A stretch of 64,000 nucleotides of DNA, from the NCBI RefSeq assembly GCF_028368975.1, contig NZ_JAQNDM010000002.1:2118007-2182006 (forward strand). Direction: 5' to 3'. The DNA comes from Stigmatella ashevillena. Lineage in GTDB: Bacteria > Myxococcota > Myxococcia > Myxococcales > Myxococcaceae. Below the pieces are notes generated by a model that worked only from the letters and a program-made list of their open reading frames with translations, was not told where the DNA came from and searched no databases. This document shows, in pieces, positions 1 through 64,000 of the stretch. Each line of letters starts with the position of its first letter. Position 1 is the first letter of the stretch. The translations under genes and the position numbers were made by a program.

Positions 1-63
1 CCTACCGGCCCGAACACGTCTACCGATTCTTCCATTATTTCAGGAATCCAGGTTCGCATCACC

Positions 64-97
64 TGGCACGGCTCCGCCACACCCGCGAGCCGTGCCA
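64..97 (-). other. Stem-loop downstream of gltE
   Basis: An 11-bp perfect inverted repeat (64-74 with 87-97) closes a 12-base loop, beginning 14 bases after the gltE stop on the minus strand. No run of T follows it, so it is not a classical intrinsic terminator. It could be an RNA-stabilising or processing hairpin between gltE and whatever follows in the operon. Confidence 0.5.
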
Positions 98-110
98 AGC
101 GCTCACCGGC

Positions 111-1538
111 TCACATGAAGTCGTCTGCAGGCTCGTCAGAATCCGCCTGGGCTGGATTTTTCTGCTCAGGCGCACCCTGTCCTGGGTCCGTCGTTCCCGC
201 CTCCCCAGGAGGAGCCGTTTGAGGCGCCTGCGCGTTGCCAGCGGTGTTCGCCGCCGTCCCGCCCACGGCCTTCTGCTTGTCCTCTTCGGCCTTGAGCACC
301 TTCTGCTGCTCGGCCTGGAGCGCCTCCATCTGCTTGGCCTGGGCCTCAGCGGCCTGGGCCTCGCCCTTGGCCTGGATCACCGCCTCCGCCTCACGCAGCA
401 GGTTGAAGACAGGGGCCTCGGCGTTGAGGGCCACATCGCCCCCCGCCATGCCGATGTACTTCTTGTAGAGCTCGATGGCGCGCTCCGGAGCGTCCTTGGC
501 CCGGTGCAGGATGATGGCGCGGTTCAGGTAGATGGCTGCCACCTTCGGATCGAGCTTCTCGGCCGCATCGTATTCCTGCATCGCCTTGTCGTACTGGCCC
601 TGGCCTTTGTAGGCGATGCCCAGGTTGACGTGCGCGGCAGCGCTCTTGGCGCCCGCCTGAAGGATGCGGCGCAGGTGCTCCTCCGCGCCGGGATAGTCCT
701 CGGCCTCGAGCGCCAGCTGCGCCAGGACGACGTGCGAAGGCACATAGTCCGCGCGGGTTTCCAGGGCGCTCTTGAACTGCAGCCGGGCACCGTCCGCATC
801 CCCTTCCTGCTGGAGGATGAGGCCGATGGTGTGGTGCAGCTCGGGATCATTCTCGTCGAGCTTCAAGGCCCGCAGCGCCACCAGCTTCGCCATGGCCAGC
901 TGCTTGCGATCGAGGTAGCTGCGCATCATCACCTTGAGGGCCGTGGTGGACTGGGGCTCGCGCATGAGCGCCGCCCGAGAGAACTCCATGGCCCGGTCGT
1001 GATCGCCCGTCTGACGGTAGATCTCCGCCAAGCGGGCCCGGCTGGGGGCGTCGTCCGGATAGCGCTTGAGGACGTCCTGGTACAGGGCCACCGCCCCGCC
1101 GATGTCCCCATCGTTCTGGGCCAAGACGGCCAGGTTCTCGGAGGCTTGGCGCAGCGACGGCTTCTTCTTCAGCGCCGACTGGTACCAGGTCTTGGCCTCC
1201 TCCTTCTTGCCCTGCCGTTCGGCGACGACGCCCAGGTTGTAGTCCGCCTCGGCGATGTTCGCGTCCGCCTCCAAGGCGGCCTTGAACTTGCGCTCCAGCG
1301 AGGGGAAGTCGAACGCCTTGGACTTCTTCTGAGCGTCGAACGCCTTCACCGCGTCCTCGAAGAGGAGCTTGGCGCGGTTGGAGATGGAGACAGGCTCATT
1401 GTCCTTCGCCTGAGCCTGGGGAGTCAGATTCTTCGGGCCCGTGGGGCCCGAGGCCGTGGAAGAGGTACAGCCCGTGGCAAGCATCACCACGGCCGCAACC
1501 CACAGCGACGTACGGAGGCAACGGGTAGGGGTCGTCAT
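111..1538 (-). CDS. gltE: TPR lipoprotein of the gliding-motility machinery (GltE/AglT-like)
   Basis: The 475-residue product begins with a lipoprotein signal (hydrophobic stretch ending in LATGC, cysteine about residue 24). Successive tetratricopeptide repeats follow from about residue 50 to 370, and then a coiled, Gln/Ala/Glu-rich tail ending in an acidic segment. In M. xanthus the equivalent TPR protein AglT/GltE lies directly after AgmU/GltD and belongs to the periplasmic/outer-membrane part of the Agl-Glt focal-adhesion motor. The family call rests on this architecture and on the neighbouring 1190-residue TPR protein. Its ATG overlaps the gltD stop by one base (TAATG), so the pair is almost certainly translationally coupled. 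A generic TPR lipoprotein is the alternative, but the gene pairing makes that less likely. Confidence 0.8.
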   Translation of the reverse strand: MTTPTRCLRTSLWVAAVVMLATGCTSSTASGPTGPKNLTPQAQAKDNEPVSISNRAKLLFEDAVKAFDAQKKSKAFDFPSLERKFKAALEADANIAEADYNLGVVAERQGKKEEAKTWYQSALKKKPSLRQASENLAVLAQNDGDIGGAVALYQDVLKRYPDDAPSRARLAEIYRQTGDHDRAMEFSRAALMREPQSTTALKVMMRSYLDRKQLAMAKLVALRALKLDENDPELHHTIGLILQQEGDADGARLQFKSALETRADYVPSHVVLAQLALEAEDYPGAEEHLRRILQAGAKSAAAHVNLGIAYKGQGQYDKAMQEYDAAEKLDPKVAAIYLNRAIILHRAKDAPERAIELYKKYIGMAGGDVALNAEAPVFNLLREAEAVIQAKGEAQAAEAQAKQMEALQAEQQKVLKAEEDKQKAVGGTAANTAGNAQAPQTAPPGEAGTTDPGQGAPEQKNPAQADSDEPADDFM

Positions 1539-4500
1539 TACAGGAAGTCCTCAGGCTCTTCGTCGTCCGCGGACGCGTTCTTGGGCGCGGAGCCGTCCTG
1601 GGCCCCGGCCGGGCCAGCACTGACGTCGGTCGCCGTCTGCTCACGCAGCTTCTTGGTGAGGTCGGCGAGATCCTCTCGGAGCTCTTCGGTCCTCGCCTGC
1701 TTGGCTGGCTCGTCATCCACCACGGGCGGCGGGACATCCTGGATGGCCACCAGCAAGTCCCCGCCGAGGGCCAGCTCCGAGCCCTTCTTCAACGACACAC
1801 GCTCCTCGTGCACCTCCGGGAATTGATCCGGACGGTAGGTGGTGCGCAGCATCTTCAGGCTCTCGCGCGAGCAGTCATTGAAGAAGTCCAACTCTTGGCT
1901 CTTGGCGACCGCGCTGGAGAAGGCCTCGGTGGCCTTGTCGCGAAGCGGCGTGGCCTGGTTGGAGAACTCGTCGCGCAGCGCCTGCTCGGTCTCCGCGTCG
2001 ATGCCCGGGGGCATGGGCGCGTTGTTTATCTTGTCGGCGAACTCGTGGTAGGCGAGCCCGATCCGGTGCAGCGCGCAGATGGCGGACTCGGGGGCGCCGA
2101 AGGACACCGTCTGCACGTACTTCTTCTGCACCACGTCCAGCGCGCGGCCCTTGTCAGCGATGGAGGCCTTGAAGCGCTCGGGGCTGGCGGGCCGACCCCA
2201 GGAGAACTTCAGGCGCAGGTACTCACGCCAGTCCGGCTCGACGCTCAGGAACTGAGCGCGCGCGACGGGCTCCAGCGCCGTCTTCTCCAGGCTCTTCTGC
2301 ATGCGGCTGGGCAGCTTGTCGTAGTACTCGAAGATGCGGTCGTAGAGGCGCTTGGTGTCCTTGGCCCGGCGCAGCTTGTTCTCGAAGATGTCGACGATGA
2401 GGCCTTCGGCCGTCAGCACCTTGCTGGGCGAGCGGATGTTGTCCTTCTCGTAGTCCTCCAGCATCTTCATGGCCTTGCCATGGGCGCCGTTCTTGCCGTG
2501 CAGGGACACGATGGACAGGTAGATCTGCTCGGCGTCCTTGGCCTTGGGCCACGTCTCCAGGTAGCGCTCGCGGTTGCGAAGGGCCTGCTTGTACTGGCCC
2601 AGCCCTTCCCGATAGGTGGCCGCGTTGAACAAGGAGATCTGCGCCTTGCTCTCTTCCCACTTCTGGGGAGCGCCCGGCTTCTCATCCGCGGCGCCCTTCT
2701 TGGCGCTCTTGCTGGCCTTGGCCTTGCCTGCCCCCTTCTCGGCCACGCTGCGCTCATAGCCACGCACGTACAGCTCGTACGTGTCCGCCGCCTGCGCGAA
2801 GTCCCCAATGGCCTCCAAGGCCTCCGCGTTGGCGTAGATCGAGTCCGGCACGAAGCGCGAGCGCGGGTACTGGGAGATGAGGTTCTGGCGAACCTCGATG
2901 GCCCGGTCGAGCATCTTCGCTTTGAAGAAGTCCACCGAGGCGTTGTAGAGCGCCTGATCCGCGATGGTCGTCTCGGGGAAGTCCTTGACGAACGCCAGGT
3001 AGGCATCGGCCGCCTTGGAGAACTGCTTCTTCTCCTCCAGCTGGGCCACCAGGGCGAACGAGGACTGCTCGATGAGCTTGGAGAGGTCCTCGCGGAACTT
3101 GCCCACCGCCAGCTTGTCGTTGGCGTAGAACTTCCGCGCCCACTCGTTCACCTTCGCGTAGTCCTTCTGGAGGTTGTACGAGTCGAGCACCAGGTTGGCG
3201 GCCACCTCGCCCGCGCGCTCACCGTTGTCGAACTTGTAGTCCGGCTGGTTGAGGGCGATGTCGCTGAAGCGGGCCACCGCCTCATCGAAGTGGTTGTAGC
3301 GATAGTAGATGTTGGCGGCCTTGAAGTTGATCTCCACCCGCTTCTCGGCCTTGGTCACGTACTTGAGGTAGCGCTCGCACGCCTCGAGCAGGCCCTTGCG
3401 CGGCTCCGGGATCTCGATCTTCTTCTTGCTGTCACCAGTGGCCGGGGCCTTGAGCGTGCCCTTCTCCTCGGCGACCTTGACGACCTCGTCGTAGGCGAGC
3501 ACCGCGTTGTAGGCGGCGTTGTTCAGCCACTTGCCGGGCTTGCCGGGCTTGGGGTTGCCCTTGTCGTCCTTGGCCTCCAGCAGCTTGGCGTCCTGGAGCA
3601 CCACGAGGGTGTAGTTGAGCGAGGCCTTCTCGTAGTTGTGCAGGTGATCGTTGAGCAACTCTGCCCAGAAGAACCGCATGTCGTACGCCTTGGGGCTCTC
3701 CGGGAAGAGCGTGAGGTAGTCCCCGTAAATGGAGTCCGCGTACCGGAAGGTCTCCTCGTCGCGCGTCTTCTTGGCCTCGTTGTGCCAGGTGACGGCGAGG
3801 TTCGACAGGGTGCGCTCGGCCAGCTCGTTCGCATCGGCCAGCAGCCGCTTGTCCTTGTCCTCCTTGATGATGCCGGAGGCCTCCACTTCCTTGGTGATCT
3901 TCACCAAGCGGCGCACCTGCGCGACGGTGCGGTCCTTGTTGCCCATGCGCAGCACGCAGTCGACGATCCTCGCCTGGAAGCCCGGCGACTCGGGCGACAG
4001 CGGCTTCTCCTTGATGAGGGCGTTGTACGTGATGGCCGCCTCGCGGTCCTTGCCATCGCCGTAGTAGAGGTTGGCCAACTGCCGCATCATCGCGAAGCGA
4101 TCGTCGGGCTTGGTGGCCACCTTGCTGAAGTCGTCGCGGGCCTGCATCACGTCGCCGTCGCGCGCGTAGGTGCGCACGTAGTCCGTGCGGGCCTCGCGCA
4201 CCAGCGTGTTCTTGCCGCTCTTGCCGCCGTCCTTCTCGATGGCGCCGGCGCCGGCCAGCTCGCCGTAGAGCACCACCGTCTTGAACTTGTCCTTCGCCTG
4301 GGCGTACTCGCCCATGTTGAAGTAGCACCAGCCCTGCTTGTAGATCGCGAAGGCGTAGGCTTGGCTCTCGGTGAACTCCGCGGCCCGCCGGTAGGCCTCC
4401 AGGGCCTTTTCCAGCTCGGAGCGCTTACCCTTGGAGTTGTTGAAGTAGTACTCGCCGAAGGCCAAGTACACGTCCGGCAGGAACTTGGACTTGGGGAACT

Positions 4501-5110
4501 TCTCCACCAGGCGCTTGTAGGCCACCAGCGCCTTGCGGTCCTGGCCGTCTTCCATCAGGAAGTTGCCGAGGAAGAAGAGCACCTCGTCGCTGCGCTCGAA
4601 GGTCGGGTACTCCTGGACGATCTTCGTGTACTGCTCCACCGCGTGCTTGCCGTACTCCTTGGAGCGGGCGACCAGCTCCGCCTTCTCCGCCTTGGCACGC
4701 TGCTGGCCCGCCGCGTCATTGCGGTTCATGGCCTGGATGAGATCGTCGTCCTTCCGGTTCGCCTCGAACTCGAAGTGCTTCGACTCTTCCCAGTAGAGCT
4801 CGCCCAGGCGGAACAACAGGCTGGGGGCTTCGGCCTGATCCGCTGACAGGGCGATGATCTTCTTCAGGGATTCGATCTGCTCGCGGCGCTTGGAGGCAAC
4901 CTGCGTCTCCACGCCCAGGCGGAACTGATCGTATTGGAGGGCCGGAGCGGCCTTCTCCTCTTCCTTCTTACGGGTGATGTCACCTGCGAGCGACTTGTCC
5001 ACCGTGGTGGCCGACTTCTTGCCGAGGTCAGCTTCACGAGGCGCCTTCTTGCTCTGGGCGGTTGCAACCGACGCCAGCAGCACGAGGCAGACGAGGAGCG
5101 TGCGGCCCAT
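1538..5110 (-). CDS. gltD: Large periplasmic TPR protein of the gliding motor (GltD/AgmU-like)
   Basis: The start chosen is the ATG at 5110. It follows a good ribosome site (AGGAGA) and directly opens a signal peptide (MGRTLLVCLVLLASVATAQS). The longer frame back to 5188 would bury that signal. The 1190-residue protein is built of many degenerate tetratricopeptide repeats with low-complexity Lys/Ala linkers (around residues 790-810) and an acidic C terminus ending EEPEDFL. Size and domain make-up match M. xanthus AgmU/GltD (about 1218 residues), which helps build moving adhesion complexes for adventurous gliding. The gene is the first of the gltD-gltE pair. A long shadow frame on the opposite strand reflects GC-rich codon usage only. 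Confidence 0.82.
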   Translation of the reverse strand: MGRTLLVCLVLLASVATAQSKKAPREADLGKKSATTVDKSLAGDITRKKEEEKAAPALQYDQFRLGVETQVASKRREQIESLKKIIALSADQAEAPSLLFRLGELYWEESKHFEFEANRKDDDLIQAMNRNDAAGQQRAKAEKAELVARSKEYGKHAVEQYTKIVQEYPTFERSDEVLFFLGNFLMEDGQDRKALVAYKRLVEKFPKSKFLPDVYLAFGEYYFNNSKGKRSELEKALEAYRRAAEFTESQAYAFAIYKQGWCYFNMGEYAQAKDKFKTVVLYGELAGAGAIEKDGGKSGKNTLVREARTDYVRTYARDGDVMQARDDFSKVATKPDDRFAMMRQLANLYYGDGKDREAAITYNALIKEKPLSPESPGFQARIVDCVLRMGNKDRTVAQVRRLVKITKEVEASGIIKEDKDKRLLADANELAERTLSNLAVTWHNEAKKTRDEETFRYADSIYGDYLTLFPESPKAYDMRFFWAELLNDHLHNYEKASLNYTLVVLQDAKLLEAKDDKGNPKPGKPGKWLNNAAYNAVLAYDEVVKVAEEKGTLKAPATGDSKKKIEIPEPRKGLLEACERYLKYVTKAEKRVEINFKAANIYYRYNHFDEAVARFSDIALNQPDYKFDNGERAGEVAANLVLDSYNLQKDYAKVNEWARKFYANDKLAVGKFREDLSKLIEQSSFALVAQLEEKKQFSKAADAYLAFVKDFPETTIADQALYNASVDFFKAKMLDRAIEVRQNLISQYPRSRFVPDSIYANAEALEAIGDFAQAADTYELYVRGYERSVAEKGAGKAKASKSAKKGAADEKPGAPQKWEESKAQISLFNAATYREGLGQYKQALRNRERYLETWPKAKDAEQIYLSIVSLHGKNGAHGKAMKMLEDYEKDNIRSPSKVLTAEGLIVDIFENKLRRAKDTKRLYDRIFEYYDKLPSRMQKSLEKTALEPVARAQFLSVEPDWREYLRLKFSWGRPASPERFKASIADKGRALDVVQKKYVQTVSFGAPESAICALHRIGLAYHEFADKINNAPMPPGIDAETEQALRDEFSNQATPLRDKATEAFSSAVAKSQELDFFNDCSRESLKMLRTTYRPDQFPEVHEERVSLKKGSELALGGDLLVAIQDVPPPVVDDEPAKQARTEELREDLADLTKKLREQTATDVSAGPAGAQDGSAPKNASADDEEPEDFL

Positions 5111-5387
5111 GTCTCTCCTATCCCGAAACGCGTGTCCCTGGATGCCTGCTTGGCGGGCAAGTAGCCGGGACTCTTTAGGAATTTCCATTCGAGGGCGTCA
5201 CTATGCCCAGGGTCCGCAAGGCCGGTCAACTGAGCCTGCCAGGCCGCTGTTGACGGAAAATCATACTGGAAAAGTTCCGCGACTCTGTGTGAACGGGGGC
5301 CGGAACCTTGCCATGTCGGACCCAGGGGGTATGGGGAAAGCAGCGGCCGTTTGCCTGGTCGCCCTGCCTGGGAATGTCCTCCGGATC

Positions 5388-6032
5388 ATGAGCCTGCTGC
5401 CCGAAAGTGCCAGCTTCGAAGAGCTGGTCCAGGACTACTTCCTCGCGGTCCGTGGCGCGGGGCTGATGCTGTCGGCGCTGGACACCGAGCTGCTGACGTC
5501 CTGGGCCCGCCTGGGGGTGCCCTTCCAGGTCGTGGCCCGGGGGATCGCCCGCTCCGCGGAGAAGGCCCTTTGGGACGCCCGTCCCGGGGAGCCCGTGTTG
5601 AGAAGCCTCCGTGCCTGTCGACGCCAGGTGGATGCGGAGATCAAAAAGTACCTGGCGCGGAGCGCGGGCGGAGGAGAAACGGACCCTGGACGCCCCTCTC
5701 TGACCTGGGAGGAGACACGCCATGCGCGCCTGAGGGCGGTCCTGGAGCGGATCGCGGAGCAATGGCCCTCCCTGGCGTCCCTCGTGGATCAGTTGCAGGG
5801 CCGGGTGCTCGCCTCCGTGCCCCGGGAACCCTCGCAGCTCGATGCCCAGGAGACGCGGGTGTTCTTCGCGCTGCTGCGCGCGCTGCCTTTCGCCCAGCGG
5901 ACCCACCTCTGGCAGGCCGCGCGGCTCGAGGGGGCGGAGGCCCAGGCAATGTCCCCGCGCTCGCGGCGGCTGTCCCGGCGTTTCCGGGTCTTGGCCCAGG
6001 TGCGCCGCCACCTGGGGGTGGTGGAGACCTAG
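5388..6032 (+). CDS. Conserved hypothetical protein upstream of a DnaC-like ATPase
   Basis: The start at ATG 5388 (MSLLPESASFEEL) gives 214 residues; no strong ribosome site is visible, and in-frame upstream ATGs (for example 5331) cannot be excluded. The protein is mostly charged and helical, with no signal peptide and no membrane segment. Its N-terminal half (about residues 10-85) is the more conserved-looking part, with an arginine-rich stretch (LRSLRACRRQVDAEI) before a Gly-rich linker; the C terminus is rich in Arg. I do not recognise a named domain. It lies 54 bases upstream of a DnaC/IstB-type ATPase on the same strand, so a shared role in loading the replicative helicase, or another DNA-linked function, is possible but is inference. 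Confidence 0.6.
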   Translation: MSLLPESASFEELVQDYFLAVRGAGLMLSALDTELLTSWARLGVPFQVVARGIARSAEKALWDARPGEPVLRSLRACRRQVDAEIKKYLARSAGGGETDPGRPSLTWEETRHARLRAVLERIAEQWPSLASLVDQLQGRVLASVPREPSQLDAQETRVFFALLRALPFAQRTHLWQAARLEGAEAQAMSPRSRRLSRRFRVLAQVRRHLGVVET

Positions 6033-6086
6033 CGGGTGGGGAGCACTGAACGCCCGGTCAGCAGTCTGTCACGCAGGGGGATTGCT

Positions 6087-7040
6087 ATGGATCACACCGA
6101 CATGGGGATCAAAACGAGCGGTGGGGCCTGTGGTGCGTGCGGGGGACTGACTTACGTCATCTCCCGGCAAGGAGACCGGGCCCAGGCGCGGATCTGCGAC
6201 TGCTCGGTGACGTGCTCCGTCTGTCATGGACGGGGCCACATGCTGGTCGAGCGTGAAGAGACGTTCAGCAAGAAGGTGGGAGCGCGCAAGTACGAAGTCC
6301 TGGTGCCGTGCGCGTGCACGCTGAGGACCCGGCGGGTGGCGCGCTACAACGAAGTGGGCCTGCCCGGCGTGGTCGCCCACGCGAGCTTCGAGAACTACCG
6401 CTCCGCCAAGCCCGAGCAGGATCGGGCCCGGAGCGTGGCCATGCACTTCGCCCACCAGTTCGACAAGAAGGGGGCCAACACGGGCTTCATCCTGAGCGGA
6501 CCGGTCGGTACGGGGAAGACCCACCTGCTGGCGGCGACCCTGGCGCACCTGGTGCTCGAGGTGGGAATGCTGGCCCGCTACGTGGAGATCTCCCTGCTCT
6601 ACGCCACCATCCGGCGCGGCTTCCAGGAGGGCAAGAGCGGAGGGGAGATCATCGGGCCGCTCTCCGAAGTGGAGGTGCTGGCCATCGACGAGTTGGGCAA
6701 GGGACGCGGCAGCCCCTTCGAGATGGAGACGCTCGATGAGCTGATCGCCCGACGCTACAACGCCAACCGCACCACCCTCTTCGCGACGAACTACTCCCTG
6801 GAGCCAGAGCGCAAGAGCGTGCGCACGGCGAACGGCTATCACTCCACCGAGGAGACGAAGAGCGCCCTGCGGGGCAACGAGCTGCTGAACGAACGGGTCG
6901 GAGAGCGCATCTACAGTCGGCTGTGCGAGATGTGCACCTTCGTCGAGCTGCCCAAGGACACCCCCGATCGCCGACGAACGCGCCAGGAGATGGAATCGCG
7001 GACCTCCCAACCTGCCCTGGGGGGAAGAACCGGCCGCTGA
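6087..7040 (+). CDS. DnaC/IstB-like AAA+ ATPase with N-terminal zinc-ribbon cysteines
   Basis: The ATG at 6087 follows a GGGGG ribosome site; the longer frame from 6036 lacks support. The product has 317 residues. The first 85 carry several cysteine pairs (CGAC, CDC, CSVC, CAC), typical of a zinc-binding domain. An AAA+ core follows, with Walker A GPVGTGKTH (about residues 138-146), Walker B VLAIDE (about residue 195) and a sensor-1-like TTLFATNY. This is the family of E. coli DnaC and Bacillus DnaI helicase loaders and of IstB transposition helpers. No transposase or terminal repeats lie nearby, so a chromosomal helicase-loader-type role is more likely than a mobile-element one. Confidence 0.75.
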   Translation: MDHTDMGIKTSGGACGACGGLTYVISRQGDRAQARICDCSVTCSVCHGRGHMLVEREETFSKKVGARKYEVLVPCACTLRTRRVARYNEVGLPGVVAHASFENYRSAKPEQDRARSVAMHFAHQFDKKGANTGFILSGPVGTGKTHLLAATLAHLVLEVGMLARYVEISLLYATIRRGFQEGKSGGEIIGPLSEVEVLAIDELGKGRGSPFEMETLDELIARRYNANRTTLFATNYSLEPERKSVRTANGYHSTEETKSALRGNELLNERVGERIYSRLCEMCTFVELPKDTPDRRRTRQEMESRTSQPALGGRTGR

Positions 7041-7181
7041 GAGCCCCCGCCTCCGCCGTCGGCGCCTCGCAGCGGGTCATCTCTGACTCCGCCTTTGGAC
7101 GTCCGCAGCCTGGGACCCGACACTCGGCGCCATCCCCGGGTTCACCGTTCGAAGCAAGTCGCGCTACGCTCCAGCCAGGGC

Positions 7182-7586
7182 ATGGGGACCAAGGACGACG
7201 AAGTTTTGCAGGAGTTCCTCCAGGAGAGCCGGGAAAATCTCGCTCCCTTCGAGGCGGGTCTGCTGCGTTTGGAGACAGAGCCCCCTTCGGCGCAGCTGCT
7301 CATGGACCTCTACCGCTACATCCACAATGTGAAGGGCGCGTGCGGCTTCCTCCGCTTCGGCGGGCTGGAGACGCTGGCCCGCGCCGGGGAGGATCTGGTC
7401 GAGCTGGCCCGCCAGAAGAAGCTGGCCCTGGAGCCCTCGCACCGTTCCGCCCTGGCCAGCCTGGCCCAAGCCCTCCGGGAGGGGCTCGACCGGATCGAAG
7501 CCACCCGCTCCGAGGGCGTGGTGGATCATGGAGAGCTGCTCTTGAGGCTGCGGCGGCTTCACCCGGAACCCCAGGGACGGTCATGA
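7182..7586 (+). CDS. Stand-alone histidine phosphotransfer (Hpt) protein
   Basis: The start at ATG 7182 (MGTKDDEVLQEF) follows a CAGGG ribosome site and gives 134 residues. It is a single CheA-type Hpt (P1) helical bundle; the phospho-accepting histidine lies in IHNVKGACGFL (about residue 48). There is no kinase, P2 or CheW domain, so it must receive phosphate from another protein. Its stop overlaps the cheB start (ATGA, 7583-7586), which implies coupled translation and suggests it relays phosphate to the CheB receiver domain. No CheA, CheW, CheR or receptor gene lies in the window. Confidence 0.78.
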   Translation: MGTKDDEVLQEFLQESRENLAPFEAGLLRLETEPPSAQLLMDLYRYIHNVKGACGFLRFGGLETLARAGEDLVELARQKKLALEPSHRSALASLAQALREGLDRIEATRSEGVVDHGELLLRLRRLHPEPQGRS

Positions 7587-8677
7587 CGCCCATCCGTATC
7601 CTCGTGGCGGATGACTCTGCCGTGGCCCGTCGGCAGATCTGCCAGATGCTCGGCACGGATCCAACCCTGGAGGTGGTCGCGGTCGCGGCCACCGGCCGGA
7701 TCACCCTGGAAAAAGTAGAGGAAGTCCGCCCGGACATCCTGGTGCTGGATCTGGCGATGCCGGACATGAATGGGCTGGAGGTGCTCAAGGTGCTGCGCAA
7801 CAAGGCACCGCACCTGCCGGTGGTGATGTTCAGCGCGATGACGGAGCGGGCGGGCCCCTTCACCCTGGATGCGCTCGCGCTGGGAGCCAGCGACTACGTC
7901 ACCAAGCCCTCGGCCAGCGTGCCTGACGGGGCGCCCATGGAGCACATCCAGGGGCAGCTCATCTCGAAGATCAAAACCCTGCACGCGCGCAACCTTCAGG
8001 CGCATGGCCCCCTGCGGCGGACCCGGGCCATCGAGACGCCCATCCCGAACCCCAAGCCCTCGCGCGTCACGGCGGTGGTGATCGGCGCGTCCACGGGCGG
8101 TCCCAACATGCTGACGGATGTGCTCACGTCCCTGCCGCCCAGCTTTCCAGTCCCCATTCTCATCGCCCAGCACATGCCGCCGGTCTTCACCAAGCTGTTC
8201 GCCGAGCGGTTGGACACGCTGTGCCGGATCCGCGTCCACGAAGCTCGGACGGGAGAAGTGCTGCGCCCCGGCCACGTGTGGATTGCCCCGGGCGACTACC
8301 ACCTGGGCCTCATCCGGGATGGGGCCCAGGTGAGGCTCCTGACGCATCAAGGCCCTCCAGAGAACTCGTGCCGCCCCGCGGCCGACGTGCTCTTCCGCTC
8401 CGCCGCCTCCATCCTGGGCTCGGGCGTGCTGGCCGTGGTGATGACCGGCATGGGGCAGGACGGCACCAAGGGGAGCATGGATGTTCACGAAGCGGGCGGA
8501 CAGGTCATCGTCCAGGATCCCGAGACGTGCGTCGTGGGCGGCATGCCCCGGGCGGTGATGCGCTCGGGCGTCACGCACCAGGTGGTTCCCTTGAAGTCCT
8601 TGGGAGGCGAGCTCCTCCGGCGCGTCACCCGCGGAAGTGCCCTGGGGTTCGAGGTTCCAGGCGGGCCCAAGTTCTGA
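7583..8677 (+). CDS. cheB: Chemotaxis response regulator and protein-glutamate methylesterase
   Basis: The 364-residue protein has a receiver domain (residues 1-125; acidic DD near residue 10, phospho-acceptor in VLDLAMP about residue 55, conserved Lys in VTKPSA) joined by a linker to a CheB catalytic domain. The catalytic triad is visible: Ser in GASTGG (about 168), His in AQHMP (about 196) and Asp in GMGQDG (about 293). It would hydrolyse glutamyl methyl esters, or deamidate glutamines, on chemoreceptors. Myxobacteria have several Che systems. This copy is coupled only to a small Hpt protein, so its kinase and receptor partners are encoded elsewhere. Confidence 0.9.
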   Translation: MTPIRILVADDSAVARRQICQMLGTDPTLEVVAVAATGRITLEKVEEVRPDILVLDLAMPDMNGLEVLKVLRNKAPHLPVVMFSAMTERAGPFTLDALALGASDYVTKPSASVPDGAPMEHIQGQLISKIKTLHARNLQAHGPLRRTRAIETPIPNPKPSRVTAVVIGASTGGPNMLTDVLTSLPPSFPVPILIAQHMPPVFTKLFAERLDTLCRIRVHEARTGEVLRPGHVWIAPGDYHLGLIRDGAQVRLLTHQGPPENSCRPAADVLFRSAASILGSGVLAVVMTGMGQDGTKGSMDVHEAGGQVIVQDPETCVVGGMPRAVMRSGVTHQVVPLKSLGGELLRRVTRGSALGFEVPGGPKF

Positions 8678-8786
8678 TGCCTGCCTGACTGCTGCCCAGG
8701 CAAGGCTCCAGGCCCCTGCGGAAAGCCCCATGCATGGCTAGTCTTCCTCATCGCCTCCAACGCATTGCGAGGCGCCAAGGGGAGCG

Positions 8787-9767
8787 ATGGAAACGATCCA
8801 GGTTCCAGTCGGGGGATGGATAGCGTTCGGGGCACTCGTCCTGGGGCTGCTCATCGTCGACTTACTGGCCCACCGCAACCACCACGCCAGTTCCAAGCGC
8901 AGCGCCATCGCCTGGAGTGTGGGGTGGATCCTGTTCGGACTCGGCTTCGGGGTGTTTGTCTGGAGGATGTACGGTGCCCAGCCCGCGCATGAGTACCTGG
9001 GCGCCTGGCTCATCGAGAAGAGCCTGAGCCTGGACAACCTGTTCGTCTTCCTCGTCATCTTCCGCACCCTGAGCATTCCCGAGGCCGAGCAACGGCGGGT
9101 GCTGTTCTGGGGCATCTTCGGGGCGCTGGTGTTCCGGGCCCTCTTCATCTTCGCGGGCGTGGAGGCGCTGGAGCGCTGGCACGCCGTGGTCTACGTCTTC
9201 GGCGCCATCCTGCTGTTCACCGCCTTCCGGGTTGCCCGGGAAGATCCTTTGAAGGAACGGGACAGCAAGATGGTGCACTGGCTTGCCCGGCGGCTTCCCG
9301 TGAGCTCCAAGCTCGAGGGCACCCACTTCCTCGTCCGGCACGGAGGACGGCTCCTGGCAACACCCCTGCTCGTGGCGTTGATCACCATCGAGTTCACCGA
9401 CGTGGCCTTCGCCCTGGACTCCGTGCCCGCCGCGCTCTCGGTGAGCCAGGATCCCTTCATCGTCTATACCTCGAACGTCTTCGCCATCCTCGGCCTGCGC
9501 GCCCTGTACATCGCCCTGGCGCACGTCATTACCCAGTTGCGCTACCTGCACTACGGCTTGGCCGCGGTGCTGGCCTTCGCGGGCCTGAAGATGATCGTCC
9601 CGAGCACCTGGGTTCATGTATCCCCCCTTCTGTCGGTGGGCGTCATCGTCGTGTGCATCGGCGCTTCGGTCGTGGCCAGCCTCGTGTGGCGGCACCGGCA
9701 CCCCCCGCAGAAACCCAGCCCTCCCCCCGAGGCGGATGCGCCGGGCGTTTCAGCTCGCGTACACTGA
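8787..9767 (+). CDS. TerC/Alx family integral membrane protein
   Basis: The 326-residue product starts at an ATG behind a GGGGAG ribosome site. It has about eight hydrophobic segments and the family signatures [12 protein letters not shown] (about residues 71-82) and [14 protein letters not shown] (about 203-216), whose acidic residues lie within the membrane. TerC/Alx proteins are linked to metal (especially manganese) export, tellurite resistance and alkaline response. The C-terminal tail after the last helix is Pro- and His-rich. The 109-base leader is too short and lacks the conserved boxes of the yybP-ykoY manganese riboswitch that controls many relatives. The gene stands alone. Confidence 0.88.
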
Positions 9768-9832
9768 GACTTCTCCGCGGGGGCTGCTCCCACCTGGCAC
9801 TCCGCCAAGCGCGCGGAGGGTCCGGGGGTTCG

Positions 9833-10696
9833 ATGAACTACGCAGAGCCGACAACCGTGGAGGAAGGGGTCGCGCTCCTGGCCTCCACGCAGAACGCCCG
9901 GTGTCTCGCAGGGGGCGCCACCCTGGTGGCGATGATGAATGCACGCCTCCTCGCGCCGGCGCTGTTGATCAGCCTGCACCGGATGGAGGAGCTGTCCACC
10001 CTCACGGAGACCCCAGAAGGCCTCTGGCTGGGTGCCATGCTCACCCACCGGACCCTGGCCGCCGAGCCTCGCCTGAGCGGGGCCCTGGAGGTCATCCGCA
10101 GCGCCGCGAGCCAGCTCGCGCACCCGGCCATCCGCAACATGGGGACGATTGGGGGCTCGCTGTGTCTGGCGGATCCCAGCACGGAGCTGCCCGTCGCGCT
10201 GGTCGCCGCCTCTGCCCAGGCCGAGATCGCAGGCCCCGAGGGACGGCGCGTCATTCCCGTCGAGTCCCTCCTCGTGGATCGCTTCCAGACGTCCCTGCGC
10301 CAGGGCGAGCTCGTCACCCGGATCTGGGTTCCCAGAGGCATCCCGGGGGCGGTCGGCCACCACCTCCGGTTCAGCCGAGTGGCCAGCGATTACCCCACGG
10401 TGTCCATCTCCCTGGTGCTCGCCCTGGAGGGCAGAACGTGCCGTCAGGCCCGCGTGGCCGTGGGCTCCTGCGGCCCCATGCCGCTCCATGTGGAAGCAGC
10501 GGACCAGCGCCTCGTGGGCACCGCCCTCGAAACCCACGTGCTGACCGAAGCGGGGCACCTCCTCGCGCGTGCCGCCACACCTCGTGACGATGTGCGCGGC
10601 ACGGCCGAGTACCGCCGCCTGCTCATCCCCCGCCTGCTCGGCCGCGCCGTCGCCCAAGCCCAGGAGCGCCTCGCCCAGGAGCACCCCCATGTCTGA
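9833..10696 (+). CDS. Molybdenum hydroxylase, FAD-binding medium subunit (CoxM/XdhB type)
   Basis: The start at ATG 9833 follows GGGGG; the longer frame reads back into terC. The 287-residue subunit has the FAD-binding motifs of the CO dehydrogenase/xanthine dehydrogenase medium chain: [12 protein letters not shown] (about residues 23-34) and the TIGG loop in [14 protein letters not shown] (about 103-116), followed by the CO_deh_flav_C region. It passes electrons from the iron-sulphur subunit to its acceptor. It is the first gene of a medium-small-large operon whose three reading frames overlap by 8 bases at each junction. Confidence 0.85.
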
Positions 10697-11183
10697 CAGG
10701 ATTTCCTTCTCGCTTCAGGTCAACGGCGAGACGCACGCACTGACGGCGGCCCCCGAACGAACCCTGCTGGAGGTGCTGCGCGAGGATCTCCACGCGACCG
10801 GAACCCGGCGCGGCTGCGATCAGGGCAGCTGCGGGGCCTGCATGGTGCTCGTGGACGGCGAGCCCAGGCTCTCGTGCCTGTCCCTGGCCGTGACCCTGCG
10901 CGGACGGGCCATCACCACCATTGAAGGGGTGGAGACAGGGGGAGCGCTCCACCCCGTGCAGCGCGCCCTCATCCAGCACGGCGCGGTGCAATGTGGATTC
11001 TGCATGTCCGGCATCGTCGTGACCGCCAAGGCCCTGCTCGACCACCACCCGAACCCCACGCCCGAGGAGATCCGCCAGGCGCTCGGCAGCAACGTCTGCC
11101 GGTGTTCGGGGTACTCCAAGGTGATCGAGGCCATTGCCTCGCTGAGCGCTTCCCCCGCCTCCCAGGGGCACACCCATGAGTGA
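10689..11183 (+). CDS. Molybdenum hydroxylase, [2Fe-2S] small subunit (CoxS type)
   Basis: The 164-residue subunit shows the two expected clusters. The plant-ferredoxin-type site is [11 protein letters not shown] with a further cysteine in RLSC (residues about 38-60). The helical domain has CGFC and CRCSGY (residues about 100-140). It carries electrons from the molybdenum site to FAD. Its start lies inside the end of the medium-subunit gene, and its own end overlaps the large-subunit start. Confidence 0.9.
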
Positions 11184-13551
11184 CCCGAAGCCCCAGGACC
11201 CCGCCCCTGCCCCCGTGGGAGACCTCCTGGGAAAACCCATCCCCCGGTTGGAGGCTCAAGAGAAGGTCACGGGACGCGCCGTCTATACCGACGACATGAC
11301 CCTGCCCGGCATGCTCCACGGCGCCATGCTGGGCAGTCCCCATCCCCATGCGCGAATCCTGTCCTATGACACCTCGCGCGCCCGGGCGATGCCCGGGGTC
11401 AGGGCCGTGCTGACCGCGGAGGAGCTGCCTGACCACAACGTCGGCTCCGTCATCAAGGACCAGCCCCTGCTCGCCCGGGGAAAGGTCCGTTACGCGGGCG
11501 AGCCCGTGGCCGCCGTGGCCGCCGTGGACCTTCAGACCGCTCGCCGGGCCCTGGAGGCCATCGATGTCCGGTACGAACTTCTTGCACCGGTCCTCGATCC
11601 TGAAGAAGCGCTGCGGGCAGGTGCCCCCGTCATCCACGAGCAGCGCGATGCCTATTTCAGCCTCCAGGAGGACTCCCCGGCGAGGGCCTCCCACCCCAAT
11701 GCCGCCTCGTACATCCGGCTGACGGAGGGCTCTCCCGCGGAGGTGTGGAAGCGCTGTGACGTGGTGGTCGAAGACGTGTACGAGACCCCCGCCCAGCAGC
11801 ATGTCTACCTGGAGCCGTGCTCGACCCTGGCGGCCGTGGATCGCGACAGTGGGAAGATCACCCTCTACACCTCGACCCAGTCCGTGTTCCGGGCACAGGC
11901 GATCACCGCCGAAGCCCTGGGCCTGCCGATGTCGAAAATCCGGGTCATCGCGCCGCGGATTGGCGGTGGGTTCGGCGGCAAGACCGAGATGACCAACCAG
12001 CCCATCACCGCGGCGCTGGCCCGGGCCGCGGGAGCACCGGTCAAGATGACGCTGTCGCGCACGGACGACATGCTCATGATGAAGTCTCGCCACGCCAGCC
12101 GCATCCACATGCGCACAGGGGCCACCCGGGACGGGCAGCTCCTCGCCCGTCAGGTCCGGCTCGTCTTCGACACTGGCGCCTACGCCGACGATGGGCCGTT
12201 CGTCGCGTCCCTGGGCTCCTACTTCGCTCGCGGGCCGTACCGAATTCCGCACGTCGATGTCGAATGCTGGGCGGTGTACACCAACCGCCTCCGGGCGGGG
12301 GCCTTCCGCGGGTTCGGCAATCCGCAGATCCACTTTGCCAGCGAGGTACAGATCGATCAGCTCGCGGAGAAGCTGGGGCTGGATCCCTTCGAGTTCCGGC
12401 TCCGCAACGCCTTGGAGACGGGGGAGCGGTGGTTGGGCGGCGCTCCGGTCGAGAGCGGCACGCTCGGGGCATGTCTGGAGCGGGCCCGCGAGGCCTCGAA
12501 CTGGACCCAACGCCGCGAACAGCCATCCACTGCTCCTGGCAAGCGGCGCGGCCTCGGGGTCGCAGCGGTGGCGCATACCACGGGGCTGCTAGGCTCGAGC
12601 GCCACGGTCCGGCTCAACGAGGATGGCACCCTCACGGTGAACACGGGGGCGGTGGACATCGGCCAGGGCTCGGACACAGCCCTCACCCAGTGCGCAGCCG
12701 CGGTCCTGGGCCTCCCCGTGGAGCACATCAACTACAGCGGCCCCGACACGGATGTCTCCCCGTACGACTGGTGCACGGGAGGCACCCGCACCACCTTCAC
12801 CGTGGGCCGGGTGGTGGTGCAGGCCTGCGAGCAACTCCGGCAGCAGCTCTTCGAGCACGCCAGCGACATGCTCGGGCATCCCGCGCAGGCCTTGGAGCTG
12901 CGGCCCGGTGGCATCGTGGGCGTCCGCGGTCAACCCGGCGCCGAGGTTTCCTTCGGGGCCATCGCCGGGCGAGCCCTCTACTTCAAAGGAGGTCCCCTCG
13001 TGGCCACCTCCCGGTGGTTGCTTCCCCCTGTTCCCATCGGCACGGGAGGAACCTCCGCCCAGGGCCTGCCCTCCATGGGCAACGGCTTCTTCGTGTTCGC
13101 CGCCCAAGTGGCCGAGGTCGAGGTGGACGAGCTGACGGGACAGGTTGAACTGCTCCAGGCCTGGAGCGTCCATGACGTGGGCCGCGCCATCAACCCGGCG
13201 GCGGTGGAAGGACAGATCCAAGGAGGTTTCGTCCAGGGACTGGGGCTCGCCCTGACCGAGGAGCTGCTCTGGAAGGAGGGGCACCTCCTCAATCCGTCCA
13301 TGAGCAGCTACAAGGTCCCCGGCTCACGGGATGTCCCGGTCGCGATTCACCCCCTCCTGCTCGAGCATCCCGCCGGCGATGGGCCTTTTGGCGCCAAGGG
13401 GGTGGCCGAGGTGAGCCTCGTTGGGGTGGCACCGGCCATCTGCAACGCCATCCGGCATGCCACGGGGGCGAACGTCACCTGCCTCCCCGCCACGGGCGAG
13501 CGCGTGTTGCGCGCGCTGCTCGCCCGGGAGGAGGCCCGTTCGAAGGCGTAG
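11176..13551 (+). CDS. Molybdenum hydroxylase, molybdopterin-binding large subunit
   Basis: The 791-residue protein belongs to the xanthine dehydrogenase/aldehyde oxidase large-chain family. Molybdopterin-contact motifs are [10 protein letters not shown] (about residue 260) and AFRGFGNPQ (about 375); the probable catalytic glutamate lies in GAKGVAE (about 744). The AFRGFG form resembles xanthine dehydrogenase and hydroxybenzoyl-CoA reductase types. The AYRCSFR loop that marks true CO dehydrogenase is absent. The substrate cannot be read from sequence; a purine, aldehyde or aromatic heterocycle are options. No XdhC-type sulfur-insertion chaperone or cofactor genes lie next to it. The gene ends 15 bases from a convergent gene. 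Confidence 0.88.
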
Positions 13552-13566
13552 CGCGGAGCCGTGACG

Positions 13567-16140
13567 CTAAGGCATCACGGCCCGCAGCAGCGCATTCCCA
13601 GCGTCCGCCACATAGAGCGTTCCATCCTCCCCCACCGCGAGGCCCGCGGGCAGCACCAGGTCCGCTGCCCGGCCTTCCCCATCCCGCGCGCCGAAACGGC
13701 CCGAACCCGCCAGCGTCGTCACTTCGGAGGGCTTGCCCTCGGCCGTGAAGAGGATGCGCCGGATGCGGTAGTTGCCCGGATCCGCGACCGCCAACGAGCC
13801 GTCTTTCAGCACCGCGATCCCCAGGTAAGGCAGAAACTGGGAGGAGCCGGGCGCACCATCCGCGTAGCCCGGCGACGAGCCCGCGATGATGGAGACAACG
13901 CCATTGCGGATCTCCAGCACGCGCGCCATCCCCGTCTCGACGACGAAGAGCGTGCCATCCGCCCCCACTGCCACCGCCGAGGGACGGTACATCCACTTGT
14001 CCGCCCGCACCGTCGTCACCGGGTTTCCTGGAGCGGAGAGATCCACCCGGCGGATGACGCCATTGCCCAGGTCGGCCACCAGCAACGCGCCGCCCGGAGC
14101 GATGGCCAGCCCCGCAGGCTGATTGAAGCGTGCCGCCTTGGCCGTGCCATCCGCCTGGCCGGGCTCCATCACCGAGCCGGCGAACACCACCGCCGTTCCA
14201 TCTGGAGAGATGCGGCGAATGCAGTGGTTTTCGGAGTCCGCCACGTAGAGGTTGCCCGAGGCATCGGCCGCAATCCCCATCGGCCCGTTGAGACCGGTGA
14301 GCACCGTGCGGATGTCGCCCATGGCAGAGACCCGCTTGACCGAGTTGGCGAGCCCATCGGCCACCGCCCACCCTCCCCCAGGCATCACCGTCACGGCGAC
14401 TGGAGCTCCCAACTGTCCCATCCCATCCGGACCATCGATGCTCCCGCGCATCCCCGCCTGGCCGGCCACGGTGCGGACCCGGCTCGCATAAGGCCCCCGG
14501 GACTGAGGGGTCTGGAGCGGGTGGAACTGCACCAGGTCCGATGGCACGGGACGCCCCAGCGCCCGGTAGAGCACGTTGGCCACGATGCGAGCACCCCGCG
14601 GATCCGCGGCCTGCGTCCCCGCAAGCACCTGCACGAAGTCGATGCCCCCCGAGGAGAAGATCCACGCAGCCCCTTGCTGCCTCACCACCATCTGGCTGAA
14701 CCCAAAGGCGCCCTGGAGCGACAGGGAGGGCGAGTCGGCGAGAACCTCCACGCCCAAGGGCGTCTGACCATTCTGGACAATCGCGTCCTGCTCGTAGCCG
14801 TTGGCCATCCAGAGGGTGTCTCCCTTCTGAAGACCCGTCCCTTCCAGCGCCCAGTGCCCCGGGGACGTGATGACCATGGGGAAGGCGAACTGGTGCCAGC
14901 GGCTGTTGAACATCACGCCGAACAACGCGTTCTCCGGCCGGGACAGGGGCGCGTCGCGGAACTTCACGGTGCGCAGCGGACTCCGGGCCCCCACCGGCTC
15001 TCGCGAGTCCCCCTTGTAGCAAGTGATGAGGCGCCGCGGCCGGCCGTCCTTCGAGGGCTCCAGGCGCACGTGCCAGTAGGCCTGATTGGCTCCGAGGTTG
15101 ATGAGCGAGCGGCCCTCCGCCACGGCCTGATCCGCGCGGTCCCGGAGGGTGCTCGTCCAGTACTCGTCGTGCCCAGACATCACCAGGACCTTCGCCTCGC
15201 GCAGGGAGTCGCCGCTCGCATCGAGATCCTCGTGGGTGACGTAGCTCACATCCAACGCCTGGGACTCCAGCCACTGGATGAGGCTCAGCTCGTCGGTCAT
15301 CAAGTGCCCGGTCCCCTGCCCCCGGGAGTAGGGCCGATCGTAGGAGACCTGGAAAGCACGGCTGACGCCGTACTTCTTCTTCATCACGCCGAGCTTGTCG
15401 TCATAGAGGCTCGTTCCCCCCCACGTGTTGTACGCCGACCACGTGGCCGTGGGGATCAACGCCACCACCTCGGAGCGTGGGTTCTCGTCCCTCACGAAGA
15501 ACGGCACGTAGCGCTGGTAGTTATCGTCCCGGACCAGCTTCACCACGTAGGCGCCCCGCACCCAGTCCGCCTTCGTTTCGATCTCCATCGTGGCAGACCA
15601 CGGGCAGTTCACGGAGCCGGTGACGTCATCCACGGGGCAGGCGGGCTGGCGGGTAGCCCGGAGAGCGCCCCCCCGGGCGACTTCCCGCGCTCCCAGGCCG
15701 CCGTAGTAACCGAGCCGGTAGACGAACCATCGAAACGAGTGCGGTTCGGACACGTTGACCGCCACTGGCACACGCTGCCCGGGCGTGACCGTCGTCACGA
15801 GCGGATAGCCCTCGATTTCTCCGTTATTGGCGTTTCGCGTGATGCGCCAATCGCGGGCTCCTGGCCGCTGGTTCTCCAGGCGAACGGCCTCTGCATCGTG
15901 CGCGGCAGCAGGAGGCTGCCCAGGGGTCCCCACTTCCCCCTCCCCTTGAGAGGGGAGACCCGGGCCGGACCCCTCTCCGGGATGGCCTGAGGGAGGAGCG
16001 CCTTCCAGGGGCGGTGTGTCACTGCCGCCCTCTGGCACGGCGGGGGACGGCTGGAGTCCGCTCTCCTGGCAACCCGCCAGCCCCAGGATGAGGCTCAGCA
16101 TGGCCCCCATCGTCCATCCCCACCGTTTCGCCTGACCCAT
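13567..16140 (-). CDS. Lipoprotein with N,N-dimethylformamidase-like domain and NHL repeats
   Basis: The start at ATG 16140 lies behind a GGGGGGAG site and opens a lipoprotein signal (LILGLAGC, cysteine about residue 24); the frame back to 16455 is unsupported. The 857-residue protein has a Pro/Gly-rich linker to about residue 75, then a domain like the C-terminal part of the N,N-dimethylformamidase large subunit (to about 545; motifs RPYSRGQGTGHLMTDEL and VLMSGHDEYWT). Five to six NHL-type beta-propeller repeats run from about 550 to the end (for example GIAADASGNLYVADSENHCI). The first domain is often found in secreted proteins of unknown activity, so amidase function is not established. 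It is probably exposed at the cell surface. Confidence 0.75.
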   Translation of the reverse strand: MGQAKRWGWTMGAMLSLILGLAGCQESGLQPSPAVPEGGSDTPPLEGAPPSGHPGEGSGPGLPSQGEGEVGTPGQPPAAAHDAEAVRLENQRPGARDWRITRNANNGEIEGYPLVTTVTPGQRVPVAVNVSEPHSFRWFVYRLGYYGGLGAREVARGGALRATRQPACPVDDVTGSVNCPWSATMEIETKADWVRGAYVVKLVRDDNYQRYVPFFVRDENPRSEVVALIPTATWSAYNTWGGTSLYDDKLGVMKKKYGVSRAFQVSYDRPYSRGQGTGHLMTDELSLIQWLESQALDVSYVTHEDLDASGDSLREAKVLVMSGHDEYWTSTLRDRADQAVAEGRSLINLGANQAYWHVRLEPSKDGRPRRLITCYKGDSREPVGARSPLRTVKFRDAPLSRPENALFGVMFNSRWHQFAFPMVITSPGHWALEGTGLQKGDTLWMANGYEQDAIVQNGQTPLGVEVLADSPSLSLQGAFGFSQMVVRQQGAAWIFSSGGIDFVQVLAGTQAADPRGARIVANVLYRALGRPVPSDLVQFHPLQTPQSRGPYASRVRTVAGQAGMRGSIDGPDGMGQLGAPVAVTVMPGGGWAVADGLANSVKRVSAMGDIRTVLTGLNGPMGIAADASGNLYVADSENHCIRRISPDGTAVVFAGSVMEPGQADGTAKAARFNQPAGLAIAPGGALLVADLGNGVIRRVDLSAPGNPVTTVRADKWMYRPSAVAVGADGTLFVVETGMARVLEIRNGVVSIIAGSSPGYADGAPGSSQFLPYLGIAVLKDGSLAVADPGNYRIRRILFTAEGKPSEVTTLAGSGRFGARDGEGRAADLVLPAGLAVGEDGTLYVADAGNALLRAVMP

Positions 16141-16271
16141 GCGTGTCTCCCCCCGCTCATTGGAGCATCGACGGTAAGCACGTCGTCCAGAATGAGAAGC
16201 GAAGGACCCTCTGGGGGAAGCGGCGTCAACACTCCTAGGCCTTCGGGGACCAACCGGACAGCCGCACGGGT

Positions 16272-17471
16272 TCACACCCCGAGGAACTCGCGGTGCAACC
16301 GGGCAGTGAGGCGCTTCAGGGAAGACTTGTCCACCAGCAAGGAGAGCTGCAGCGGTGAGGTGTGGACGGCGTGGACATGCGCCCCCGTCTCCTCGGCGGC
16401 GACCAGGGCCCTGCGCAGGTGCATCCAATCCGCGTTGATGCCTGCGCCCACGCACGTCACCGTGCCCAGGTGCTCCTGGAGCGCCACGGTGTCCCCGAAG
16501 CGCACGGCCAGGTCCTTTCGCACCACCTCCAAGCCGTGCACGTCCTGGAGTGGCACCGCGATGTAGGTGCGTGCCTCCCGTCCCCGCAGGCCATCAAAGC
16601 TCAGCGCCCTGCCCCGGACTCCTCGCGCATCCAGGAACTCTAGCAACTCGGGCAGTTTGACCCGTTCGGAGGCCGCCGCGAGCACCGCCATCTCCTGTTC
16701 CGCCGTCACCCCTTTGACGCGGATGTCAGGCGCTGAAGCCAGCTCTTGAATCGCGGTTCCCTCTCCCGGTCCATGCGCGGTGCGGGCCAGAATGACGATG
16801 CCCTTGGCCTTGGCGAATTCCACCGCTTGGGCGTTGAGCACCTTGGCCCCCGCGCTCGCCAGCTCCTGCATCTCGTCGTAGGAGAGCGATTCGAGCTTGA
16901 GCGCATCCGGCACCACCCGGGGGTCCGCCGAGAAGATGCCGTCCACGTCGGAGTAGATTTCACACGCTTCGGCCTCCAGGGCCGCGGCCAACGCCACCGC
17001 CGTGGTGTCCGAGCCGCCACGCCCCAAGGTCGTCACCTCTTTCTTGAAGGAGACGCCCTGATAACCGGCGACGATGACCACCTTGCCCCGCTCCAGCTCA
17101 TCGAGGATGCGGTAGGGACGCACCTCGACGATGCGCGCCTGCGCGTGCGCGTCATTGGTGATGATGCCGCTCTGGCTGCCTGTGAAGCTGATGGCGGGAA
17201 CGCCCAGCTCTTGCAGCGCCATGGACAGCAGCGCCATGGAGATGCGTTCACCGCAGGTGAGCAGCATGTCCAGCTCGCGCCGGGGGGGATCCTGGGAAAC
17301 CTGCTTGGCCAGCGTCAGCAGTTCGTCCGTGGTGTCTCCCATGGCCGAGACCACCACCACCATCTGATAGCCCGCGTCGCGCTTCGCCTTCACCCGCTGG
17401 GCCACCTTGCGCAGCTTCTCCACACCGGCAACCGAGGAACCGCCGTACTTCTGGACCACGATGGGCTTCAA
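16272..17471 (-). CDS. lysC: Aspartate kinase (monofunctional, two ACT domains)
   Basis: The start chosen is TTG at 17471, preceded at good distance by GGAGG and giving the canonical N terminus (M)[13 protein letters not shown]. The ATG-like starts further upstream add an unrelated 30 residues. The 399-residue protein has the amino-acid kinase fold (KYGGSS near residue 8, [13 protein letters not shown] about 150-162) and a C-terminal pair of ACT domains (about 265-399), the site of feedback inhibition by lysine or threonine. It phosphorylates aspartate as the first step to lysine, threonine, methionine and diaminopimelate. It is divergent from the ABC operon at 17591. Confidence 0.92.
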
Positions 17472-17590
17472 CGCTCTTGACCTCCGCTGGGTGTGGCCGC
17501 ACAGCCACGCCTGGGTGCATTCATGCACGAAGATGGCCAACCCGCCGTTCCCTTGACACACCGGGAAAGCCCTTCCATGAGGGCTTCTCC

Positions 17591-18319
17591 ATGCCGATGA
17601 TCGAGGTCCAGAACCTCACCAAGCGCTACCGGGATCGAATCGCCATCGACCAGCTCACCTTCAGCGTCAACGAAGGGGAGATTCTGGGCTTCCTGGGCCC
17701 CAACGGGGCAGGCAAGTCGACGACGATGAAGATCCTCACCGGATTTCTTCCCCCTTCGGAGGGCACCGCCCGGGTGGCGGGGTTCGACGTCTTCACACAC
17801 CCGCTGGAGGTGAAACGGCGCATCGGCTACCTGCCGGAGACCCCACCGCTCTACCCAGAGATGACGGTGCACGGGTATTTGAAGTTCGTGGCCTCCCTCA
17901 AGCAGTTGCCCGGGCGCGGGGTGAAGGCCGAGATCGACCGGGTGGCGGGGCTGACCGGGCTGACGGACGTGATGGGCCGCATCATCCAGAACCTCTCCAA
18001 GGGCTACAAGCAGCGCGTCGGAATCGCCCAGGCGCTGCTGGGCTCGCCCCCCGTGCTCATCCTGGACGAGCCCACCGAAGGCCTCGATCCCGTCCAGCGC
18101 TCCGAGCTGCGGGCACTCATCCGCGGGCTGGCCGGCAAGCACACCCTCATCCTCTCCACGCACATCCTTCCAGAAGTGACGATGACGTGTGAGAAGGTGC
18201 TCATCATCCACCAAGGGAAGATCGCCGCCTACGACGCGATCCAGAAGCTGGCCTCGGTGCACGGCCAGCCGGAGAGCGCCTCGTTGGAAGAGATCTTCAT
18301 CAAGCTGACCGCCGCCTGA
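17591..18319 (+). CDS. ABC transporter ATP-binding protein (GldA type)
   Basis: The 242-residue ATPase has Walker [10 protein letters not shown] (about residues 36-44), Walker [13 protein letters not shown] (about 156-167) and a conserved His in STHILPE. The ABC signature is LSKGYKQRV rather than LSGGQ, common in the GldA/DrrA-like branch. It powers the membrane protein encoded next. It is the first gene of a four-gene operon (permease 31 bases downstream, then the GldG-like and DUF4340 proteins). In Bacteroidota the GldA-F-G set supports gliding; in Proteobacteria similar sets are of unknown function. Confidence 0.88.
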
Positions 18320-18350
18320 GAGGCGCCGCGCAACTGTCGAGAGGACCCGC

Positions 18351-19154
18351 ATGCGTACCGCCTTGGCCATCGCCCGCAAGGAGCTGTCCATCTACTTCAC
18401 CACCCCGTGGGCCTATGCGGTCTTCACGGCGATGGTGGCCATCTCCTCGATGTTCTTCGTCGGCCTGCTCCAGGCCTTCCAAGGCGTGCACGAGCAGGCC
18501 CGTCAGGTGGGCTGGTCCAGGCTCCCTCCGGATGCCGTCGTCTACCGCAACCTCACGGAGGGCGTGGTGGTCCAGCTCTGGGGCACGGTGATGATCATCA
18601 CCCTCTTCGTGGCGCCCTTCCTCTCCATGAGGCTGTTCGCCGAGGAGAAGCGCAACAAGACCTTCGAGCTGCTGATGACCACGCCGGTGCGGCCCATCGA
18701 GCTGGTCCTGGGCAAGTACCTGGGGGGACTGGGCATCATCTCCGCCACCCTGGGGCTGACCCTCGTCTTCCCCCTGCTCCTCTCGGCTTTCGGCTCGAGC
18801 ACCTCGGGCGCCGTGCTGGAGTGGCCCACGGTGCTGCTGGGCTACGGCGGGCTGCTTCTGTGGGGAGCCACCTGCATGGCGGTGGGGATGTTCATCTCCT
18901 CGTTGACCGAGAGCCAGATGGTGGCCGCGCTGCTCACCTTCGTGGTGCTGCTGCCGTGGATGATGCTGCACGGCCTGGTGCAGAGCGTGGAGGAGCCCCT
19001 GCGCTCCTTCATCAGCTACCTCTCCTTCGACACGCAGCTCCAGAACCTGCTGAGGGGCGTGCTGGACGTGAAGTCCCTGGTGTTCTTCCTCTCCGTCATC
19101 CTCTTCTCGCTGCTGCTCACCCACCGCACGGTGGAGGCGCAGCGCTGGGCTTGA
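18351..19154 (+). CDS. ABC transporter permease (GldF type)
   Basis: The 267-residue membrane protein has about six hydrophobic helices. The N-terminal cytoplasmic motif (IARKELSIYFTTPWAY) is typical of ABC-2 permeases, which often have an early amphipathic helix before the first membrane span. It follows a GAGAGG ribosome site and is separated from the next gene by three bases, so it is clearly part of the operon. It would form the channel with the ATPase at 17591. Confidence 0.86.
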   Translation: MRTALAIARKELSIYFTTPWAYAVFTAMVAISSMFFVGLLQAFQGVHEQARQVGWSRLPPDAVVYRNLTEGVVVQLWGTVMIITLFVAPFLSMRLFAEEKRNKTFELLMTTPVRPIELVLGKYLGGLGIISATLGLTLVFPLLLSAFGSSTSGAVLEWPTVLLGYGGLLLWGATCMAVGMFISSLTESQMVAALLTFVVLLPWMMLHGLVQSVEEPLRSFISYLSFDTQLQNLLRGVLDVKSLVFFLSVILFSLLLTHRTVEAQRWA

Positions 19155-19157
19155 GCC

Positions 19158-20726
19158 ATGAACAAGGCCAACGTCGGAAAGATCCTCGGTGCGCTGGGGC
19201 TGCTGCTCCTGCTCTCCAGCCCGTTCACCCTGTTCATCACCTCGGGCTCCCTGACCCTCACGGCGGCCAAGGCGGGGGTGGGGCTGGCGCTCTTGGGCAT
19301 CTATGCGGCCACGAACATCCAGCAGTTCGGCCAGTTCGCCTCGCGCCGCTCCAGTTTCTTCTTCGCCAAGGCCGCCGCCCAGGCCGTGGTGGCACTGGGG
19401 GTGCTGGGAGGCATCAACTACCTGGCCTTCAAAACGAACCCGACCTGGGACCTCACGAAAGAGAAGCTCTTCACGCTCGCCCCCCAGACGCGCACCACGC
19501 TGGCCGGGCTCCAGGACACGGTGCACGCCATCGGCTTCCTGCCGCCCAGCCACCCCACCTATGACGCCCTCCAGCAGCTCTTCGAGCGTTATCAAACCGA
19601 AGCGCCTGGGAAGTTCGATTACACCTTCAGGGACCCAGGCCGGCATCCGGAGCTGGCGGCGAAGTACCAGCTCCGCCCGGGCCAGACAGGGGTGGTGCTC
19701 ACACGGGGCGAGGGCGCCAACCAGGCGCACACCCCCCTCAACGCCATCTCCGAGCAGGACCTGACCAACGCCCTCCTCAAGCTCAACGCGGTGGGTTCAC
19801 AAAAGGTGTACTTCCTCGCGGGGCACGGCGAGTGGCCCCTGGAGGCAGCGGCCACCCCAGAAGGCCCAGGCGCCAGCCTCTCCGAGTTCCGCAAGCAACT
19901 GATTCAAGAGGGCTACACCCCGGCGATCCTCAATCTGGCGGGCCAGGAGGAAGTGCCGAGAGACGCTTCGCTGGTCATCGTCGCGGGGGCCCGGGCGCCT
20001 TACACCCCTCCCGAGGAGGATGTGCTGCGCAAGTACCTGGCGGCGGGAGGGCGCATGCTCTACTTCGCGGAGTTCAAGGCGGAGCCCAGGCTGAACGCGC
20101 TCCTGGAAGAGTACGGCGTGGAGGTGGACAAAGGCGTGGTCGCGGACCCGCAGTTCAACGCGGGCAACCCCTTTGCGCTGCTCTCCACGTTCTACGGCGA
20201 GCATGAGCTGACCGCGCCCCTCCGGGAGCAACAGCTCAACCTCGGGTTCCCCACCAGCCGGGGGCTCACGCTGCTGCGCCAGGGACTGGCGCCCGGAGTC
20301 AAGGTGGAGGCCGTGGTGCTCACCTCCCCCTTCGCCTGGATCGAATCCACCCCCGAAGCCGATGCAACCCCCTCCGACGGAGAGAAATCCGGCCAGATCC
20401 CCCTGGTGTCCGCCAGCACGCGCGACACGCAGGATGCGCAGGACAAGCGCTTCGCACAGGCACGCGTGGTGGTGATGGGGGACTCGGAGCTCCTCCTGGA
20501 CTCGAACTGGGGCCACGAGGCCAACCGCAACCTGGTGATGAACGCGCTGGGCTGGGCGGCGCACCAGGTGGAGAAGATCACCGTCCGCCCGCCAGACCGG
20601 GAGGTCTCCACGCTGGAGCTCGATCGCGGCATGCTGGAGAAGCTCCTCTTCGTGTCCACGGACCTGCTGCCCCTGTCCCTGATGGGACTCGGACTGGCCA
20701 TCTGGCTGTCGAGGCGCAACCAATGA
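19158..20726 (+). CDS. GldG-like ABC-transport auxiliary protein
   Basis: The 522-residue protein has two N-terminal membrane segments (residues about 10-50) plus a third near 80, a large extracytoplasmic region and one C-terminal membrane helix (LLPLSLMGLGLAIWL). This arrangement fits the ABC_transp_aux (GldG/IftA-like) family, including an early NPTWDLTKEKLFTL motif and the FLAGHGEWPL segment near residue 220. Such proteins act with GldA/GldF-type exporters. Its stop overlaps the next start (ATGA), so it is coupled to the DUF4340 gene. Confidence 0.82.
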   Translation: MNKANVGKILGALGLLLLLSSPFTLFITSGSLTLTAAKAGVGLALLGIYAATNIQQFGQFASRRSSFFFAKAAAQAVVALGVLGGINYLAFKTNPTWDLTKEKLFTLAPQTRTTLAGLQDTVHAIGFLPPSHPTYDALQQLFERYQTEAPGKFDYTFRDPGRHPELAAKYQLRPGQTGVVLTRGEGANQAHTPLNAISEQDLTNALLKLNAVGSQKVYFLAGHGEWPLEAAATPEGPGASLSEFRKQLIQEGYTPAILNLAGQEEVPRDASLVIVAGARAPYTPPEEDVLRKYLAAGGRMLYFAEFKAEPRLNALLEEYGVEVDKGVVADPQFNAGNPFALLSTFYGEHELTAPLREQQLNLGFPTSRGLTLLRQGLAPGVKVEAVVLTSPFAWIESTPEADATPSDGEKSGQIPLVSASTRDTQDAQDKRFAQARVVVMGDSELLLDSNWGHEANRNLVMNALGWAAHQVEKITVRPPDREVSTLELDRGMLEKLLFVSTDLLPLSLMGLGLAIWLSRRNQ

Positions 20727-22234
20727 GGCCCCTTCCCCGGCGCATGGGCGCCCTGCTTGTCCTCACGGCCGCCCTGGCAGGAACGGGCCTCCTGGCATGC
20801 AAGAAGAAGCCGGAGGACACCGCCACCCAGCACCAGGAACAGATCTTCACGGCCACCCCGTCAGGAGAGCGTTCCCAGGATGGGGGCACGGAGGCCCCTG
20901 TCTTCACGAACCTGACCGTGCAGTCCAAGGGCACCACCACGGTCCTGGAACTTCAAGGGGCCACTTGGCGCATCACGGCGCCCCTCTCGGCCCGCGCTGA
21001 CAAGTGGACGGCCGATAACCTCATCCGCCAGCTCCAGTCCGCGAAGTTCAAAAGCACCGTGAAGGAAGCTCCCACCGCCGAAGACCTCAAGGCGTACGGC
21101 CTCGAGCCTCCCGTCTTCTCGGTGACAGCACAGGCCTACCTTCCGGATGCCACGGGGGGCGGCAGGGACGAGCCGGGCCGCCAGCGAACGGTGACGCTGC
21201 ACGGAGGCCTCGAGAACCCTTTCGATGGCTCCCTGTACGTGCGCCGGGAAGGCGATCCACGCGTCTACGCCGCGGATGGCTCCGTGCGCTACGCGCTGGA
21301 CAAGGACCTGTACGCACTGCGCGAGAAGGAGTTCCTGGGCCTGGAAGAGCCGTCGCTGAAGACCCTCTCCGTGACGGCGAAATCCGGGGCCTACACCCTC
21401 GAGAAGGAGCCCGACAAGACGTGGCGGTTCACGAAGCCGTCCTCGCTGCGTGCGGATGCGGCCAAGATCAAACGGATGCTCCAGTCGCTTCGGGAACAAC
21501 GGGCGCTCGCCTTCCCCGCGGATTCCGCCGAAGAGCGCTCGCGCCTGGGGTTGGACAAGCCCCTGGTGGACGCTCTGTTCTCCCCCACGACGGGAGAGCC
21601 CGTGCGCGTGCGCATCTCACGCGCCGAGGCGCAAGGCACCGCCAAGGTGTACGCCCTGCACGAACAAGGGACGGAAGCCATCCTGGCGGAGGTGCCAGAA
21701 GCGGCGGCGACCGTGCTGATCCCCGGGGTACAGGAGCTGCGGGACAAGACGGTGCTCTCCTTCCGCAAGGAGGACGTGAAGCGCCTCACCCTCCTCGTCG
21801 GGCCAGAAGCCCCCCCGCTCACCCTGGAGAACACGGCCTCCAACACGGGACCGTTGGACGGCTGGCGAATGGTGTCTCCCCAGACCGGGAAGGCCAAGAC
21901 CTGGAAGGTCGCCTCACTGCTCAACCTCCTCGGCACGCTCAAGGCCTCGGCCATGGGGGAGGCCTCTCCCAAAAAATGGGCCTCCTACGGCATCACCAGC
22001 ACGTCACGGGGCGCGGTGCTCCTGGACGCAAACAACCGCGAGCTGGCCCGGCTGAGCATCGGCAGCGAAGTGCCCGGCCAGAACGGCCTGGTCTACGCGC
22101 GTGGATCCGGAGACGAGGTCCTGGAGGTGGAGCAAGCCCGGCTGGCGGAGTGGCCCTCACGCCCCGAGGACGTCCTGGAGGGTGCTCCCGCCGCGAAGGG
22201 CGAGGACGCGGGGAAAGAGTCCCCGCAGCCTTGA
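20723..22234 (+). CDS. DUF4340 domain lipoprotein of the ABC operon
   Basis: The 503-residue product begins with a signal ending in GLLAC followed by KKK, a lipobox with a cysteine at about residue 25. The rest matches the repeated DUF4340 pattern (WRITAPLSARADKWTADNLI near residues 80-100, then a similar WRFTKPSSLRADAAKI unit near 235-250), suggesting duplicated modules. DUF4340 genes regularly follow GldG-like genes, as here, and their role is unknown. The gene overlaps its upstream neighbour by four bases and ends 16 bases from a convergent gene. Confidence 0.8.
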   Translation: MRPLPRRMGALLVLTAALAGTGLLACKKKPEDTATQHQEQIFTATPSGERSQDGGTEAPVFTNLTVQSKGTTTVLELQGATWRITAPLSARADKWTADNLIRQLQSAKFKSTVKEAPTAEDLKAYGLEPPVFSVTAQAYLPDATGGGRDEPGRQRTVTLHGGLENPFDGSLYVRREGDPRVYAADGSVRYALDKDLYALREKEFLGLEEPSLKTLSVTAKSGAYTLEKEPDKTWRFTKPSSLRADAAKIKRMLQSLREQRALAFPADSAEERSRLGLDKPLVDALFSPTTGEPVRVRISRAEAQGTAKVYALHEQGTEAILAEVPEAAATVLIPGVQELRDKTVLSFRKEDVKRLTLLVGPEAPPLTLENTASNTGPLDGWRMVSPQTGKAKTWKVASLLNLLGTLKASAMGEASPKKWASYGITSTSRGAVLLDANNRELARLSIGSEVPGQNGLVYARGSGDEVLEVEQARLAEWPSRPEDVLEGAPAAKGEDAGKESPQP

Positions 22235-22250
22235 TGCGGCTTGGCGCACC

Positions 22251-22985
22251 TCAAATCTCCATCAGCGCGAACCGCTGATCCGGCGTGTGCTTGGCCATCA
22301 GGGGCATCGCCACGTTGTAGACAGGAATCCCCGCACGGGTCTTTCCCTCCCGGGTGCCATGGTGCGCATGGCCATGGAACACCGCCTCCGCCCGGTAGTG
22401 ATCGATGGGCATGGCCAGGCGGCTGGTGCCCAGGAAGGGACGGATCTCGATGTTCTCGCCCTCGAGCGTCTCCGGAATCGGCGAGTAGTGCATGATGACC
22501 ACCTTCTTCGGCGTATCCAGGTGGCTCATCGCGGCCTCCAGCTTGAGCGATTCGGTCACGGCCTCCTGCACGAAGGACTTCGTCTGCCCCTCACCGAAGG
22601 CCTGCAACGTGGCATTGCCGAACCCACCGCCGAACCCCTTCACTCCGGCGACGCCGAGCACCTTCTCGAAGATGAAGTGATCTCCATCCAGGATGTGCAC
22701 CCCCACCTTGGACAGCTCCGCGCAGATCTCCTTCACCTGGCCATGCTCATAGTCATGGTTGCCCAGCACCGCGGCACATGGGACGCGCAAGGCGGACAGC
22801 TCCTCCGCCAGCACCTTGCCCTCGTCCAACATGCCTCTGTCCGTCAGGTCTCCACACAGCAGCAGCAGGTCCGCTGATCCATTGACCTGCTTGACGAACT
22901 GTCGGAACCGGCCGTGTTGGTCCTCGCGGCAGTGAAGGTCACCGACCGCTGCTAGCCGTATCTTCGAGTTCGGATCTCGTGCCAC
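22251..22985 (-). CDS. Calcineurin-like metallophosphoesterase
   Basis: The 244-residue protein starts with GTG at 22985; a GGGAGG ribosome site inside the upstream gene supports this. All metal-site motifs are present in order: GDLH (about residue 15), GDLTDRG (about 45), GNHDYE (about 75), a histidine in VIMHYSP and GHAHHG (about 205-210). It should be a cytoplasmic dinuclear-metal phosphoesterase; the substrate is unknown. Its first 47 bases lie inside the nucleotidyltransferase gene, so the two are translated together. Confidence 0.85.
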   Translation of the reverse strand: MARDPNSKIRLAAVGDLHCREDQHGRFRQFVKQVNGSADLLLLCGDLTDRGMLDEGKVLAEELSALRVPCAAVLGNHDYEHGQVKEICAELSKVGVHILDGDHFIFEKVLGVAGVKGFGGGFGNATLQAFGEGQTKSFVQEAVTESLKLEAAMSHLDTPKKVVIMHYSPIPETLEGENIEIRPFLGTSRLAMPIDHYRAEAVFHGHAHHGTREGKTRAGIPVYNVAMPLMAKHTPDQRFALMEI

Positions 22986-23796
22986 TTTTGCCTCCCGGTT
23001 GTCTCTCGTCCTCGTCCCAAGCCCGGCCGTTGCGGTAACCCCAGTGGTGGATGTCCACGTGGTAGTTCACCCGCGAGATGAGATTGCCGCGGCAGATCTT
23101 CTCTTCCCAATTGCCCTCTCGCACGGTGTCGAGCGTGCGTGACATCAGCTCCGCCATCACCCAGTCCGGGATGCAGTCGCGCTCGCACGGATAGGCGTAG
23201 CGGAACATCATCAGGTGGCTGAACAGCACCTCCCAGTACCGGTCGAAGCGCCGCATGAGGCGCTCCCAGTCCATCTGCCGACCCGCCTTGAGGAGCAGGT
23301 GGTTCACGTCCGCGCCGTCATAACGCTCGCGCTCGTTGACGAAGGACTTGGACCAGATGGTCTCTTCGGCCGGTGCCACCAGGCACTCATGGCCGAAGAT
23401 CATGGTCTTCTTCGCATGCTCGAACCACTCGTCATCCACCACCGCCACGCCGTTACCGGACGAGAAGATGAAGTCGACGAAGTACTCCCCCTTGAACGCC
23501 TTGTAGAGCCACACGTCATCGGTGCGCTCGGTGCGCCACCCATCCAGCTCCAGGATCTCCAGCGCCTTGCCCGCGTCGCGCTTGCGCGGAAACAGGTCCA
23601 GGTCCTTCGTGTCACGGTAGATGCCGGTATAGGTGGCATAGGCATAGGCGCCACCCACGACAAAAGGAACCTCTGCGTCCGTTAACAGTCCGATGGCCCG
23701 AGCCCGGGCGTTGATCTCGTCAGGAGCCCTGGATTGTTCGGCCAGAGCGGCATCGATGCCCATCTCCCCGGGATGGTTCGAATGTCGTTTTTCCAT
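22939..23796 (-). CDS. Nucleotidyltransferase-fold protein
   Basis: The start is uncertain. ATG 23796 (MEKRHSNHPGEM) gives 285 residues, and ATG 23763 is possible; neither has a textbook ribosome site. The N-terminal third has the nucleotidyltransferase signature: VVGGAYAYATYTG followed by DTKDLDLF, with the DxD metal ligands, as in the AbiEii/MNT/DUF6036-like superfamily. The C-terminal half is helical and rich in Trp, Tyr and Arg. It overlaps the metallophosphoesterase gene. It may transfer a nucleotide to a small molecule, RNA or protein; no antitoxin-like partner is visible beside it. Confidence 0.72.
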   Translation of the reverse strand: MEKRHSNHPGEMGIDAALAEQSRAPDEINARARAIGLLTDAEVPFVVGGAYAYATYTGIYRDTKDLDLFPRKRDAGKALEILELDGWRTERTDDVWLYKAFKGEYFVDFIFSSGNGVAVVDDEWFEHAKKTMIFGHECLVAPAEETIWSKSFVNERERYDGADVNHLLLKAGRQMDWERLMRRFDRYWEVLFSHLMMFRYAYPCERDCIPDWVMAELMSRTLDTVREGNWEEKICRGNLISRVNYHVDIHHWGYRNGRAWDEDERQPGGKSGTRSELEDTASSGR

Positions 23797-23925
23797 GGGC
23801 CAAACGTAGGGATGGGGAAAAATCCCCGTCGATCCGCCCGCCACGAATGCCTGGAGAGCAGGCAGCCGTCTTGCAACACCGCGTCATCACCCGTCCGGGG
23901 GGCAGGAACGAAGGAGAAGCCTCAT

Positions 23926-24909
23926 ATGATCCGCAAGAGCCTGCTGTGCGTTTCCTTGCTGTTCGTCGGGTGTGGTCAGAACCAGGAACAGGAATTCCGG
24001 GAAGGTCTTCCCACGTCGGCGATGGTCGCGGTGAAGGCCCCCGGCCGCAGCGGCCAGAAGCTGGAGACGGCCCCCTCGGGCGGGATGGCGTTGGGGCAGA
24101 CCAGCGACTTCTACGCGCTGACCCTCAAAGCCACGGAGACGATCAACCGCAGCCCCAAGACCGTGCTCGACTTCATCAACGGCATCGCCCAGAACGTGCC
24201 CACCTCGATTCAGGGCGACACGGCGGTCTGGGGTTCGTACTCGGACCCGATGAGCCCCAACGCCTGGCAGCTGGCCATCACGCAGATGAGCGAGAACACC
24301 TACCGCTTCAAGCTGGAGGGCAAGGACAAGAACGCCGCGGACTCGGCCTTCAAGGTCATCCTCTCGGGCACGCACACCCTCTCGACGGACAGCAAGGGCA
24401 ACCGGCGGAGGAACTTCGGCTCGGGCTCGTTCACGCTCGATTGGGACGCGGCCCAGACGTTGCCAGCGCACGACTACCAGGTGGGCACCCTTCAACTCAC
24501 CTATTCGCGCGTGAGCGAGCAGGAGAAGGCCACAGTGTCCGCCGCATTCCGCCAAGTGCATGACGACGCGCAGCCAGGCGCCCTCTTGGACGCGGTCTAC
24601 CATTATCAGGAGACGCCTGGTGCAGGAGGAGCGCTCGACTTCGCGCTGGACAAGAACATGGACGATGCCAGTGCGAACCGCCCTGGCATCGAGCACCTCA
24701 CCATTCGGAGCCGTTGGATACAGACCGGCGCGGGCCGCTCGGATGTCACGTTCTCCGAGGGGGATCTGGGCAACGGCAACGCCACGGCCAGCGAGTGCTG
24801 GGACTCGAGCTTCGCCAGCCAGTACTTCACCATCAGCGTTGGGGCCCCTGGCTACGGTGAGGTCGCGGCCTGCGCCCCCTTCACCACCCCGGACTACTCC
24901 TCGCTCTAG
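23926..24909 (+). CDS. Predicted lipoprotein, unknown function
   Basis: The ATG at 23926 follows AAGGAG at nine bases, and the product opens with a clear lipoprotein signal (LLCVSLLFVGC, cysteine about residue 16). The longer frame from 23734 is not supported. The 327-residue mature protein has no motif I recognise. It is rich in Thr, Ser and Asp and looks beta-structured, with two cysteines near the C terminus (ASECWDSS and VAACAPF) that could form a disulphide. It is transcribed divergently from the nucleotidyltransferase gene. Confidence 0.75.
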   Translation: MIRKSLLCVSLLFVGCGQNQEQEFREGLPTSAMVAVKAPGRSGQKLETAPSGGMALGQTSDFYALTLKATETINRSPKTVLDFINGIAQNVPTSIQGDTAVWGSYSDPMSPNAWQLAITQMSENTYRFKLEGKDKNAADSAFKVILSGTHTLSTDSKGNRRRNFGSGSFTLDWDAAQTLPAHDYQVGTLQLTYSRVSEQEKATVSAAFRQVHDDAQPGALLDAVYHYQETPGAGGALDFALDKNMDDASANRPGIEHLTIRSRWIQTGAGRSDVTFSEGDLGNGNATASECWDSSFASQYFTISVGAPGYGEVAACAPFTTPDYSSL

Positions 24910-25036
24910 AGTCCCCATCGCGAAGCAAAGTGAGGGGCCGAAGGGCTGCGGATAAAGGTGGCCTGCGTTCGAGCGGCTTGTTAGGCAGGGCCCCCCTTCC
25001 GTTTCTTCACGCCCTCTCGACCGAAGGTCTCCGTCC

Positions 25037-25486
25037 ATGAAGATGAACCGTCCTTTCCTCACGGGTGTCTCGGCGCTGGCCCTCATGGCCTGTGGAGGCA
25101 GCTCGGAGTTCTCGGCGTCCTTGACGGGCGCGGCGGTGAAACCCGCGCCCGTGACCACCAACGGCAGCGGCAGCGTGACGGTCAAGCTGGACGGCAACAC
25201 GCTGGAGGTGTCCGGGAGGTTCACCGGCCTGCTCACCAACGTCCGGTCCGCCCGGATTCACGGACCCGCCGACGAGAACAACACCGCCGAGCCGCTCTGC
25301 CAGCTGGGCGCCCCCCAGTCCACCAGCGGCACCCTCACCCTGGGCTCGGGCTCTGGCTCTTGCAAGGAGTTCGAGCCGAGCGGCGCCCAAGTCTCAGATC
25401 TGGAGAATGGCCGCTGGTACGTGATCCTCGAGAACAGGAACCACGAGGCGGGGGAAGTGCGCGGCCAGCTCCGGAAGAAGGATTGA
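25037..25486 (+). CDS. CHRD-domain lipoprotein
   Basis: The 149-residue product has a short lipoprotein signal (LALMAC, cysteine about residue 19). A CHRD-type domain covers the rest: FSASLTGAAVKPAP, VSGRFTGLLTNVRSARIHGPA, and the C-terminal ENRNHEAGEVRGQL, which is diagnostic of the family. CHRD domains occur in animal chordin and in many secreted bacterial proteins of unknown role. It is probably anchored to the outer membrane. It may be expressed alone; there is no obvious operon partner. Confidence 0.8.
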   Translation: MKMNRPFLTGVSALALMACGGSSEFSASLTGAAVKPAPVTTNGSGSVTVKLDGNTLEVSGRFTGLLTNVRSARIHGPADENNTAEPLCQLGAPQSTSGTLTLGSGSGSCKEFEPSGAQVSDLENGRWYVILENRNHEAGEVRGQLRKKD

Positions 25487-25541
25487 CCCTGGCCAGGGGC
25501 CCATCGATTGTCGGCCTGCCTGCCTTCCCTGCGCTCCTTCC

Positions 25542-25570
25542 TTGACTCGACCGGGCGTGCTCTTTAGGTT
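25542..25570 (+). promoter_or_regulatory. Candidate sigma70 promoter of rpoZ
   Basis: TTGACT at 25542-25547 and TAGGTT at 25565-25570 are separated by 17 bases, 35 bases upstream of the rpoZ start. This is seen by eye only; the -10 box is only fair. Confidence 0.45.
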
Positions 25571-25604
25571 CCGTCACTTCCCCATCGAAGCCTGAAGGGA
25601 TTCC

Positions 25605-25880
25605 ATGGCTCGCATTACCGTCGAAGACTGCCTCCCCCTCGTGGACAACCGCTTTGCCCTGGTGCTGCTCGGCGCCAAGCGCGCCCGTCAGCTCATGGCC
25701 GGTGCCCGCCCCATCATCGAGATTTCCAAGAACAAGCCGCCCGTGCTCTCGCTTCGGGAGATCGCCACCGGCCGCGTGAAGTTCGACCGCGACGTGCGCG
25801 AGGCGCTGTCCGGGAAGTACGCCGGTGAGGAGGGCGCGAAGGCCCCCGCCGGTGGCGCCCCCGCCACCCCTGCCGTCTAG
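25605..25880 (+). CDS. rpoZ: RNA polymerase omega subunit
   Basis: The 91-residue protein begins [17 protein letters not shown], the canonical omega start, with KRARQL and [15 protein letters not shown] in the expected places. It stabilises the beta-prime subunit and, in many Proteobacteria, takes part in ppGpp binding. The C-terminal 15 residues are an Ala/Pro/Gly tail. Its stop codon shares bases with the stop of the convergent Nudix gene (25877-25880). Confidence 0.95.
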
Positions 25881-26347
25881 CCGCGCTTCTCTTCTGGCGG
25901 CGAGCCCGGTGGAGTGGAGTCCGCCGCGCGCAGCAGCTTCACCGCGCGCGCGGCGATGGACTTCTCCCCCTTGTAGCCCAGCAGCGACACCAGCTGCGCC
26001 AGCGGCACCCAGCGCACCTCGTCCACCTCCACACGAGGGCCGGGCGGAAGCGCTCCCAATTCCCCCGCCTGGTAGCGGAACAGGAAGAAGTGGACGCGCT
26101 TGAAGATGCGCTGTCCCCGGAACTGGTACACGTAGCGAATCTCCCCCAGGGGCGCCATCCGCGTGACGGTCAGGCCTGTCTCCTCGTGCACCTCGCGCAT
26201 GGCCGTCTGCTCGGGCGTCTCTCCCGGGTCCACGTGCCCCTTGGGCAGTGCCCACAGGCTCCGCCCGTGGGGACGAATCACGGCCACGTCCCAACCCTCC
26301 GCACTCTCGCGGATGACGACACCTCCGGCGGACGCCTCACGCGGCAT
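25877..26347 (-). CDS. Nudix hydrolase
   Basis: The 156-residue protein carries an intact Nudix box ([20 protein letters not shown], residues about 37-56), with the REVHEE metal-binding glutamates. N-terminal motifs ASAGGVVI and WALPKG fit the diadenosine-polyphosphate or 8-oxo-dGTP-type branch, but the substrate cannot be told. A Pro/Glu/Lys-rich tail follows residue 140. It is convergent with rpoZ and overlaps it by four bases. Confidence 0.85.
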
Positions 26348-26384
26348 ACGAGGCCCACCCTACCCGAAGCGGGCTCCGTGTGCG

Positions 26385-27032
26385 TTACATCCCGTGTGCC
26401 ATGTGACGCAGCTTGGCCTCTGCCCCCAGCCGGTAGGCATAGCGCAAGTCCGACAGGAGCCGGTCCAGCCTCCGCCCGGCCACATGCCCCATCAACCGGG
26501 TACAGAAGCAGCGTGACAGGCGGTTGGCCTCCTCATACCGCCAGAGTTCCTGCGACGAGAGGCGGGGCCGGTAGGAGACCCGCTCGAAGAGCCGGCGCAA
26601 CAGCTCCTCCGCCCAGGGACGGACCCCCTCCCCCCAGCGGTGCAGCAAGCACATGGCGAACTTGTCCACTTCGGCCTGGGCCTCCAGCTCCAGCAGGGAC
26701 AGCGCCCGCCCGTGCGCGGCCGTATGCACCACATACAGAAAGTGCGAGATGCCCTCGGCCAGCTGGCAGTAGCCATCCAGATCGCCATCCAACAGGTGGC
26801 CCACGGGACCGGCCTCATAGGGTTTGAGCCGATCCAGGAGCGCGGGGGACAGGTAGAGGGCCATCTCCAGTTCGCCCTCAACCCCTCCCTCGGACACCAG
26901 GAGCTCTTCCTCGGCCCGGCCCGTGGCCCCCAGAAGCACCGCGGATTCCGTGTCCACCATGAACGTCTCGGCGCGGGCCTCGCAGGTCAGTCCGTAAATG
27001 GCCTTCAGGTGCTCCTGAATGCGTCCAATCAC
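26385..27032 (-). CDS. Conserved hypothetical protein
   Basis: The 215-residue, soluble, mostly helical protein has no signal peptide. Segments with a conserved look are SAVLLGATGRAEEELLVSE (about residues 31-49), a histidine in AEGISHFLYVVHTAAHG (about 93-109) and two nearby cysteines in LSRCFCTRLMGH. I do not recognise the family. It lies 10 bases after the gene at 27043-27639 and is surely co-transcribed with it. Both genes run away from the groESL promoter. Confidence 0.65.
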   Translation of the reverse strand: MIGRIQEHLKAIYGLTCEARAETFMVDTESAVLLGATGRAEEELLVSEGGVEGELEMALYLSPALLDRLKPYEAGPVGHLLDGDLDGYCQLAEGISHFLYVVHTAAHGRALSLLELEAQAEVDKFAMCLLHRWGEGVRPWAEELLRRLFERVSYRPRLSSQELWRYEEANRLSRCFCTRLMGHVAGRRLDRLLSDLRYAYRLGAEAKLRHMAHGM

Positions 27033-27042
27033 GCGACCTCCC

Positions 27043-27639
27043 TCAGTTGGACAGGTGCCCCTTGGGCATCAGCATCCCCGCGTCCACCAGGACCCGCTCC
27101 AGCTTGTTGCTGCCGGTGCGCACCCAGGTCTCGTACACCTTCAGGGTGCCGGCCGGGCCGCCCTGCACCATGCCGCGCGCGGAGATCTCCTCCAGCACCT
27201 CCACCAGCATGCGGAACTTCGCGCACAGCTCGCGGTAGACCTCGGCGAAGCCCGCCCCCGGGGCCAGGGCGGCCAGCTGACCGTAGGCTGTCCCCCCCAT
27301 CTGGATGTAGTAGTCCGGCCCCACCACGCTGGATTGCAGCGAGCTGGCGAAGAAGCCCGCCTTGTAGAGCGACACATCCCCCAGGCGGCGGAACGTCCGG
27401 ATGCGCTCCTCGCGCTCCTGCTGGAGCGCCCGGTGGTACAGCATCGCCAGGGGCTCGTGGTCCTTCCGCCCGCCTTCTTCTTGGCTGAAGAGCTTGTCCG
27501 TGGTGGCGAACTCCGTCAGCAGGTTGACCAGGTAGAAGCCCGTGAGCTCTGCGACCACGACGTGTTGGCGATGGATGACTTCTTCCAGGATCGTCTTGAA
27601 GAACTCCTTCAACGAGGCGCCTGTCACCAGTCCACTCAT
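27043..27639 (-). CDS. Conserved hypothetical protein
   Basis: The start at ATG 27639 lies nine bases after GGAGG; an ATG six bases upstream is closer to the site and also possible. The 198-residue protein has no signal peptide. It is helical and ends with a segment rich in Gly and Lys (TGSNKLERVLVDAGMLMPKG). The middle contains KAGFFASSLQSSVVGPDYYIQMG. I cannot assign a family. It forms a two-gene unit with the gene at 26385 and is divergent from groESL across a 400-base intergenic stretch. Confidence 0.62.
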   Translation of the reverse strand: MSGLVTGASLKEFFKTILEEVIHRQHVVVAELTGFYLVNLLTEFATTDKLFSQEEGGRKDHEPLAMLYHRALQQEREERIRTFRRLGDVSLYKAGFFASSLQSSVVGPDYYIQMGGTAYGQLAALAPGAGFAEVYRELCAKFRMLVEVLEEISARGMVQGGPAGTLKVYETWVRTGSNKLERVLVDAGMLMPKGHLSN

Positions 27640-27885
27640 GCTCATCCACCTCCATTCCCACCTGTGAAAACGGGGAATCAGGAAGAAGTGTAACAACAGA
27701 GCAATTTATCCGCAAAAACGGACATCAATCATTCCAAGGACTTACACTAGCAATCGAGGGGGGAGAGTGCCAATTCCGTCACTTGGCGGACGAACGCACG
27801 CCGTGCGAGGGGGAAGCGAATCGCAAGCCCAAAAGGCAGTTAAGACGCCTATTTGGCAGAGTCCCCCCCCTCACGTCTGGCTCGC

Positions 27886-27913
27886 TTGACGGAGGAAGTT
27901 CCCTGGTTATTAT
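27886..27913 (+). promoter_or_regulatory. groESL sigma70-type promoter
   Basis: TTGACG (27886-27891) and TATTAT (27908-27913) are spaced by 16 bases, which places the start of transcription near 27920, just before the CIRCE operator. The 27640-27885 stretch upstream holds an AT-rich patch around 27690-27750, probably serving the divergent gene, and I see no further gene in it. Confidence 0.7.
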
Positions 27914-27929
27914 CCGGCGCGTTTCGGCG

Positions 27930-27956
27930 TTAGCACTCGCGGGTGATGAGTGCTAA
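27930..27956 (+). promoter_or_regulatory. CIRCE operator (HrcA binding site)
   Basis: A perfect inverted repeat TTAGCACTC - 9 bases - GAGTGCTAA matches the CIRCE consensus exactly. It sits about 10 bases after the predicted transcription start, where HrcA repressor would block groESL until heat shock titrates GroEL. No hrcA gene lies in the window. Confidence 0.95.
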
Positions 27957-28039
27957 TCGCCCAGGCCTCAAGGCCTCACCAGACCCCCCCGGGCGTCCCG
28001 GACTCACTGGGCGCCCCACTGACCAGAAGGAGACCCACT

Positions 28040-28330
28040 ATGAAGATTCGTCCCCTGCAGGATCGCCTCATCGTCAAGCGCGTTGCCGAGGAGAACAAGA
28101 CCAAGGGCGGCCTGTTCATCCCCGACACCGCCAAGGAGAAGCCGCTGGAGGGCAAGGTGGTCGCCGTCGGCAACGGGAAGATCCTCGAGGACGGCAAGGT
28201 TCGTCCCCTGGACATCAAGGCCAACGACACCATCCTCTTCAGCAAGTACGCGGGCACCGAGATCAAGATCGACGGTGAGGAGCACCTCATCCTCCGTGAG
28301 GAGGATGTGCTCGGCGTGATCGAGAAGTAG
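28040..28330 (+). CDS. groES: Co-chaperonin GroES
   Basis: The 96-residue protein begins [15 protein letters not shown] behind an AAGGAG site. The mobile loop ([18 protein letters not shown], residues about 17-34) is intact and so is the roof-hairpin region. It caps GroEL in ATP-dependent protein folding. It is the first gene of the CIRCE-controlled operon, 43 bases upstream of groEL. Confidence 0.97.
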
Positions 28331-28361
28331 TTCCCCCCCGCTCTCCTCCCTCTCTCTTTAA

Positions 28362-30026
<1,665 letters not shown>

Positions 30027-30065
30027 TGCCCCCTGCCCTGGCAGCGGCATCGCTGGGGTGAGCGC

Positions 30066-30106
30066 GGCCTCCGGTTCCTTCATGGAGCCGGGGGCCGTCG
30101 CTTTTT
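30066..30106 (+). terminator. groESL terminator
   Basis: A 13-bp stem with two G-U pairs (30066-30078 with 30084-30096) closes a five-base loop and is followed within four bases by a TTTTT run (30102-30106), 40 bases after the groEL stop. Confidence 0.85.
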
Positions 30107-30192
30107 CAGGGGAAAGTGGCGCGCTGCCCCCCTGCCCCTTAGCTTTCTCCCAAAGAGACGTTCTGCCTGGAAATACCCAAAGGAGGTTCGGG

Positions 30193-30450
30193 ATGAAGCC
30201 CGTGAAGATCTACACCACCACCTACTGCGGCTTCTGCGTGCGGGCGAAGGACCTGCTCAAGCGCAAAGGGGTGAATTACGAGGAGCTGGACGTCACCGGC
30301 GACGACGAGATGCGCGCCCAATTGGTGGAGATGAGCGGGGGCCAGCGAACCGTGCCGCAGATCTTCATCGGGGACACCCACGTGGGCGGCTACACGGACC
30401 TGGCCCAATTGGACCGAGACGGCCGGCTGGAGCCCATGCTGCAAGGCTGA
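30193..30450 (+). CDS. grxC: Glutaredoxin (GrxC type)
   Basis: The ATG at 30193 lies behind AGGAGG, and the longer frame from 30058 crosses the groESL terminator. The 85-residue protein has a CGFC dithiol active site (YTTTYCGFC, cysteines about residues 11 and 14), the TVPQIFIG cis-proline motif (about 55-62) and GGYTDL for glutathione binding. It reduces disulphides and mixed disulphides with glutathione. The first active-site neighbour is Gly instead of the usual Pro, a common variant. Confidence 0.92.
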   Translation: MKPVKIYTTTYCGFCVRAKDLLKRKGVNYEELDVTGDDEMRAQLVEMSGGQRTVPQIFIGDTHVGGYTDLAQLDRDGRLEPMLQG

Positions 30451-30542
30451 GCAGGCAGGCAAGCAGGCGCGCCCTTCTGGCCCCCTCCTGGCGTGAATAG
30501 CTTCCAGGCATCGGTAGGAACTTTCTCCCTCAGGAGGCACCC

Positions 30543-30914
30543 ATGGCTGGCGGCGAGCAACAGACCGGTACCCGCGACGAGCACTACAACCTCATCAGCT
30601 CCCTGTACCACCTGCTGGAAGGCGCCGCGACATGCGAGCAGTACATCCGCGATGCCCAGCAGTCCGGAGACCAGGAGCTCGCCCAGTTCTTCAAGGACTG
30701 GCAGGACGAGCAGCGCAACCTCTCCGAACGGGCCAAGAACCTGCTGGGCTCCCGGATCCTTCACGCGGGGGCAGGCATTGGACGGAAGGAAGGCGCTGCC
30801 GCCAAGAGTCCCACCAACGCACAGGTGAAATCGGGCGGCAACGAGCAGGATGACATCGTCGACGAGCAGTCCAAGGAGTCCTTCCCCGCCAGTGACGCGC
30901 CCGCGAAGTACTAG
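30543..30914 (+). CDS. Small hypothetical protein with C-terminal ESFPASD motif
   Basis: The 123-residue soluble protein has a ferritin-like, helical N-terminal half (HYNLISSLYHLLEGAATCEQYI) and a flexible Gly/Lys/Ser linker. It ends in DDIVDEQSKESFPASDAPAKY. That closing motif is shared by many small bacterial proteins of unknown function. A good AGGAGG site precedes the start. It might be a stress-related protein, but this is inference. Confidence 0.68.
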   Translation: MAGGEQQTGTRDEHYNLISSLYHLLEGAATCEQYIRDAQQSGDQELAQFFKDWQDEQRNLSERAKNLLGSRILHAGAGIGRKEGAAAKSPTNAQVKSGGNEQDDIVDEQSKESFPASDAPAKY

Positions 30915-31138
30915 CCCCAGATGACCTGCTGGGTGGGGCCTGCCGTGCCTCACCTGAGACAGGAAAAAGGCGGTGAGCGGGCCTCCCGAGGGCCCCGACC
31001 GCGGGTCCGGCCTTGGCCTGGGTGGGGCCGACGGTGGTGAGTTTGTCTTGCCCCCCATGTCCGAAGGCCCGTAAACAGGGCTTCCCCAGGGCGAACGGGC
31101 TGCTGCCCTCCTCCCCGGGCATGGGAAGGCGAATGGCC

Positions 31139-32521
<1,383 letters not shown>

Positions 32522-32558
32522 GCGTCCGCACGCAGTTCCATCGGAGGGGTACATACCT

Positions 32559-33746
32559 ATGTTGCGCCGACTCGCCGTAGCGTCCGTCCTCGTCACCGCC
32601 GCCTGCGCGGGCCAGCAGAAGCCCTCAGCAGGCGGTCAGCCCATGACCAAGGAAGAGCGGACCCGCATCACCAACCAGCCCGCCTTCGACGTGGCCACCT
32701 GCCAGTCAAAGCCGGTCACCCTGCCCCAGCCTCCCAACCAGGCGTTCCTGGTGGGCGCGCTCGTCTCTGCCCGGTCGCAGATCATGGAGTGCCTGGTGGA
32801 TCCGAAGCACCGCGCAGGCGGGGAGACGACCAAGGTCTCCGTGAAGACGCGCCTCACCGAGCAGGAGGCCACCCACGCCCTCACCGGGGAGAACCTCACC
32901 CCCGAGGGCCAGAAGTGTATCCAGGATGTGGTCAACACCCTCATCCCCCTGCAGCCCCTGGCCAAGGGCGCCCAGCCGCTGGAGGCCGAGACGCAGTTCG
33001 TCCACGAGCGCAACAACAGCCCCACCGTCACGATGGGCATCAACGAGGGCTCGGACTTCTCCGGCACCGTCCGGCTGGCCCAGGCCAAGTGGTGTGACTG
33101 CTATGCGTCCTACACCACCCAGGCCCCCCCCTTGCTCACCGCGCGCATCAAGCTGACCCAAGCCTCGCAAACGCCGGCCGAGGTCACCTTTGAGCCCAGT
33201 GGCAGCACCGAGGGAGATCAGCTCGCCGCCTGCCTGAAAGAGAAGGTGGCCGCCCTGCCCGCGAAGAGCAGCTCGCAGGAGCTGACCTTCCCCTACCGCT
33301 TCGTCCACTTCCACGCGCAGGCCACCGAGCCTACCGCCAGCATGGCGCCGGAGCTGCGCTTCCTCCAGTTGGAGCTGGTGCGCAACCAGCGCACCGCCAA
33401 CACGGCCATTGCCCTGGGAACGCGCGAGAACGCGGCCGCCACCTACGAGACCCTCGCCAACGAGTACCGGAAGAACCCGCGCAAGAACTACGAGCTCATC
33501 CCCAAGCTGCGCGAGAAGTGCGCCGCGCTGGAGAGCTCCGCCGAGGGTTGGGTGTCGGCGGTCGAAGCCCAGCTCACCGTGGACCAGCAGACCACGGCGC
33601 TCATCCACGAGCTCAAGGCCAAGGATCCGGCCTGGGCCGATGCGGAGACGGCGAGTCAGAGCTCGCTGACCAAGACCCAGGCGGACCTCCAGACGGCGAA
33701 GCAGCGCCGCCAGGATGACGCCAACGTCTGCAAGCCGCTCAAGTAG
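32559..33746 (+). CDS. Myxobacterial lipoprotein, unknown function
   Basis: The ATG at 32559 lies behind GGAGGGG. The 395-residue product opens with a lipoprotein signal (LVTAACAG, cysteine about residue 14). The middle is beta-rich with several cysteines (ATCQSK, MECLVD, CDCYAS, AACLKE, about residues 47-225), and the C-terminal third is a long charged helical region with an Asn/Gln-rich end. No known domain is visible. It follows the sigma54-type regulator by 37 bases, perhaps in one transcript, and is followed by a strong terminator. Confidence 0.72.
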   Translation: MLRRLAVASVLVTAACAGQQKPSAGGQPMTKEERTRITNQPAFDVATCQSKPVTLPQPPNQAFLVGALVSARSQIMECLVDPKHRAGGETTKVSVKTRLTEQEATHALTGENLTPEGQKCIQDVVNTLIPLQPLAKGAQPLEAETQFVHERNNSPTVTMGINEGSDFSGTVRLAQAKWCDCYASYTTQAPPLLTARIKLTQASQTPAEVTFEPSGSTEGDQLAACLKEKVAALPAKSSSQELTFPYRFVHFHAQATEPTASMAPELRFLQLELVRNQRTANTAIALGTRENAAATYETLANEYRKNPRKNYELIPKLREKCAALESSAEGWVSAVEAQLTVDQQTTALIHELKAKDPAWADAETASQSSLTKTQADLQTAKQRRQDDANVCKPLK

Positions 33747-33773
33747 CCCCTTCCAGCCCCTGGAAACAGCAAA

Positions 33774-33806
33774 GGCGCGGGACCCAGCCCGGGCCCGCGC
33801 CTTTTT
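33774..33806 (+). terminator. Rho-independent terminator
   Basis: The stem GGCGCGGG (33774-33781) pairs with CCCGCGCC (33794-33801) and is followed by TTTTT (33802-33806). It ends the plus-strand gene at 33746. The minus strand has only a TTT run after the same stem, so it is a weaker terminator for smc. Confidence 0.85.
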
Positions 33807-33826
33807 CGTGTCCCCGGAAAGAGGCC

Positions 33827-36800
33827 TCAGGCCACGGACGCGTTGTCGTTGGCCGCCGCCTCGCGCAGCTTCACGCTCACCAGCTTGGAGATGCCCGGCT
33901 CCTCCATCGTCACACCATAGAGCGTGTCGGCGACCTCCATGGTCCGCTTGTTGTGGGTGATGAGGATGAACTGCGACTGGCGGCTCATCTCCTTCACCAT
34001 CTCGTTGTAGCGGCCCACGTTGCCCTCATCCAGCGGCGCGTCCACCTCGTCCAGGAGGCAGAAGGGCGTCGGCTTGATGAGGAAGATGCCGAAGATGAGC
34101 GCCACCGCGGTGAGGGCCTTCTCGCCGCCCGACAGCAGGTTGACGCTCTGCAGCTTCTTGCCCGGCGGCTGGGCGACGATCTCCACGCCCTGCTCGGAGC
34201 CTGCCCCTTCGTTGGTGAGCACCAGGCTGGCCCGGCCGCCGCCAAACAGCCGCGGGAAGACTGCCTGGAACTTCTCGTTCACCACGTCGAAGGTCTGCTT
34301 GAAGCGCTCGCGGCTGGTGGAGTCGATGCGGACGATGGCTTCCTTGAGCTGCTCCAGCGACAGCGTCAGGTCCTTCTTCTGCCCCGAGAGGAAGTCGAAG
34401 CGCTTGGACAGCTCCGCGTGCTCGTCGATGGCGGTGAGGTTGATCTCCCCCATCTTCTCCACCTGGGCGCGCAGATCCTTCAGCTCCGCCTCCACCTCGG
34501 GCGCCAGGGGTGCCAGCAGGTGGTAGTTGTGCAGTTCGTGCGCCAGCTCCACCTGGTGCCGCTCCCGGATGCCCGCGGACAGGTGCTCCAGCTCCAGGGC
34601 AATCTCCCGCTCCTTGAGGGAAATCTGTGACAGGCCCTGCATCAGCTCGTCCAGGCGGCCGCGCAGCTCCCGGAACTGCGTGTCCTGCTCGCGCACCTCG
34701 GTGGATGCGGTGGTGTGCGCAGTGCGGCGCGCCTCCAGCGCCTCGGCCCCCTGACGGAACTCCTCGGCCCGCTGGGCACGCCCTCCCTCGGTGGTCTCGA
34801 TGCGCCGCCGCAGCTCGTCCAACCGGCCCGCGCCCTCCCCCACCAGCGCCTGGAGCCGGTGGATGCGCCCCTCCATCTCCCGGCGCTGGGTGAGCAGGCT
34901 CTCCAGCTCCTTGCGCGCCGACTCGCCGCGCTCGCTGCCCGAGGCGACCTTGATGCGCAGGGCCATCAGCTCCGCGGACAGCGTGTCCGCCCGCTGCTTG
35001 AGCGTCTCCATCTCCCCGGAGAGCTGCCGCACGCGATCCTCGCGCGCCTCGCGGTCCGCTTGCCCATGGGCCACCTCGCCCCGGCTGTTCTCCTCCTCGT
35101 TCACCAGGGCCCCATGAGAGTGGCCCAACTGGGCGTCGTCGGAGTCCAGGGTGGACAGGCGCTCGCGGACCCGGGCCAGGTCCTCGCTGGCCTTGTGCAG
35201 ATCCTTCTGCTGGCTGGCGAGGTTCAGCTCCTCGGCGTGCTGGTTCTTCGCCAGCCCGCTGAGCACGCCCTCGGTCTGCCCCATCTGCTTCTGGAGCGTG
35301 TAGTGCCGGGTGAGGATTTCGTTGTAGCGCTCCTCGACTTGCGCCACCTCGGCGGCCAGCTCGGCAATCTCGCGCTTCTTCTGGAGCGCGCCCACGGCCG
35401 CGCCCTCGCGCTCGCCGCCGGTGAGGGTGCCATCCGCGCGCAGCACCTCACCTTCCAACGTCACGAGCGTGCACGGTGGGCTTCCCGCGGCCTCGTAGGC
35501 CCGGGCCGAGGCCATGTCCTGAACGATGATGACGTCCCCGAGCAGCAACCGCATCACGGGCTGAAGGGACTCCTCGTACTTCACCTCCGTGAAGGCGCTG
35601 GCGAGCACGCCGGGGCGGCTGAAGTCCGGCGCCACCACGGGAGGAAGCTCCTCGTGGCCCGGCATCGGCAGGAAACTGCCTCGCCCCTCGGACGCCGAGC
35701 GCAGGTAGTCCACCAGCTCGAAGCCCTTCTCCCGACTCTCGACGATGACGTGCTGCAGCCGCTCGCCGAGCGCCGCCTCCACCGCGCGCTCGAAGCGCGC
35801 CGGGGCGGTGAGCACGTCCGCCACGAGGCCGAAAATGCCCTGCTCGCGGAACTGCTGCCCGGCCCGCACCATCACCGCGCGCACGCCGCGGTCAAAGCCC
35901 TCGTAATTCTTGTGCAGCTCTTCCAACGAGGTGAGCCGACTGCGCTTGTCGGCGAGCCCCTCGCGAAGGCTGATGACCTGGATTTCGCTCTCGGCGAAGG
36001 CCGCGCGGGTGCGCGCCAGGGCCTCCTCCTCGTGCCCCTTGCGCTCGGCCAGCTCCAGGGCGTTGTGGCGGCTCTCCTCCACCCGGCGGAGCACCTCGGT
36101 GCGCACGGTGTCCAGCGCCTGCTCCTGGGCGCGCAGCGTCTCGGCCTCGGCGCGGTTCTTCGCGCGGCGGGACTCCAGGTCCGTGCGCTGGCGCGCGAGG
36201 TTGACGAGGTTGGACTCGTGGTTGGCCAGACGCGCCGCCACGGCGACGAGCCCCGCCCGCTCCTGCTCCAGCCGCATGGACACTTCGGTCTGGAGGTGGG
36301 TGCCCCGGCGCATCTCCTCCTGCGCCACCTGCATGGCGACCTCGTCCTCCTTCCAGGCCCCGGCGATGCCCGACAGCTCCGCCTCACGGGCGGCCATGGT
36401 GTCGGCGACCTCGGCCTGGCGCTCCAGCAGCGCCTTCAGCTCGCCCTCGGCCTGGGCCACCCGGGCGCTCGTCTCCTCGAGGTCCTTGCGCGCATAGGCC
36501 AAGTCCTGGTCATCCCGCTGCACAGCGCTCTCCAGCGCGTGCACCTCACCGGCCAGCTTCTGCAGGGCGGTGGCCTCGGCCTCCAGCTCCGTGCGGCGCC
36601 GGGTGATGGCCTCCTCCAGCTCCCGCACCCGGTCCACGCTGTCGCGCTCCTCGGTGTCCAGGCTCTCCAGCCGGGCCTGGAGCACCTTCTTCTCCGAGAG
36701 CAGCTCCAGGTAGCGGTGGGAGGCGGCATGCAGGTCGATCTCCCGCATGCGCGTCTTGAGCTTCTTGTACTTCTCGGCCTTCTTCGCCTGCCGGGTCAGC

Positions 36801-37423
36801 GCATCCAGCCGCTTCTCCAACTCGTTGGTGATGTCCGTGACGCGCAGGAGGTTGGCCTCGGTGGCCTCCATCTTGCGCTCGGCGGCCTTGCGGCGGGCCT
36901 TGTACTTGGTGATGCCCGCGGCCTCCTCGATGAGGGAGCGCCGGTCCTCCGGTTTGCTGGAGACGATCAGGCCCACCCGGCCCTGCTCGATGATGGAGTA
37001 CGCCTTGGTACCCACCCCCGTGCCCAGCAGCAGCTCGGTGATATCCAGCAACCGGCAGGTGGCCTTGTTGATGAGGTACTCGGATTCGCCGTTGCGGAAC
37101 AGGCGCCGGGTGACGGTGATCTCCGGAAAGCCCTGGTACTGCGGGGCCAACTGGTCCGCATCCTCGATGAGGAAGGTGAGGGAGACTTCGGCCATCGACA
37201 GCGGCTGTTTGGACTCCGAGCCGTTGAAGATGACGTCCTCCATGCCACGGCCCCGGAGGTTCTTGGCGCTCTGCTCGCCCATGGCCCAGCGGATGGCATC
37301 CACCACGTTGGATTTGCCGCAGCCGTTGGGGCCGACAATGCCGGTGACGCCGTCGTCGAAGCTGAAGACGCTGCGGTCCATGAACGACTTGAATCCAGTG
37401 ATGTCCAGGCGCTTGATTCGCAT
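33827..37423 (-). CDS. smc: Chromosome segregation protein SMC
   Basis: The start is ATG 37423 (MRIKRLDITGFKSF), eight bases after AGGAG. The 1198-residue protein has the full SMC plan: N-terminal ATPase half with GPNGCGKSN (about residues 32-40), a long coiled coil, the hinge (about 510-650), a second coiled coil, and the C-terminal half with LLSGGEKALTA (about 1095-1105) and Walker B FCLLDEVDAPLD. It forms the condensin-like ring that compacts and segregates chromosomes with ScpA and ScpB, whose genes are not in the window. The long opposite-strand frames are shadows. Confidence 0.97.
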   Translation of the reverse strand: MRIKRLDITGFKSFMDRSVFSFDDGVTGIVGPNGCGKSNVVDAIRWAMGEQSAKNLRGRGMEDVIFNGSESKQPLSMAEVSLTFLIEDADQLAPQYQGFPEITVTRRLFRNGESEYLINKATCRLLDITELLLGTGVGTKAYSIIEQGRVGLIVSSKPEDRRSLIEEAAGITKYKARRKAAERKMEATEANLLRVTDITNELEKRLDALTRQAKKAEKYKKLKTRMREIDLHAASHRYLELLSEKKVLQARLESLDTEERDSVDRVRELEEAITRRRTELEAEATALQKLAGEVHALESAVQRDDQDLAYARKDLEETSARVAQAEGELKALLERQAEVADTMAAREAELSGIAGAWKEDEVAMQVAQEEMRRGTHLQTEVSMRLEQERAGLVAVAARLANHESNLVNLARQRTDLESRRAKNRAEAETLRAQEQALDTVRTEVLRRVEESRHNALELAERKGHEEEALARTRAAFAESEIQVISLREGLADKRSRLTSLEELHKNYEGFDRGVRAVMVRAGQQFREQGIFGLVADVLTAPARFERAVEAALGERLQHVIVESREKGFELVDYLRSASEGRGSFLPMPGHEELPPVVAPDFSRPGVLASAFTEVKYEESLQPVMRLLLGDVIIVQDMASARAYEAAGSPPCTLVTLEGEVLRADGTLTGGEREGAAVGALQKKREIAELAAEVAQVEERYNEILTRHYTLQKQMGQTEGVLSGLAKNQHAEELNLASQQKDLHKASEDLARVRERLSTLDSDDAQLGHSHGALVNEEENSRGEVAHGQADREAREDRVRQLSGEMETLKQRADTLSAELMALRIKVASGSERGESARKELESLLTQRREMEGRIHRLQALVGEGAGRLDELRRRIETTEGGRAQRAEEFRQGAEALEARRTAHTTASTEVREQDTQFRELRGRLDELMQGLSQISLKEREIALELEHLSAGIRERHQVELAHELHNYHLLAPLAPEVEAELKDLRAQVEKMGEINLTAIDEHAELSKRFDFLSGQKKDLTLSLEQLKEAIVRIDSTSRERFKQTFDVVNEKFQAVFPRLFGGGRASLVLTNEGAGSEQGVEIVAQPPGKKLQSVNLLSGGEKALTAVALIFGIFLIKPTPFCLLDEVDAPLDEGNVGRYNEMVKEMSRQSQFILITHNKRTMEVADTLYGVTMEEPGISKLVSVKLREAAANDNASVA

Positions 37424-37710
37424 CCAGCGGGCTCCTGTGGGGCTATCGGTGCGCTGAGGAAAGTCGCTCCGGAGCCGAAAAATCGGCCTCGGAACGAATG
37501 CAGGAGTACCAGCCACCTGTCAGAGGATCAAGCGTGACCATGCCTCGCGTGACCCTACATTGGGTGGCCGACGTTCCAGCCCTTGCTCCCCTTCTCGCTC
37601 CTTATTGATCAACCCTGCCGCTTTAGCCGGCCGGTCTGACATGCCCCTCACCGGGCCTCCTGAACCGGGCACGGCGCCAAGCAGGCAGGCCGTCGAACCC
37701 GGCTTCCGGC

Positions 37711-39072
37711 TCAGGAGGCCGGGGGTGCTCCGGGGGTCCCCGAGGAAGGCACGGAGGGCTTGGCGGCCGCCTGGGGCTCCACCGTGACCCGAACCACCCG
37801 GGGGCCCTCCACTTCCTCGACCTGGATGCGCCACATGTCCAGCTTGAGGATGTCGCCCTTCTCGGGCACGCGCCCCAGCTTCGCCATCAGGTAGCCGGCG
37901 ATCGTCGTCACTTCGCCCTCTTCGTCCTCGCCGAGGTCGAAGCTGACGTCCAGCCGGTCTTCCAAGTCGTCCAGTTGCGCCGTGCCGGGCAGCTCGAAGC
38001 GGCCGCCGGGCAGCGAGCGCACCTCGTCCATCCGCCGCCCCAGCTCCGCCACATCGCCCACCACCTCGGCCACCACGTCCGCGATGCTCACCAGGCCCGA
38101 GGTGCCTCCGTGCTCGTCCACCACCAGCGCCGTCTGGCGGCGGCGGCGGCGGAACTCCGCCAGGAGCTGCTCCAGGGTGACGTTCTCCGGAATGAACAGC
38201 ACCGGCCGCTGGACCTGCGAGAGCGCCCGCAGCTCGCCCTTCGACAGGAGGAAGAAGAGGTCCTTGGCGTTCACCACGCCTTCCACCTCATCCATGCTGC
38301 CGCGGCACACCGGCAGCCACGTGTGCCCCGCCGCGCGGGCATCCGCGATGCACTTCTCCAGGGGCTCCTCCACGTCCAGGTACTTCACCTGGTTGCGGGG
38401 GACCATCACCTGGCGGGCCGTCTTCTGGGCCATCTCCAGGGCGCGCTCGAGCAGCTCCGCGCGCGAGGTGGTGATGGAGCCGGCCTCCGCGGAGCTGTGA
38501 AGGATGACGCGCAGCTCGTCCTCATTGTGCGCCTCGTGCGCCTCGCTGGCCGCCTCGATGCCGAAGGCGTTGAGCAGCTTCCGGGCGATGCCGTTCAGCA
38601 TCCAGATGGCCGGATAGAAGAGGAAGTAGAAGGCCCGCATCGGCAGCGCCACCGCGAGCGTGGTGGACTCGGCGCGCTGGATGGCCAGGCTCTTGGGCGC
38701 CAACTCTCCGACGACGATGTGCAGGAAGGTGATGAGGGCGAATGCGATGGCCACCGAGGCGCTGTGCGCCACCGTGGCGCTGGCCCCCTCGGGTACCACC
38801 TGGGACAGCACCGGCTCGAGCAGGTGCGCGAAGGCGGGCTCACCCAGCCAGCCGAGCCCCAGCGACGCCAGGGTGATGCCGAACTGCGTGGCGGAGAGAT
38901 AGGCGTCCAGCTTCTCCACCATCTTCATCGCGTTGCCCGCGCCGGGCCGGCCCTCGTCCACCAGCGCCTGCAGGCGCGTGATGCGGACCTTCACAATGGC
39001 GAACTCCGTCGCGACGAAGAAGCCGTTGGCGAACACCAGAAGGAGCGCCAGCCCGAGAAAAAGCCATTCCAT
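37711..39072 (-). CDS. CorC/CNNM-type membrane protein (hemolysin family)
   Basis: The 453-residue protein starts at an ATG at 39072. It has an N-terminal DUF21/CNNM membrane domain with four hydrophobic segments (residues about 1-180), two CBS domains (about 205-330; MVPRNQVKYLD, EGVVNAKDL, ALVVDEHGGTSGLV) and a C-terminal CorC_HlyC domain (about 345-435). These proteins are linked to magnesium or cobalt efflux; the old hemolysin label is historical. The tail is Ser/Pro/Ala-rich. The 195 bases between this gene's stop and the smc upstream region show no gene. The TPR gene at 39077 lies directly upstream, with four bases between them. Confidence 0.88.
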   Translation of the reverse strand: MEWLFLGLALLLVFANGFFVATEFAIVKVRITRLQALVDEGRPGAGNAMKMVEKLDAYLSATQFGITLASLGLGWLGEPAFAHLLEPVLSQVVPEGASATVAHSASVAIAFALITFLHIVVGELAPKSLAIQRAESTTLAVALPMRAFYFLFYPAIWMLNGIARKLLNAFGIEAASEAHEAHNEDELRVILHSSAEAGSITTSRAELLERALEMAQKTARQVMVPRNQVKYLDVEEPLEKCIADARAAGHTWLPVCRGSMDEVEGVVNAKDLFFLLSKGELRALSQVQRPVLFIPENVTLEQLLAEFRRRRRQTALVVDEHGGTSGLVSIADVVAEVVGDVAELGRRMDEVRSLPGGRFELPGTAQLDDLEDRLDVSFDLGEDEEGEVTTIAGYLMAKLGRVPEKGDILKLDMWRIQVEEVEGPRVVRVTVEPQAAAKPSVPSSGTPGAPPAS

Positions 39073-39076
39073 CGTG

Positions 39077-39892
39077 TCAGAATAGCGCTTCGAACTCGGC
39101 GTCGCCCTTGAGCGCGTCGAACATGGGGTCTGTCGACAACCAGCCCATCACCTTGGTCTTGTCCGCCGTCAGCGCCTGGCGGAGGAAGGTGACGGCATCC
39201 TTCGGCCTGCCCCACAGGGCGTAGAGCGCCGCCAGGTTGTAGTTGAGGAGCAGGTCCTCCGCGTTGAGCCCCCGCGCCTTCTCATAGGCCCGCTCGGCCT
39301 CGGCGTAGAAACCCTTCTGCGCGTAGCAGATGCCCAGGTCCAGGTGGGCCTCGAAGTTGTCCGGCTCCAGCCGCACCACTTCCTTGAGCTGGGTGATGGC
39401 GGAGCGGTAGTCCCCCTCATCCATCTGCAAGGCGGCCAGCTCGTGCCGGGGGAAGGCGTCCTGCGCGTCCAACTCGATGGCCGTCTGGAGCTCGCGCATC
39501 GCCTCTTCCACACGGCCCTGGTCCGCGTACGTCAGGCCCAGGTTCAAGTGGGCATCCGGGTACTCCGGATCCAGCTCGATGGCCTCCTTGTACTCCTCCA
39601 CCGCCATCTCGGCGGCGTGCGTGGAGAGGAAGCAGGCGAGGTTGTAGTGCGCGGTGGCGCTCTCGGGCTCCAGCTTCAGGGCCGTGAGGTACTCGGCCAG
39701 CGCTTCCCGGAAGAGCTTCTTCTCGGCGTAGACGGTGGCGAGGTTGTCGTGGGCGTGGGCCGAGGACGGATCCAGCTCGATGGCCTTCTTGAACTCCTTG
39801 ATGGCCTCATCGAGCCAGCCACGGTCCGCCAGCTCGATTCCACGAGAGTTGTGCTCGTCAGAGAGCGCGATGTTGTCCTTTTCCCGGGCCAT
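39077..39892 (-). CDS. TPR-repeat protein
   Basis: The start chosen is ATG 39892 (MAREKDNIALSDEHNSRG). The 271-residue soluble protein is made of about seven tetratricopeptide repeats (for example WLDEAIKEFKKAIELDPSSAHAH and the ones after it), with no signal peptide or enzyme domain. No strong ribosome site is seen, so the start is only probable. Such repeats mediate protein contacts; the partner is unknown. It probably heads a transcript with the CorC-type gene, four bases downstream. The start is divergent from the CapA-like gene 64 bases away. Confidence 0.8.
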   Translation of the reverse strand: MAREKDNIALSDEHNSRGIELADRGWLDEAIKEFKKAIELDPSSAHAHDNLATVYAEKKLFREALAEYLTALKLEPESATAHYNLACFLSTHAAEMAVEEYKEAIELDPEYPDAHLNLGLTYADQGRVEEAMRELQTAIELDAQDAFPRHELAALQMDEGDYRSAITQLKEVVRLEPDNFEAHLDLGICYAQKGFYAEAERAYEKARGLNAEDLLLNYNLAALYALWGRPKDAVTFLRQALTADKTKVMGWLSTDPMFDALKGDAEFEALF

Positions 39893-39956
39893 TGGAGAGC
39901 CCGGCAATCTACGCGTCGCCAACTTCCGGGCGCAAGGTAGAGTTTCCCTACCTTCT

Positions 39957-41138
39957 ATGCGACGCGCTGCCTTCCTCCTGATCTTGCTCGCCACCGCGTG
40001 TGCCCGCCGGTCCACGCTCCCTCCTGAACCGGTTGCGGCCCCGCCCCCCGAGCCCGCTGTCTCCCTGCCAACACCTCCTGCCCCACCGCCCCCCGAGCCG
40101 GTCCCTGCTGCCCGCCCGGTCACCCTGCTGGTGGGCGGGGACGTGACGGTGGGGCACCACCACCAGACGTACTTCGACGAGCAGGTGGCCAAAGGACGCT
40201 CGCGCGAGGAGATGTTCGCCCACGGCTTCAAAGGGGTGAAGGCGGCCGCCGACGCGGCGGATCTCTTCCTCGTCAACCTCGAATGCCCCTTCACCGAGGG
40301 CGGCGAGAAGCTGCCCAAGAACTTCAACTTCCGGGCACGGCCCGAGTTCGTGAACACGCTGCTCGCCGGCAGCGTGGACGTGGTGAGCCTCGCCAACAAC
40401 CACATGATGGACTACGGCCCTCAAGGGCTGCTGGACACCCTGGCGACGCTGGAGCAGGCGCGGATCCCCTACTTCGGCGCGGGGCGCACCCTGGCCGAGG
40501 CCCGGCGCCCGGCCCTCGTCACCGTGGGCGGCGTTCGCTTCGCCTTCCTGGGCTACTTCTTCCTGGGGACCCGCAACATCGAGCCGCCCCAGGTGTACGC
40601 CACGGAGACCACCCCGGGGGTGGCGGGCCACTTCTCGGACATCCAGGTGATGGAACGGATGCTGCGCGAGGACATCCTCGCCGCGAAGGCCCAGGCGGAC
40701 GTGGTGCTCCCCTACTTCCACTGGGGCCGCGAGGGCACCTTCGAACCAGAGCCCTATCAGATCCAACTGGCCCGGGTGGCCATCGAGGCGGGGGCGGCGG
40801 GGGTGCTTGGCAGCCACCCGCACGTGCTCCAGGGGATGGAGCTGTACCAAGGTGCCCCGGTCGTCTACTCGCTGGGAAACTTCGTCTTTGGAGGCAACTG
40901 GAACCCGCGCGAGAAGCGCAGCGCGCTCTTCCAGGCCCGGTTTTCCCCGGCAGGGTACCTGTCGAGCGAGATCATCCCGCTGCGGACGGACCGCTATCCC
41001 GAGGTTCCCATCCAGCCCGTCATCGTGACCGGACCGGAGGCAGAGGCGGTGATGCGCCTGCTGGCCACCAGCTCCGAGAAACTGCCCCGGATGCTGCCAG
41101 AGCTGGAGCCATGGCGCTCGAGCCCCCCCCTCCCCTGA
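39957..41138 (+). CDS. CapA-like lipoprotein (poly-gamma-glutamate synthesis family)
   Basis: The ATG at 39957 opens a lipoprotein signal (LLILLATACAR, cysteine about residue 14), followed by a Pro-rich spacer (residues 20-50) and a PGA_cap metallophosphatase-like domain. Its motifs are LLVGGDVTVG (about 60-69), LVNLECP, LANNHMMDYG (about 145-154), HWGRE and GSHPHVLQG, the metal ligands of the family. CapA proteins take part in capsule or poly-gamma-glutamate handling. There are no CapB/C partners here, so this is a stand-alone relative of uncertain function. Confidence 0.82.
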   Translation: MRRAAFLLILLATACARRSTLPPEPVAAPPPEPAVSLPTPPAPPPPEPVPAARPVTLLVGGDVTVGHHHQTYFDEQVAKGRSREEMFAHGFKGVKAAADAADLFLVNLECPFTEGGEKLPKNFNFRARPEFVNTLLAGSVDVVSLANNHMMDYGPQGLLDTLATLEQARIPYFGAGRTLAEARRPALVTVGGVRFAFLGYFFLGTRNIEPPQVYATETTPGVAGHFSDIQVMERMLREDILAAKAQADVVLPYFHWGREGTFEPEPYQIQLARVAIEAGAAGVLGSHPHVLQGMELYQGAPVVYSLGNFVFGGNWNPREKRSALFQARFSPAGYLSSEIIPLRTDRYPEVPIQPVIVTGPEAEAVMRLLATSSEKLPRMLPELEPWRSSPPLP

Positions 41139-41173
41139 AACCCAAGGGGAGAGGCACGGCCCTGCGGAAGCCC

Positions 41174-41299
41174 TTAGCGCTTGGGCTTGTTGTTCTGCCC
41201 ACGCTTGGCGCGCACGCGGCGGCGCTTGAGGGCGCCCTTCCGGACCTTGGCGCGGTTGGACAGCTTCTTCTTCGAGCGATTTCCCTTTTGGGCGGGCAT
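41174..41299 (-). CDS. 41-residue highly basic protein next to prfA
   Basis: The ATG at 41299 lies behind GGAG (nine bases) and gives 41 residues, of which 10 are Lys and 9 are Arg, with no Asp or Glu. The longer frame to 41431 would add a non-homologous 44 residues. The composition suggests binding to rRNA, tRNA or DNA, like a tiny ribosomal or nucleoid protein. In many bacteria a ribosomal protein gene (rpmE) precedes prfA; here this gene occupies the neighbouring slot on the other strand. I cannot name the family. Confidence 0.6.
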   Translation of the reverse strand: MPAQKGNRSKKKLSNRAKVRKGALKRRRVRAKRGQNNKPKR

Positions 41300-41448
41300 G
41301 TGGAAGGACTCCAGTGGAGATGTTGAGCCGCAGTGAAGCGGCAGCGGGCGCTCTTCTTTCACGCTCCTGGCCACGCTTCCAAGGAATTTCTTGACGACGC
41401 CACCCTTGCCAGCGGGCAGCCAACGGGGCAATACCCCCGGGAACGACG

Positions 41449-42545
<1,097 letters not shown>

Positions 42546-42549
<4 letters not shown>

Positions 42550-43424
42550 GCGAGACCTGGACCATCCGCAAGGTCCTGACCTGGACGGCGCAGCACTTCG
42601 AGAAGCGCCAGGTGGACTCGCCCCGGCTCACCGCCGAGGTGCTCCTGGCGCACCTGCTGAAGACGGGACGGGTGCGCCTGTATGTGGACCTGGACCGGCC
42701 GCTCTCCAAAGAGGAGCTGGCCGCCTACCGGGCCCTCATCGAGCGGCGCATGGCGGGCGAGCCCACCCAGTACCTGACGGGCGCGAAGGAGTTCTACAAC
42801 CGCCCCTTCAAGGTGGATGCCCGCGTGCTCATCCCCCGCCCGGAGACGGAGCTGCTCGTGGAAGCCGCCCTCCGGGCCTTGCCCAAGGACGCCCCCAGCC
42901 ACGCCCTGGATGTGTGCGCCGGCTCGGGCTGCATCGCCATCAGCCTCGCCGCCGAGCGCCCCCAGGCCTCCGTGCTGGCCACGGACCTGTCGCCCGGCGC
43001 ATGCGCGCTGGCCCGGGAGAACGCCGAGACCCTGGGGGTGAGCAGCCGCGTCACCCTCCTCCAGGGAGACCTCTTCGCCCCGGTCCCCGCAGACGCCCGC
43101 TTCGCCCTGGTGGTCTCCAATCCGCCCTACATCGCCTCCGGGGAGATTCCAGGCCTGTCGGCGGAAGTGCGCCGCGAGCCCTCCCTGGCGCTGGATGGGG
43201 GCCTGGATGGACTGGACTTGATTCGCCGCGTCATCCAAGGCGCCCGCCGGTATCTGGAGCCTGGCGGCCTGCTTGCAATGGAGATTGGCGAAACCCAGGG
43301 GGCCGCCGTGAAGGAGCTGCTCCAGGCCGCGGGCTACAGCGACGCGCGCGTGGAGAAGGATCTGGAGCGGCGGGACCGCCTCGCTTTTGGGACACAACCC
43401 GTGGCCACCGAGCCGCGGGGGTGA
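42546..43424 (+). CDS. prmC: Release-factor glutamine methyltransferase
   Basis: The 292-residue protein has the HemK/PrmC N-terminal domain and a SAM-binding methyltransferase core. The SAM motif is [12 protein letters not shown] (about residues 120-131), and NPPYIASGE (about 195-203) holds the target glutamine. It methylates the GGQ glutamine of RF1 and RF2. The start overlaps the prfA stop, and murA follows after 10 bases. Confidence 0.95.
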
Positions 43425-43434
43425 CACGGGACTG

Positions 43435-44700
43435 ATGGACAAGATCGTCGTGAAGGGTGGCCCCGCGCTGTGTGGGGAAGTGCAAGCCTCGGGGGCCAAG
43501 AATGCCGCGCTCCCCATCCTCGCCTCCTCGCTGCTGGCCGATGGAAAGAGCACCTACCGCAACGTGCCGGACCTGGTGGACGTCTCCACCATGCTCAAGG
43601 TGCTGCGAACCATGGGGTGTGGCGCCGAGCGCCTGACGGAGACCGCCAAGGACGTCTGCGAGGTGACCGTGGGGGCGGGCATCACCCCCGAGGCCCCGTA
43701 CGAGCTGGTCAAGACGATGCGCGCCTCCGTGCTGGTGCTGGGCCCCCTGGTGGCCCGCTACGGCCGGGCGCGGGTGTCGCTGCCGGGCGGCTGTGCCATC
43801 GGCGCCCGCCCCATCGACCAGCACCTCAAGGGCCTCAAGGCCCTGGGGGCGGACATCACCCTCACCGAGGGCTATGTGGAGGCCCGGGCCCAACGGCTGC
43901 GGGGGGCCACGGTCAACTTTGACCTCATCACCGTCACCGGCACGGAAAACGTGATGATGGCGGCGGTGCTGGCCAAGGGGCGCACCGTCCTGGAGAACTG
44001 CGCGCGCGAGCCCGAGGTGGAGGAGCTGGCCCGGGTGCTCAACAAGATGGGCGCGCGCATCGAGGGCGGGGGCACCTCCGTCATCACCATCGACGGGGTG
44101 GAGGCCCTGCACCCGGTGGAGCACGCCATCCTGCCGGACCGCATCGAGGCCGGCACCCTGCTGGTGGCCGCGGCCATCAGCGGCGGCGACATCCTGGTGA
44201 AACACGCGGTGCCCGAGCACATGGAGGCGGTGGTGCTCAAGCTGCGCGAGACGGGGTGCACGGTGACCACCGAGAACGGGGGGGTGCGCTGCAAGGCCCC
44301 CCAGACCCTCCGTCCCGTAGACGTGACGACCACCGAACACCCGGGCTTCCCCACGGACATGCAGGCGCAGCTCATGGTGCTGCTGAGCGTGGCCCAGGGC
44401 ACCTCGGTCATCTCCGAGCACATCTTCGAAAACCGCTTCATGCACGTGGCGGAGCTGCACCGCATGGGGGCGGACATCACCATCCAGGGCCCCACCGCGG
44501 TGGTGAAGGGGGTGCCCAAGCTGTCCGGCGCCCCCGTGATGGCCACGGACCTGAGGGCCAGCGCCTCCCTCATCCTGGCCGGTCTCCGAGCCGAGGGACG
44601 CACGGACGTCCAGCGCGTCTACCACCTGGACCGGGGCTACGAGCGGCTCGAACTCAAGCTGCGAAGCCTGGGGGCCGACATCCAGCGCATGAAGGCCTGA
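43435..44700 (+). CDS. murA: UDP-N-acetylglucosamine 1-carboxyvinyltransferase
   Basis: The start is ATG 43435 ([14 protein letters not shown]). The 421-residue enzyme makes enolpyruvyl-UDP-GlcNAc, the first committed step of peptidoglycan synthesis. Diagnostic features are the [12 protein letters not shown] motif (Lys-Asn pair about residue 22) and the phosphoenolpyruvate/fosfomycin cysteine in [12 protein letters not shown] (about residue 118). Because the cysteine is present, the enzyme should be fosfomycin-sensitive. It is the last gene of the prfA-prmC-murA unit. Confidence 0.96.
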
Positions 44701-44732
44701 CGGCTCGTTTGCAACAGAATGGCCCTCAACGG

Positions 44733-44762
44733 TTGCATCCCAAATTTCGGGCGCCCTATCAT
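44733..44762 (+). promoter_or_regulatory. Candidate sigma70 promoter before the zinc-ribbon gene
   Basis: TTGCAT (44733-44738) and TATCAT (44757-44762) are spaced by 18 bases, about 50 bases before the start of the downstream gene. It is found by eye; experimental proof is absent. Confidence 0.4.
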
Positions 44763-44813
44763 CGGGTTATTCACCAGGGAGCACGCTCCCGTTTCAGGAG
44801 AATGAACCGTCCC

Positions 44814-45200
44814 ATGATTTGCCCCGGTTGCAACGTCGAGATGGCCGATCTCGAAGGGGATGACCTGACGTTGCGGAAGTGTGGAGAGTGCGGCGGGCTG
44901 TGGATCGACGTCGCGGACCTCAACCGGGTCCTGCTCCACAACAACCTCCCCGGGCTGGAGAGCCAGGGCGGTAAGCTCGACGCGGACGCGCTCACGGGCC
45001 AATGCCCGGAGTGCCAGGTGGACCTGGTCCGGGTAACCGGTGGAGACCGGCATCACCCGCTCCAATACGACACCTGCGAATCCTGCGGTGGCATCTTCCT
45101 GGAGTCGGAGTTCGCGGACGCGACCGACGCCAAGGTCGCCGTCTCGGAGATCATCGACTTCTTCCGCGCCTTCAGTGCGAAGAAGAAGACCGCCGTCTAA
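44814..45200 (+). CDS. Double zinc-ribbon (TFIIB-type) protein
   Basis: The start is ambiguous. ATG 44802 lies only one base after AGGAG and ATG 44814 thirteen bases after it; the second gives the usual family start MICPGC and 128 residues. Two cysteine-quartet zinc ribbons are visible: CPGC...CGECGGLW (about residues 3-28) and CPEC...CESCGGIFLE (about 62-92). They match the TFIIB-like zinc-finger family (zf-TFIIB). The rest is acidic and helical. Function is unknown. Confidence 0.75.
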   Translation: MICPGCNVEMADLEGDDLTLRKCGECGGLWIDVADLNRVLLHNNLPGLESQGGKLDADALTGQCPECQVDLVRVTGGDRHHPLQYDTCESCGGIFLESEFADATDAKVAVSEIIDFFRAFSAKKKTAV

Positions 45201-45248
45201 CCCTCCCTGCCCCCAGATGCCTGCCAGCCCCCCCTTGGCCGCCCTCCT

Positions 45249-46094
45249 TCAGGGCCGGCTTCGGAAGGGCTCTTTCCAGGGGCCGGGCACATCGCCCTGA
45301 AGGGTGATCGTCTGTCCGTCCGTCGGCCCGTCGCCCTCCGAGGGCTGCAGACTCGCGGCGGTCTTGCCCTTCTTGGGGATCTCCAGGGTCAGCTTGGAGC
45401 TCGAGGCCGTGTACGCCCCCGTGAGCAGGGTGGGCTCCTCCCCATCCAGCGGCTCGTGGACGAAGCGGTACGTCCCATCCACATAGAAGGACAAGAAACG
45501 GTCGGGCGCACCCTCGAGCCCCGCGTACCAAGTGCCCAACAGGGGGGCCGTGCGCCCGTCGTACTTCAGCTTCGGGGCCAGCTGGGGCCCATTGAGCGGC
45601 TTGCCCTCGGAGTAGAAGACGACATCCGTGAGACACACCGGGGCATTGGGCTCGGCGCCGGGGAACGTGTCCACCACCTCCAGGGTGAACCAGGCGCCCG
45701 AGATGGCCGGATTCAGGGGCACCGTCTGGGTGCCCCGCTTGTCCTCGAGGGTGAAGGTGCGGGCACTCTCCTTGCCCTGCAGGGTGAGCTTCTTCACCCG
45801 GGCGTAGTCCTTGAATGCCTGCCGATCCGAGCCATTGCCCGTGTAGAGGCGCACCTCGTCCACGGTGGCCACCCCCTTGAAGCCGACGGACAGCGGACTG
45901 CCGCGCCCTCCCGGCGAGCACCACACGGTGGTGTCCCGCCCATCCAGGATGTTGAGCGGGGAGTAGCGTTCGGGGTGTGCGTCCTTCTCCAGGTAATCCG
46001 CTGCCTGGGCGTAGCCGACAGAGGGCTGCGCGGCGAGGGCGGGAAGCGGGAGGGAGAGGGACAACAGGCTGGCGAGGATCGAGATGCGACGCAT
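45249..46094 (-). CDS. Secreted protein with NADase-type glycan-binding (discoidin-like) domain
   Basis: The start at ATG 46094 (or 46103) opens a signal peptide (ILASLLSLSLPLPALAA). The 281-residue protein has the discoidin-like signature around residues 25-60 (SPLNILDGRDTTVWCSPGG) and DEVRLYTGNGSDRQAFKDYARVK, the pattern named the NADase-type glycan-binding domain. A second beta-rich region from about 175 (LGTWYAGLEGAPDRFLSFYVDGTYRF) resembles lipocalin-like domains. It is probably periplasmic or secreted. It is divergent from the gene at 46232. Confidence 0.72.
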   Translation of the reverse strand: MRRISILASLLSLSLPLPALAAQPSVGYAQAADYLEKDAHPERYSPLNILDGRDTTVWCSPGGRGSPLSVGFKGVATVDEVRLYTGNGSDRQAFKDYARVKKLTLQGKESARTFTLEDKRGTQTVPLNPAISGAWFTLEVVDTFPGAEPNAPVCLTDVVFYSEGKPLNGPQLAPKLKYDGRTAPLLGTWYAGLEGAPDRFLSFYVDGTYRFVHEPLDGEEPTLLTGAYTASSSKLTLEIPKKGKTAASLQPSEGDGPTDGQTITLQGDVPGPWKEPFRSRP

Positions 46095-46231
46095 GGAAGT
46101 CATCTTGGATCGGTCCAGGACGCACGCTCCAGTCCACGGCCCACCCGGATGAAAACGCCGCCCGCATTGTTTGCGGTGCTTGACACACGCCCCCTGGGGG
46201 CAAGAGTAGGCCGCCGATGCGAGGAGAGGTG

Positions 46232-48136
46232 ATGCGACGTCTGGTCTGGATTGCTGTGTGCGCCGCACTGGCCGGCTGCCCCAAGGGCAAGGAAGAGGTG
46301 CCCGATGCGGGCCCGCCCATCGACCCCGGTCCAGACGCCTTGACCGAGAAGGAGCCCAATGAGCGGCCAGACCAGGCGCTGGCCCTGGTGCGAGACGCGG
46401 TGGTGACGGGGGCCCTCTCGGCGGACCCTTCCAAACAGGATGAGGACTGGTACCGGCTGGCACCGTCCACCGCGCGCACCGCGGACATCACCCTCTCCGG
46501 CATTCCCGGAGTGGATGTGACGCTGGAGGTCTACGACCGGGACCGCAACCGGCTGGGGAGTGTGAACAGCGAGGGGGAAGGCAAACCGGAGCGCTTCCCG
46601 AATCTCTTCGTCGAGGGCGAGCGCTTCGTGCGCGTGGCCTCGGCGCGCAAGGGCAGCGGAGGGGCCTACACCCTCACGCTGAGCTACCGGCGGCCCAATG
46701 ACGGCGAGGAGCGGGAGCCCAACGATCGGGCCGTGGACGCACACCCGCTGACGCTCGGGCAGGCGGTGGCCGCCTACATCGGCCACTCGGGCGACGAGGA
46801 CTGGTACCGCGTCGAGCTGCCCGCCCCCGAGGCCGCCCTCCCTCCGTCCACCGAGACGTCCCCTCCCTCCACCGAGACACCCCCTCCCCCCCCCACCGAA
46901 GCCCCTCCGCCGACACCTCCCACGGAGGCCGCTCCTCCGGCTGAGGGCATGGCCGCCCCCCCGGAAGAGGCATCCGCTCCCACGGAAGGCATCGTCCCCC
47001 CCGAGGCCCTGGGCGGCGATGCGGGCGTTCCAGGGGCGGTGGCCCAAGGGGGGGATGCCGGAACCCCTCCCCCGCCGGAGCCCCCCAGCGTGGCACTGAA
47101 GATCGATCTGTCCGCCCTGGACGGCGTGCGTCCGGAGCTCTCGGTGCTTTCCGCCGCGGAGGCCCCGCTGTTCACCCTGCGCGGCAAGGAAGGCGAGGCA
47201 CTCTCGCTGCGCAACATCGGCGTGCGCGCCACGGACCGCATGGTCTACGTGGTGGTGAAGAGCGGCTGGATGGGCACGGGCAAGGAGGCCCGGCGCGCCT
47301 ACAACGCGACGACTGCGTACACCCTCTCGGTGTCGCTCGAAGAGGCGGGGGCCAACGCGGAGCTGGAGCCCAACGATGAGCTGTACAAGGCCACCCCGCT
47401 GACTTCAGCGGGGTTCAAGGAGGGCTTCCTGGCGCCCAAGAGCGACGTGGACCACTACGTGCTGCGCACGAGCGAGCCTCTGCTGGCCAAGGTGGAGCTG
47501 TCCGGAGTGGACCGGCTCGATCTGGTGCTCTCTGCGGTAGAGCCTCCCACGGGCGAAGGGGCGCAGGAGACGGTGACCCTGCGTGCCAATGACGGCGCGG
47601 TGAAGGAGCCCGAACGCCTCAACAACGTCTCCTGCCGGGAGGCGTGCTACTTCCGGGTGGAGAGCGCCACGCGGAAAATCGACGGCAAGTGGGTGAAGGA
47701 CTTCGAGAACGCGGACCTGCCCTACCGCATCTCGGTCACCACGGTGCCTGACAACGGCAGTGAGGAGAGCGAGCCCAACAACACGGCGGCACGGGCCACG
47801 GAGCTGATGTTCGGCAAGCCCCTGCGCGGCACGGTGTACCCGGTCAAGGACGTGGACTACTACCGGTTGGATCTGTCGGACCGGCCCGTGCGCACCTCAC
47901 TCCGGGCCACGCTGCTGGGCATCCTCAAGGTGGATGTGGGGCTGTACCTCCACCGAATGGGCGAGGACGGGAAGCTGTCGCTCGTGCAGACGGCGGACCG
48001 CGCCAAGGGAGACCAGCCCGAGACCATCCGCTACAGCGCCGAGCCGGGGGTCTATGTCCTGGAAGTCCGCGACACGAAGAACCGCGAGTCCAACTTCCAG
48101 GACGCGTATCAGCTCTCCGTCGAGGAGGGCGAGTAA
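46232..48136 (+). CDS. Lipoprotein with pre-peptidase C-terminal (PPC)-like domains
   Basis: The start ATG 46232 lies behind GGAGAGG; ATG 46217 is in frame upstream. The 634-residue product begins with a lipoprotein signal (AVCAALAGC). It holds at least four PPC-like beta domains, recognised by the recurrent EPN(D/E/N)...DxDWYR/DVDYYR pairs (EKEPNERPD...QDEDWYRL, REPNDRAVD...DEDWYRV, LEPNDELYK...SDVDHYVL, SEPNNTAAR...KDVDYYRL). A Pro/Thr/Glu low-complexity stretch interrupts the second (about residues 205-285). PPC domains are usually attached to secreted enzymes; here no enzyme is visible, so a surface or adhesion role is likely. Confidence 0.78.
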   Translation: MRRLVWIAVCAALAGCPKGKEEVPDAGPPIDPGPDALTEKEPNERPDQALALVRDAVVTGALSADPSKQDEDWYRLAPSTARTADITLSGIPGVDVTLEVYDRDRNRLGSVNSEGEGKPERFPNLFVEGERFVRVASARKGSGGAYTLTLSYRRPNDGEEREPNDRAVDAHPLTLGQAVAAYIGHSGDEDWYRVELPAPEAALPPSTETSPPSTETPPPPPTEAPPPTPPTEAAPPAEGMAAPPEEASAPTEGIVPPEALGGDAGVPGAVAQGGDAGTPPPPEPPSVALKIDLSALDGVRPELSVLSAAEAPLFTLRGKEGEALSLRNIGVRATDRMVYVVVKSGWMGTGKEARRAYNATTAYTLSVSLEEAGANAELEPNDELYKATPLTSAGFKEGFLAPKSDVDHYVLRTSEPLLAKVELSGVDRLDLVLSAVEPPTGEGAQETVTLRANDGAVKEPERLNNVSCREACYFRVESATRKIDGKWVKDFENADLPYRISVTTVPDNGSEESEPNNTAARATELMFGKPLRGTVYPVKDVDYYRLDLSDRPVRTSLRATLLGILKVDVGLYLHRMGEDGKLSLVQTADRAKGDQPETIRYSAEPGVYVLEVRDTKNRESNFQDAYQLSVEEGE

Positions 48137-48163
48137 GGGGCGCAACGCCCTCGACACTTCCCG

Positions 48164-48192
48164 TTGACAAGCCAGGGCGGGGCCCCTACTTT
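48164..48192 (+). promoter_or_regulatory. tRNA-Gly promoter
   Basis: A perfect TTGACA (48164-48169), a 17-base spacer and TACTTT (48187-48192) place the transcription start a few bases before the mature tRNA 5' end. Confidence 0.8.
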
Positions 48193-48207
48193 GGGCCCGC
48201 TTCAGCC

Positions 48208-48280
48208 GCGGTGGTAGCTCAGCTGGTAGAGCACGAGCTTCCCAAGCTCGGGGTCGCGGGTTCGAATCCCGTCCGCCGCT
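48208..48280 (+). tRNA. tRNA-Gly (anticodon CCC)
   Basis: A 73-nt cloverleaf is readable: acceptor stem GCGGTGG with CCGCCGC (one G-U pair), D-stem GCTC with GAGC, anticodon stem CGAGC with GCTCG, loop TTCCCAA (anticodon CCC), T-arm GCGGG-TTCGAAT-CCCGT, discriminator T. The 3' CCA is not encoded. It reads GGG codons. Confidence 0.96.
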
Positions 48281-48287
48281 CACTCTC

Positions 48288-48340
48288 AAGGGCCTGGAAT
48301 CACAGGGGAACTCCCCAGTGATTCCAGGCCCTTCGTTTTT
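48288..48340 (+). terminator. Strong terminator after tRNA-Gly
   Basis: A perfect 16-bp stem (48288-48303 with 48318-48333) closes a 14-base loop and is followed by TTTTT (48336-48340), eight bases after the tRNA. It insulates the tRNA from the accessory genes downstream. Confidence 0.92.
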
Positions 48341-48385
48341 CCGGCTGAAGGTGGGCACCAAGACAACCGCCGACCTGGCCCCCAC

Positions 48386-48600
48386 GTGTTCAGCCGAGTC
48401 AATCCAGCCAACTACGCGACCATGGGCATGACGCGTAAGGCGGAACGCTCATTCCAGATGTCGTCATTCACGATGGCCATCCATTGCGAGCCTTGGCCAT
48501 CTATGACTTCAAGTTTCCATGTCCGGGAAGCAACGAAGCACGGTGGACCTCTTATCCCAAGGGTTACCCCTACCACCTGACTGTTGATGCGCGAAGGTCT
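48386..48600 (+). pseudogene. Decayed C-terminal toxin (nuclease-like) fragment
   Basis: Two frames joined near 48437 by a frameshift give a protein-like string: first NPANYATMGMTRKA (48386-48437), then GGTLIPDVVIHDGHPLRALA, YDFKFPCPGSN, RWTSYPKGYPYHL (48439-48600), after which the frame loses meaning. The (Y)DFK pair next to a Pro-Asp-Val-Val strand resembles the PD-(D/E)xK-type C-terminal toxin domains of myxobacterial polymorphic effectors. There is no start or secretion region, so only a remnant is left. It sits between the tRNA terminator and an immunity-type gene. This is a judgement from pattern memory. Confidence 0.42.
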
Positions 48601-49405
48601 CAACATCAGCTTCTTCATGAGGCAGGCGCATCAATCAGTCGCGCAAGCGGTATTCCGCTCTCTGGAGACATACCTCCAAATCATAGGCTCTCAGGCGCTC
48701 GCCTGGTACGCAGACATGAATGGAGAAATGCAGGAATTGAATGAAAAATCCTGGCAGGAAATCCGAGAGAATCTGCTCTCGGATCAAGGTGCTCTCGTTG
48801 ACCTGAAGGACGGGCCAGGCGGCGTTGGGGAATTTCAGTTCGAGTACCAGGGAGGACAGCTGGACGAGCCACCTCACACCGAGATGAGAGGACCCGTCTG
48901 TGCCGTCTCGTTCTGGCTCTCGACGGAATATTTGGAGACACACGGACCTGTTCATGTCCGCGACCTCGCCTTGGCCCTGGCGGACCCACTTCCCTTCAAC
49001 TCCGGCCTCCCGGGTGTCTCCAGGGAAATCCGCCGCTGGTGCTTCCGCTATCCAGGACTGGACATCATCGACCTGGGTCCCCTCTCCGCGGAATTGGGAA
49101 CCCAGGTCCGCGGGGCTTTTTGGCTGACGTTCCTGGGCCAACCTGTGTTGGGCAAGCTGGGGGGCCCAGCGGGTGTGCGCAACCGGCTGAACTCCTCGGA
49201 TATCGCCGTTCAGGCCATGGACGGCGATCGGGCCATCCTCACCCTGGGAGACTCCCCAACCGCAGGGGACACCGAGCAAGGTGGTCTCCCAAGCCATCGT
49301 GAGCTGGCGCGCATCTTGGAGCCGTGGCTGCACCAAGAACGGGTTGCCTTCCGAGATTTCACCCAAGAAGAGACGCGGCGCTGGGAGCGCCGCTGGCTCG
49401 ACTGA
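48587..49405 (+). CDS. DUF3396 (type VI immunity-like) protein
   Basis: The start is ATG 48587 or the TTG just before it, with an in-frame stop two codons upstream of that TTG; there is no clear ribosome site. The 272-residue soluble protein matches the DUF3396 family: RWCFRYPGLDIIDLGPLS (about residues 147-164), AFWLTFLGQPVLGKLGG, and the AILTLGDSPTAGDTEQG plus HRELARILEPWL ending. DUF3396 proteins are annotated as type VI secretion immunity proteins. The gene directly follows the decayed toxin fragment, as expected for an immunity gene left after toxin loss. Confidence 0.75.
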   Translation: MREGLNISFFMRQAHQSVAQAVFRSLETYLQIIGSQALAWYADMNGEMQELNEKSWQEIRENLLSDQGALVDLKDGPGGVGEFQFEYQGGQLDEPPHTEMRGPVCAVSFWLSTEYLETHGPVHVRDLALALADPLPFNSGLPGVSREIRRWCFRYPGLDIIDLGPLSAELGTQVRGAFWLTFLGQPVLGKLGGPAGVRNRLNSSDIAVQAMDGDRAILTLGDSPTAGDTEQGGLPSHRELARILEPWLHQERVAFRDFTQEETRRWERRWLD

Positions 49406-49419
49406 TAGAGTCACAGCGC

Positions 49420-49989
49420 ATGGGCGTTCACGACTTCCAATGCAGTGTCTGCGGCCCCCCCTCCTCCTATTCGTGCGGCGAGAAAACCGGCGATCCCTGT
49501 GAGCAGGAAGGCATGGGAGAAGATCAGGCCGTGCTCGACCTCTTCTTCTTCGCAGCGGCGGACGCACCTCAGAGCGTCGAGGAATTCGAGCAGGCGCGAG
49601 GCCGGGCCCGCCGCGTCGAGACGAAACCGTTCGGCTATGACTGGGGTGATTGGGAGTTCGAGCCCAGCCTCAACTACCGGCAACTGCTCATGGACGATGA
49701 GGACGTGGCGGGCATCTGGGCCATCCAGCCATTCAACGAGGAGTTCGGAGAGGGCAGTCCCGTTTCCATCGAGATCCCCGAGGACGAGCAGGTCTGGGCT
49801 GTGAACTACTGCCCGCAGTGCCGCGAGCTGTTCGTGGGGAGCACAAAGCCCACGGAGGAGCCCTGCCTGGAACTCCTGCGCGCCATCGCCGAGCATCTCG
49901 AAATGGACTTCACGGGCGTGCACGGAAGCGCAGACAAGGCGCCTTTCATCAAATCGATTCGAGAACGCATCGCCCGAAGACGCCCTTGA
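49420..49989 (+). CDS. Hypothetical cysteine-rich protein of the toxin/immunity island
   Basis: The ATG at 49420 gives 189 residues; no strong ribosome site is seen. The N terminus carries several cysteines (FQCSVCG, YSCGEKTGDPC; residues about 6-28) and the middle another pair (NYCPQCRELF, about residues 130-139), suggesting a zinc-binding fold. The protein is very acidic otherwise. I do not recognise a family. It lies 14 bases after the DUF3396 gene and is likely co-transcribed, so a second immunity or accessory role is possible. Confidence 0.6.
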   Translation: MGVHDFQCSVCGPPSSYSCGEKTGDPCEQEGMGEDQAVLDLFFFAAADAPQSVEEFEQARGRARRVETKPFGYDWGDWEFEPSLNYRQLLMDDEDVAGIWAIQPFNEEFGEGSPVSIEIPEDEQVWAVNYCPQCRELFVGSTKPTEEPCLELLRAIAEHLEMDFTGVHGSADKAPFIKSIRERIARRRP

Positions 49990-50173
49990 TGAACATCGAA
50001 TCGTTTCGAATTCACGGGCCGCTCTCTCAATCATCGGCGCTCCCACGGTGACCCGCCGCGTCAAATCTTTTCAGAAAAACATTGATTGGGAGTTTTGCCG
50101 GAAATCATGTTAAAACTGCATCCTCTCGCTTGCGCCACACTCGACTGGCGCTCCGTGTTGAGGAACCCCCGGC

Positions 50174-51076
50174 ATGAACATGATTTTCAATTCGAAGCGT
50201 CTGAGTGGATTCAAGCACCTCGCCGCACTGGGATTGGGGACGTTGCTGGCCACCTCGGGCTGTGGCGGCGAGGCTGGGCAGTCCACCGATGAAACGGAGA
50301 CGGTCACTCAGGAAGCCCAACCCCGGGCGGGCTGGGTCCAGATCTGGAGCGACGAGTTCAACGGCACCGGCGTAGACGCGTCCAACTGGTCCTACGTCAC
50401 CAACATCCACGTCAACAACGAGCAGCAGCAATACACGACATCGTCCCAGAACGTGGCGGTGAACAACGGCACCCTCAAGCTGACCGCGCGCCTCCAGTCC
50501 AACAACGGCTACCCCTTCACCTCGGGCCGTCTGGAGAGCGCGGGCAAGCGTCAGTTCGGCCACACCCGTATCGAGGCGCGCATCAAGCTGCCCGTCGGCC
50601 CTGGACTCTGGCCGGCCTTCTGGCTGCTCGGCCATGACATCAACAGCGTGGGCTGGCCGGCGTGCGGTGAGCTCGACATCATGGAGAACGTGGGCTACAG
50701 CAACTGGGTCTCGGGTGCCCTGCACGGTCCTGGCTACTCTGGCAATACGCCCATCAACGGCCAGTTCTTCCCCAACTCCTCCGTCAGCAATTTCCACGTC
50801 TACCGCACCGAGTTCTCCCCGACGGACGTCAAGTGGTACATCGATGACGTGCTGGTGAAGACCACGCGCAAGGCCGACGTCACGCGGTACGGCGCCTGGG
50901 TGTATGACAAGCCCTTCTTCATCATCCTCAACCTGGCAGTGGGCGGCGCCTACCCGCAGGGGCAGAACGGCGCCACCTCTCCGTACCCTGGCGTGCCGCA
51001 GTCCACGGTGGACCTGATCCGCAATACACCGCAGACGATGGAAGTAGACTGGGTGCGCGTCTATCAGTGGCAGTAG
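50174..51076 (+). CDS. Secreted GH16 beta-glucanase (laminarinase-like) lipoprotein
   Basis: The start ATG 50174 lies behind GAGGAA. The 300-residue protein has a lipoprotein-like signal (LLATSGC, cysteine about residue 30), a short acidic spacer, then a glycoside hydrolase family 16 domain. The catalytic core is GELDIMENVG (about residues 165-174; ExDxxE with nucleophile and acid/base), and WSDEFNG and the late GGAYPQG loop are family-typical. It should cut beta-1,3 or mixed beta-1,3-1,4 glucans, fitting a lytic predator or degrader of fungal walls. The 184 bases upstream (49990-50173) show an AT-rich patch but no clear promoter. Confidence 0.9.
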   Translation: MNMIFNSKRLSGFKHLAALGLGTLLATSGCGGEAGQSTDETETVTQEAQPRAGWVQIWSDEFNGTGVDASNWSYVTNIHVNNEQQQYTTSSQNVAVNNGTLKLTARLQSNNGYPFTSGRLESAGKRQFGHTRIEARIKLPVGPGLWPAFWLLGHDINSVGWPACGELDIMENVGYSNWVSGALHGPGYSGNTPINGQFFPNSSVSNFHVYRTEFSPTDVKWYIDDVLVKTTRKADVTRYGAWVYDKPFFIILNLAVGGAYPQGQNGATSPYPGVPQSTVDLIRNTPQTMEVDWVRVYQWQ

Positions 51077-51093
51077 TCCGCAAGGATCCCCGA

Positions 51094-51114
51094 GCGGGCC
51101 GCGCATCGGCCCGC
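51094..51114 (+). other. Stem-loop after the GH16 gene
   Basis: A perfect 8-bp stem (51094-51101 with 51107-51114) closes a five-base loop, 18 bases after the stop. There is no T run, so it is a weak terminator candidate or an mRNA-end stabiliser. Confidence 0.45.
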
Positions 51115-51176
51115 CCGGCAAGGGTGGGAACTTCCGATTATCCTCCGCGTCCTCCCCTTCCTGACCCGGAGTTCCC

Positions 51177-51713
51177 ATGCCTGCTGAAACCCCTCCGATC
51201 CCTCACGTCCTGAAGCCCCTGAGAATCCCCCTCCTGCTGGGGCTGGGCATGATGACCATGGGCAGTGGGCTGGGAAACCCAGGCTGTGGCAGCCAGACGG
51301 ACAGCGACAGCTCTCCCACGTGCGTGAGCGGCTGTGCCATCGAAGGCACATACCGGCTCCAGTTCGAGGATACCTCCACGCTGCCTGCGGACTGCATGGC
51401 GCTGGGCCTGACGCTGCCCAACGGCCCATTGGTGCTGACATTCGCGAACACCCTGGTCGAGGCGACGCTGGAGGGCGATGAACTGTCAGGCGCCTACTAC
51501 GGCGAGCCTGGGCTGCGGTTCTCACTCTCTGGCTCAAGAGACATCTCGGAGAAGATCGGCTCCCTCCTAGAGATGACGGCCAGCGTGTCTCCGGCCCCTC
51601 AGACCGCCACCACCCCCGTGACGCTCCAAGGCACCTTCAAGCTCACCACTTTCTCCTCCGAGTCCAACAGCCCTGGGTGTGCCTATACCCGCCGCTACAC
51701 GGCGACTCGCTAG
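51177..51713 (+). CDS. Small secreted protein, unknown function
   Basis: The 178-residue product has an N-terminal hydrophobic stretch (about residues 15-35, LKPLRIPLLLGLGMMTMG) ending near a cysteine (NPGCGS), so it could be a lipoprotein. The mature part is beta-rich with several cysteines (PTCVSGC, ADCMALG, SPGCAY) likely forming disulphides. No family is recognised. It follows the GH16 gene by 100 bases. Confidence 0.62.
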   Translation: MPAETPPIPHVLKPLRIPLLLGLGMMTMGSGLGNPGCGSQTDSDSSPTCVSGCAIEGTYRLQFEDTSTLPADCMALGLTLPNGPLVLTFANTLVEATLEGDELSGAYYGEPGLRFSLSGSRDISEKIGSLLEMTASVSPAPQTATTPVTLQGTFKLTTFSSESNSPGCAYTRRYTATR

Positions 51714-51729
51714 GTCGCGGGAAGAAAGA

Positions 51730-51770
51730 GGCTCCCCCTCGTTGAAAGAGCAACACGCGCTCGGGGAGCC
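51730..51770 (+). promoter_or_regulatory. Hairpin covering the ribosome-binding site of the RCC1 gene
   Basis: GGCTCCCC (51730-51737) and GGGGAGCC (51763-51770) form an 8-bp stem. The right arm contains GGGGAG, the ribosome site of the RCC1 gene (ATG 51776, seven bases later). The stem would hide the site, giving low or regulated translation. It could alternatively act as an attenuator of the upstream gene; there is no T run. Confidence 0.5.
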
Positions 51771-51775
51771 AAACA

Positions 51776-54016
51776 ATGAACCGAAGTGGCATGGGGTGGC
51801 TGCACTGGATGTGGGGAGTGTGGCTGGTCGGAGTCTGTGGCCTTGCAGCAGGCGCTCCAGACGCATTCGCCTCGTCCGGCGCGGAGGTGAAGGTGGCCCG
51901 GGCGCCCTCGCGCTTGGCGGCAGGAGAGCGCCATTCCTTGGCCGTTCGCCCCGATGGCACTGTCTGGGCTTCGGGGAACAATGACTCCGGCCAGTTGGGG
52001 AATGGCTCCTCGCTGTCGAGCACGGCGCCCGTCCAGGTAGACGGATTGAGAGACGTGGTGTCCGTGGCTGCGGGCGCGAACCACTCGCTGGCCGTGCGCG
52101 CCGATGGCACCGTCTGGGCCTGGGGCGGCAACGCCCACGGCCAGTTGGGAGATGGCAGCACCTTCTCCCGCCTCGTGCCCATCCAGGTGCTGGGGCTGAG
52201 TGAGGTGGTCTCTGTCTCCGCGGGAGCCTCCTACTCGCTGGCGGTGCGCACGAACGGAACCGTCTGGGCCTGGGGCTCCAACGCCTTTGGCCAATTGGGA
52301 GATGGCACCGGCCTCTCGCACCCTGAGCCCGTGCAGGTGACAGGGCTGAGCGGAGCCACCTCTGTCGCGGCGGGGTTTTCTCACGCGCTGGCCGTGTGCT
52401 CAGACGGAACCGTGTGGGCCTGGGGCTCCAACACCTTCGGCCAATTGGGGGATGGCACCACCACCACCCGCTTCGCGCCCGTGCAGGTGTCCGGGATCAG
52501 CCAGGGAGTGGCCGTAGCGGTGGGCTCTAAATACTCGCTGGCACTGCATTCGGACGGCACCGTGTGGACCTGGGGGATGTCGAATATCAACTTGATGGGC
52601 GATGGCCCCCCGCCGCAGCGCCTCATGCCCGAGCAGGCACCCGGGCTCACCGGGGTGACCTCCGTGGCGTCGGGCCCTTCCCACGCGCTGGCGATGCGCC
52701 TGGACGGCTCCCTGTGGGCCTGGGGGGAGAACACCCTGGGTCAGCTGGGGGACGGCACGAGGCTCCGCTCCTTCAGACCCGTCGTGGTGAAAGCGGTGCA
52801 CGGGGCCTTGGAAGTGAAAGCAGGCTTCAGCCACTCGCTGGCGCTGCGCTCGGACGGCACCGTGTGGGCCTGGGGGGACAACTCCCATGGCCAGCGGGGG
52901 GATGGGTCCACGGGCAACCACCTGTCGCCGGTACCCGTGTCGGGGCTGGACACGGTGGTGTCCGTGTCCGCGGGCTATTCCCACGCGCTGGCGCTGCGCT
53001 CGGACGGGAGCGTGTGGGCCTGGGGCTCCAACACCGACGGTCAGTTGGGGGATGGAAGCGGAATCCACCATGCGACGCCCGTGCAGGCCGTGGGGCTGAG
53101 CCAGAGTGTGGCCGTGGCAGCGGGCTATCACCACTCGCTGGCGCTGCGCTCGGACGGCACCGTGTGGGCCTGGGGCTACAATGGTGCTGGCCAACTGGGA
53201 GATGGCACCATCACGCATCGCCGCACGCCGGTGCAAGTGCCCGGGCTGAGGGGAGTGGTGGCCGTGGCAGCAGGTTTTCTCTACTCACTGGCGGTGACCT
53301 CGGACGGCACCGTGTGGGCGTGGGGTGACAACAGCGCTGGCCAACTGGGAGATGGCACCACCTTGCGGCGCCTCACGCCAGTGCAGGTGGATGGACCCAG
53401 CAGGATCTCGGCCGTGGTGGCGGGTTATCGCCACGTGCTGGCGGTGCGCTCGAACGGCACCGTGTGGGCCTGGGGTGACAATACCCATGGCCAGTTGGGG
53501 GATGGCACCAACACGCATCGCCGCAGGCCTGTGCAAGTCCTGGGGCTGCACAGCGTGGAGTCCGTGGCCGGGGGCACTGCCCACTCGCTGGCGGTGCGCG
53601 CGGATGGCACGGTGTGGAGTTGGGGCAGCAATGCCGAGGGCCAGTTGGGGGAAGAGGCCGCTGCGGCTCGCCAGGTGCCTGGCCAGGTGCAAGGGTTGAG
53701 TGGAATGACATCCGTGGCGGCAGGCTCTTTCCACTCGCTGGCGGTGCACGGGGACGGCACCGCGTGGGCATGGGGAACCAATCGCCGGGGCCAGCTAGGA
53801 GATGGCACGGCGACCTCGCGGTGGACCCCTGTGCAGGTGGAAGGGCTGAGCGGCGTGGCGTCCATGGCGTCTTGCATCGCCGCCTATGTGGATGTGTTCT
53901 CATTGGCGGTTGCCTCCGATGGAACACCGTGGGCTTGGGGCGCCAACCTCGAAGGACAGCTGGGCGATAACGTCCTTCCCCAGTACGCCACTACCGCTGT
54001 GCCCTCCTTGCTGTAG
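51776..54016 (+). CDS. RCC1-repeat (two-propeller) secreted protein
   Basis: The 746-residue protein begins with a signal-like hydrophobic stretch (residues about 5-30). Fourteen consecutive RCC1-type repeats of about 51 residues follow, each with a SLAVRxDGTVWAWGxNxxGQLGDG core. Fourteen equals two seven-bladed propellers. No catalytic or anchoring domain is seen. Repeats also resemble each other closely at DNA level, suggesting duplication. Bacterial RCC1 proteins are often surface or secreted; myxobacteria have many. Two repeats depart from the core: the fifth (GMSNINLMGDGP) and the last. Confidence 0.88.
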   Translation: MNRSGMGWLHWMWGVWLVGVCGLAAGAPDAFASSGAEVKVARAPSRLAAGERHSLAVRPDGTVWASGNNDSGQLGNGSSLSSTAPVQVDGLRDVVSVAAGANHSLAVRADGTVWAWGGNAHGQLGDGSTFSRLVPIQVLGLSEVVSVSAGASYSLAVRTNGTVWAWGSNAFGQLGDGTGLSHPEPVQVTGLSGATSVAAGFSHALAVCSDGTVWAWGSNTFGQLGDGTTTTRFAPVQVSGISQGVAVAVGSKYSLALHSDGTVWTWGMSNINLMGDGPPPQRLMPEQAPGLTGVTSVASGPSHALAMRLDGSLWAWGENTLGQLGDGTRLRSFRPVVVKAVHGALEVKAGFSHSLALRSDGTVWAWGDNSHGQRGDGSTGNHLSPVPVSGLDTVVSVSAGYSHALALRSDGSVWAWGSNTDGQLGDGSGIHHATPVQAVGLSQSVAVAAGYHHSLALRSDGTVWAWGYNGAGQLGDGTITHRRTPVQVPGLRGVVAVAAGFLYSLAVTSDGTVWAWGDNSAGQLGDGTTLRRLTPVQVDGPSRISAVVAGYRHVLAVRSNGTVWAWGDNTHGQLGDGTNTHRRRPVQVLGLHSVESVAGGTAHSLAVRADGTVWSWGSNAEGQLGEEAAAARQVPGQVQGLSGMTSVAAGSFHSLAVHGDGTAWAWGTNRRGQLGDGTATSRWTPVQVEGLSGVASMASCIAAYVDVFSLAVASDGTPWAWGANLEGQLGDNVLPQYATTAVPSLL

Positions 54017-54034
54017 AAATCGACACAGCACCCC

Positions 54035-55840
54035 TCAGGCGATCCGTTCCACCCGAACATCGACATTCAGCTTCTCTGCCCCACCCCCGACGAAGATGGT
54101 CCCGGACGTCGGCGTGGCATCCCCATAGCCGCGTCCCACCGCGACTCGCACGTGGGCGGTCTGCGTGAGGATGCCATTGGTCGGGTCGAAGCCGCGCCAG
54201 CCCACATCGGGCAGGTAGAGCTGCAACCACGCATGAGACGCCTCCGCCTGCCGCTGATTCGGATTCTGCGGTCCACAGTAGATGTAGCCACACGCGTAAC
54301 GCGCCGGCACGCCCAGGAGCCTCGCCATGCAGATGAACAGGTTGGTGAAGTCCTGGCAGACGCCGTGCCGGTTCGTGTACACCTCGAAGGGCGTCGTGTG
54401 GACCGTCGTCGAGCCCTGCAGGTACTTGTACTCGCGGAAGATGGTCGAGTTGATGTCGAGCAACGTATCGAGCAAGTCGTAGCCGTTTCGCTCGACAAAG
54501 CTCATCGCGTACTCGATGAGCTCCATCAGCTCGGTCTCTGGCAGCTCCTGCGGCAGGAGGAACGGCTCCAGCACCTGCCGCTGCCAAGGCATCCACACCA
54601 GCGGGATGGAACTGCGCGAGTGGGGCGCCCGGAACTGAACCGGATCCGTGTCGTAGAGTTCCACCGTCGAGCGCGCCTCGATGGCCAGCTCGGTGTAGGG
54701 CGTCTCGATCAACACTCGAGTGGCCCGGTTGCCAAACACATCGTCGTAGTCACGGCGCTGCCCGTCCACGGACAGGTGGAGCTGGTGGCCGATCACCGCC
54801 TGCAAGCCGTCGTGCACCGGTCTCAGCCGGAGCACGTGGGTGCTCCGCTCGATGGGGTTCTCATAGGTGTACACGGTGCGATGCACCACGGAGAACCGCT
54901 GCACCTCCGCCTTCGAGGGCAGCTTCAAGTCGCGTATCCGAGCAACGAAGGGGGCCTGGAACAACGCCGCCCCGGGAGATTCCGGGGCGGGAGCCGCGAC
55001 CTGGGTGTCCGGGATCTGCTGAGGCACCTGCACCTGCGCCACGGGCCGCCTCGCCTCCGCGACGACCGCGCCCTGGCGGATCCGCAAGAGGCTCCCCGGC
55101 TCGAGCCGCTTCCAATCCACCTTGGCGTCACCCTGAGGCTCCAGCGGGTTGGAGCAGACAATGACGCCCTTGCGGCTCTTGATGCCGCGCTTGGTGAGAT
55201 CGATCGTCAGATCCCCGTCGCCGAAGACGAGGCTGTCGTGCGGCGGGTGGAGCGTCCAGATGTGCACCTCGCGCTCTGGGTCGCGGTCCGCATAGACGCA
55301 CAGGTCGCGCCCGTCGGTGAGGATGCTGGTAACAGAGCCGTGCTCGTTCATCGCATCGAAGAAGGCACGGAGCGCCTCTGGCTCGATGTCCCCCAGGCTG
55401 CGCAATCCCTTGTCGGAGAGCACCGACATGAGCTGACAGAAGATGAGCTCGGTGTCCGTCGAACCGATGGGCTCGAAGCGCTGAGGGACAGGCAGCTCGA
55501 GGCGGTGCGAGAGGCTGCCCGAGTGCGCCATCAGCCAATCGCGGCCGGCCCAAGCGCGGCGGAAGGGCTGTGTGTTGGCCGCGGAGATCTGTCCCCAGGT
55601 CGCCGTCCGGATGTGGACCACGAACAGCGGTGAGGCCAGGTGCTCCCAGGCCCGCACCAGCTCGCTGCGAATGGAGCCAGGCGGCGGCGCTGCCTCCTTG
55701 AGAACCTCCGCCGCGGGATCACCCCCCGGGTAGTAACCGATGCCCCATCCATCGGGCGGCTTTCGGTGGGGCTTCAGACAAAGCAGGTCGAACGAGGGGG
55801 CAAGGTCCCCCTCGAAGCTCATGGCAAGAACGTTGGGCAT
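54035..55840 (-). CDS. Amidotransferase-like plus transglutaminase-like fusion protein
   Basis: The start is ATG 55840 (MPNVLAMSFEGDLAPSF). The 601-residue protein has an N-terminal class II glutamine amidotransferase-like domain (about residues 1-260; GWGIGYY, VHIRTATWG, AANTQPF, AHSGSL, GSTDTELIF), then a Pro/Ala linker and a Bact_transglu_N plus transglutaminase-like domain (about 305-590). The transglutaminase triad is intact: Cys in GVCQDF (about 494), His in SHAWLQ, Asp in FDPTNG. Position 2, normally the nucleophilic Cys of the amidotransferase, is Pro, so the first domain cannot use the usual mechanism. It lies 111 bases downstream of the DUF2126/transglutaminase gene on the same strand. 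Confidence 0.82.
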   Translation of the reverse strand: MPNVLAMSFEGDLAPSFDLLCLKPHRKPPDGWGIGYYPGGDPAAEVLKEAAPPPGSIRSELVRAWEHLASPLFVVHIRTATWGQISAANTQPFRRAWAGRDWLMAHSGSLSHRLELPVPQRFEPIGSTDTELIFCQLMSVLSDKGLRSLGDIEPEALRAFFDAMNEHGSVTSILTDGRDLCVYADRDPEREVHIWTLHPPHDSLVFGDGDLTIDLTKRGIKSRKGVIVCSNPLEPQGDAKVDWKRLEPGSLLRIRQGAVVAEARRPVAQVQVPQQIPDTQVAAPAPESPGAALFQAPFVARIRDLKLPSKAEVQRFSVVHRTVYTYENPIERSTHVLRLRPVHDGLQAVIGHQLHLSVDGQRRDYDDVFGNRATRVLIETPYTELAIEARSTVELYDTDPVQFRAPHSRSSIPLVWMPWQRQVLEPFLLPQELPETELMELIEYAMSFVERNGYDLLDTLLDINSTIFREYKYLQGSTTVHTTPFEVYTNRHGVCQDFTNLFICMARLLGVPARYACGYIYCGPQNPNQRQAEASHAWLQLYLPDVGWRGFDPTNGILTQTAHVRVAVGRGYGDATPTSGTIFVGGGAEKLNVDVRVERIA

Positions 55841-55951
55841 CCGATGATTTTTATGGGGCGCCCGCACCTAGAGCGGGGGCGGGGGGAGCGTATCCGAACG
55901 GCCCCCCGCCGAGAAGACTGCCGATGACGCAGAGCGCATCGACCCCGTGCG

Positions 55952-58900
55952 TCACGACTTGGGCATCGGCGGTGGACGATCGATGGGGAAGCGGCGGAGA
56001 TCCAGGGTGTAGGGAGCCTCGGGGCTGGCTTGGACCGGCTGGGCCTTCACCGGCCAGGACAGGGGAGCCTCGGAGGTGAAGCGCTGCACGCGGCGGGCGG
56101 TCGCCTCGAAACGCGTGAGCGGCGGGTTGAGGAAGGCTCGGCCCTCGGGGTGCCAGACGTGATAGGCGCACGCACCGAGCGAGCGCTGCCCCCAGGTGTC
56201 GAGCAGGTCGAGCCGGATGGGGTGGTGGATGCCCAGGTGCGCCTGCAGGCTGTGCGGCGGAGCCCAGGCACGGAATCGGATTCCCGCCACCCATTCGTTG
56301 GCCTTCCCCGTGGGGTTGAGCGGCAGCGTGAGGCCGTTGACGAGCAGGACGTGCCGCTCCGGAACCAAGCCTGAGACACGGACCTCGATGCGCTCCATGG
56401 ACGAGTCCACATAGCGCGAGGTGCCTCCCGCGGTCAGCTCCTCGCCGAGCACATGCCACGGTTCGAGGGCATTGCGCACCTCGACGGTGACGTCGCCCAT
56501 CTGCACGCGCCCGGCCAGAGGGCAACGAAGCTCCAGGAAAGGCGAGTACCCCTCCAGCGGCAAGGAGAGGCCCCGCGCCGACAAGTAGGTGAGCACGTCC
56601 TCCAGGTCGCGTCCCAGGTAGTAGGGCAGCAGGTACTTGTCGTGGAGCGTGGGCCCGAAGCGGGCCAACTTGGCCTGATAGGGTTCACCCGCGAAGGCGG
56701 CGAAGAGCGCTCGCACCAGGATGGCCTGCGCGGACACCATGCGTGCATGGGGCGGCATCTCGAAGGCGCGCAGCTCCACCAACCCCTGCCGCCCACTGGC
56801 CGTCTGCGGATCAAACAGCTTGTCCAAGCACAGCTCGGTGCGGTGGGTATTGCCCGCCACGTCCACGAGGAGGTTGCGGAACAGCATGTCCGGCAGCCAG
56901 GGCGGCGGCGCATCCCCCGCGTTGAAGGCCTTGGTGAGCGCGATCTCCAACTCGTAGAGCGAGTCATGCCGCGCCTCGTCCACGCGGGGGGCCTGCGACG
57001 TCGGCCCGACGAACAGTCCGGTGAAGAGGTACGAGAGCGACGGGTGGTGCTGCACGAAGGTGATGAGCGAGGCGAGCAGGTCCGGCCGTGTCAGCAGCGG
57101 GCTGGACAGCGGTGTCGGACCGCCGAGCGTGATGTGGTTGCCCCCCCCGCTACCGGCCATGCGGCCGTCGAGCAGGTACCTCTCGCTGTGGAGACCCGAG
57201 TGGAGCGCCGCATCGAACACCTGGTTCACCAGTTCCCTGTGCTCGCGGCTGCTCGCCACGGGCGGCAGGTTGACCTCGAGCACCCCCGGATCCGGCGTCA
57301 CCGCGAACCGGTAGAGGAGCGGCGAGGGCGGCGGTGGGTAGCCCTCCAGCTGAATGGCGATACCGGTGTGCCTGCGAGCCTCGTCGATGAGCGCAACGAG
57401 CTCGAGGAAGTCCTCGGCCCGGGAGAGCGGTGGCAGGAACACATGCACCGTGCCAGCGCGCGCCTCGATGCACAGCGCGGTCCGGACCCGCGCCGGTCGG
57501 CTCGAGCGCGCACTCGCCATGAGCTTTCGCTGCTGCGTCACTTCGGGGGTCGGCGCGCGGCGGGGATCGATCGGCTCGTACGGCTCCTCCCACGGATCGG
57601 GCAGCGGGTCCCCCTCCGCGAGCGAGCGCAACGGCAGCCGCAGGCCGATGGGGCTGTCGCCGGAAAGCAGGAGCAGGTGATGCCGCCGGAACTGCCAGCG
57701 CTCGCTCACCCAGCGCCCATCCGCGGCACGCTCGAGGGGTAGCACGAACCCCACTTCCCTGCCGAGTCCACTGCCGAGCACCCGCGCCAGCCGCTGCCGC
57801 TCCTCGGGGTCCTTGAGGTTGACGCCAAGCGGATCGACGTCCACCGGCAAGTTCGCCTCATCCTGGAGGAAGCGCCACGGATCCTCGTAGGCGGAGAGCA
57901 CCTGCTCTGCCAGGCCCAGCCGCGACGCCACCGCCAGCGCCACCTCCCGTGCCTGCACGATGCCCGCGGTGCCGCCCGAGGCCACCGTCTCTCCTGTCCA
58001 GAGGGGCACCCGGTCGCGCCGCCCGCACACATCGAGCGCCCAGCGCGGCAGGCTCTCGCCCGGATAGTGCTTGCCCGCGCGCAGCAGCAGGGCCGCTCCG
58101 GGCGCGAGCCGCCGCTTGAGCTCCTCGGCGAGCTTGACCCCGAGCGTCCACTTGGTGTCGCCCAGCGCCGCCCCGTTCCACTCCGGCAGGTCCACGTGCT
58201 CGCGCGCGTTGAAAGTCGGCTCGCCCCCCAGGGTGAGCTTCACCCCGCGCTCCAGCAGCCTCGCGTCCGCGTGGTCCGCCCCTGCGCACAGCGCCTGCCA
58301 CACCTCCTCGGTGTAGGGCGCCGTCGGTCGGGGCTCATGCCCCAACCGGCCCACCGTCATCGAGAAGGTTACCTCCTGGGCTGGCGTGTCGCTCGTCCCC
58401 TCGATGGGGGCGGCCAGCGCCGGGGCTGCCGTCGAGGCAAGCGGGATATGGCCCTCTCCGGTCAACAGCCCGCTGGTCGCGTCGAGCCCGATCCACCCCG
58501 CCCCGGGCAAGAACACCTCTGCCCAGGCATGCAGGTCCACCACGTCGCGCCCCACACCGCGCGGGGCATTGGGGATCATCCCCTCGTCGGTGAGCTGCAC
58601 CAGGTAGCCGCTCACGAAGCGCGCCGCCAGTCCGCGCGAGCGCAGCACGGCGATGAGCAACATCGCCGAGTCACGGCAGCTCCCCTTGCCCTCCCTGAGC
58701 GTCTCCTCGGGGGTGAAGATGCCCGCCTCCTCGCGGATGACGTACTGGATGCGCTTGTTCACCGCCTCATTGAGCTGAACGATGAACGGCACCGTCGGCC
58801 CGGTGCGTGGCAACTCGTCGAGGAAGGCCTTGAGGCGCTCGCCGCCCCGCACCGAGGGCTCGTCTGCATCCAGGAACGGGATGAGGTCCTGCCGCAACTC

Positions 58901-59224
58901 TGCCGGATAGGCGAACGGCACCGCTTCGCAGCGGTTATCGAGGAAGAAGTCGAAGGGATTCACCGGCCGCACGTCCACGGCCATCTCCACCGTCACCTGG
59001 AAATGCGGGACGCGGACTCCCTCGGGAAAGGTGACACGGGCCACGTGGTTGCCATACGGGTCCTGGTGCCAGCGCACCTCACTGGCCGTGGGCTCCACGG
59101 TGAGGCCATAGGTCTCGATGGCGGCGCGTGCGTGGACGGCGGGGCGCAGCCGAAGAAGATGGGGGCCGAGCGCGGCCGGTTCCGGGTAGCGATACAGGTT
59201 GCGATGCTGGATGAGCAGCCGCAC
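55952..59224 (-). CDS. Transglutaminase-like protein with DUF2126 domain
   Basis: The start chosen is GTG 59224, five bases after GGAGG, giving MRLLIQHRNLYRYPEPA. The 1090-residue protein has an N-terminal Bact_transglu_N (about 1-160) and a transglutaminase core with Cys in GKGSCRD (about 185), His in DLHAWAEVF (about 231) and Asp in GLDATSG. A long DUF2126 region follows from about 330 (LGGEPTF, AGKHYPGESLPRWAL) to near the end. DUF2126 proteins are usually found with transglutaminases, Alpha-E proteins and ATP-grasp amidoligases in small peptide-making or modifying clusters. The gene is divergent from the kinase gene at 59493 and shares a strand with the fusion gene at 54035. Confidence 0.85.
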   Translation of the reverse strand: MRLLIQHRNLYRYPEPAALGPHLLRLRPAVHARAAIETYGLTVEPTASEVRWHQDPYGNHVARVTFPEGVRVPHFQVTVEMAVDVRPVNPFDFFLDNRCEAVPFAYPAELRQDLIPFLDADEPSVRGGERLKAFLDELPRTGPTVPFIVQLNEAVNKRIQYVIREEAGIFTPEETLREGKGSCRDSAMLLIAVLRSRGLAARFVSGYLVQLTDEGMIPNAPRGVGRDVVDLHAWAEVFLPGAGWIGLDATSGLLTGEGHIPLASTAAPALAAPIEGTSDTPAQEVTFSMTVGRLGHEPRPTAPYTEEVWQALCAGADHADARLLERGVKLTLGGEPTFNAREHVDLPEWNGAALGDTKWTLGVKLAEELKRRLAPGAALLLRAGKHYPGESLPRWALDVCGRRDRVPLWTGETVASGGTAGIVQAREVALAVASRLGLAEQVLSAYEDPWRFLQDEANLPVDVDPLGVNLKDPEERQRLARVLGSGLGREVGFVLPLERAADGRWVSERWQFRRHHLLLLSGDSPIGLRLPLRSLAEGDPLPDPWEEPYEPIDPRRAPTPEVTQQRKLMASARSSRPARVRTALCIEARAGTVHVFLPPLSRAEDFLELVALIDEARRHTGIAIQLEGYPPPPSPLLYRFAVTPDPGVLEVNLPPVASSREHRELVNQVFDAALHSGLHSERYLLDGRMAGSGGGNHITLGGPTPLSSPLLTRPDLLASLITFVQHHPSLSYLFTGLFVGPTSQAPRVDEARHDSLYELEIALTKAFNAGDAPPPWLPDMLFRNLLVDVAGNTHRTELCLDKLFDPQTASGRQGLVELRAFEMPPHARMVSAQAILVRALFAAFAGEPYQAKLARFGPTLHDKYLLPYYLGRDLEDVLTYLSARGLSLPLEGYSPFLELRCPLAGRVQMGDVTVEVRNALEPWHVLGEELTAGGTSRYVDSSMERIEVRVSGLVPERHVLLVNGLTLPLNPTGKANEWVAGIRFRAWAPPHSLQAHLGIHHPIRLDLLDTWGQRSLGACAYHVWHPEGRAFLNPPLTRFEATARRVQRFTSEAPLSWPVKAQPVQASPEAPYTLDLRRFPIDRPPPMPKS

Positions 59225-59492
59225 GAAGACCTCCAAGGGACATCCCAAGATACCCGAGCCTGGGCAAAGGGCAGGTTTTCCCGCAGTTGGGACCTGTCAA
59301 GCAACCGAAGGGTAGACATGCAGAATCGGAACATTTTAAGCCGCGCCCAGTGTCACTTCTCGGTACTACGAAAACAGCACCCCCTGGGAGCCCCGGTGAA
59401 GCGGCTCGGCACCAAGCCCCCGGCCGTGAGTTGCGAAAGGTCGCCCTCCGGCGCGTGGGGAGCGTGGGCGCAACCAAGGTGGACGGTCTTCT

Positions 59493-62400
59493 ATGATCGG
59501 CATTCCTGGCTACACGCTTATCGACAAACTCAAGTCAACAGGCACGAATATCCTGTATCATGCGGTGCGCGACTCGGATCGCCTGCCTGTCATCGTCAAG
59601 ATGCCCATGTCCGCGCATCCCGGCGTGCGCGAGCGCGACGACTACCGCCGGGAGTACGCCGTCCTGCAGCGGCTGAGCGAGGTGCGCGGCGTCTCCCGGG
59701 CCCTGGGCTGCGAGCTGAGAGGCGAGCGGCCGGTGCTCCTGATGGAGGGAGAAGGAGGAGCCGCCCTGTCTGACACGGGGGGGATACCGCTCGGAGTGGA
59801 GCACTTCCTCGGGCTGGCCATCTCCCTGGCATCAACGCTTACGGACATTCACCGCCGCGGCGTCATCCACAAGGACCTCAAGCCCTCCAACATCATCCGC
59901 CTGCTCTCGGGCGAGACGCGCATCGTCGACTTCGGGAGCGCCACCGTCCAGAGCGTCGAGCACGTGGAGGCGGTCCCCGCAGGGCTCATCGAGGGGACCC
60001 TCGCCTATATGTCCCCGGAGCAGACCGGACGCATGAACCGCTCGGTGGACTACCGCACCGACCTCTACTCCCTGGGGGTGACCTTCTACGAGCTGCTCAC
60101 CGGCACCTTGCCCTTCCACGGACGCGATGCGCTCGAGTGGTTCCACGCCCACATGGCGCAGACCCCGAGAGCGCCGCACGAGCGCATCCCGGCCATTGCC
60201 CCCTGCCTGTCCGCTATCGTGATCAAGCTGCTGGCCAAGGTGGCCGAGGAACGCTACCAGAGCGCCGACGGGTTGAAGGCCGACCTGCTGCGCTGCCAGG
60301 AGTCGCTCGGCCGGGGCGTGCGCGAGCCGTTTCCCCTGGGCGAGCACGACATCCCTACCCACTTCCAGATGCCCCAGCGGCTCTATGGGCGCGAAGCCCA
60401 AGTGGACACGCTGCTGCAGTCCTTCGAGCGGGTCGCGCGGGGTGGGCATCCGGAGCTGGTGCTGATCAGCGGCTACTCCGGCATCGGCAAGTCCGCGGTG
60501 GTGCACGAGCTGTACCGGCCCGTCGTGCAGCGGCGGGGCATTTTCCTCGACGGCAAATTCGACCAGTTCCAGCGGGACATCCCTTACACCACCCTGGCCC
60601 AGGCCATCCGGGGCCTGGTGCGCCAGTTGTTGGCCGGCACCGACGCGGAGCTCGAGGCGTGGCGCGAGCAACTGCACGAGGCGTGGGAGGGAAGCGGGCA
60701 GCTCCTCGTGGATCTGGTCCCCCAGCTCGAGCTCGTCGTGGGCAAGCAGCCAGCGCTCCCAGCGCTCACCCCCGCCGAGTCACAACATCGCTTCGACTGG
60801 CTCTTCCAGCGCTTTCTCGGGGTGCTCTCCACCCCCGCGCACCCGCTCGTCATCTTCCTGGATGACCTGCAGTGGGCCGACATGGCCAGCCTCCGGCTCA
60901 TCCAGCACCTCTTCACCCACCCGGACACCCCGCCGCTGTTGATGATCGGCGCCTACCGCGACAACGAGGTCAGCCCGTCCCACCCGTTGATGCTGGCGCG
61001 GCAGGAGCTGCACAAAGCGGGCGCGTGGGTGGCCGAGCTCCGGCTCGAGCCCCTGGGCCAGGAGCAGCTGAGACAGATCATCACCGATGCGCTCCCAGGC
61101 GCGGAGCGGGAGGTCATCGAACCCCTCTCGGCCCTGGTGCACAGCAAGACTGGAGGCAACCCCTTCTTTTTCCTCCAGCTCATGCGGACGTTGAACCAGG
61201 ACGGGCTGTTGACCCGCACGCCAGCGGGGCATTGGCAGTGGAATGAGCAGGGCATCCGGGCCCGGGCCTACTCCGACAACGTCGTCGACTTCCTGGTGGG
61301 TCGGCTGCGACAGCTCCCCCCGGAGACCCAGCAGTTGCTGCGCCTGGCGGCGTGCGCGGGCAATGCCTTCCCGACGCGCACCCTGGCCATCATCGCCGAC
61401 AAATCAGAGGACGCGGTGGAGCGGGAACTCGAGCCCTCGCTCCAGGAAGGCCTGTTGATGCAGGCGGGCCAGGAGCAATACCGGTTCCTCCACGATCGCA
61501 TCCAGCAGGCGGCCCATGCCCTCATTCCCGAGGAGGAGCGCAAAGCCATCCACCTGCGCATCGGCCGTCTGCTGCTGGCGAGCCTGTCCCTGGAGGAAGT
61601 GCGCGAAAAGCTCTTCGACGTGGTGAACCATCTCAACGCCGGGACGGAGCTGCTCGTGATCCCCGGGGAGCGCCACCAGGTCGCGCTGCTGAATGCCGAG
61701 GCGGGCAGGAAGGCCCAGGCTTCGACGGCGCACCGCGCGGCCGTCACCTACTTCACGGCGGCCCTCTCACTGCTGCCAGACCTCTGGGCGCGCGAGCACG
61801 CGCTGGCCTTCCAGCTGAGCTTCCAGCGGGCGACGAGCGAGTTCATGAGCGGCAACACGGACGGGGCGCGCCAGTTCGTGGAGGCGCTCCGCCCCCGGGC
61901 GCGCACCTCCGCGCAGCTGGCGTCGGTGTCCGTGTTGTTGAGCAACATCCACATCGCCACCAGCGAATCCCAGCTCGCCGTGGACTGTCTGCTGGAGTGC
62001 CTGACCTGCCTGGGCATGCCCATGCCCCCCCATCCCTCCCGGGAGGAGGTGGAGGCAGCCAACGCGGAGGTGTGGACCCTGCTGGGGGAACGCCCCATCG
62101 CGAGCCTCCTTGAGCTGCCGCTCATGACGGACCCGGACATCCAGGTGGTGATGAGCGTCCTCGCCGCCCTGTTCACGCCCTCGCTCTTCACGGACGTCAA
62201 CCTGCTCGTCCTGCACCTGTGCCGGATGATCTCCCTGTCCTTGCGCCACGGCAACAGCGAGGCCATCACGAATGGGTATGCGTGGTACGGCATCACGCTG
62301 GGCGACCTGTTCGGGCGGTACCGGGAGGGCCATGCCTTCGGCGAGCTGGCCCTCGCCCTCGTCGAGCGCCACGGCTACACCACCTCCCGGGCGAGGATCC

Positions 62401-64000
62401 TCTACTCGATGGAGATCCTCAGCGTCTGGACCCAGCCGCTCACCCTCTCGCTGGAGCACATCCGCAATGCCTTTCAGCAGGCCGTTCCGGCGGGTGATTT
62501 CCAGACCGCCGGCTACTGCTGCAACCACATCATCACGGATCGCCTCGCCCTCGGGCACAACCTGGACGAGGTCCACCAGGAGTCGATCGCGCGCATGGAC
62601 TTCGCGCGCAAGGCCAGCTTCCAAGCCGTCCAACAAGTCATCCAGCACACCCAGCGCTACATACAGCAACTGCGCGGCCTGTCCCCGTCCTTCGACTCGC
62701 TGAACGGTGAGGGCTTCGACGAGGACGCCTTCGAGGCCAGGCTGTCGTCGATACCGCACATGAGCACCGCGGTGTGCTGGTACTGGATCACCAAGACGCA
62801 GTCGCGCGTCATGTGCGGCCGGTACGAGGAGGCATGTCAAGCATCCGCCAGGGCCCAGGAGCTCCTCTGGTCCTCGCTCGGCCACATCCAACGGGTGGAC
62901 TTCCACCTCTACAGCGCGTTGGCCCTGTCCGGCCGCTGCGAGGACGCGGCGCCCGAAGCACGACGGGAATACCTCGAGGCCATGCGGCGGCACCAACGAC
63001 AGCTCGAGGAGTGGGCGCAGCACAACCCCGGCACCTTCCGCGCGGCCGAGCGGATGGCCGCCGCGGAACTCGCCCAGCATCAGGCGCAATGGGACGAGGC
63101 GGTGCACGCCTACGATGCGGCGATCCAATCGGCGCGCGAGCACGGCTTCATCCAGAACGCCGCGCTCGCCAACGAGTTCGCGGCGCGCTTCTGGCGCAAG
63201 CGGGGGGTCAAGACCCTCGCCCTGGCCTCCGCCCGCGAGGCGCGGGAGGCGTACCTGGCGTGGGGGGCCCACGGCAAGGTCAAGCACCTGGAGGACCAGT
63301 GGCCCCTGCTCTCGGACACGGCGAGCACGCAGGACCGCGGATTCGATACGACCTCGATCCATCTCGATGCGCTCACCGTGGTGAAAGCCCAACACGCCAT
63401 CTCTGGGGAGATCGACCTGGAGCAACTGGTGTCCACGCTGCTGCGAGTGGCCATGGAGAACGTTGGCGCCCAGCGCGGCGCCCTGCTGCGCCCGCTCGGC
63501 AACAAGCTGCGGCTGGTGGCCATCTCCAGCGTGGCGGAAGGGGGCGCCGTGGTGCTTTCGGAAGACCACTCCACCCACGCGCTGCCCTGGTCGCTCCTCA
63601 CCTACGTCAAGCGCACGCGCGAGCACGTGCTCATTGGTGATGCCTCCCGGCCCCATCCCTACGCCTCCGACGACTACTTCGAGCGCGGCCAGGCCAAGGC
63701 GGTGCTCTGCCTGCCGCTGCTGCGCCAGGAGGAGCTCGTCGGCGTGCTCTACTTAGAGAACAGCCTCACCGCGGATGCCTTCACCCCGGCCCGCATCACG
63801 CTGCTCGGGCACATCGCCTCCCAGGCCGCCATCTCCATCGAGAACGCTCGGCTCTACGCCGACATCAAGCAGGCCAAGACCGCCCTGCGCGACGCCAACG
63901 ACGAGTTGGAGCGGCGCGTGGACGAGCGCACGCACGAGCTCAAGGAGGCCCAGGCCCGGCTGGTGGAGATGGCACGCGCGGCGGGAATGTCCGAGATCGC
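59493..64000 (+). CDS. Giant Ser/Thr kinase - AAA ATPase - GAF (- histidine kinase) hybrid, 3'-truncated by the window
   Basis: The frame is open from ATG 59493 to the window end (about 1502 codons). Domains in order: a Ser/Thr kinase (about residues 5-270; VIVKM with the Lys, HKDLKPSN about 127-134, IVDFGS, YMSPEQTGR); an AAA/STAND-like ATPase (P-loop SGYSGIGKS about 326-334, VIFLDDLQWADM); a long helical TPR-like region (about 700-1280); and a GAF domain (about 1300-1450; ends LYLENSLTADAF). A coiled coil then runs toward a probable histidine kinase beyond the edge. This matches the AAA-like trifunctional kinase/ATPase/sensor proteins common in myxobacteria. Its signal and target are unknown. 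Confidence 0.88.
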   Translation, partial: MIGIPGYTLIDKLKSTGTNILYHAVRDSDRLPVIVKMPMSAHPGVRERDDYRREYAVLQRLSEVRGVSRALGCELRGERPVLLMEGEGGAALSDTGGIPLGVEHFLGLAISLASTLTDIHRRGVIHKDLKPSNIIRLLSGETRIVDFGSATVQSVEHVEAVPAGLIEGTLAYMSPEQTGRMNRSVDYRTDLYSLGVTFYELLTGTLPFHGRDALEWFHAHMAQTPRAPHERIPAIAPCLSAIVIKLLAKVAEERYQSADGLKADLLRCQESLGRGVREPFPLGEHDIPTHFQMPQRLYGREAQVDTLLQSFERVARGGHPELVLISGYSGIGKSAVVHELYRPVVQRRGIFLDGKFDQFQRDIPYTTLAQAIRGLVRQLLAGTDAELEAWREQLHEAWEGSGQLLVDLVPQLELVVGKQPALPALTPAESQHRFDWLFQRFLGVLSTPAHPLVIFLDDLQWADMASLRLIQHLFTHPDTPPLLMIGAYRDNEVSPSHPLMLARQELHKAGAWVAELRLEPLGQEQLRQIITDALPGAEREVIEPLSALVHSKTGGNPFFFLQLMRTLNQDGLLTRTPAGHWQWNEQGIRARAYSDNVVDFLVGRLRQLPPETQQLLRLAACAGNAFPTRTLAIIADKSEDAVERELEPSLQEGLLMQAGQEQYRFLHDRIQQAAHALIPEEERKAIHLRIGRLLLASLSLEEVREKLFDVVNHLNAGTELLVIPGERHQVALLNAEAGRKAQASTAHRAAVTYFTAALSLLPDLWAREHALAFQLSFQRATSEFMSGNTDGARQFVEALRPRARTSAQLASVSVLLSNIHIATSESQLAVDCLLECLTCLGMPMPPHPSREEVEAANAEVWTLLGERPIASLLELPLMTDPDIQVVMSVLAALFTPSLFTDVNLLVLHLCRMISLSLRHGNSEAITNGYAWYGITLGDLFGRYREGHAFGELALALVERHGYTTSRARILYSMEILSVWTQPLTLSLEHIRNAFQQAVPAGDFQTAGYCCNHIITDRLALGHNLDEVHQESIARMDFARKASFQAVQQVIQHTQRYIQQLRGLSPSFDSLNGEGFDEDAFEARLSSIPHMSTAVCWYWITKTQSRVMCGRYEEACQASARAQELLWSSLGHIQRVDFHLYSALALSGRCEDAAPEARREYLEAMRRHQRQLEEWAQHNPGTFRAAERMAAAELAQHQAQWDEAVHAYDAAIQSAREHGFIQNAALANEFAARFWRKRGVKTLALASAREAREAYLAWGAHGKVKHLEDQWPLLSDTASTQDRGFDTTSIHLDALTVVKAQHAISGEIDLEQLVSTLLRVAMENVGAQRGALLRPLGNKLRLVAISSVAEGGAVVLSEDHSTHALPWSLLTYVKRTREHVLIGDASRPHPYASDDYFERGQAKAVLCLPLLRQEELVGVLYLENSLTADAFTPARITLLGHIASQAAISIENARLYADIKQAKTALRDANDELERRVDERTHELKEAQARLVEMARAAGMSEI

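Follow-up and report, generated by a model that had tools for sequence, protein, structure and literature searches.

Two genes lie 111 bases apart on the minus strand of the window (the whole 64,000-nucleotide stretch of DNA analysed here), as the preliminary description had reported (Table 1); the first ends with a stop codon at 55952, and the second opens with an ATG at 55840. The first encodes a 1090-residue protein, TG-DUF2126, in which a Pfam search identifies Bact_transglu_N, Transglut_core, and DUF2126 (E value 0, 1022 bits, positions 5-826 of 826). The second encodes a 601-residue fusion of GATase_4 (E value 6.9e-67, positions 3-266 of 272), Bact_transglu_N, and Transglut_core. A frameshift or pseudogene was considered for the fusion and ruled out; the frame has no internal stops and is strongly conserved.

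Table 1. Positions of the gene pair and of selected domains and codons within the window
Feature	Positions	Strand	Detail
Fusion gene: pseudo-GATase_4 + Bact_transglu_N + Transglut_core	54035..55840	-	601 aa, ATG start, MPNVLAM
GATase_4-like (class II amidotransferase) domain of fusion, residues ~3-272	55025..55834	-	PF13230
Pro2 codon of fusion, at place of catalytic N-terminal Cys	55835..55837	-	Cys in 0/89 distinct fused rows
Arg78 codon of fusion, presumed glutamine alpha-carboxylate ligand	55607..55609	-	72/72 in clade, 83/89 overall
Ser107 codon of fusion, in place of HNG Asn	55520..55522	-	S 44, A 25, G 3 of 72 clade rows
Asp129 codon of fusion, presumed glutamine alpha-amino ligand	55454..55456	-	89/89
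Bact_transglu_N domain of fusion	54659..54892	-	PF08379
Transglut_core domain of fusion, triad C495/H536/D552	54182..54469	-	PF01841; triad 89/89
Gap between fusion gene and TG-DUF2126 gene, 111 bases	55841..55951	-	
TG-DUF2126 gene, 1090 aa, GTG start	55952..59224	-	Pfam matches; full-length relatives
Transglut_core domain of TG-DUF2126, triad C183/H232/D248	58478..58786	-	Pfam match; alignment
DUF2126 domain of TG-DUF2126	55994..58378	-	PF09899, 1022 bits

TG-DUF2126 is the only protein of the whole genome to match PF09899 in a profile search (E up to 0.001), and full-length relatives of it occur 30 times among 80 related loci. Pfam labels DUF2126 a putative amidoligase, of which a glutamine-synthetase-like ligase fold and activity would be expected; a sequence search with a cut-off of E up to 1 gave no relative of solved structure.

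Both proteins had been described as carrying intact Cys, His, and Asp transglutaminase triads, and this holds across relatives. The triad of the fusion is identical in all 89 distinct rows, and that of TG-DUF2126 does not vary among the 28 rows aligned, which comprise the window sequence and 27 full-length relatives (L049, L053, and L095, the other three of the 30, were not included). The transglutaminase of the fusion thus appears intact, with activity predicted from the triad. Plasmid records matching the fusion number 303, none of them covering more than 80% of it; among the 40 plasmid matches listed, the transglutaminase part is covered, beginning at residue 276 or later.

The amino terminus of the fused amidotransferase domain

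The fused amidotransferase domain begins Met-Pro, as first noted, and the proposed absence of a catalytic cysteine is borne out in relatives: at the cysteine site, the residue of the transglutaminase-fused domains is proline in 63, serine in 11, leucine in 9, threonine in 6, and cysteine in none of the 89 distinct rows. Among GATase_4 proteins with no visible transglutaminase, the N-terminal cysteine is found in 44 of 45 (L147 set aside), and all 44 also keep the Asn, Arg, and Asp residues.

A sequencing or start error behind the missing cysteine can be ruled out, because relatives titled from several phyla share the same cysteine-free start. No homologue with a Met-Cys start, and no upstream start placing a cysteine at position 2, was found among the transglutaminase-fused proteins examined. 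The sole upstream alternative start in the window, a GTG at 55867, adds no cysteine, and relatives such as L012, L015, L018, L020, and L023 have an in-frame stop three to five codons upstream of the fusion start. The two longest frames remaining, of 789 and 486 residues, were fetched to seek a cysteine-bearing fusion. Both carry the cysteine and neither has a transglutaminase match.

In a tree of 62 chosen rows, the fused domains form one clade against 12 stand-alone domains (support 100/99). Within the window's clade (72 rows), position 2 is proline in 63 and leucine in 9; it is fairly conserved, which runs against a non-catalytic reading. One possibility would be an N-terminal proline nucleophile, exposed by removal of the methionine. 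Methionine is removed before proline and should be retained before leucine. The prevalence of proline across the distinct rows is consistent with this proposal, but the leucine carriers include Corallococcus as well as two genomes from the window's own genus. Moreover, a proline nucleophile is unlikely because proline and leucine interchange between close relatives on the tree. As the Asn of the oxyanion hole is also lost in all 72 rows, we consider this possibility extremely improbable. The domain had been described as either a binding domain or an enzyme using such a nucleophile; a binding domain is the half of that alternative that fits best.

Catalytic and pocket residues

The strings GWGIGYY, HIRTATWG, AHSGSL, and GSTDTE, proposed earlier as retained fold motifs, are all present in the fusion, but AHSGSL is not a retained motif: the stand-alone family has HNG at this place. 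Ser107 of the fusion replaces the Asn of this motif, which we take to be the oxyanion-hole residue. The replacement extends to the whole of the window's clade, where position 107 is Ser, Ala, or Gly. From the family match, the domain probably adopts an Ntn alpha-beta-beta-alpha fold. Measured against the class II GATase_4 proteins, the family match, Arg, and Asp are present, and the N-terminal Cys and HNG Asn are absent.

If Ser107 or another residue had taken over catalysis, or if the transglutaminase supplied the nucleophile, the domain could still be a hydrolase. The strong family match and the presence of Ser107 in 44 of the 72 clade rows are compatible with this. However, the other 28 have Ala or Gly at this position, and no row retains the oxyanion Asn, making continued hydrolase activity very unlikely.

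The pocket presents a different pattern. Arg78 and Asp129 presumably hold the glutamine alpha-carboxylate and alpha-amino groups, respectively, as in GlmS and PurF. Each is present in 72 of 72 rows of the window's clade, among 30 invariant positions; the two catalytic positions rank only 76 and 125 of 264 by conservation. The GWG and NTQPF motifs around the pocket are nearly or fully invariant in the same rows. Of the 17 sister-clade rows, 6 have lost Arg78 and all have kept Asp129. Judged from the aligned residues, pocket retention is not family-wide, given these losses of Arg78.

These patterns also bear on a possible role as a scaffold only, in which the dead domain would dimerise the transglutaminase or dock the ATP-grasp, Alpha-E, or DUF2126 protein and bind no small ligand. 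Loss of the catalytic positions, the availability of several operon partners to dock, and the sister-clade losses of Arg78 would all be expected of a scaffold. The strict retention of Arg78 and Asp129 in the window's clade, together with the near invariance of GWG and NTQPF, would not, and we regard this role as possible but unlikely.

Partner genes and related systems

No ATP-grasp or Alpha-E gene lies beside the gene pair in the window, and the pair had been interpreted as a possible reduced peptide-modifying or peptide-cutting system. The stretch holding TG-DUF2126 and the fusion lacks both genes in two relatives as well. However, these three genomes also contain, at another place, ATP-grasp and Alpha-E along with a second copy of the fusion, such that one fusion copy accompanies TG-DUF2126 and another accompanies ATP-grasp and Alpha-E. 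A search elsewhere in the window's own genome located both genes ~130 kb from the pair, linked to the fusion paralogue and not to the window copy. Across relatives, the fetched stretch contains both ATP-grasp and Alpha-E at 62 of 80 related loci and DUF2126 at 40. It contains no partner gene at 12 of the 80, five of which extend 7.5 kb or more to each side. The reduced-system interpretation fails because ATP-grasp and Alpha-E lie beside a second fusion in the same genome and accompany the fusion in most related loci; a two-gene system working without them is quite improbable. The window is best explained as holding the DUF2126 half of a split ATP-grasp/Alpha-E/DUF2126/transglutaminase peptide-ligase system.

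Crude gene clustering, with noisy gene calls and antisense frames in the larger clusters, gave no further widely shared neighbour that could be trusted. The four proteins tested had no match to an anti-phage system in PADLOC.

The gene pair is a variant of the known, poorly understood ATP-grasp/Alpha-E/transglutaminase peptide-ligase system. ATP-grasp/amidoligase peptide-synthesis systems were reportedly described by Iyer et al. in 2009. As represented in the available portions of citing papers (PMC5666114, PMC3597751, and others), these systems likewise bring together circularly permuted ATP-grasp, Alpha-E, and Bact_transglu_N/Transglut_core, to which DUF2126 is added here; the GATase_4-transglutaminase fusion with its predicted dead active site would set the present system apart. 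The Anbu operon, in the accessible text of PMC6376114 and PMC5666114, also combines ATP-grasp, Alpha-E, and transglutaminase with an Ntn-fold protein, and the tests in that text of PMC6376114 gave no peptidase or amidase activity for Anbu. Unlike in that operon, the Ntn-type part here is of the amidotransferase type and belongs to the same protein as the transglutaminase. Anbu was not found in the window's genome, where the sole proteasome-family match reads as HslV, beside a frame reading as HslU. In the rlo operon of Pseudomonas aeruginosa, an ATP-grasp protein is likewise paired with a protein of transglutaminase fold; in the part of PMC12239564 available, it is this transglutaminase that is inactive, and it lies in the membrane, whereas the fusion here has an intact transglutaminase triad and an amidotransferase part without catalytic residues.

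In the literature searched, with subscription papers mostly outside it, no paper was found on DUF2126, alone or with transglutaminase; on GATase_4 with Transglut_core; on a class II glutamine amidotransferase with transglutaminase and ATP-grasp; or on the glutaminase residue names. The fused domain resembles the GATase_4-type relatives named YafJ. It matches the Pfam domain (PF13230; solved relative 1te5) over nearly its full length and has the HIR, GWG, NTxPF, and TD motifs. It differs in its attached transglutaminase and in the replacement of both the catalytic Cys1 and the HNG Asn.

A proposed recognition role

Taken together, the conservation patterns suggest, with moderate confidence, that the fused domain is catalytically dead but retains its pocket, and that it serves the transglutaminase as a recognition domain within the split peptide-ligase system. 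The N-terminal domain, kin to the YafJ/GATase_4 class II amidotransferases, would have lost hydrolysis together with the nucleophile and the oxyanion Asn, while its pocket keeps the residues presumed to hold the glutamine alpha-carboxylate and alpha-amino groups. Such a recognition module could bind a free amino-acid end resembling glutamine, glutamate, or gamma-glutamyl, either as a free molecule or at the terminus of a peptide tag that the ATP-grasp and DUF2126 ligases would synthesise. The module might then present the bound end to Cys495 in the active site of the fused transglutaminase, or gate that residue; the transglutaminase would form or hydrolyse an (iso)peptide bond. The inactivity of the domain, its ligand, the hand-over of that ligand to the transglutaminase, and the reaction direction are all inferred here. 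Arg78 and Asp129 may alternatively be kept for folding. A strictly kept pocket with erased chemistry hints at the ligand of the system, a glutamine- or glutamate-like amino-acid end, and the small fused domain could be used as bait for the substrate.

The sister clade (Planctomycetota and others) carries Ser or Thr at the cysteine site (Ser in 11 and Thr in 6 of 17 rows). A nucleophile swap in this clade is suggested because the Ser or Thr often directly follows the start codon in proteins whose remaining active-site residues are intact. The sister-clade proteins could accordingly be Ntn amidases or peptidases using Ser or Thr, fused to transglutaminase, and in the window's clade the domain could then have turned into a receptor alone, binding a glutamyl ligand and controlling the transglutaminase. 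This history is doubtful at present; the Ser/Thr sister clade makes such a swap, and its later loss, testable within one protein family. A start codon directly before Ser or Thr, with Asn, Arg, Asp, and His intact, was found in 10 of 23 distinct sister-clade rows, or in 9 without L089, whose ATG may be internal.

Absence of the catalytic cysteine from the fused domain

The fusion follows TG-DUF2126 on the same strand at a spacing of 111 bases, in a genome of 10.95 Mb assembled in two contigs. Re-examination of the window sequence upheld the coordinates, motifs and Met-Pro start assigned to this pair in the preliminary description.

Features of the window and of related loci
Feature	Position	Strand	Details
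GH16 glycosidase gene	50174-51076		upstream of the RCC1-repeat gene
RCC1-repeat protein	51776-54016	+	Pfam identifies 13 RCC1 stretches; convergent with the fusion gene
Fusion, GATase_4 + Bact_transglu_N + Transglut_core	54035-55840	minus	ATG start, 601 aa
TG-DUF2126	55952-59224	minus	GTG start, 1090 aa
Very long frame	59493-64000	+	>1500 aa, extends past the window end; divergent from TG-DUF2126; reads as a putative Ser/Thr kinase + ATPase + sensor protein
ATP-grasp, Alpha-E and second fusion (MPHLLAL), in a row	C2:2301588-2305557		same genome as the window
The same second fusion, paralogue of the window fusion	L008:5586-7334
Divergent GATase_4 copy	L010:2586-3485	+	no transglutaminase
Shorter DUF2126 paralogue, examples	L042:4203-5507, L036:3636-5000 (+)		between TG-DUF2126 and ATP-grasp

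Position 2, the site of the catalytic N-terminal Cys in class II amidotransferases, is occupied at the same place by Pro or Leu in 13 rows, the window among them; in several of these an in-frame stop lies 3-5 codons 5' of the start. A scan of the named genome contigs gave 324 encoding stretches, of which the best 80 were retained, the remaining 244 being less window-like. These 80 are GATase-TG fusions across almost their full length. Because the scan patterns sit in the transglutaminase part, the scan is neutral for or against Cys. With four duplicates dropped, the fused set comprises 89 distinct rows, in which position 2 is Pro (63), Ser (11), Leu (9) or Thr (6) and never Cys. A Met-Cys start occurs in none of these homologues, and the Met-Pro start is conserved in part: Pro in 63, and Ser, Leu or Thr in the other 26. 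As read from these sequences, the absence of the catalytic Cys is real.

The control consisted of 45 GATase_4 proteins whose frame has no transglutaminase match: 31 from the phylum of genome G197 (29 of the 30 top-scoring places, the remaining one belonging to G197's own fusion, plus the two longest frames lower down); two from the phylum of genome G195; two from the window's own genome; and all ten non-fusion matches of the Myxococcota domain-profile search, among them L157, which lies close to a contig end and is only presumed to stand alone. L147, which a contig end truncates, was excluded. Cys, the Asn of HNG, Arg and Asp occur together in 44 controls (36/37 in one set, 8/8 in another). 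The sole exception, L010, is a divergent copy in the window's genome with Ser at the Cys site, HQG, and Gly for Arg. It is a second candidate pseudo-amidotransferase.

Pocket residues and the two clades of fusions

In the tree, the fusions fall into a P/L clade (72 rows, window included) and an S/T clade of 17 rows. Members of the P/L clade carry Pro (63 rows) or Leu (nine) at the nucleophile site, and the place of the oxyanion Asn (Ser107 in the window) holds Ser in 44, Ala in 25 and Gly in three; in order of conservation these two sites come 76th and 125th among 264 positions. Arg78 and Asp129 are each present in 72/72 rows and belong to the 30 invariant positions of the 264. By analogy with the class II amidotransferases GlmS and PurF, we take these residues to hold the glutamine carboxylate and amino groups; a literature search on this glutamine-holding role of Arg and Asp returned no paper. 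The fold and pocket are predicted from sequence, and the GATase motifs align with the solved protein 1te5. The fused transglutaminase retains C495, H536 and D552 in 89/89 rows. This pattern suggests that the P/L-clade domain is dead in its chemistry and live in its pocket.

The preliminary description had offered an N-terminal proline nucleophile as one of two readings. This is unlikely, because Pro and Leu exchange among close relatives (the paralogue in the window's genome has Pro, the closest sisters in two same-genus genomes Leu), the N-terminal Met stays on when Leu comes next, and the oxyanion Asn is lost across the P/L clade.

In the S/T clade, Cys may have been replaced by a Ser or Thr nucleophile. 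A search centred on a planctomycete genome enlarged this clade to 23 distinct rows, counting L147, whose contig stops before any transglutaminase could appear. A start codon lies immediately 5' of Ser/Thr in 16 of the 23 and is absent there in seven (L091, L092, L093, L096, L100, L102, L103). The possibility of a nucleophile change rests on the ten rows that combine this start codon with Asn, Arg, Asp and the His of the THPF motif (L084, L086, L087, L089, L090, L144, L147, L148, L149, L151); GGAG lies a few bases 5' of the TTG starts in L084, L086, L087 and L144. Since L089 has part of an N-terminal extension (EHQ), its ATG may be internal, and the count would then be 9/23. Against a nucleophile change, the extension shared by L091-L093 and L102 places Thr internally, and Asn or Arg is missing in other S/T rows. 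The extension, which reads KRxEHQ before the nucleophile-aligned Thr, may represent either a propeptide or an inactive N-terminus. When 62 chosen rows were placed in a tree, the fused domains all grouped together, apart from 12 stand-alones (support 100/99), with S/T (99/93) and P/L (100/100) subclades; this tree fits either Cys or Ser/Thr as the ancestral residue.

Genomic partners and a possible role

The preliminary description saw no ATP-grasp or Alpha-E gene in the window and raised the possibility of a reduced system. Sought elsewhere in the genome, both were found beside a second fusion, the ATP-grasp gene ~130 kb and that fusion ~128 kb from the window copy. CP_ATPgrasp_2, Alpha-E and DUF2126 each have one match in this genome (E up to 0.001), and the two-place arrangement recurs in genomes G006 and G020. 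Across 80 loci, ATP-grasp, Alpha-E and DUF2126 accompany the fusion in 34, ATP-grasp and Alpha-E in 28, DUF2126 alone in six and none in 12; in the 39 loci whose two flanks each extend 7.5 kb or more, these classes number 20, 11, three and five. A frequent gene order is TG-DUF2126, shorter DUF2126 paralogue, ATP-grasp, Alpha-E, fusion. The shorter paralogue, present in many loci, is about 33-39% identical across the C-terminal part. As only part of each genome's candidates was scored, the domain profile is found in at least 41 of 195 Myxococcota genomes at 1e-15 and at least 33 at 1e-80 or better.

The presumed function of systems that combine ATP-grasp, Alpha-E and transglutaminase is the synthesis or attachment of peptides. 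Here, the presumed dead domain would recognise the glutamine- or glutamate-like end of a tag or substrate and serve the fused transglutaminase, with ATP-grasp and DUF2126 acting as ligases. The sequences show the domain content, the lost and the retained residues and the association of the genes; we infer the ligand, the partner contacts and the direction of the reaction. The Anbu operon is described in PMC6376114 and PMC5666114, the latter citing Iyer et al. 2009 for these operons. PMC6376114 reports that Anbu showed neither peptidase nor amidase activity and that phosphate was released from ATP by the ATP-grasp protein. By proteasome-family match, no Anbu was found in the window's genome; the one match reads as HslV adjoining HslU.

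In the tree, the window fusion groups with the G006 and G020 copies rather than its own paralogue, which suggests that the DUF2126 locus was duplicated or transferred long ago. L025, from an uncultured deltaproteobacterium, joins this group with weaker support.
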